DNA from: a virus
Virus record (IMG/VR): IMGVR_UViG_3300043313_000325
Coordinates: 1-22,001 of that record
Length of the DNA: 22,001 bases
Direction: 5' to 3' (one strand)
A program made the position numbers and the translations under genes. The notes beneath the pieces are model-generated. The model had not been told where the DNA came from, ran no database searches, and was given only the letters and a program-made list of their open reading frames with translations. Below, piece after piece: positions 1 to 22,001 of this stretch. The stretch's first letter is position 1; each line of letters starts with the position of its first letter.

Positions 1-2
1 CG

Positions 3-548
3 AATGAACAGGGGTTTACCCGCGATGTTTTCCGTGGCGAAGGAAGGCCTATTGAGGGATCTTCTTTCGTGGAACGCCATCCCGGAAGATACGACCCCGG
101 TTTCCTTGGTGGTGATGCGATCTATGCGACGAACCGGCCTCACTTGGCGAACGATTACGCCATGCTGAAGGCGGCGCGAGAGTTCGATAACGGCGCTCCA
201 AATGTGATGCCGCTCAAGCTGAAGATGGAAAACCCGCATGTAATAAGTGCAGACGACAAGCGGCGTATTGCAGCGATGGATCGCTGGGACCGTGATGCGT
301 GGTTGCGGGATGAGGTCTATGGCAAGGGCCATGACGGCGTAATTGTCAAATACGGAGACGGCAATCCGGCGCGGCGATCCAGTGGCTATGAAGAATATGT
401 CGCGCCGGCTGCGAGTTATCGCTCGCGTTTTGCGGCGTTTGATCCAAAGAAGATTAAAAGCAGCGATTTACTAGCGAGCATTGCGCTGCTTGCACCAATA
501 GGCATGGGGGCACTCGTAGCGCAGGACCGTTATGAGGATGGGCGATGA
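3..548 (+). CDS. 3' end of phage polyvalent protein, ADP-ribosyltransferase-like (partial)
   Basis: The frame is open from the left edge, so the N-terminus and true start lie outside the window; a GTG at 69 is only an internal codon. The visible 181 residues carry marks of the ADP-ribosyltransferase-like domain found in large phage polyvalent proteins (ART-PolyVal). DVFRGE (24-41) holds a candidate NAD-binding arginine. GGDAIYATNRPHLANDYA matches the family's G-x-IY-x-T...A-x-x-YA block. GHDGVIV is followed by FAAFDPKKIKSS near the C-terminus. A short hydrophobic stretch (LLASIALLAPIGMGALVA) precedes the end. Such proteins are carried in or near virion genes and may modify host targets at infection; activity here is inference. 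The last 19 nt overlap the 3' end of the opposing HNH gene. A degenerate, inactive ART fold is the main alternative. Confidence 0.7.
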   Translation, partial: NEQGFTRDVFRGEGRPIEGSSFVERHPGRYDPGFLGGDAIYATNRPHLANDYAMLKAAREFDNGAPNVMPLKLKMENPHVISADDKRRIAAMDRWDRDAWLRDEVYGKGHDGVIVKYGDGNPARRSSGYEEYVAPAASYRSRFAAFDPKKIKSSDLLASIALLAPIGMGALVAQDRYEDGR

Positions 549-1054
549 CACTTGAACGATCTGCGGTTCTTGTTTTGCTCGGAGGCTGTCGCCCAGCGAC
601 AGTTATCTGGCGCGTAGCCCCGCTCATTGTCGATGCGATCAAGCGACATGCTGACAGGTTTTTCGCCCATGTCAGCGAGAAAATTCTCGAAGCTGTCATA
701 CCAGCGTTTACACACCGTGATCCCGCGTCCGCCGTAGTGCTTAAAACTTTTGGTGTTGGGGTTGTAGCAGCGGGTTTTCATACCGGACCACGCTCGAAAT
801 GTTGCAGTCCAGCCGCCCGAGGTGTGGCCGTGCGTAGTGCTGGTTTCGCGAACGCGGTCACGCATGAAGCATCCGCAAGACTGTGTGTTGCCGCTGCCGA
901 GGTCGCTGCTGGTGGCAGTCATTTCGTTGCCGCAAGTGCAGCGGCACTTCCAATGCACGATACTGATGCGCGGGGAGCGTCGATAACGATGCGACAAACC
1001 AAGAACGGTCAGGCGGCCAAACTGCTGACCTGTGATATCAATGAGTTTGGGCAT
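530..1054 (-). CDS. HNH-type homing endonuclease-like protein (antisense insert)
   Basis: A 174-residue protein on the minus strand among plus-strand late genes. It opens with a short beta-type segment (DITGQQFGRLTVLG). A candidate zinc ribbon follows, with Cys37/39/41 and Cys60/62. A W-x-x-M-K-T-R-C-Y-N-P segment and YGGRGITVCKRW come next, and then LDRIDN (138-143) with NCRWAT (151-156) and EQNKNRR. The last part is the phage HNH-like pattern, but the usual D-H of the metal site reads D-R, so nuclease activity is uncertain. On the minus strand GGAG stands 8 nt before the ATG, supporting this start. Its 3' end overlaps the upstream gene's end by 19 nt. Orientation and position between two structural genes fit a free-standing mobile homing gene. 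An alternative is a DNA-binding protein of the same family without cutting activity. Confidence 0.85.
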   Translation of the reverse strand: MPKLIDITGQQFGRLTVLGLSHRYRRSPRISIVHWKCRCTCGNEMTATSSDLGSGNTQSCGCFMRDRVRETSTTHGHTSGGWTATFRAWSGMKTRCYNPNTKSFKHYGGRGITVCKRWYDSFENFLADMGEKPVSMSLDRIDNERGYAPDNCRWATASEQNKNRRSFKCHRPSS

Positions 1055-1084
1055 CGCGCCGCTCCAACGGTTCGAGGGTCAAGT

Positions 1085-1114
1085 GACGGCCAGACCCGGC
1101 AAGGTCTGGCCGTC
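1085..1114. terminator. perfect 12-bp hairpin, terminator-like
   Basis: GACGGCCAGACC (1085-1096) pairs exactly with GGTCTGGCCGTC (1103-1114) around the loop CGGCAA. On the plus strand it is followed by GCGCTTTATC, a weak T-run, so it could be an imperfect intrinsic terminator or an RNA-processing/attenuation structure upstream of the IPT/TIG gene. On the minus strand it lies about 30 nt upstream of the HNH start. No promoter was recognised between it and position 1150, so full termination would isolate the next gene. Confidence 0.6.
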
Positions 1115-1149
1115 GCGCTTTATCGTAACCTCAGCAAAGGAGAAATACT

Positions 1150-1902
1150 ATGGCCCAGAGCCCCTTGACCGTCACGCCGCCGAACCCGACGCCGCCGACC
1201 AACTATAGCTTCACGGGAACGACCGGCCCCAATCCGCCGAATTATTCCAAAACCACTTATGCGGATTACACCGACAACACCAAGTTCGACACACCGGCCA
1301 ACAATCCGTTTTACGACGACGGCACCGCCGGCTCGCTGGTGGCGTTCGCCGCCAACCTGGCGGCGCTGACGCAGGGTGTAGGCTCGGGTGCGACCGCGGG
1401 CGGCACCGAGGGCAGCTATCCCGGCGCGGCCAACGGCGCAGTGCCAGCCGCCACCAGCGTGGCGCACGAGGGTGCAGGCACCGAGGTGGTCTGGACCAAT
1501 ACCTACACCACTGGCACGCCCGGCGATCCCGACGCGCCGATCGGCATCAGTGGCGCGCCGCCGCTGCAGGCGGTGTCGTGCCTCGGTGCCTACACCACCA
1601 ACCCGAACGGCACCCACGCCTCGTCGGAGAACACGGCTCCGACCGCAGCACCGACCATCACCGGCCTGCTGCCGGTGGCGCCCACCGCGACCGGCGGCTC
1701 CACCACGCTGACGGTCAACGGCACCAACTTCCGCAACGGCGCCGTGGTCAACCTGGCCGGTGTGCCGCAGCAGACAGTCTACGTCAGCCCGACCCAGCTG
1801 AAGGTGATGAACGCAGCCATGCGAAGCACGGCGGGCACCACGGCGGTGACGGTGCGGGTCGGCACCACGACGACGGCGGCAACCAACTGGACGTTTACCT
1901 GA
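1150..1902 (+). CDS. phage structural protein with C-terminal IPT/TIG domain
   Basis: A 250-residue protein with a strong ribosome site (AAGGAG at 1137-1142, 7 nt before the ATG). The N-terminal 160 residues are rich in Thr, Pro, Gly, Ala and Asn, without a recognised fold. Residues 168-250 read as an IPT/TIG Ig-like domain: PTITGLLPVAPTATGG, LTVNGTNF, GAVVNLAGVPQQT, then VSPTQLKV and the final strands. Ig-like domains on phage virions usually decorate capsids, tails or fibres and may bind surface sugars. Location ahead of scaffold and capsid genes favours a head decoration or accessory role, which is inference. The next gene carries the same domain type at its C-terminus, suggesting the pair act together. 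No signal peptide is visible. Confidence 0.75.
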   Translation: MAQSPLTVTPPNPTPPTNYSFTGTTGPNPPNYSKTTYADYTDNTKFDTPANNPFYDDGTAGSLVAFAANLAALTQGVGSGATAGGTEGSYPGAANGAVPAATSVAHEGAGTEVVWTNTYTTGTPGDPDAPIGISGAPPLQAVSCLGAYTTNPNGTHASSENTAPTAAPTITGLLPVAPTATGGSTTLTVNGTNFRNGAVVNLAGVPQQTVYVSPTQLKVMNAAMRSTAGTTAVTVRVGTTTTAATNWTFT

Positions 1903-1918
1903 TCTGAAACGTTATAGG

Positions 1919-1940
1919 GGCGCGGCGATCATGCCGCGCC
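1919..1940 (+). other. intergenic hairpin before second IPT/TIG gene
   Basis: GGCGCGGC (1919-1926) and GCCGCGCC (1933-1940) form a perfect 8-bp stem with a 6-nt loop, between the stop of the first IPT/TIG gene and the ribosome site of the second. No T-run follows, so it is more likely an mRNA stability or processing element than a terminator. It includes an in-frame ATG at 1931 that I do not take as the start. Confidence 0.5.
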
Positions 1941-1957
1941 ACTCACGGGAGACGGCG

Positions 1958-2911
1958 ATGACCAAGGAAGCCACCAAGGAACTAGACAAGACCGGCGGCA
2001 AGGAAGCCAAGCCAGAGCGCCACGAGGGTGCAGGCCACGCTACCGGCGGCGCCGCCAAGGATCGGCAGATGCAAGTGCAGCCCAACCGCGACACCGATCA
2101 GGCTGCGCCGGCGTGGCCGGTATTCCCCGAAGACGAGCACAAAGAACCGATCGACCCGCGCACCGGCCTGCGCGGCCGGCCGGAGAGCCCGAGCGACCAT
2201 TTCGGCCAGCGCACCCGCGACAACGTCAACCCGGCCATCCCCTCGTCGCCTCCGGGCACTGGCGGGATTGTCGATCCGGCCAGCCTCGGCATGGAGCAGG
2301 GCGGTGGCGCCGAACCCCGCTACTATACCGACGAGGTGCCGGTGCGCTCGATCAATGAGCCGGGATCGCCGGCGGAACAGTCGTCGCAGGCCCCCTCCAC
2401 GCAAGAGGGAGCGGCGCCGCAGTGGCCCTATGTCGGTGTCGACCCGGCACACCCGCTCAACGTGCCGCAGAGCATCAACGAGCCTCCGGGCTCCGATATC
2501 TACGCGAACATTGACGAGGGTGAAGGCGGCGAGGGCGAGGATGGCCCGGATATTACAAGCCTTGACCCCGACGAGGCGGACGCCGGTGACGCCACCGACA
2601 TCGTGATGCATGTCTATGGCTCCGGCTTCACGCCGGAAAGCAAGATCTTCTTTAACGGCCTTGAAGAGCCGACGGTGTTCGTCGACGAAACCGAGGTCAC
2701 CACGGGCGTCAAACCCAGCCTGTTCGTGGTGCCGGCAGTGTGTCCGGTGACGGTCAGGAACGGCGACCTCGAAAGTGACGCGCTGGAGTTTGAGTTCCTG
2801 GACCCGGAAGATCCGCCGGCGGCGCGCGAGACCAAGCAGACCACGCGGCGCTCTAAGCCGAAGCCGAAGGCGGCCAAGAAGGCCAAGAAAGCCAAGAAGG
2901 GCAAACGCTAA
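1958..2911 (+). CDS. phage structural protein with IPT/TIG domain and Lys-rich tail
   Basis: Read from the ATG at 1958, which has GGGAG just upstream; an in-frame ATG at 1931 sits inside a hairpin and lacks a ribosome site. The product is 317 residues. Residues 1-195 are charged, Pro/Gly/Glu-rich and probably disordered. Residues about 197-283 form an IPT/TIG-like Ig domain (DITSLDPDEADAGD, VYGSGFTPESKIFFNG, then TVFVDETEVTTGV and the closing strands). The C-terminus is a basic run of Lys/Ala/Pro (KPKPKAAKKAKKAKKGKR). The acidic linker before the domain and the basic tail after it could be contacts with capsid and DNA or with an envelope surface. No signal peptide is present. Assignment to the virion comes from position next to the first IPT/TIG gene and upstream of the scaffold gene. 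Confidence 0.75.
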   Translation: MTKEATKELDKTGGKEAKPERHEGAGHATGGAAKDRQMQVQPNRDTDQAAPAWPVFPEDEHKEPIDPRTGLRGRPESPSDHFGQRTRDNVNPAIPSSPPGTGGIVDPASLGMEQGGGAEPRYYTDEVPVRSINEPGSPAEQSSQAPSTQEGAAPQWPYVGVDPAHPLNVPQSINEPPGSDIYANIDEGEGGEGEDGPDITSLDPDEADAGDATDIVMHVYGSGFTPESKIFFNGLEEPTVFVDETEVTTGVKPSLFVVPAVCPVTVRNGDLESDALEFEFLDPEDPPAARETKQTTRRSKPKPKAAKKAKKAKKGKR

Positions 2912-2918
2912 AAACGAA

Positions 2919-2944
2919 GGAGGGGCCGGTTTTCCGACCCCTCC
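2919..2944 (+). terminator. hairpin after second IPT/TIG gene
   Basis: GGAGGGG (2919-2925) pairs with CCCCTCC (2938-2944). Inside, CGG/CCG pairs around a TTTT loop after one C-A mismatch. It begins 7 nt after the stop codon. There is no T-run downstream, so an inefficient terminator or mRNA 3'-end protector is more likely than a strong intrinsic terminator. Confidence 0.55.
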
Positions 2945-3035
2945 ACCTTACCGTGCCACGTCATACCCGGCCGTGCCATACCGGACTACGCCGGGCCTTA
3001 CCCCGTCGAGCCGAGCCAGACCGTGCCAAGTCAAG
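2941..3035. repeat. 5-nt-periodic degenerate tract (pyrimidine-pyrimidine-N-N-purine x19)
   Basis: Cut into 5-mers from 2941, all 19 consecutive units fit Y-Y-N-N-R. The first base is C in 16 of 19, the second C in 17 of 19, and the fifth a purine in 19 of 19, while the third and fourth bases vary freely. Examples are CCTTA, CCGTG (three times), CCACG, TCATA and CCATA. The tract starts within the downstream arm of the hairpin at 2919-2944. It ends 10 nt before the next ATG (3046). It is not a simple-sequence repeat, because units differ, and the period of five does not fit a codon. Function unknown. Confidence 0.85.
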
Positions 3036-3045
3036 AGTATAGCAT

Positions 3046-3384
3046 ATGAGCAAGCATGAGATAGAGCTGATTGAAGTCTCACCCGGTCGTTGGCGGGTAA
3101 AAAGACCTCTGCTTGAACCGGCGCGATCAGACTTGCCGCGACCTCATGTGATCTCTGATTGTATGCCTGCAACAGAACAAGTCGACGGCAAGTTTTACAC
3201 CAGCAAGCGCCAATACCGGGCGGTGGGGCGTGCCAACGGCCTGATCGAGGTCGGCAACGAGAAGATCCCGCCGAAGCAGCGGGCGTCGGCCGATCGGTCG
3301 GTGAAAGAGGCCAGGCGAAAGGCCATCCACGCATCCATCCAGAAATACAAGGCAGGAGTGCGGACCCGCAGTCCGCAACCGTAA
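3046..3384 (+). CDS. conserved-looking small phage protein, function unknown
   Basis: A 112-residue basic protein between the 5-nt-periodic tract and the scaffold gene. Its ribosome site is poor (AAGAG at 3033-3037, 8 nt before ATG). The N-terminal part (EIELIEVSPGRWRVKRP) could form two beta strands. The central block DGKFYTSKRQYRAVGRANG with LIEVGNEKIPP resembles a motif I have seen in small proteins beside phage scaffold or capsid genes: a tyrosine/serine/lysine segment, then a helix, then EVGNE. The C-terminus is a Lys/Arg-rich helix. No cysteines form a zinc site, and no signal or membrane segment is seen. A role in head assembly or nucleic-acid binding is a guess from position and charge only. 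The stop is 15 nt before the scaffold ATG, so the two are probably co-transcribed. Confidence 0.7.
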   Translation: MSKHEIELIEVSPGRWRVKRPLLEPARSDLPRPHVISDCMPATEQVDGKFYTSKRQYRAVGRANGLIEVGNEKIPPKQRASADRSVKEARRKAIHASIQKYKAGVRTRSPQP

Positions 3385-3399
3385 CGAAGGAAGAGCATC

Positions 3400-4671
3400 A
3401 TGTCAGACACCTCGGCACCCGCCGCGCCATCAAGCGCGCCGGCACCATCGCCCGCACCTGCTAACGAGGTCGTGATCGACCAGAGCCCGGTCAGTCGGCC
3501 TAATCCGCTCGGCCCCCAGACCCCGCAGGCGCCGACGCCGGACCTGGAGGGTGGCAAGGGTCGCCCGGAAAGCCGTAGGGAGGCCATACAGCGGGCGTTC
3601 GACCGGGCCAATAGTCCGCCGCCCAAAACGACAAAACCCGCTGAGAAGCCCGCGCTGAAGGCTGCAGAGGCCAAGGCGGGCCACAATCAGCCCCCGGAGG
3701 ATACGCCGCCGGAAGATCAGAAGCGGCCAGGCGACCGCCCCCGCGGTGAGCGGGGCCAGTTCTTGCCACGGGAACGACAAGACGCGACAAACGACACGCC
3801 AAATGTCGCGACAAATCAGGCTGGAAATGTCGCGCAGGGAGAACAAAAGCGCCTACTGCCCGAGGGGGCGCCCTACCGCGACCCGCCGCCCCGGATCTCC
3901 GAGCGCGCCAAGAAGGACTGGGACACGGCGCCCGAGAGCGTGCGGGGTGACTACCACCGCCTGCACCAGGAGGCCGAGGGCATCCACCGCCACTACAAGG
4001 GCGTGGCCGAGGCCTACATGCCGATCGCCCAATACGACCAGATGGCGCGCCAGCACGGCACCACGCTGGACAAGGCGCTCGCCAGCTACACCGGCATTGA
4101 GCAGAAGCTGCGTTCCGACCCGGTCGCCGGCCTGGACACCATCGTCCACAACCTCGGCCTCACCGATCCCCAGACCGGCAAGCGCATCGACCTGCGCGAT
4201 ATCGCCTATCACGTCCTCAGCCAGAGCCCCGAGCAGTTGAAGCAGATCCAGCAGGGCAATGTCCAGACCGCCACCCAGCACCAGATGGGGGCGCTGTATC
4301 AGGAGATTTCGGGGTTGAAACAGGCCCTGCATCAGATGCATACTGAGAAGCAATTCGTCCAGACGCGGTCGGCAGTCGATCAGTTCGCCGAAAGCCATCC
4401 GCGATTTGACGAGCTTGGAGACCTTATCGAGACCGAATTAAAGCTCGGCTTCGATATGGAGACAGCCTACCGCCGGGCCGAGTTACTTCGCCCCGGCAAC
4501 ACAGTGGCTCAGACCCACACCACACCGGCTCAGACCCGACCCGTAGACCGATCTATCTCTGGCTCCCCCGACGTGGCTCCCTCAAACGGAGCGTCGAAGC
4601 GAAAACCAGAGAAACCGATCGAACGTCGAGCGGCCATCCAGAACGCGATCCGTCGCGTCAACGGTGGCTAA
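3400..4671 (+). CDS. putative capsid scaffold protein
   Basis: 423 residues, ATG preceded by GGAAG. It lies immediately before the major capsid gene, the usual place for a scaffold. Residues 1-150 are Pro/Ala/Gln-rich and likely disordered. Residues about 155-345 are charged and helical: RISERAKKDWDTAPESVRGD, a tyrosine/histidine-rich helix, then long helices that could form coiled coils. The C-terminal 25 residues are basic and helical. Scaffold proteins commonly bind coat through a basic terminal helix. Here the motif RRxAIQxAxxRxN occurs twice, at 59-71 and at 409-421, so both ends may contact capsid or each other. No protease motif is visible, so self-cleavage is not suggested. The function rests on position and architecture rather than a signature domain. 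Confidence 0.72.
   Translation: MSDTSAPAAPSSAPAPSPAPANEVVIDQSPVSRPNPLGPQTPQAPTPDLEGGKGRPESRREAIQRAFDRANSPPPKTTKPAEKPALKAAEAKAGHNQPPEDTPPEDQKRPGDRPRGERGQFLPRERQDATNDTPNVATNQAGNVAQGEQKRLLPEGAPYRDPPPRISERAKKDWDTAPESVRGDYHRLHQEAEGIHRHYKGVAEAYMPIAQYDQMARQHGTTLDKALASYTGIEQKLRSDPVAGLDTIVHNLGLTDPQTGKRIDLRDIAYHVLSQSPEQLKQIQQGNVQTATQHQMGALYQEISGLKQALHQMHTEKQFVQTRSAVDQFAESHPRFDELGDLIETELKLGFDMETAYRRAELLRPGNTVAQTHTTPAQTRPVDRSISGSPDVAPSNGASKRKPEKPIERRAAIQNAIRRVNGG
3784..3831 (+). repeat. imperfect 24-bp tandem duplication in scaffold gene
   Basis: Units 3784-3807 and 3808-3831 share GCGACAAA at the start and AAATGTC at the end, with a diverged 9-nt centre (17 of 24 bases match by my count). The junction creates the palindrome TGTCGCGACA (3804-3813). 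In protein the unit is ATN-xxx-NV, twice. It lies in the disordered part of the scaffold protein. Confidence 0.6.
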
Positions 4672-4699
4672 CATCTGAACCTCATGTGGAGTGGCAATA

Positions 4700-5722
4700 A
4701 TGCCCAACGTAACATCCAATGCTGCATATACGCAGATCTTGTCCATGGCGCTGGAAGATCGCTCTTCCGGCTACGAAGACATGGTGAGCAACAATAACGC
4801 TCTGCTCTCCATCCTGAAGCGCAAAGGCCTGTGGCAGACCTACTCTGGTCCGACCATTCGCCAGACCCTGCAGATCGGCAAGCAAGTCGCGCAGTGGTAT
4901 TCCGGATACGATCAGCTTCTGAACCCAGCGATCGATTTATTTAACGACGCTGTGTACACCCCGAAGCAGGTTGTTATTCCCGTCATCTTGTCGATGCAGG
5001 AAATTTTGAACAATGAGGGTGAAGCGCAGCTGATGGACGTGTACGACAGCTACATCTCAGCTGCCGAACGTGCCCTCGAAGATGCGATGGACGCCGCCCT
5101 TTACGGCGACGGCACCGCCAACGGTGGCAAGCAGCTCACCGGCCTCGCCACTGCAATTCCAATCACGACCAACACCGGCATCTACGGCGGCATCGATCGC
5201 GCCAACGTAGCGATGTGGCAGACCAAGACCTACGACATCCACACCATCGCGGCACCGCTTGGCCCGCAGGCAACATCGACCTCGATCAGGCCGCTGTTGA
5301 ACTACGTCATGACCAAGCACAGTCGCGGCCGTGACTACGCTGACCTTCTGATCATGTCGCCCGAACACTACGCGGCGTATGACGCGGCAACGCTGGCGAT
5401 CCAGCGCCAGACTAGCGACACCTCGCTCGGCAAGCTCGGCTTTACCTCGCTGGAATACATCGGCGGAGGCAAGCGTGCCGAGATCGTGCTCGATGGCGGC
5501 TTCGGATCCAACATGCCGCCGAACACCACGTTCGGCATCAACACCGACAGCCTCAGGTTGCGTTACCATCCGAACCGTAATTTCGATAAGCTGTTCGATG
5601 GTGATGGCCAGATGCCAATAGATAAGGACGCTATTGCTCAGTTCATCGGGTGGATGGGTGAACTCACGATGACAAATCCAATGTTTAATTGGAGATTATA
5701 TGATTCTGTGCCTGCTTCATAA
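4700..5722 (+). CDS. phage major capsid protein
   Basis: 340 residues from ATG 4700, which has GGAG 8 nt upstream (4688-4691). The alternative GTG at 4691 would start inside that ribosome site and is rejected. The protein begins MPNVTSNAAYTQ and carries blocks I recognise from a widespread phage coat family: LLSILKRKGLWQTYSGPTIR, SMQEILNNEGE, MDAALYGDGTANGGKQLTGL, IYGGIDRANVAMWQT, SPEHYAAYDAATLAIQR, SLGKLGFTSLEYIG and a C-terminal DAIAQFIGWMGELTMTNPMF. An HK97-type fold is expected from the family. It directly follows the scaffold gene. The last 40 or so codons use many more A/T-ending codons than the middle of the gene. A homing-type gene follows 75 nt after the stop. Confidence 0.93.
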   Translation: MPNVTSNAAYTQILSMALEDRSSGYEDMVSNNNALLSILKRKGLWQTYSGPTIRQTLQIGKQVAQWYSGYDQLLNPAIDLFNDAVYTPKQVVIPVILSMQEILNNEGEAQLMDVYDSYISAAERALEDAMDAALYGDGTANGGKQLTGLATAIPITTNTGIYGGIDRANVAMWQTKTYDIHTIAAPLGPQATSTSIRPLLNYVMTKHSRGRDYADLLIMSPEHYAAYDAATLAIQRQTSDTSLGKLGFTSLEYIGGGKRAEIVLDGGFGSNMPPNTTFGINTDSLRLRYHPNRNFDKLFDGDGQMPIDKDAIAQFIGWMGELTMTNPMFNWRLYDSVPAS

Positions 5723-5760
5723 CCCATTCAAGTGTCTTGACTGGGAGATGTAAGGGTCTA

Positions 5761-5790
5761 CTCTGGTCTGGCTTAACCCCCAGACCAGAG
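5761..5790 (+). promoter_or_regulatory. perfect 11-bp hairpin covering the HNH-AP2 ribosome site
   Basis: CTCTGGTCTGG (5761-5771) pairs exactly with CCAGACCAGAG (5780-5790) around an 8-nt loop. The downstream arm contains most of the only plausible ribosome site, AGAGG (5787-5791), 6 nt before ATG 5798. The structure should therefore block translation of the HNH gene from long transcripts running through the capsid gene. Hairpins hiding ribosome sites are established for phage T4 homing endonuclease genes (I-TevI, mobE). No T-run follows, so a terminator role is unlikely. Confidence 0.7.
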
Positions 5791-5797
5791 GTTGAAA

Positions 5798-6364
5798 ATG
5801 AAGGCCAATAAGATGCCCTCGAAAGAGGTGCTAGACCAAGTGTTTCGCTACATCCCGGAAACGGGAGAACTAATTTGGAGAGTGAGGCCACTGACAATGT
5901 TCACGCAGGGCAAAACAGTTGAACGACCACGCTCTGCTGATCACGCATGCAATCAGTGGAATAGCCGATGGGCAGGCAAACCTGCGGCTTCACTGAAGGC
6001 TGATGGGTACTGCTACACACACTTCAACTATCAAACGATGTTGGTTCACCGCATCGCTTGTAAAATTATGACTGGCGCAGATCCTATCGAGGTTGACCAT
6101 ATCGACGGCAATCGCAGCAACAACAAGTGGACTAATTTGCGCAGCGGCACTCGTTCAGACAACCAGCGCAACACGGCTTTAAAAAGCACCAACACGTCAG
6201 GTCATCACGGCGTGTCCTTTAGCAAACGACAACAAAAGTGGATTGCTTCCATCTGGCTGGGATCATTTGACAGCAAAGAAGAAGCCATCGCTATACGCAG
6301 GAAATATGAAAGCTTACTTGGCTTCCACACCAACCATGGACGAGAGACTATCACTGCATCCTGA
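5798..6364 (+). CDS. HNH homing endonuclease with C-terminal AP2-like domain
   Basis: 188 residues from ATG 5798; a TTG at 5792 is in frame but has no separate ribosome site. The N-terminal part (EVLDQVFRYIPETGELIWRV) is the usual lead-in of phage HNH proteins. The nuclease core has VHRIACKIMTG followed by EVDHIDGNRSNNKWTNLR, with Asp100-His101 and the Asn-rich metal/DNA loop intact, so activity is plausible. An AP2-like DNA-binding segment follows (TSGHHGVSFSKRQQKW, then WLGSFDSKEEAIAI), but the strand-turn-strand usually found between 'WxAxI' and 'xLGxF' is missing. Two 60-base lines sampled in the gene are 53% and 48% GC, against 73% for a sampled line in the next structural gene, which fits recent transfer. 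It is an insert between the capsid gene and its likely terminator. Confidence 0.9.
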   Translation: MKANKMPSKEVLDQVFRYIPETGELIWRVRPLTMFTQGKTVERPRSADHACNQWNSRWAGKPAASLKADGYCYTHFNYQTMLVHRIACKIMTGADPIEVDHIDGNRSNNKWTNLRSGTRSDNQRNTALKSTNTSGHHGVSFSKRQQKWIASIWLGSFDSKEEAIAIRRKYESLLGFHTNHGRETITAS

Positions 6365-6402
6365 TCGATAATCTCTTGTCAGGGAGCGTCGATTAAGGAG
6401 TG

Positions 6403-6456
6403 CCGGGCTGCTGACGTGTAGGATGCCTTCCGCGAAGGCAGCCCGGTATTTTATTT
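6403..6456 (+). terminator. intrinsic terminator downstream of capsid/HNH genes
   Basis: CCGGGCTGC (6403-6411) pairs with GCAGCCCGG (6438-6446), and TATTTTATTT follows, which is a good T-rich release tract. An alternative inner stem, TGCCTTC (6424-6430) with GAAGGCA (6434-6440), competes for GCA. It may stack inside the outer stem in shortened form. It would end capsid transcripts and reduce reading into the next gene. Confidence 0.75.
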
Positions 6457-6482
6457 GAGGCATCAACAACGGAGACTACCTG

Positions 6483-7193
6483 ATGGCACGACTAGATCCC
6501 GACGAGGTACTCGTCGCATTGTTCAAGAACCACGCCGTACCGAACGAGGCCAGGACGCTGCAAGAGGGCCGGCCGATTTTCGATGATATCGAGGTGGTGG
6601 AGATCCGCTCGCCAGGCTCGCGCGACGTCAAGGTATTTCCCGCGACGGCGATGTCGCACTGGCAGAGCAATCCCTACAACGGCGAGCAGGTAAAGGTCAC
6701 CTACGCCGAGCGGTTCGCGCACCAGTATCGCCAGTTCAAGGCGCTGGCGGCACAGACCAAGAGCGGCACGCCGCTGACGCACGCGCCGTTCATGAGCGAG
6801 GGCAAGCGCGCCGAGATGCGAGCGCAGAACATCTACACTGTTGAGGCGCTGGCCGCGATCGACGGTGCCGAACTGAAGAACCTCGGCGCCGGCGGCCGCG
6901 AGTTGAAGAACGCGGCAATGGAGTACATGGCCGAGGCAAAGGCCAATACTGCGCCGAGCCTGCAACTGCAGAACGAACTGGAAGTGCTGCGCGCCCGCAA
7001 CGCCATCCTGGAGGAGGATCTCGCCGCAAAGAAAGCGCGCGAGGCGCAGGAACTCAGCGAGTTTGAGGGCATGGATCTGCCCGAGTTGCGCGAGTACATC
7101 GCCACCAACACAGGACAGGCGCCGCACGGCGCACTGAACCGCAAGACGCTGGTTCGCATGGCGTCGGAATGCAAGCCAGACAAGGCGGCGTGA
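6483..7193 (+). CDS. phage head-associated protein with HhH-like and HeH/SAP-like segments
   Basis: 236 residues; GGAG at 6471-6474 lies 8 nt before the ATG. The N-terminal 90 residues are mixed alpha/beta with FPATAMSHWQ and VTYAERFAHQYRQFKAL. Residues about 116-155 (NIYTVEALAAIDGAELKNLG followed by a GG-containing helix) resemble a helix-hairpin-helix. A charged coiled coil spans about 160-200. The C-terminus (MDLPELREYIATNTGQ, then NRKTLVRMA) looks like a small HeH/SAP-type nucleic-acid-binding helical unit. Similar proteins stand just after capsid genes in phages, so a head-completion or DNA-end role is possible, but no specific function is claimed. The stop is one base from the next ATG, indicating translational coupling with the adaptor gene. 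Confidence 0.72.
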   Translation: MARLDPDEVLVALFKNHAVPNEARTLQEGRPIFDDIEVVEIRSPGSRDVKVFPATAMSHWQSNPYNGEQVKVTYAERFAHQYRQFKALAAQTKSGTPLTHAPFMSEGKRAEMRAQNIYTVEALAAIDGAELKNLGAGGRELKNAAMEYMAEAKANTAPSLQLQNELEVLRARNAILEEDLAAKKAREAQELSEFEGMDLPELREYIATNTGQAPHGALNRKTLVRMASECKPDKAA

Positions 7194-7194
7194 A

Positions 7195-8001
7195 ATGGCC
7201 CTGTTGCAGGTGATCCGGGATGTGTGTGCGGTGGTCGGTGTTGCGATCCCGCAGAACGTATTTCCCAGCCTCGTTGGCAACAGGACCATGCAGGAAATGG
7301 TGGCGTTGGCCAACGAGATGGCGCAGCGCATCGCCTACGACACCCGCGACTGGACCGCGCTGAAGAAGACCCACATCATCTACGGCGACAGTGTGTGGGT
7401 GCCTCCGACCAATGTCCCGCCGGTCGACGGCTATTTCATTCCGGGCACTACGGCATGGGATCTGCCACCTGACTTCAAGCGGCTGTTGCTCAAATCAAAT
7501 GTGTGGCGAACGTCCTCGGTGCAGCAGCCGATGGTGTTCATCCCCGACGCCGAGCAGTGGCTGCACCGGCGCGCCCGCAACGAGGCCGGCAGCGCCTGGG
7601 GCGAGTGGACGATCATCGCGGGGCAGATGCATATTTATCCCGCGCTGCGTGGGATTACGCCCGAGGTTATCGTGATCGACCCGCCGTACACGGTGCCGGC
7701 GATCCCGCCCGACAGCGCGTATTTCGTCTACCTCGATAAGAACTGCATCAACCTGGTGGCGCCGAACGGCGACGCGCTGGGGCCGGGTGACACCTTCCAG
7801 GGCGACCTCGACACCTTCCGGCTGTCAGAGCGGCTGCTCAAGCTCGGCATGATCTGGCAGTGGAAGGCCCAGAAAGGCTCCGCCTACGCCGAGGATATGG
7901 GCACCTATGGCGATGCCCTGACCAACGAGATGGGCCATGACAGCCCCGCTCCGATCATCGTCGGCGACTACAGGGAGAGGGCGTATGCCCGTTTCTACTA
8001 G
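7195..8001 (+). CDS. putative head-tail adaptor protein
   Basis: 268 residues. The opening [16 protein letters not shown]...P.x.[14 protein letters not shown] with [21 protein letters not shown] is the helical start typical of adaptor proteins in short-tailed phages (P22 gp4-like or SU10-type adaptors): about ten residues of helix, a glycine loop, then an 'NE-x-x-x-R-I-A-x-D-x-x-D-W' helix. The middle is beta-rich, with [11 protein letters not shown], the short aromatic block [14 protein letters not shown] and [12 protein letters not shown]. The final third is helical again ([20 protein letters not shown], then [17 protein letters not shown]). Adaptors sit under the portal and join it to the tail nozzle. 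It starts one base after the upstream stop and overlaps the fibre gene by 17 nt. The family call is by pattern memory only. Confidence 0.7.
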
Positions 8002-9703
8002 TAAGGTCGGGGTTCCCAACGCTGCAGCATACAACATAGCCCTGCAAGGTCCGCCGGGGCCGCAGGGACCGCAGGGCCCGGAAGGCCCGCAGGGTTTGCA
8101 GGGACTGCAGGGACCGGAGGGTGATCCAAGCACCGTGCCCGGGCCGGAAGGCATCCAGGGTGAAAAGGGCGACAAGGGCGACAAGGGCGACACGGGTGAT
8201 CAAGGTCCGCCCGGCGCCACTGGCGTCGGCGCCGGCAACGTCAACGGCCCCGCGACAGCCATTATTGATGACATCGCCGTCTACAGCAACACCAGCGGCA
8301 CCGCCATCAAGGACAGCACGAAGAAGATATCCGATTTGCAGCCTATTGACGCCACACTGACGGCGCTGGCGGGGCTGAACGCCACGGCGGGCCTTGTCGA
8401 GCAAACTGGCGTCGATGTATTCACCAAGCGCGCTATTGGTGTGGCGGCTGCAACTGACGTACTGACGCGCGCGGGCGGCGATGGGCGTTATGCCTTAAGC
8501 TCGCACACCCATACCGCAGCCAACATTACCGACTTCAATGCCGCCGTAGCGGCAGCTAATCCTGTCGATAGCGCCGCCGCCACGACGTTCGCGGCAGGCG
8601 GCAACATCGCCGCCACCAACGTACAGGCTGCCATTACAGAACTGGACAGCGAGAAAGTTTCCAAGGCTGGAGACACCATGACGGGCGGGCTGGTCCTCAA
8701 CGCTGGCGTCACCGCCTATGTCTCGGGCGCTGTCGGTCAGGCGGGGAGCAGTGTAGTCCAGCTTCAATCCGCAGCGGGCAACGACACCATCATGTCGTTT
8801 CATCGCGCGGGCAGCTTCGCCTGCAACTTCGGTCTGGGGGCGGGCAACAATTTCTACATGGGCGGCTGGTCGTTCGGAACCGGCACCGCCTACCAGTTCT
8901 GGACGCAGCGCGACTTCAACTACACCCCGTTCCCCATCAGCGGGGGCACGATGACCGGGGCACTGACGGTCAACGGCAATATTAGCAGTAGTGGCAACTA
9001 CATCTATGCCGGTGCAGTGGAAGCCAGCGCCCACATGGCCGTCGGGACCGCCAGCAACAAGTCCGTCTACTTCGGCCCGACCGGCGACGGCCATTACATC
9101 CAATACAACGGTGCCAACGACTTCATCATACAGGGTTACGACCCCGGTTCGCTGAACGTGAAAGCCAACGGCACAGTCCAGAACGGCAGAGGCGTCGCAT
9201 GCCGCTCCGGCTACAGTGGCGGCTATGGTGGCAACTGCTTCAACATGCACTGGGCCAGCACAGTCATGTATCTGTATGTTGACGACACCTATCTCGGCAA
9301 CATCGCATTCCAGTCCGACTACCGCATCAAGAAGGACGTCATCGACCTCCCCGGCATGTGGGACACCGTCAAGAAGCTGCGTCCGATCCAATACACGCAG
9401 GCGCAATTCTCGCCGCCGTCTCACGTCGAGTTCGTCAAGGATCAGGTTGCGCTCGCCGCCAAGACGAGAGGCGGCGAAGAGGCCCCTATCGTTCCCGGAC
9501 CTCTTTTTGAGGCTGACAACATCGAACGCTGGGGCTTCATCGCGCATGAGCTACAGGCGACACTGACGCCGAGTGCGGCGACCGGCGTCAAAGACAGCCC
9601 CGACACCGTCCAGTCGCCGAACCCGTGGACCGTGATCGCGGCCCTGACCAAGGTCGTGCAGGAACTGCAACTGCGTGTCGAGATGCTGGAGGCGACCAGA
9701 TGA
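7985..9703 (+). CDS. tail fibre: collagen-like stalk plus C-terminal S74 chaperone/protease
   Basis: 572 residues from ATG 7985, chosen because GGGAGAGG lies just upstream (7975-7981); longer in-frame reading has no ribosome site. Residues 22-80 are about 19 Gly-X-Y triplets with one interruption, a collagen-like triple helix. Fibre modules follow, with [26 protein letters not shown] and [12 protein letters not shown]. From residue 444 the protein reads SDYRIKKDV, then WGFIAHELQ and a final coiled coil, which is an intramolecular chaperone of the Peptidase S74 type. In that family a trimer-building domain cuts itself off at the Ser-Asp bond, here Ser444-Asp445, leaving a fibre of about 443 residues. 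It overlaps the adaptor gene by 17 nt and the next gene by 4 nt (ATGA). Confidence 0.92.
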
Positions 9704-11520
9704 GCCAGCACCAGGCCTTTCGCAGGAACGCCGTACCGGGGCAGATCGCGCAGAAGCTGGAGACGGTCACCATACCGGCGCCGACCCGTGGCCTGATCCA
9801 GAGCGAGAACGAGGCCTACATGCAGCCCGGCGGGGCTGTCATTTGTGACAATTGGAAGCCGACGATGAAGGGCGTCAGCCTGCGCGGCGGCTGCACTGAG
9901 TGGTGCGTGTTGCCAGAGGCGGCGCCGATCATCTCCGCCTTTGAATATGTCAGTGCCGCCAAGCACGAGATGTTCGTCGCCAATGTTAGCAAGGTCTACA
10001 ACGTCAGTACCTCCTCGCCGGTGGAGATTGCCAACACCAGGCTTTCCGGCAACTACGCCGCCGCCCGCATGTCGAACGCGGCAGATGATTGGTTGATCGT
10101 AGTCAACGACGCCGGCGATAGCCCGATGCGCTACGATGGCACGACGTGGACAACGATGACCGCGGCGGACATCACGGGAGTGCCCGTCGGCACCAAGTTT
10201 GTCCATGTGTGGAATTATCGAAACCACCTGTTCTTCATCGAGGAAAACTCGATGAACGCCTGGGCGCTCGGCATCAACTCGATTGGCGGCGCCGCCACCA
10301 TGATCCCGCTGTCGGGTGCTGCAACCAAGGGGGGCAAGCTGTTATTCGGTGCCACTTGGTCGATCGACGCCGGCGATGGCACCGACGACAAATGCGTCTT
10401 CATGACCGACCAGGGCGAGGCCATCATCTTCACCGGCAGCAATCCCGCCGAGCCCAACAACTGGCGCCAGGAGGGCCGCTACACGCTATCGCCGCCGCTC
10501 GGGATGAACGCCCACATCGCGATCGGCGGCGACCTGCTGATTGCCACCGTCGACGGCATCCTGCCGATGTCGGGTGCCATCACCAAGAGCCGCGCCGAAC
10601 TGGAGTTGGCCGCCATCACCCGCACCATCAAGCCGATGTGGCGCCTTGAGGCAATCGACAGGCGCGAGTATCCCTGGACGATGTGCAAGTGGGATGAGTA
10701 CGGCGGGATTTTCACGACTTTCCCCGGCGGCAGGCCAGGAAACCACCGCTGCCTCGTCACCAACGCCGCGACCGGCGCCCACGCGCGCTTCACCGGCTGG
10801 GATGCGATGTGCTTCGTGCGGATGCACGGCAGCATGTTCTTCGGCACCCAGAACGGCCGCGTGATGCAGGCCGACCGCACCGGCTACGATGACGGCGTGC
10901 CCTACATCGCGACCTTGGTCGGCGGGTGGGAAGTATTCCAGTCGCCCTCGCAGACAGTGACGTGGCGCCAGGCTCGCGCTACCTTTTCGGCCAGGGCCGG
11001 CGAGCCGTTTGTGCCGCAGCTATCAGCCACGACAGACTATGTCGTGACGCTGCCGCAGCCGCCGTTGGTCGGCCCCGACCCCGGCCTGCTCGATCTCTGG
11101 GACCAGGGGCTGTGGGGGCCTAACGTCAGCGGCTACGCCCCGCTGTGGCAGTGGGCGCACGATTACATCATCGGCGACAAGGCCTATGACGGCGTATTGA
11201 GAAGCAATTGGACTTGCACGGTCGCCCACACCAGCGCGGCCAGCGGCACATTCGAGGCCGATCGCGGCGCCCGCTGGACGCTGGCGGCGGCCCCGACACC
11301 CAACCCGCCGCCCTCGCCGGCCGATATCGAGACATATGCGCAGTGGGACACCGGCGTGCCGCCGCCGCCCGTGGTACGCAATACCGGGTGGGTGTCTATC
11401 GGCCTGACCGGCTACAGCCACGCGCCGATCGTGCAGGTATCGGTCGGGCAGCAGGCCAAGCCGGAGGTGGATCTTATCTCGATCGCCGCGACCTTCGAGC
11501 GCGACGGCATCAACGTCTAG
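9700..11520 (+). CDS. putative tail nozzle / DNA-stabilisation protein
   Basis: 606 residues starting at an ATGA overlap with the fibre stop. Near the N-terminus, [20 protein letters not shown], a Cys-Asp-Asn-Trp-Lys-Pro turn and KGVSLRGG form the pattern seen at the start of P22 gp10-like stabilisation proteins and podovirus nozzle proteins (aromatic 'NW-x-P' followed by V-x-x-RGG). The body is beta-rich with regularly spaced strands ([62 protein letters not shown]), consistent with a propeller. A Pro-rich linker ([13 protein letters not shown]) stands near residue 530. The protein would close the portal channel and form the distal short tail. Position after adaptor and fibre genes supports this; a generic minor tail protein is the alternative. 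Confidence 0.68.
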
Positions 11521-11529
11521 GAGAGCGCG

Positions 11530-13347
11530 ATGTCATTCATGGATGTGATGGGCGGGCCGCTCGGGTCGGTCAATCAGGGTTTCCAGAACAATCTCGCGCA
11601 GAATGCCGCCGCAATGGGTCAGCAGCAGCAGTTCTTCAACGGGCTGCAGGATGTGGGCGCACAGAACCAGGCCGTTACCAACAATCTCTATGGTCCCGAG
11701 GGTTTTGGTGGCGCTACCGCGAGGAATGCTTATGAAGGCGCTGCGGCTGGTCGAGCCACTGGCGGCTTCGGCGGGCTTGGCGGTAATAACGACCCGTTTA
11801 CCCCCGTTGAAAACCGAGGCTTCCCCAGCGGCAACGTCCAGCGCGGGCCGGATCTTCCCGACATATCGCAGCCCTGGCAGAACATAGTCAATCAGCCATC
11901 GCCTTGGGCCGGCTTGGGCTTCGACCCCGTCAGATACCTGAATGCGCCCGGCAATGAAGACATCAAGGCCTCCGGCGTCGACCCGTGGGGGCACGCCTCG
12001 CATTTCGGCTATACCGAGAACCGCAACGGCATTGGCTGGAACCCGTACTCGTACCTGACCGCCAACCCCGACGTGAAAGACGCCGGCGCCGACCCGTGGC
12101 AGCACGCCCAGGCCTTCGGCTTCGCCGAGCACCGCCCCGGCTTGGAAGGCCTCAGCCCGCTCAACAGCTATCAGGGCACCGGCTACGACGCCTTCGACCC
12201 CAACACCTTCGGCATGGGTTTCCCGTCTCCCGGCACCCTGGGCCAGCAGCCCTTCGCCGAGGGCGGTGTGCAGGATAGTTGGCAGGATCTGTGGAACGAG
12301 CGCGGCCCGTATAACCGATCGCCACGGAGCGATAGCGGCGGCGACCCGAGCAGGGGGCTGATAGCGGATTATTACGCGGGCAATATCGATGTGTTCAATG
12401 CGGCCAAAAGGTCGGGGCAGGATCCCTACACGTTTGGGATGAACCACATCATGGCCTTCGGTAACGACGAGGGGCGCGGGTACTTCGATCGGGTTAAATA
12501 CGCCAGGGATAACCCGGACGTGGTTGCGGCCGGCATGGACCCGACAGCGCACTGGTTTCAATTCGGCAGCAAGGAGAAACGCGCGGCTCCGATTAGCAGC
12601 GCGTTCAATGGAGAAACCTACAAACTGCTCAACCCCGATGTCGCTGCCTCTGGCATGAACCCGACGGAGCACTGGCTAAAGTTTGGCCAAGGCGAGAACC
12701 GGATGGGCGGAGCTTTCGAGAGCGCGCAGTCCTACGATGATTTCGCGGGGACGACGTACCGGGAGCCGTGGATAGCAGCCATCCCAGAGGCGAGGCGAAC
12801 CGCCGAGAATGTCAACACGGTCAAGGCCCTGTCCGAGCGGTACGGCTGGGATCCGGCGGCGATGGCGGCCATGGTCGGCCTGGAAAGCAACTGGGACCCG
12901 AGAAACGCGACTGGCTCCTATCGCGGCATGACGCAGATGGGGCCGAGGACATTCGCGGAGGCAGGCGGCAGACTGGGCGGACTGACGTGGGAGCAGTACC
13001 AAAGGGCGACACCAGCACAGCAACTCAATGCCTACGGCGCATGGATCGACCACTACGCCAGATCTCCCTCTAACGAGGCCGCAAGTCTCGTCAAGGGAGG
13101 TATTGGAACGCTGCCGGTAGAAGACCAGGCGGCAATTATGCAGGCCACTCAGTTCGCCCCGAGCGGGAGGTACAATGGTGTCAGTTGGGTGCAAGGCCTC
13201 GGCGAGGGCAACATGTCGCTGCCGACCACGGCGCCTGGTTCGCAAGGAACTCTGCTGGGGGATACGTCCATCAACACCATACGAGACGTGATGGCCCGGA
13301 GGATAGCGGCGTGGCCGCAGAACCAGTCACCGTGGCCGCTGAGGTAA
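11530..13347 (+). CDS. virion transglycosylase with five NPDV-type repeats
   Basis: 605 residues. Residues 1-130 are Gln/Asn/Gly-rich. Residues 131-393 hold five imperfect units of about 35-40 residues, each close to (F)D-x-x-x-Y-(L/A)-x-x-NPDV-x-x-(S/A)-G-x-(D/N)P-x-x-H-(W/A)-x-x-FG-x-x-E-x-R. The clearest are at 170-204, 318-352 and 359-393. Residues about 425-520 match a lytic transglycosylase (SLT): YGWDPAAMAAMVGLESNWDP, with probable catalytic Glu452, then ATGSYRGMTQMGPRTF and a closing Tyr-rich helix. Such domains cut peptidoglycan during DNA entry. The repeats resemble ones I associate with large alphaproteobacterial surface proteins and may bind the envelope. GGAGAG precedes the ATG. 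Its end overlaps the opposing moron gene by 21 nt. Confidence 0.8.
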   Translation: MSFMDVMGGPLGSVNQGFQNNLAQNAAAMGQQQQFFNGLQDVGAQNQAVTNNLYGPEGFGGATARNAYEGAAAGRATGGFGGLGGNNDPFTPVENRGFPSGNVQRGPDLPDISQPWQNIVNQPSPWAGLGFDPVRYLNAPGNEDIKASGVDPWGHASHFGYTENRNGIGWNPYSYLTANPDVKDAGADPWQHAQAFGFAEHRPGLEGLSPLNSYQGTGYDAFDPNTFGMGFPSPGTLGQQPFAEGGVQDSWQDLWNERGPYNRSPRSDSGGDPSRGLIADYYAGNIDVFNAAKRSGQDPYTFGMNHIMAFGNDEGRGYFDRVKYARDNPDVVAAGMDPTAHWFQFGSKEKRAAPISSAFNGETYKLLNPDVAASGMNPTEHWLKFGQGENRMGGAFESAQSYDDFAGTTYREPWIAAIPEARRTAENVNTVKALSERYGWDPAAMAAMVGLESNWDPRNATGSYRGMTQMGPRTFAEAGGRLGGLTWEQYQRATPAQQLNAYGAWIDHYARSPSNEAASLVKGGIGTLPVEDQAAIMQATQFAPSGRYNGVSWVQGLGEGNMSLPTTAPGSQGTLLGDTSINTIRDVMARRIAAWPQNQSPWPLR

Positions 13348-13617
13348 GGTGTAGCAATGAGAGCCTCCGCGCCTGCCGACCACGCCGTGGCCGTAGAAAC
13401 AAAAGCCTCGCGCCTTCAGCGACTTCTTCAGCCTGTCGGCGGTGGCGCAACCGGCTTTGATTTTCTCGGGCTTAATGCTGTAGACGCAAGCCTCATGAGC
13501 ATCTTCAAGCGTTTGGATATACCGCCACTGCGCCGGCGTGGGATTGCGGGGCGAGGCCAGGGCCGGGGCGGCCAACAGCAGCGAGGCGACTACAACAGTT
13601 TTTGCGATGATGTTCAT
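13327..13617 (-). CDS. small secreted protein, probable prophage moron
   Basis: 96 residues on the minus strand. The start at 13617 gives a textbook signal peptide: a Lys at 6, hydrophobic VVVASLLLAAP, and ALA before Ser22; upstream in-frame starts would destroy it. The mature 75 residues are basic and helical (PAQWRYIQTLEDAHEACVYS, ADRLKKSLKARGFC) with four cysteines (44, 57, 73, 88), likely two disulfides in the periplasm. I do not recognise the family. It opposes the late operon and is tucked between two virion genes. Its own promoter lies so close that the message may begin at the ATG. Together these are hallmarks of a moron expressed in the lysogen. Overlaps the transglycosylase 3' end by 21 nt. 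Function unknown; an envelope-protective or lysogenic-conversion role is inference. Confidence 0.82.
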   Translation of the reverse strand: MNIIAKTVVVASLLLAAPALASPRNPTPAQWRYIQTLEDAHEACVYSIKPEKIKAGCATADRLKKSLKARGFCFYGHGVVGRRGGSHCYTLPQRPR

Positions 13618-13623
13618 GCCAAC

Positions 13624-13653
13624 ACTATAGTCACCAAATCGGTGACGTGTAAA
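13624..13653 (-). promoter_or_regulatory. moron promoter with operator palindrome in the spacer
   Basis: Read on the minus strand: TTTACA (13653-13648), an 18-nt spacer, then TATAGT (13629-13624), close to sigma-70 consensus. The spacer contains GTCACCGATTTGGTGAC (13646-13630), a perfect 6-bp inverted repeat with a 5-nt centre, well placed for a repressor to block RNA polymerase. The -10 ends 6 nt before the ATG (13617), so transcription should start at or next to the first codon. No ribosome site is visible, consistent with a leaderless message. Confidence 0.7.
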
Positions 13654-13668
13654 TAGGGAGACACCCTG

Positions 13669-14151
13669 TTGCATACATATGTTTTCGACCAGACCATCCA
13701 CGTAGCACCGTTCGTGGCGTCCCTGATCCCCGAGTGTCGCGAGCGCGGCTTCGGCCCCTGCTCCACGATCGGCGTGGTGGACGAGGACGGCTACCTGATG
13801 GGTGGCCTGGTATACCGCAACTGGTGCCCGGAGACGGGCACGATCGAGATGTCGGGCGCCGCCGTGCCCGGCAGCAACTGGCTGTCGCGGCGCACCATCC
13901 AGATCATGTACGACTACCCGTTCTACCAGATCGGCTGCCAGATGATCATCAAGACCACGATGGCCGACAACGAGATCGTCTTGAGGATCATGGCAGCGGT
14001 CGGCTTCACCCTGCACTACGTCAAGCGGCTTGGCGGCCGTGACCGCGACGGCGTGGTTGGCACCTTGACAGTGGAAGACTGGGAACAATCGCGCTACAAC
14101 GTCAATCGGAAGCGCGCCGAGAAGACTGAACCCCTAACCGAGGCCGCATGA
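13669..14151 (+). CDS. GNAT-like acetyltransferase-fold phage protein
   Basis: 160 residues from a TTG start (13669) preceded by GGGAG at 13656-13660 with 8-nt spacing; the nearby ATG at 13679 is out of frame. The layout fits the GNAT fold: STIGVVDEDGYLMGGLVYRN (two central strands), GTIEMSGAAVPGSNWLSRRT (strand and pyrophosphate-loop region), IMYDYPFYQIGCQMIIKTT, then Asn101...RIMAAVGF (the usual final helix) and a closing strand. The acetyl-CoA loop is poorly conserved, as is common in phage versions near tail genes. It may modify a virion or host protein, or use the fold structurally. It is translationally coupled to the next gene (ATGATG overlapping its TGA). The moron's control region lies directly upstream. 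Confidence 0.72.
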   Translation: MHTYVFDQTIHVAPFVASLIPECRERGFGPCSTIGVVDEDGYLMGGLVYRNWCPETGTIEMSGAAVPGSNWLSRRTIQIMYDYPFYQIGCQMIIKTTMADNEIVLRIMAAVGFTLHYVKRLGGRDRDGVVGTLTVEDWEQSRYNVNRKRAEKTEPLTEAA

Positions 14152-14468
14152 TGTCCCCCGCACCCTACCTCGACCCCGCCCAGAGCGGCCAGCGCGACCA
14201 GATCACGCAAGCCTTGATGAACATCGCCGCCCCGCCGCCCCAGATGGGGCCGCCAATGGGAGGCCCGCCGCCAATGGGCGCGCCGTCGCCACAAGCAGCA
14301 CCAATGCCGCCGCAGCAGGGCATGCCGCCGGCTGGTCCGCCTCCCGGCGCCATGCCGCAGCAGGCACCGCCCCCGATGATGGCGGGCGCCCTCGGCGGCC
14401 TGCAGCAGCCGCCGCAACAGCCAATGGCTCCGCAATTGCCCCCGCAAGGCCTGCCGCAGAGGATGTAG
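14148..14468 (+). CDS. Pro/Met/Gln-rich small phage protein
   Basis: 106 residues beginning at ATG 14148 (or the adjacent ATG 14151), overlapping the GNAT-like gene's stop. The first 30 residues are ordinary (YLDPAQSGQRDQITQALMNI, a likely helix). From residue 29 on it is almost only Pro, Met, Gly, Gln and Ala, with PPMGG/PPMGA/PPQQG-like runs, so it is probably an extended, unstructured chain. No signal peptide or membrane segment. It sits within an unbroken coupled string of virion genes, so a linker or assembly role in the ejection apparatus is possible. I do not recognise a family, and low complexity makes similarity searching unreliable. Confidence 0.65.
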   Translation: MMSPAPYLDPAQSGQRDQITQALMNIAAPPPQMGPPMGGPPPMGAPSPQAAPMPPQQGMPPAGPPPGAMPQQAPPPMMAGALGGLQQPPQQPMAPQLPPQGLPQRM

Positions 14469-14472
14469 TCCA

Positions 14473-15837
14473 GTGTCCAAGCCCGAAGCTCCCCAGCCGC
14501 CCAACCCCTACCAGACCGCAGCAGCCCAAACCGGCACCAACGTCTCGACGGGCGTTGCCAATGCGTTTCTGAACAACGTCAACCAGAACACGCCGCAGGG
14601 CTCGCTGTCCTACGACGTGACCGGCAGCCACAGCTGGCAGGATCCGTCGACCGGGCAGACCTACAATATTCCGCGTTTTACCTCGACGCAGTCGCTGTCG
14701 CCGAACGAGGCGCAGATCAAAAACTTCAGCGACAACACGCGCCTCACCACCGGGAAGGCGGCGTGGGACAGTTCGCAACGGCTCTACAACCTGCTGGGTA
14801 CGGAGTTCAACCCGATGGCGCAGGGGCCGCAGGCCGGCAGTGCCGCCGGCATCCTGGGGGCTCCGCAGGCTAAGCTATCCTACGACAGCGGCGGTCCGAT
14901 CCAGCGCGAGTTCGGCGATGCCGGCAAGATCCAGGGCGCCGACGACTTCAGCGCCGATCGACTGCGGGTCGAAGACAGCCTGATGCAGCGAATTAATCCG
15001 CAGCTGCAGAGGGAGCGCAGCAACATCGAGCAGCGGCTGGCCGACCAGGGCATCCGCTACGGTAGCCAAGCCTACGCCTCGGCGATGGACGACTACAATC
15101 GGCAGGCTACCGACACAAGGTTCGGCGCGATCAATCAGGCCGGCCAGGAGCAGGCCCGCATGGTCGGCATGTCGCAGGCCGCCCAGCAGCAGATGTACGA
15201 CCAGCTGATGGGTCGTGGCAGTTTCGCCAACGCAGCCCAAGCGCAGCAGAACGCGCAGAACGCGGGGGCGGCGGGATTCTACAACACCGGCGCGCAGCAG
15301 CAACTCGGGCAGCAGCAGTCCGGCTTCAACGCGCAGAACGCCGCCCGTAATCAATACATGCAAGAGGCCTATCAGGCGCGCAACCAGCCGATGAACGAGG
15401 TCGCGGCGCTGGCGTCGGGCTCGCAGGTGCAGAACCCTAACTGGCTCAATACGCCACAGTCGCAGATCGCCACCACCGACATCGGGGGGTTAATTAATCA
15501 GAATTTCGCCCAGCAGCAGCAGAACTACCAGACCTCGATGAACAGCTGGAACGCGACCATGGGCGGCCTGCTCGGGCTCGGTGCCGGTGCGCTGAAGTCC
15601 GACGAGCGGTCCAAGGAGAACATCGTGCCGATGGGCTCGGTGTTCGCGGCCACGCCCGAGGGCGAGCGCAAGAAGCTGCCGATATCCGAGTGGTCGTACA
15701 AGGGCGACCCGGAGAGGCATGTCGGGCCGATGGCGCAGGACGTGGAGAAGATCGACAAGCGGGCCGTCACCGAGCGCGGCGGCGTCAAGCATATTTACCC
15801 TAGGGCAGTCATGGGTAGCATACTGAGGGCCGCATAA
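14473..15837 (+). CDS. Gln/Ala-rich virion protein with C-terminal S74-type domain
   Basis: 454 residues from GTG 14473; GAGG at the end of the previous gene serves as its ribosome site. The N-terminal 110 residues include GSLSYDVTGSHSWQDPSTGQ and a Tyr/Pro strand region. Residues about 160-350 are long Gln/Ala/Asn-rich helices (INPQLQRERSNIEQRLADQG, then YGSQAYASAMDDYNRQATDT), as in internal or ejection proteins. After a Gly-rich hinge (GGLLGLGAGALK) comes Ser376-Asp377 in SDERSKENIV, followed by LPISEWSYKGDPERHVGPMA and QDVEKID, a short S74 chaperone domain of 79 residues. By family knowledge cleavage would fall between Ser376 and Asp377. The stop and next start overlap by one base (TAATG). 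Either a trimeric ejection protein or an unusual fibre. Confidence 0.8.
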   Translation: MSKPEAPQPPNPYQTAAAQTGTNVSTGVANAFLNNVNQNTPQGSLSYDVTGSHSWQDPSTGQTYNIPRFTSTQSLSPNEAQIKNFSDNTRLTTGKAAWDSSQRLYNLLGTEFNPMAQGPQAGSAAGILGAPQAKLSYDSGGPIQREFGDAGKIQGADDFSADRLRVEDSLMQRINPQLQRERSNIEQRLADQGIRYGSQAYASAMDDYNRQATDTRFGAINQAGQEQARMVGMSQAAQQQMYDQLMGRGSFANAAQAQQNAQNAGAAGFYNTGAQQQLGQQQSGFNAQNAARNQYMQEAYQARNQPMNEVAALASGSQVQNPNWLNTPQSQIATTDIGGLINQNFAQQQQNYQTSMNSWNATMGGLLGLGAGALKSDERSKENIVPMGSVFAATPEGERKKLPISEWSYKGDPERHVGPMAQDVEKIDKRAVTERGGVKHIYPRAVMGSILRAA

Positions 15838-18308
15838 TGGGCTTCCTTGAGGACATGCAGAAGAGCTTCTTCTTCGCCAACACCGGCGGCGCGGGGCAGA
15901 GCGCCAGCGCGCAGGACATGCGCCGCAAGATCGCCCTGGCTATGCTGATGAAGAAAAACGCCCCGCCCAAGACCTTCGGCGAGGGGCTGGCGGCGATTGG
16001 CGACGCTTGGGGCGACCGCTCGCTCGCAGCTAGGGTGGAGGCGGAAGCCGAAGCGCAGTCGGCCAAGACCGACGCCGCTATCGGCTCGCAGATCCCGCCT
16101 TTATCACCCACAACGACAGGCCCCCGCGCCGAGGCGGGTGATCCCCCGCTGGCTGTGGTGGCATCCGCCGTCGATACGCCTCTGGACGGGAACGCGCCGC
16201 CCGCCACCGCACCGCCTGCCGCAGCGCCCGTGGCGACCTCGGCCGCGACACCCCCGCCGGGTGGCATCCACCCCAACGTCGCCAACTGGCACGGTTTCGC
16301 TACCCGCCCGGCCGACCAGGGCGGGCTCGGCGTCAATCCGGCGCAGGCGGCCGGCATTGTCGGCAACCTGCAGGCCGAGAGCGGCCCGACAATCAAGCCG
16401 TGGGGCGTGGTCGGCGACAAGGGGACGGCATTCGGTGCCGCGCAGTGGCGCAATGATCGCTTCGCCAATTTGCAAAACTTTGCCAAGTCCAACGGCATGG
16501 ACCCGCGCACCACCGAGGCGCAGCAGGCGTTCATGCGCCATGAGCTGATGGGCCAGGGCGCCCACGGCGGCGGCAGCGAGGCGAGGGCCTTCCAGGCCCT
16601 GCGAGCGGCCCAGGATCCCAGTAGCGCGGCGGCGGCTTTTGACCAGAACTACGAACGGTCGAGCGGCGAGCATCGCGCCAGGCGACAGGCCGCCGCCGTT
16701 AATCTTGCCCGGGTGATGAACGACCCCAATGCCACGCCGCGCGATCGTGTCGCGGCGGTCGAGGCCGCCAGGACGGCCGACACGCCGCCGACACAGGGCG
16801 ACATGGCGCAGGAAGCGCGCATCAGCGACGTCATGGGCATGACCCGCGCCCCGCCGTCATACGGCGCCACAGCCTCGCTGGGAGGCCGTACAGGTGACGT
16901 ACAGAGCGATGCACCTCCGGTCACCGGCGCCCTCCAGGGGCCGCTGGGGCAGGCCGTGGGCGACACCGTGCAGGCGCGGCAGGACACCATGACCCCGCCC
17001 CCGCAAGTGCCCCCGGTCGAGCCGGCACCGCCGCCACAGCAGGTCGCGCAGGCGTCTCCGTTCCCGAACCCTGTCGTGGCCGCCGATGGCCGGGTGGCAC
17101 CCGTTATCCCCGGCGGCGGCCTGCCGCCCCCGATCGCGCCGCAAGTCTCCTCAGCGCCACCCGACCCGCGCAGCGCGATCAGGACTGTGCCTCAAGTTGA
17201 GCCGTACAAGCCTGGTAGCGATGCGCAACCGGAACCTCCAGTGGCGCCGGGCGCAGGGCCGATCGAGGCGCAGCTGACGCGCGACATTCTCAACAAGGAC
17301 GTGGACCCGAGGTTGAAGGCGGCAGCGGCAGCGCGGATCGAGGCCGAGCGGGCGCAGCGTGCCATCCCCTACAACAATGCAATGAAGAAGTACGACGCCG
17401 AAATAGCCGACTGGAAGATGAGGCGACAACAGGACCGTTCATACCTGCAGACGCAAGAGGCCACAGTGCTCGCCAACGAGAAGGCGCGCCGCGAACTGGA
17501 GGGCGAGGGCGCAGTGCCGTTGACACCGGAACAGCGCAAGCAGTTCGCTATACCGGACACCCAGTCGGCCTACATCACGCGGCGCGGCGAGATCAAATTC
17601 GGCCCAGTCGGTACTCACGTCAACGTCAACACCGGAGACAAGGCGCAAGGCAAGGGCGACGAGCGTCTGCAGGAGAAACTGTCCGAGCATTTCATCAAGA
17701 CCTTCGAGGAAGGCAACACCGCCGGCGACGAGATCAAGCAACTCGCCGAGATGCGGGCGCTGGCGGCCCGCGTCGGCACCGGGGCCGGTGCCGTCATCAA
17801 GCAGGCCCTTGGCAATTGGGGCATCAAGACGGAAGGCTTGAGCGAGATCCAGGCCTTGCAGGCCGGCATCAGCCGCCTGATCCCGCAGCAGCGGGTGCCA
17901 GGTAGCGGCACCTCGTCCGACTTTGACGGGGAAAATTTCAAGCAGTCCGTTGTCGGCCTGTCCAAGACGCCTGAAGGCAACAACCTGATCTTCGACACCA
18001 TGGACGGCCTCGCCCAGAACAAGCTGGCGCGAGCCGAAGTGGCGGGTCGTGTCGTATCCGGCGAGCTTACGCGCCAGGAAGGCGTCAAGGAAATGCTCGC
18101 CTTGCAGCGCCAGGCCAAGGATCTGTCCGACAAGGTCAAGGAACACCTGAAGGCGACCGGGCAGGACAAGTCAGTCAAGCCGGCGGTGCCGGCAGAGGTG
18201 ACGGAAAGCGCCGCCGAGAAGTGGGCGAACGACCCGGCTAACGCCAGTAACCCGAAGGCGCGGATCATCCGGGAGGATCTCGAGCGGCGACGGCGAGGGG
18301 GGCAGTAA
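15837..18308 (+). CDS. ejection/internal virion protein with phage tail lysozyme domain
   Basis: 823 residues, coupled to the gene before by TAATG. The N-terminus (RRKIALAMLMKKNAPPKTFG, then EGLAAIGDAW) is a helical lead I associate with podovirus internal virion proteins. A Pro/Ala-rich linker leads to residues about 144-280, a phage tail lysozyme-like domain: NPAQAAGIVGNLQAESG with probable catalytic Glu181, FGAAQWRNDRFANLQNFA, FMRHELMG and FDQNYERSSGEH. A second long Pro-rich region (about 370-480) follows. The C-terminal 350 residues are helical and charged (IEAERAQRAIPYNNAMKKYD, LARAEVAGRVVSGELTRQEG). It should cut peptidoglycan while a DNA conduit forms in the periplasm. It works beside the second hydrolase (transglycosylase at 11530-13347). 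The stop abuts the next ATG. Confidence 0.82.
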   Translation: MGFLEDMQKSFFFANTGGAGQSASAQDMRRKIALAMLMKKNAPPKTFGEGLAAIGDAWGDRSLAARVEAEAEAQSAKTDAAIGSQIPPLSPTTTGPRAEAGDPPLAVVASAVDTPLDGNAPPATAPPAAAPVATSAATPPPGGIHPNVANWHGFATRPADQGGLGVNPAQAAGIVGNLQAESGPTIKPWGVVGDKGTAFGAAQWRNDRFANLQNFAKSNGMDPRTTEAQQAFMRHELMGQGAHGGGSEARAFQALRAAQDPSSAAAAFDQNYERSSGEHRARRQAAAVNLARVMNDPNATPRDRVAAVEAARTADTPPTQGDMAQEARISDVMGMTRAPPSYGATASLGGRTGDVQSDAPPVTGALQGPLGQAVGDTVQARQDTMTPPPQVPPVEPAPPPQQVAQASPFPNPVVAADGRVAPVIPGGGLPPPIAPQVSSAPPDPRSAIRTVPQVEPYKPGSDAQPEPPVAPGAGPIEAQLTRDILNKDVDPRLKAAAAARIEAERAQRAIPYNNAMKKYDAEIADWKMRRQQDRSYLQTQEATVLANEKARRELEGEGAVPLTPEQRKQFAIPDTQSAYITRRGEIKFGPVGTHVNVNTGDKAQGKGDERLQEKLSEHFIKTFEEGNTAGDEIKQLAEMRALAARVGTGAGAVIKQALGNWGIKTEGLSEIQALQAGISRLIPQQRVPGSGTSSDFDGENFKQSVVGLSKTPEGNNLIFDTMDGLAQNKLARAEVAGRVVSGELTRQEGVKEMLALQRQAKDLSDKVKEHLKATGQDKSVKPAVPAEVTESAAEKWANDPANASNPKARIIREDLERRRRGGQ

Positions 18309-20318
18309 ATGGCCGAGTTCGACCCAGACACCTACATCCGCGAGCGGGGCCTGTTGCCGCCGGAAACGGACGGCTTCGATCCCGACGCCTACCTGAAGTC
18401 GCGCGGCATCACCCTGCCGGACAGTGCCACGGTGTCCGACGATCCGTTCGAGCGGGCGGCGGCGCGCGTCAAGGGCGGCGTCAAGGGTAAGGCCAAGATC
18501 CCGCTCCCTGGACTGTCGGAGGGCGAGAAGCGCGCGGAGGCGTTCGCCTTCGGCGGTGGTAACGCCGCGACGTTAGGCATGATGAACCGAGGGCTGGGCC
18601 TGGCGGACTACCTCGCCGGCGGCTCGCCGTCCTATAGCGCCGGCGTCGACAAGGCGGCCGCGCACGAAGAGGAGATCCGCAAGCAATACCCCGGCTACCA
18701 CCTCGGCGGCAGCCTGTTGGGCGGCGTCGGCACCGGCGTCGGGCTGGCGCGCAGTGGCGTTGGCATTTCTCGCGAGGGTCTGGGGCTGGCCGGGCGCATC
18801 GGCGCGGGTGCTGCCGAGGGTGCCGCCTACGGGGCCGCCAGCGGCGCCGGGCAGACCTATAGCGGTAACGCCGAGGACTACGCCAAGAACGCCCTGATCG
18901 GGGGCGCCTTCGGTGCCGGTGGCGGTGCGGCCGGCGAGGCGATCGGCGGCGGCATTGGCGCAGGCTATCGAGCGATCAAAGACTACCGCAATCCGGCATT
19001 CCCCGAGCCGATCATTCGCGCCGGCCGTGCCGACGTGGAGGGGCTGGAGAACCTGCCGAGGCTCGGGCCAGCCGCCATGCTGCCGGACGCGGGACCATCG
19101 ATGCAGTCGACCGCGCAGGCCGCCAACCTCGGCATCGGGGAGAACCGCAGCCTGATTACCAAGGCCCTGATGGAGCGCGATGCCGGCACGGTTCCCCGGC
19201 TGAAGGCCGACGTCGAGGGGGCGATCGGCCCGGCTCCGCGCGTCAGTGAGGTAGAGGCCGGCATCGACGCCGGCAGGAAACAGATCAACACCGAATACGC
19301 CCCGGTCCTGCAGGGGCGTGTTGTCGAGCCGGGCGAGGCGCAGCGCGTACTAGGCCAACTCGAAAAGATAGCGGCCGACAGTCGCATGAACCTGGATGAG
19401 GTTACACAGCACCTGGTGCAGCCTGGCACCACTATGCCCGACCTGTCACCGCAGTCATGGCTCCGCGCCCGGCAGCGCGTCGACAGTATGATCGAGGGTG
19501 CCAGCAATCCCATGAACCCCGACCGCTACCGCGCCAGTGTGCTGACGCAGGTACGGCAGATGATCGATGACGAGCTTGCCGCCGCCGCGCCTGGCATCAA
19601 GGCTGTCGATGCCAAATTCGCCGCCAACCGTGCCGAGCAGGAGGCGCTGCAGACCGGACGTGGCATTCTCGACACCGGCAAGGAGGCCGTTCACCCGGAT
19701 GATCTGCGCGGGCTGCTACAGACTGGCGCGACCCCGCAGGGGCTGGCACCTCCTGGACCGCCGGCGGCCGACTTCCGGCTACGCCAGGGTGCCCGTGCCG
19801 AGATCGACCGGCGCGTCGGCACCAAGGCCAATGACCTGGTCGAGCTTGAGCGGACGATGGGCACGCCCGAGGACTGGAACGCGCAGAAGCTGAACCAGAT
19901 CTTCGGCCCCGAGGCAGCGCAGGCGGTACGCGACAGCGTCGCCCGCAACCGGCAGTTTCGCGAGACCTACCAGCGCGTGGCGCAGGGGTCCGACACCGCG
20001 CAGCGGCAGGCCGCAGAGAAAACCAGCGGCATCGCCACCATGCCGGTGCCAACCCGCAACATCGCGGGCACAGTCGAGCAGGTCGGACGCTGGGGGCTCG
20101 GGCAGGCGATCGAGGCGCAGAAACAGGTGCAACGCGAGGCAATGGCGCGCATCCTGGCGGCGCGAGATCCGGCCGAGGTGGAGCGGCTGCGCCGTGAGTT
20201 GCTGGCCCACATCAAGGGCACGGCCCCAAGCGTGCTGCGAGCCAACAAGAACGTGCGCGGCGGCATCCAGGGCGGCAGTATGCTGCTCGATCCGCTCTAC
20301 GAAGATTATACAAGGTGA
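18309..20318 (+). CDS. glycine-zipper ejection (internal virion) protein
   Basis: 669 residues, ATG directly after the previous stop. It begins with a tandem motif, FDPDTYIRERG (4-14) and FDPDAYLKSRG (23-33), 19 residues apart. Residues about 129-220 are an extended Gly/Ala-rich stretch (GGSLLGGVGTGVGLA, AAEGAAYGAASGAGQ, IGGAFGAGGGAAGEAIGGG) that reads as glycine zippers able to insert in membranes. The remaining 440 residues are helical and charged, with repeated Arg/Glu/Ala helices (LGQLEKIAADSRMNLDEV, REAMARILAARDPAEVERLR). Large glycine-rich ejection proteins forming a channel through the inner membrane are established for short-tailed phages, and the lysozyme-bearing partner lies next door. 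The specific assignment is inference from architecture and context. No catalytic motif recognised. Confidence 0.75.
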   Translation: MAEFDPDTYIRERGLLPPETDGFDPDAYLKSRGITLPDSATVSDDPFERAAARVKGGVKGKAKIPLPGLSEGEKRAEAFAFGGGNAATLGMMNRGLGLADYLAGGSPSYSAGVDKAAAHEEEIRKQYPGYHLGGSLLGGVGTGVGLARSGVGISREGLGLAGRIGAGAAEGAAYGAASGAGQTYSGNAEDYAKNALIGGAFGAGGGAAGEAIGGGIGAGYRAIKDYRNPAFPEPIIRAGRADVEGLENLPRLGPAAMLPDAGPSMQSTAQAANLGIGENRSLITKALMERDAGTVPRLKADVEGAIGPAPRVSEVEAGIDAGRKQINTEYAPVLQGRVVEPGEAQRVLGQLEKIAADSRMNLDEVTQHLVQPGTTMPDLSPQSWLRARQRVDSMIEGASNPMNPDRYRASVLTQVRQMIDDELAAAAPGIKAVDAKFAANRAEQEALQTGRGILDTGKEAVHPDDLRGLLQTGATPQGLAPPGPPAADFRLRQGARAEIDRRVGTKANDLVELERTMGTPEDWNAQKLNQIFGPEAAQAVRDSVARNRQFRETYQRVAQGSDTAQRQAAEKTSGIATMPVPTRNIAGTVEQVGRWGLGQAIEAQKQVQREAMARILAARDPAEVERLRRELLAHIKGTAPSVLRANKNVRGGIQGGSMLLDPLYEDYTR

Positions 20319-20326
20319 GGTGAGAC

Positions 20327-21181
20327 ATGCCGCGCAATGGATCAGGTGTTTACGGCAAGCCGTTCCCCGACGTGGAAGAGGGCACCACGATCGAGAGCGC
20401 GGTCTACAACGGCTTCGTCGGCGACGTCGAGCAGGATCTCAACACGAAGCGCCCGATCACGTCAGGCGGCACCGGCGCCGACAACGCGCGCGATGCGATG
20501 CTGGCGCTGGGCGGCGAGATCGCCAAGCAGGGTCCGGTGGATAACTACGCGGCGTTTCCGTTCGTTAGCGGCTCGTTCTTTTCCAACGTCGGCGCGACCG
20601 ACAGCCCAGAAGGCGCCGGCGCGGCTACTGCCGCATATACGGGCATCTGCTACGCGAAGGACGTCGACAACTTTTTTATTGAGGCGCGCAATCTAACCAC
20701 CGGCCAGTCGTACGTTCGCGGCAAGATAGCGGGGTCGTGGGGAACTTGGGCGGAATTGGCTAACACTATTGGCAACACTAATGCCCGCTACGTCAAGCTC
20801 GCCGGCGACACCATGACGGGGGCTCTGACCCTCGACAACAGCAATATAGATGGTGCCGAACTGTATCTGGCCAGTCAGGGGTTCGGTACGTGGGCTATTG
20901 ATAATTACTCGGGGATGCTACGATGTCATCAGGGCGGCGTCACGGGCTGGCAAGTGTCGAACGGCGCGGGAACTGTGGCTGTAACTGGCGCCCTCACGGT
21001 GGGGGGCAGCCTCAAAGTAAGCGGCAACAACACTCTGATAGTGCCGGCCCCCACCGATGGAACCCAGGTAAACCCGCCCATCGGTTATTTGCGGTTCAGA
21101 CAATACGGCCTCGGCCTCGCCCTTGATTACACGGGCACTGACGGCGTTACCCGGTCTGTTCCTCTCCCCTTCCAGTTTTAA
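20327..21181 (+). CDS. second tail fibre protein
   Basis: 284 residues, ATG 20327 preceded by GAGGTGAG. The N-terminus (MPRNGSGVYGKPFPDV, then ESAVYNGFVGDVEQDLN and RPITSGGTGADNAR) is the anchoring pattern common at the head of phage fibres: 'PR-x-GSG-x-Y', a helix with 'YN', then 'GGTGA-x-x-A'. The centre has GICYAKDVDNFFIEARN and a Trp-Gly-Thr-Trp fibre turn. KLAGDTMTGALTLDN repeats the GDTMTG module of the collagen-like fibre at 7985-9703. The end is beta-rich and small, without an S74 chaperone, so trimer folding must rely on its own sequence or another chaperone. Probably a receptor-binding or accessory fibre. The stop is one base before the lipoprotein gene's ATG. Confidence 0.82.
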   Translation: MPRNGSGVYGKPFPDVEEGTTIESAVYNGFVGDVEQDLNTKRPITSGGTGADNARDAMLALGGEIAKQGPVDNYAAFPFVSGSFFSNVGATDSPEGAGAATAAYTGICYAKDVDNFFIEARNLTTGQSYVRGKIAGSWGTWAELANTIGNTNARYVKLAGDTMTGALTLDNSNIDGAELYLASQGFGTWAIDNYSGMLRCHQGGVTGWQVSNGAGTVAVTGALTVGGSLKVSGNNTLIVPAPTDGTQVNPPIGYLRFRQYGLGLALDYTGTDGVTRSVPLPFQF

Positions 21182-21182
21182 A

Positions 21183-21377
21183 ATGAAAAAAGCCCTCACC
21201 ATAGTGGCTTTGCTAACCCTCGTCGGCGGTTGTGCCCGGCAGCGGATCGGTGTTGAGCTGTACGACCCCGACGTCTACCAGAAGGCCGAGGCCGACGCGA
21301 TCCAGGCCGAGGTGCAGTGCAAGTTACTGGCTAGGACGCCGGTGCAGATCGCGCGCTGCGTCGGCAACCGGCGATAA
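21183..21377 (+). CDS. small lipoprotein at the end of the late operon
   Basis: 64 residues from ATG 21183. The start is preferred because it gives a clean lipoprotein signal: Lys2-Lys3, hydrophobic ALTIVALLTLV, then GGC with Cys18 as the lipidated residue; extending to upstream starts would bury it behind 20 residues. The lipobox is L-V-G-G-C, acceptable rather than ideal. The mature 47 residues are mostly helical (DPDVYQKAEADAIQAEVQCK) with two more cysteines (46, 59). It is not proline-rich like a classical Rz1 outer-membrane spanin, and no inner-membrane partner gene is visible, so I do not call it a spanin. No ribosome site; it lies one base after the fibre stop and may depend on coupling. 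Could be an exclusion or surface lipoprotein. Confidence 0.65.
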   Translation: MKKALTIVALLTLVGGCARQRIGVELYDPDVYQKAEADAIQAEVQCKLLARTPVQIARCVGNRR

Positions 21378-21382
21378 GCGAA

Positions 21383-21430
21383 GGGCGCGGCCCCTGACAA
21401 GAACCGCGCCCCCGCCCCGCAAAAGGGGCG
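21383..21430. terminator. tandem hairpins between convergent genes
   Basis: First stem: GGGCGCGG (21383-21390) with CCGCGCCC (21404-21411), 8 bp. Second stem: CGCCCC (21413-21418) with GGGGCG (21425-21430), loop GCAAAA. They lie between the lipoprotein stop and the 3' end of the opposing PEP-CTERM gene, so they could end transcription from both sides. T-runs are weak on both strands. Confidence 0.6.
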
Positions 21431-21474
21431 TCTTGCAAGGAGAACCAGAAACCCTCCCGCCCCTTCTGAAGTCT

Positions 21475-22001
21475 TTAGGCCAGACGAAGCTGACCCTTAC
21501 GCCGATTGGCCATGAAGCCAAGGCCCGCAAAACCCAAGATAATTAAGAACCAGCTAGCGGGCTCCGGTACAGCCGCGGTCACAGTGATATTGCCACCATA
21601 CCCCGAGGTGCCGCCGCCGTCGCCGCTGATCTGCAGGAAGTAATCACCGGCGCCCAGGACCGCTTGACCTGCGAGGATCTGGCAGCCGCCGGGGTTACCG
21701 GGACAGCCGACCGCCAGTACCGGGGCGTTGACCGCAACGTCATCGCCGCCGCCCACCTCGCCATCGGCTCCAGCGAAGAATAACTGGCCGGTGAAGCCGG
21801 TTATGTAGTCGGTTCCAGCAGTGCCTCCAGTGAAATCATTGGTGGCACTGGCGAAGGCGATGAAGGACGATGCCCCAGTCAGTTCGAAAGTGTATTGATC
21901 TTGAAAGACATCGCCACCAACGTCATTGGAAAAATGGCCTTGCTGGGATCGCGGGTTTACCCCAAGGTCGGTAATGACAGCGGCGCTGGCGGGCGCCGAT
22001 A
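21475..22001 (-). CDS. PEP-CTERM sorted extracellular protein (N-terminus outside window)
   Basis: The minus-strand frame is open from the right edge to TAA at 21475, giving at least 175 residues; a GTG at 21756 is internal. The outermost residues (SAPASAA) look like the end of a signal peptide, so little is missing. The mature part has GGDVFQDQYTFELTGASSF, resembling the Phe-x-Asp signature of one PEP-CTERM family, and a CPGNPGGC pair. Strand-rich Gly/Asp segments follow (FLQISGDGGGTSGYGGNIT). The C-terminus is a complete sorting signal: VPEPASW, hydrophobic FLIILGFAGLGFM, then ANRRKGQ. Exosortase recognises this signal and exports the protein to surface or matrix, usually with exopolysaccharide. 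It converges on the phage operon, so it is either the first host gene beyond the prophage or phage-carried cargo. Confidence 0.88.
   Translation of the reverse strand, partial: SAPASAAVITDLGVNPRSQQGHFSNDVGGDVFQDQYTFELTGASSFIAFASATNDFTGGTAGTDYITGFTGQLFFAGADGEVGGGDDVAVNAPVLAVGCPGNPGGCQILAGQAVLGAGDYFLQISGDGGGTSGYGGNITVTAAVPEPASWFLIILGFAGLGFMANRRKGQLRLA

Follow-up and report, generated by a model that had tools for sequence, protein, structure and literature searches.

The repeat tract and its surroundings

The window analysed here, a stretch of 22,001 nucleotides from a partial viral contig, carries a periodic tract (2941–3035) between two plus-strand genes of the head region: gene A, of unknown function (1931–2911), upstream of the tract, and a small conserved gene of phrog_21669, also of unknown function (3046–3384). 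The earlier note had claimed a strict 5-nt period of the form YYNNR over 19 units, mostly opening with CC, and this is borne out: all 19 pentamers fit the pattern and 14 of them start with CC. The autocorrelation suggested there as a check gives an identity of 0.49 at lag 5, and of 0.46, 0.55 and 0.56 at lags 10, 15 and 20, against a window mean of about 0.26. The period-5 information of the tract amounts to 71.5 bits, the highest (rank 0) of all 95-nt stretches in the window, while the longest YYNNR run found elsewhere in it has 6 units; the tract is the sole one of its kind in the whole record. We base its significance on this in-window ranking and on the target match described below.

The pattern had been read on the plus strand, where it is real, but the information lies on the minus strand, where the unit becomes YNNGG. 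There the tract follows a (YNNGG)19 pattern with all 19 units RYY-consistent; 14 units are exact, and five carry GA or AG instead of GG, every departure being a change of G to A and every deviant unit remaining inside YYNNR. The two free positions are hypervariable, with 10 distinct dinucleotides across the 19 units (minus strand, 5′ to 3′: TT TT AC CT TC TC GG AA CC GT CC AT AC CG AT GT AC AA GG).

The element is also wider than the repeat tract to which it had been confined. On the minus strand, an extended −10 promoter element, TGCTATACT, can be read on its 5′ side (3036–3044), abutted by the start of the phrog_21669 gene, and a terminator-type hairpin of 11 pairs, GGAGGGGTCGG-AAAA-CCGGCCCCTCC, follows the repeats directly (2919–2944), trailed by the T-rich run TTCGTTTTT (2910–2918), where the 3′ end of the unit coincides with the stop of gene A. 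We saw no good −35 for TGCTATACT, and a consensus promoter scan requiring a −35 did not list it. Judging from these signals, an RNA from TGCTATACT would begin at about unit 2, and the hairpin is a candidate 3′ tail and/or terminator of that RNA; unit 1 is part of the promoter region, unit 19 of the hairpin. In predicted folding the repeat tract has no advantage over shuffled versions of itself (z +0.28), as expected of the deliberately unstructured RNA that had been proposed, an idea that fits only in part; tract and tail together give z −2.3.

The whole unit is antisense to the flanking head genes, and the ATG at 3046 belongs to the gene on the opposite strand. A translational role acting through this ATG is therefore unlikely, because the RNA would be transcribed from the other strand. 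The half-turn phasing of DNA and the recombination seam, likewise offered as possible roles, are unsupported and not needed. None of the relatives carries the tract at the orthologous place. In many of them a small ORF of 59–65 aa directly follows gene A; no confident copy of it is found in the window, where the repeat unit occupies its place and seems to have replaced it.

Several other features of the window may be recorded here. Two HNH endonuclease genes, one antisense to the head genes (530–1054, minus strand) and one just past the capsid gene (5792–6364, plus strand), are likely homing-type insertions. Close to its start, a tail-fibre-like protein (7937–9703, plus strand) has GPPGPQ repeats of the collagen type. 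The end of the contig holds a short ORF with a PEP-CTERM-like end signal, VPEPASWFLIILGFAGLGFMANRR (21475–21756, minus strand), which runs against the phage genes and is perhaps a host or moron gene.

Arrays of the same unit and their partner gene

A search of viral sequence for the pattern had also been suggested. The viral collection was scanned for seven CCNNR units, which gave 120 contigs among the matches listed, and a phase-tolerant scan then found at least 127 arrays with 7960 units in 110 of these 120 contigs, mostly beside a gene of phrog_4652. Over the 7960 units, position 1 is C at a frequency of 0.83, position 2 is C at 0.86 and position 5 is a purine at 0.89, and the two middle bases are approximately random. 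The control pattern CCRNN also picked up real arrays, and raw match counts for CCNNR and CCRNN are not comparable. A small number of cellular or MAG contigs (L369, L381, L396, L406 and L445) have similarly diverse arrays, again with a phrog_4652-family gene, although CCNNR matches in genomes are mostly simple repeats. BLAST searches of phages and E. coli genomes with the tract and with one long array as queries returned nothing useful, because arrays share only GGY.

Among 139 array-flanking proteins, 37 match phrog_4652 and 14 match phrog_15946, both families of unknown function. With a profile of the phrog_4652 family, 76 of the 110 array loci prove to hold a member and none of the 103 loci from the window's relatives does, and seven more members, one a partial match, appear when the remaining 34 array records are searched whole. 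In nearly all cases YNNGG is read on the strand that encodes the phrog_4652 protein, and the array often starts no more than about 10 nt past the stop codon of that gene. Against solved structures, the profile matches the Vipr protein of Escherichia phage SUSP1 (36pp) with an E value of 1e-42, CRISPR Csm5 being a weak second; the AlphaFold2 model (pLDDT 97) has Csm3/Cas7 subunits as its top solved-structure matches in Foldseek, and in the alignment W144 and G183 are invariant and G170, G174, R179 and F185 nearly so. By profile, the phrog_4652 protein beside arrays is thus a Vipr homologous to that of SUSP1, and by its predicted fold a RAMP protein with a Gly-rich loop. The phrog_15946 family recurs beside vipr and arrays (for example L085:2729-3184, L066:1368-1898 and L132:1034-1531) and is a candidate accessory (vap) gene. 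Array-bearing viral records of 18–105 kb in which the profile detects no vipr are L023, L039, L043, L047, L077, L086, L098 and L122; these may hold Vipr proteins of a divergent type, or else be further solitary guides.

VIPR (Viral Interference Programmable Repeat) was described in 2026 as a phage weapon related to CRISPR (preprint PMC13142463). According to that preprint, the ancestral RAMP protein Vipr coats a vrRNA composed of 9–16 YNNGG repeats, related consensuses being allowed, together with a structured tail. The GGY positions serve as the vrRNA scaffold, whereas the NN dinucleotides recognise target sites in double-stranded DNA, each step passing over one target base that is usually at a codon wobble position (PMC13142463). 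Its targets are mostly satellites or prophages, and binding leads to transcriptional repression (PMC13142463). The suggestion that the tract might be a register for a protein reading every five bases accordingly matches the published reading of RNA by Vipr in 5-nt steps. Our literature search found vrRNA and Vipr terms together in no paper except PMC13142463, and no matching report on pentanucleotide or pentamer repeats.

A profile search finds no vipr in the partial 22-kb contig, which lowers the case for a complete VIPR locus but not that for a vrRNA-like guide. In the records of 21 relatives, vipr is present only in the sister phage G005 (43.8 kb), which is also the only relative with arrays besides the window, four of them, clustered about the vipr gene; the other 20 have neither. 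The longest relatives measure 41–44 kb, so roughly half of the window phage's genome probably lies outside the contig. Its host is likely a member of Hyphomicrobiales, since Rhizobium phage RHph_I3_18 has the closest capsid (59%) among named phages, and 11 of the 398 genomes from the order of L369, a record titled Aureimonas ureilytica, contain capsid relatives.

A matching site in a sister phage

Decoded under the 1-nt-skip rule, the guide reads TTxTTxACxCTxTCxTCxGGxAAxCCxGTxCCxATxACxCGxATxGTxACxAAxGG. We searched 3.87 Mb on both strands, the guide's own site excepted, and the best match to the full guide, 30 of 38 bases, lies at L134:160-216; in the same sequence 12 shuffled guides reach 24–27 and other skip rules 24. 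The match concentrates in 14 consecutive units, 3–16 (2956–3025, minus strand), of which 27 of 28 bases agree with L134, while the next best place has 21, and neither 60 shuffled guides nor other skip rules exceed 21. This 14-unit core was picked after the match had been seen; that choice affects neither the score of the full guide nor the scan of the whole collection.

The phage L134 is a sister of the window phage, with a major capsid protein 88% identical to the window's, and the matching site lies within the homologue of gene A, the predicted target. All 19 skip bases fall on the third codon position of this gene. Among 2.9 million viral contigs, an exact scan with units 8–16 found one, that of L134, which is also the only near-perfect target contig known. 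Units 3–11 returned 19 contigs from the viral collection, 8 of them being gene A of sister phages; seven further sister phages besides L134 match at 21 of 28 bases in this gene, and the window's own gene A at 17 of 28 at the homologous site. The other 11 contigs are non-relatives; the three that were translated share another gene (motif GTGF-x-DSV) and match less well, at 19–20 of 28, which we take as coincidence. A scan with units 3–12 and GG at unit 7 gave nothing, because unit 7 holds the one mismatch.

Other searches define the background of this match. The four array guides of G005, which serve as a negative control, have no target in the 3.87 Mb set and nothing comparable. The guide itself, used as a query for further vrRNAs that carry it, gave 7 matches, none of them in a YNNGG array. 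A target search in the 398 genomes of the order of L369 gave 2 one-mismatch matches against 1 on the control strand, which is chance level. A test of 1005 guides gave 80, 14 and 2 matches for skips of 1, 2 and 0, respectively, but many of these are low-complexity repeats counted several times, and we do not rely on them.

A predicted vrRNA gene and its alternatives

The observed period, anatomy, family resemblance and wobble-phased target match are best explained, with a probability of about 0.88, by a single VIPR-type vrRNA gene (2910–3044, minus strand) that would direct Vipr to gene A of closely related competing phages and spare the phage's own copy. Transcription of the minus strand would run from the extended −10 through the 5-nt repeats into the hairpin or terminator tail. 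Vipr, supplied by the missing part of the genome or by another element in the cell, would coat the RNA, and by analogy with the described system each NN would pair with target DNA, one base being skipped per step. The bound target would be transcriptionally repressed, as reported for other phages (PMC13142463). The guide would thereby send Vipr to gene A of close competitors, the diverged own copy probably being spared. RNA expression, Vipr binding, the skip code and repression are established for related systems (PMC13142463); for the window copy, we infer that it is transcribed, active and serving competition with sister phages. The earlier view that the tract is not a codon effect and reflects selection on DNA or RNA was thus essentially right. 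It had also been held that homologous loci without the period would speak against function. No relative indeed has the tract there, yet function is not refuted, because the element is a variable accessory guide whose variable bases are the targeting information.

The resemblance to the vrRNAs of SUSP1 and of a Pseudomonas fulva prophage (PMC13142463) extends to tandem YNNGG units with hypervariable NN, a putative structured 3′ tail in a unit of about 100 nt, the 1-nt skip with skip bases at wobble positions, and a target in another phage-type element, a competitor. The candidate tail in the window is the 11-pair hairpin with its T run, directly after the tract, compared here by its place and structured nature. 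Unlike those vrRNAs, which lie inside a vipr locus, the window has a single unit antisense between two head genes, in a contig without vipr; its GG is sometimes GA or AG, and its target is the sister-phage homologue of the adjoining gene. The class 1 CRISPR-Cas complexes, whose RAMP backbones (Cas7/Csm3) are also the matches of the phrog_4652 model, likewise read RNA in fixed steps. Their guides, however, pair contiguously except at every sixth base and come with palindromic repeats, spacers and cas genes, none of which were seen in the window; among those window genes that were compared with PHROGs, none matched a cas family. A CRISPR array was rejected at the tract, where a tandem-repeat scan lists none and the pentamers have free NN rather than repeat–spacer units.

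Some features do not sit easily with a working guide. The array is antisense to its flanking genes, whereas arrays that adjoin vipr share its direction; the contig has no vipr; five of the 19 units depart from GG; the 19 units counted by sequence exceed the published 9–16, unless the first and last are outside the guide, the target match spanning 14; and there is one near-perfect target. The missing vipr and the five degenerate units, together with the isolation of the tract between head genes and its absence from relatives, would also suit a decayed or orphaned vrRNA, the relic of a former guide in a phage that now lacks Vipr. We consider this improbable: neither the promoter element nor the terminator is damaged, no deviation leaves YYNNR, a living lineage still holds a target that agrees at 27 of 28 bases, unlike the own copy, and vipr is present in the lineage (G005), with nearly half of the genome unseen if it measures 41–44 kb.

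Periodic DNA without any function, arisen by chance or low complexity, could be imagined in a GC-rich window that holds simple repeats of other periods, given the many simple CCNNR repeats of cellular genomes. The 19 of 19 fitting units with diverse NN, their top rank in the window and the promoter and terminator around them make this reading scarcely credible, and the specific target, in which every one of the 19 skipped bases is a wobble base, leads us to regard it as refuted. Sites of TRAP, the trp RNA-binding attenuation protein, consist of (G/U)AG triplets with 2-nt spacers and so share with the tract a period of 5 in which three bases are fixed and two are free. This layout would suit a binding platform, just ahead of a start codon, for an RNA-binding protein that assembles into rings or filaments and regulates the genes nearby without recognising a target. 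TRAP leaders, however, serve bacterial metabolic regulation and have another triplet, the fixed RNA-strand triplet here being GGY with (G/U)AG absent; the RNA would come from the opposite strand, and a match of the NN bases to a sister-phage gene at 27 of 28 is unexpected for a mere scaffold. We give such a platform very little credence.

Within the vrRNA-gene reading, we raise only tentatively that the unit might be a stand-alone, self-promoted gene acting in trans, a guide against the nearest sisters that borrows Vipr from the host, a prophage or a co-infecting phage. If so, guides would spread as cargo apart from their effector, like solitary CRISPR mini-arrays; guides truly separate from vipr would be movable and kept as minimal weapons, which bears on the origin of RNA-guided immunity. 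The locus supports the skip code of VIPR on an independent system and offers a concrete guide–target pair between two sister soil phages, in which the guide matches the sister's version of the adjoining gene with wobble-phased skips, the phage's own version having diverged.

Arrays adjoining vipr elsewhere can be very long, with approximately random NN: those at L092:7608-9175 (about 313 units) and L035:6298-7028 (about 146 units) far exceed the 9–16 repeats of one published vrRNA (PMC13142463). The long arrays of L085, L099, L060, L073 and L062 are divided into segments of 9–12 units by a recurring one-base phase slip (−1, 220 occurrences), seen as CCTGCC when the CC strand is read. These slips may correspond to the ‘staggered arrays with overlapping vrRNAs’ of PMC13142463.
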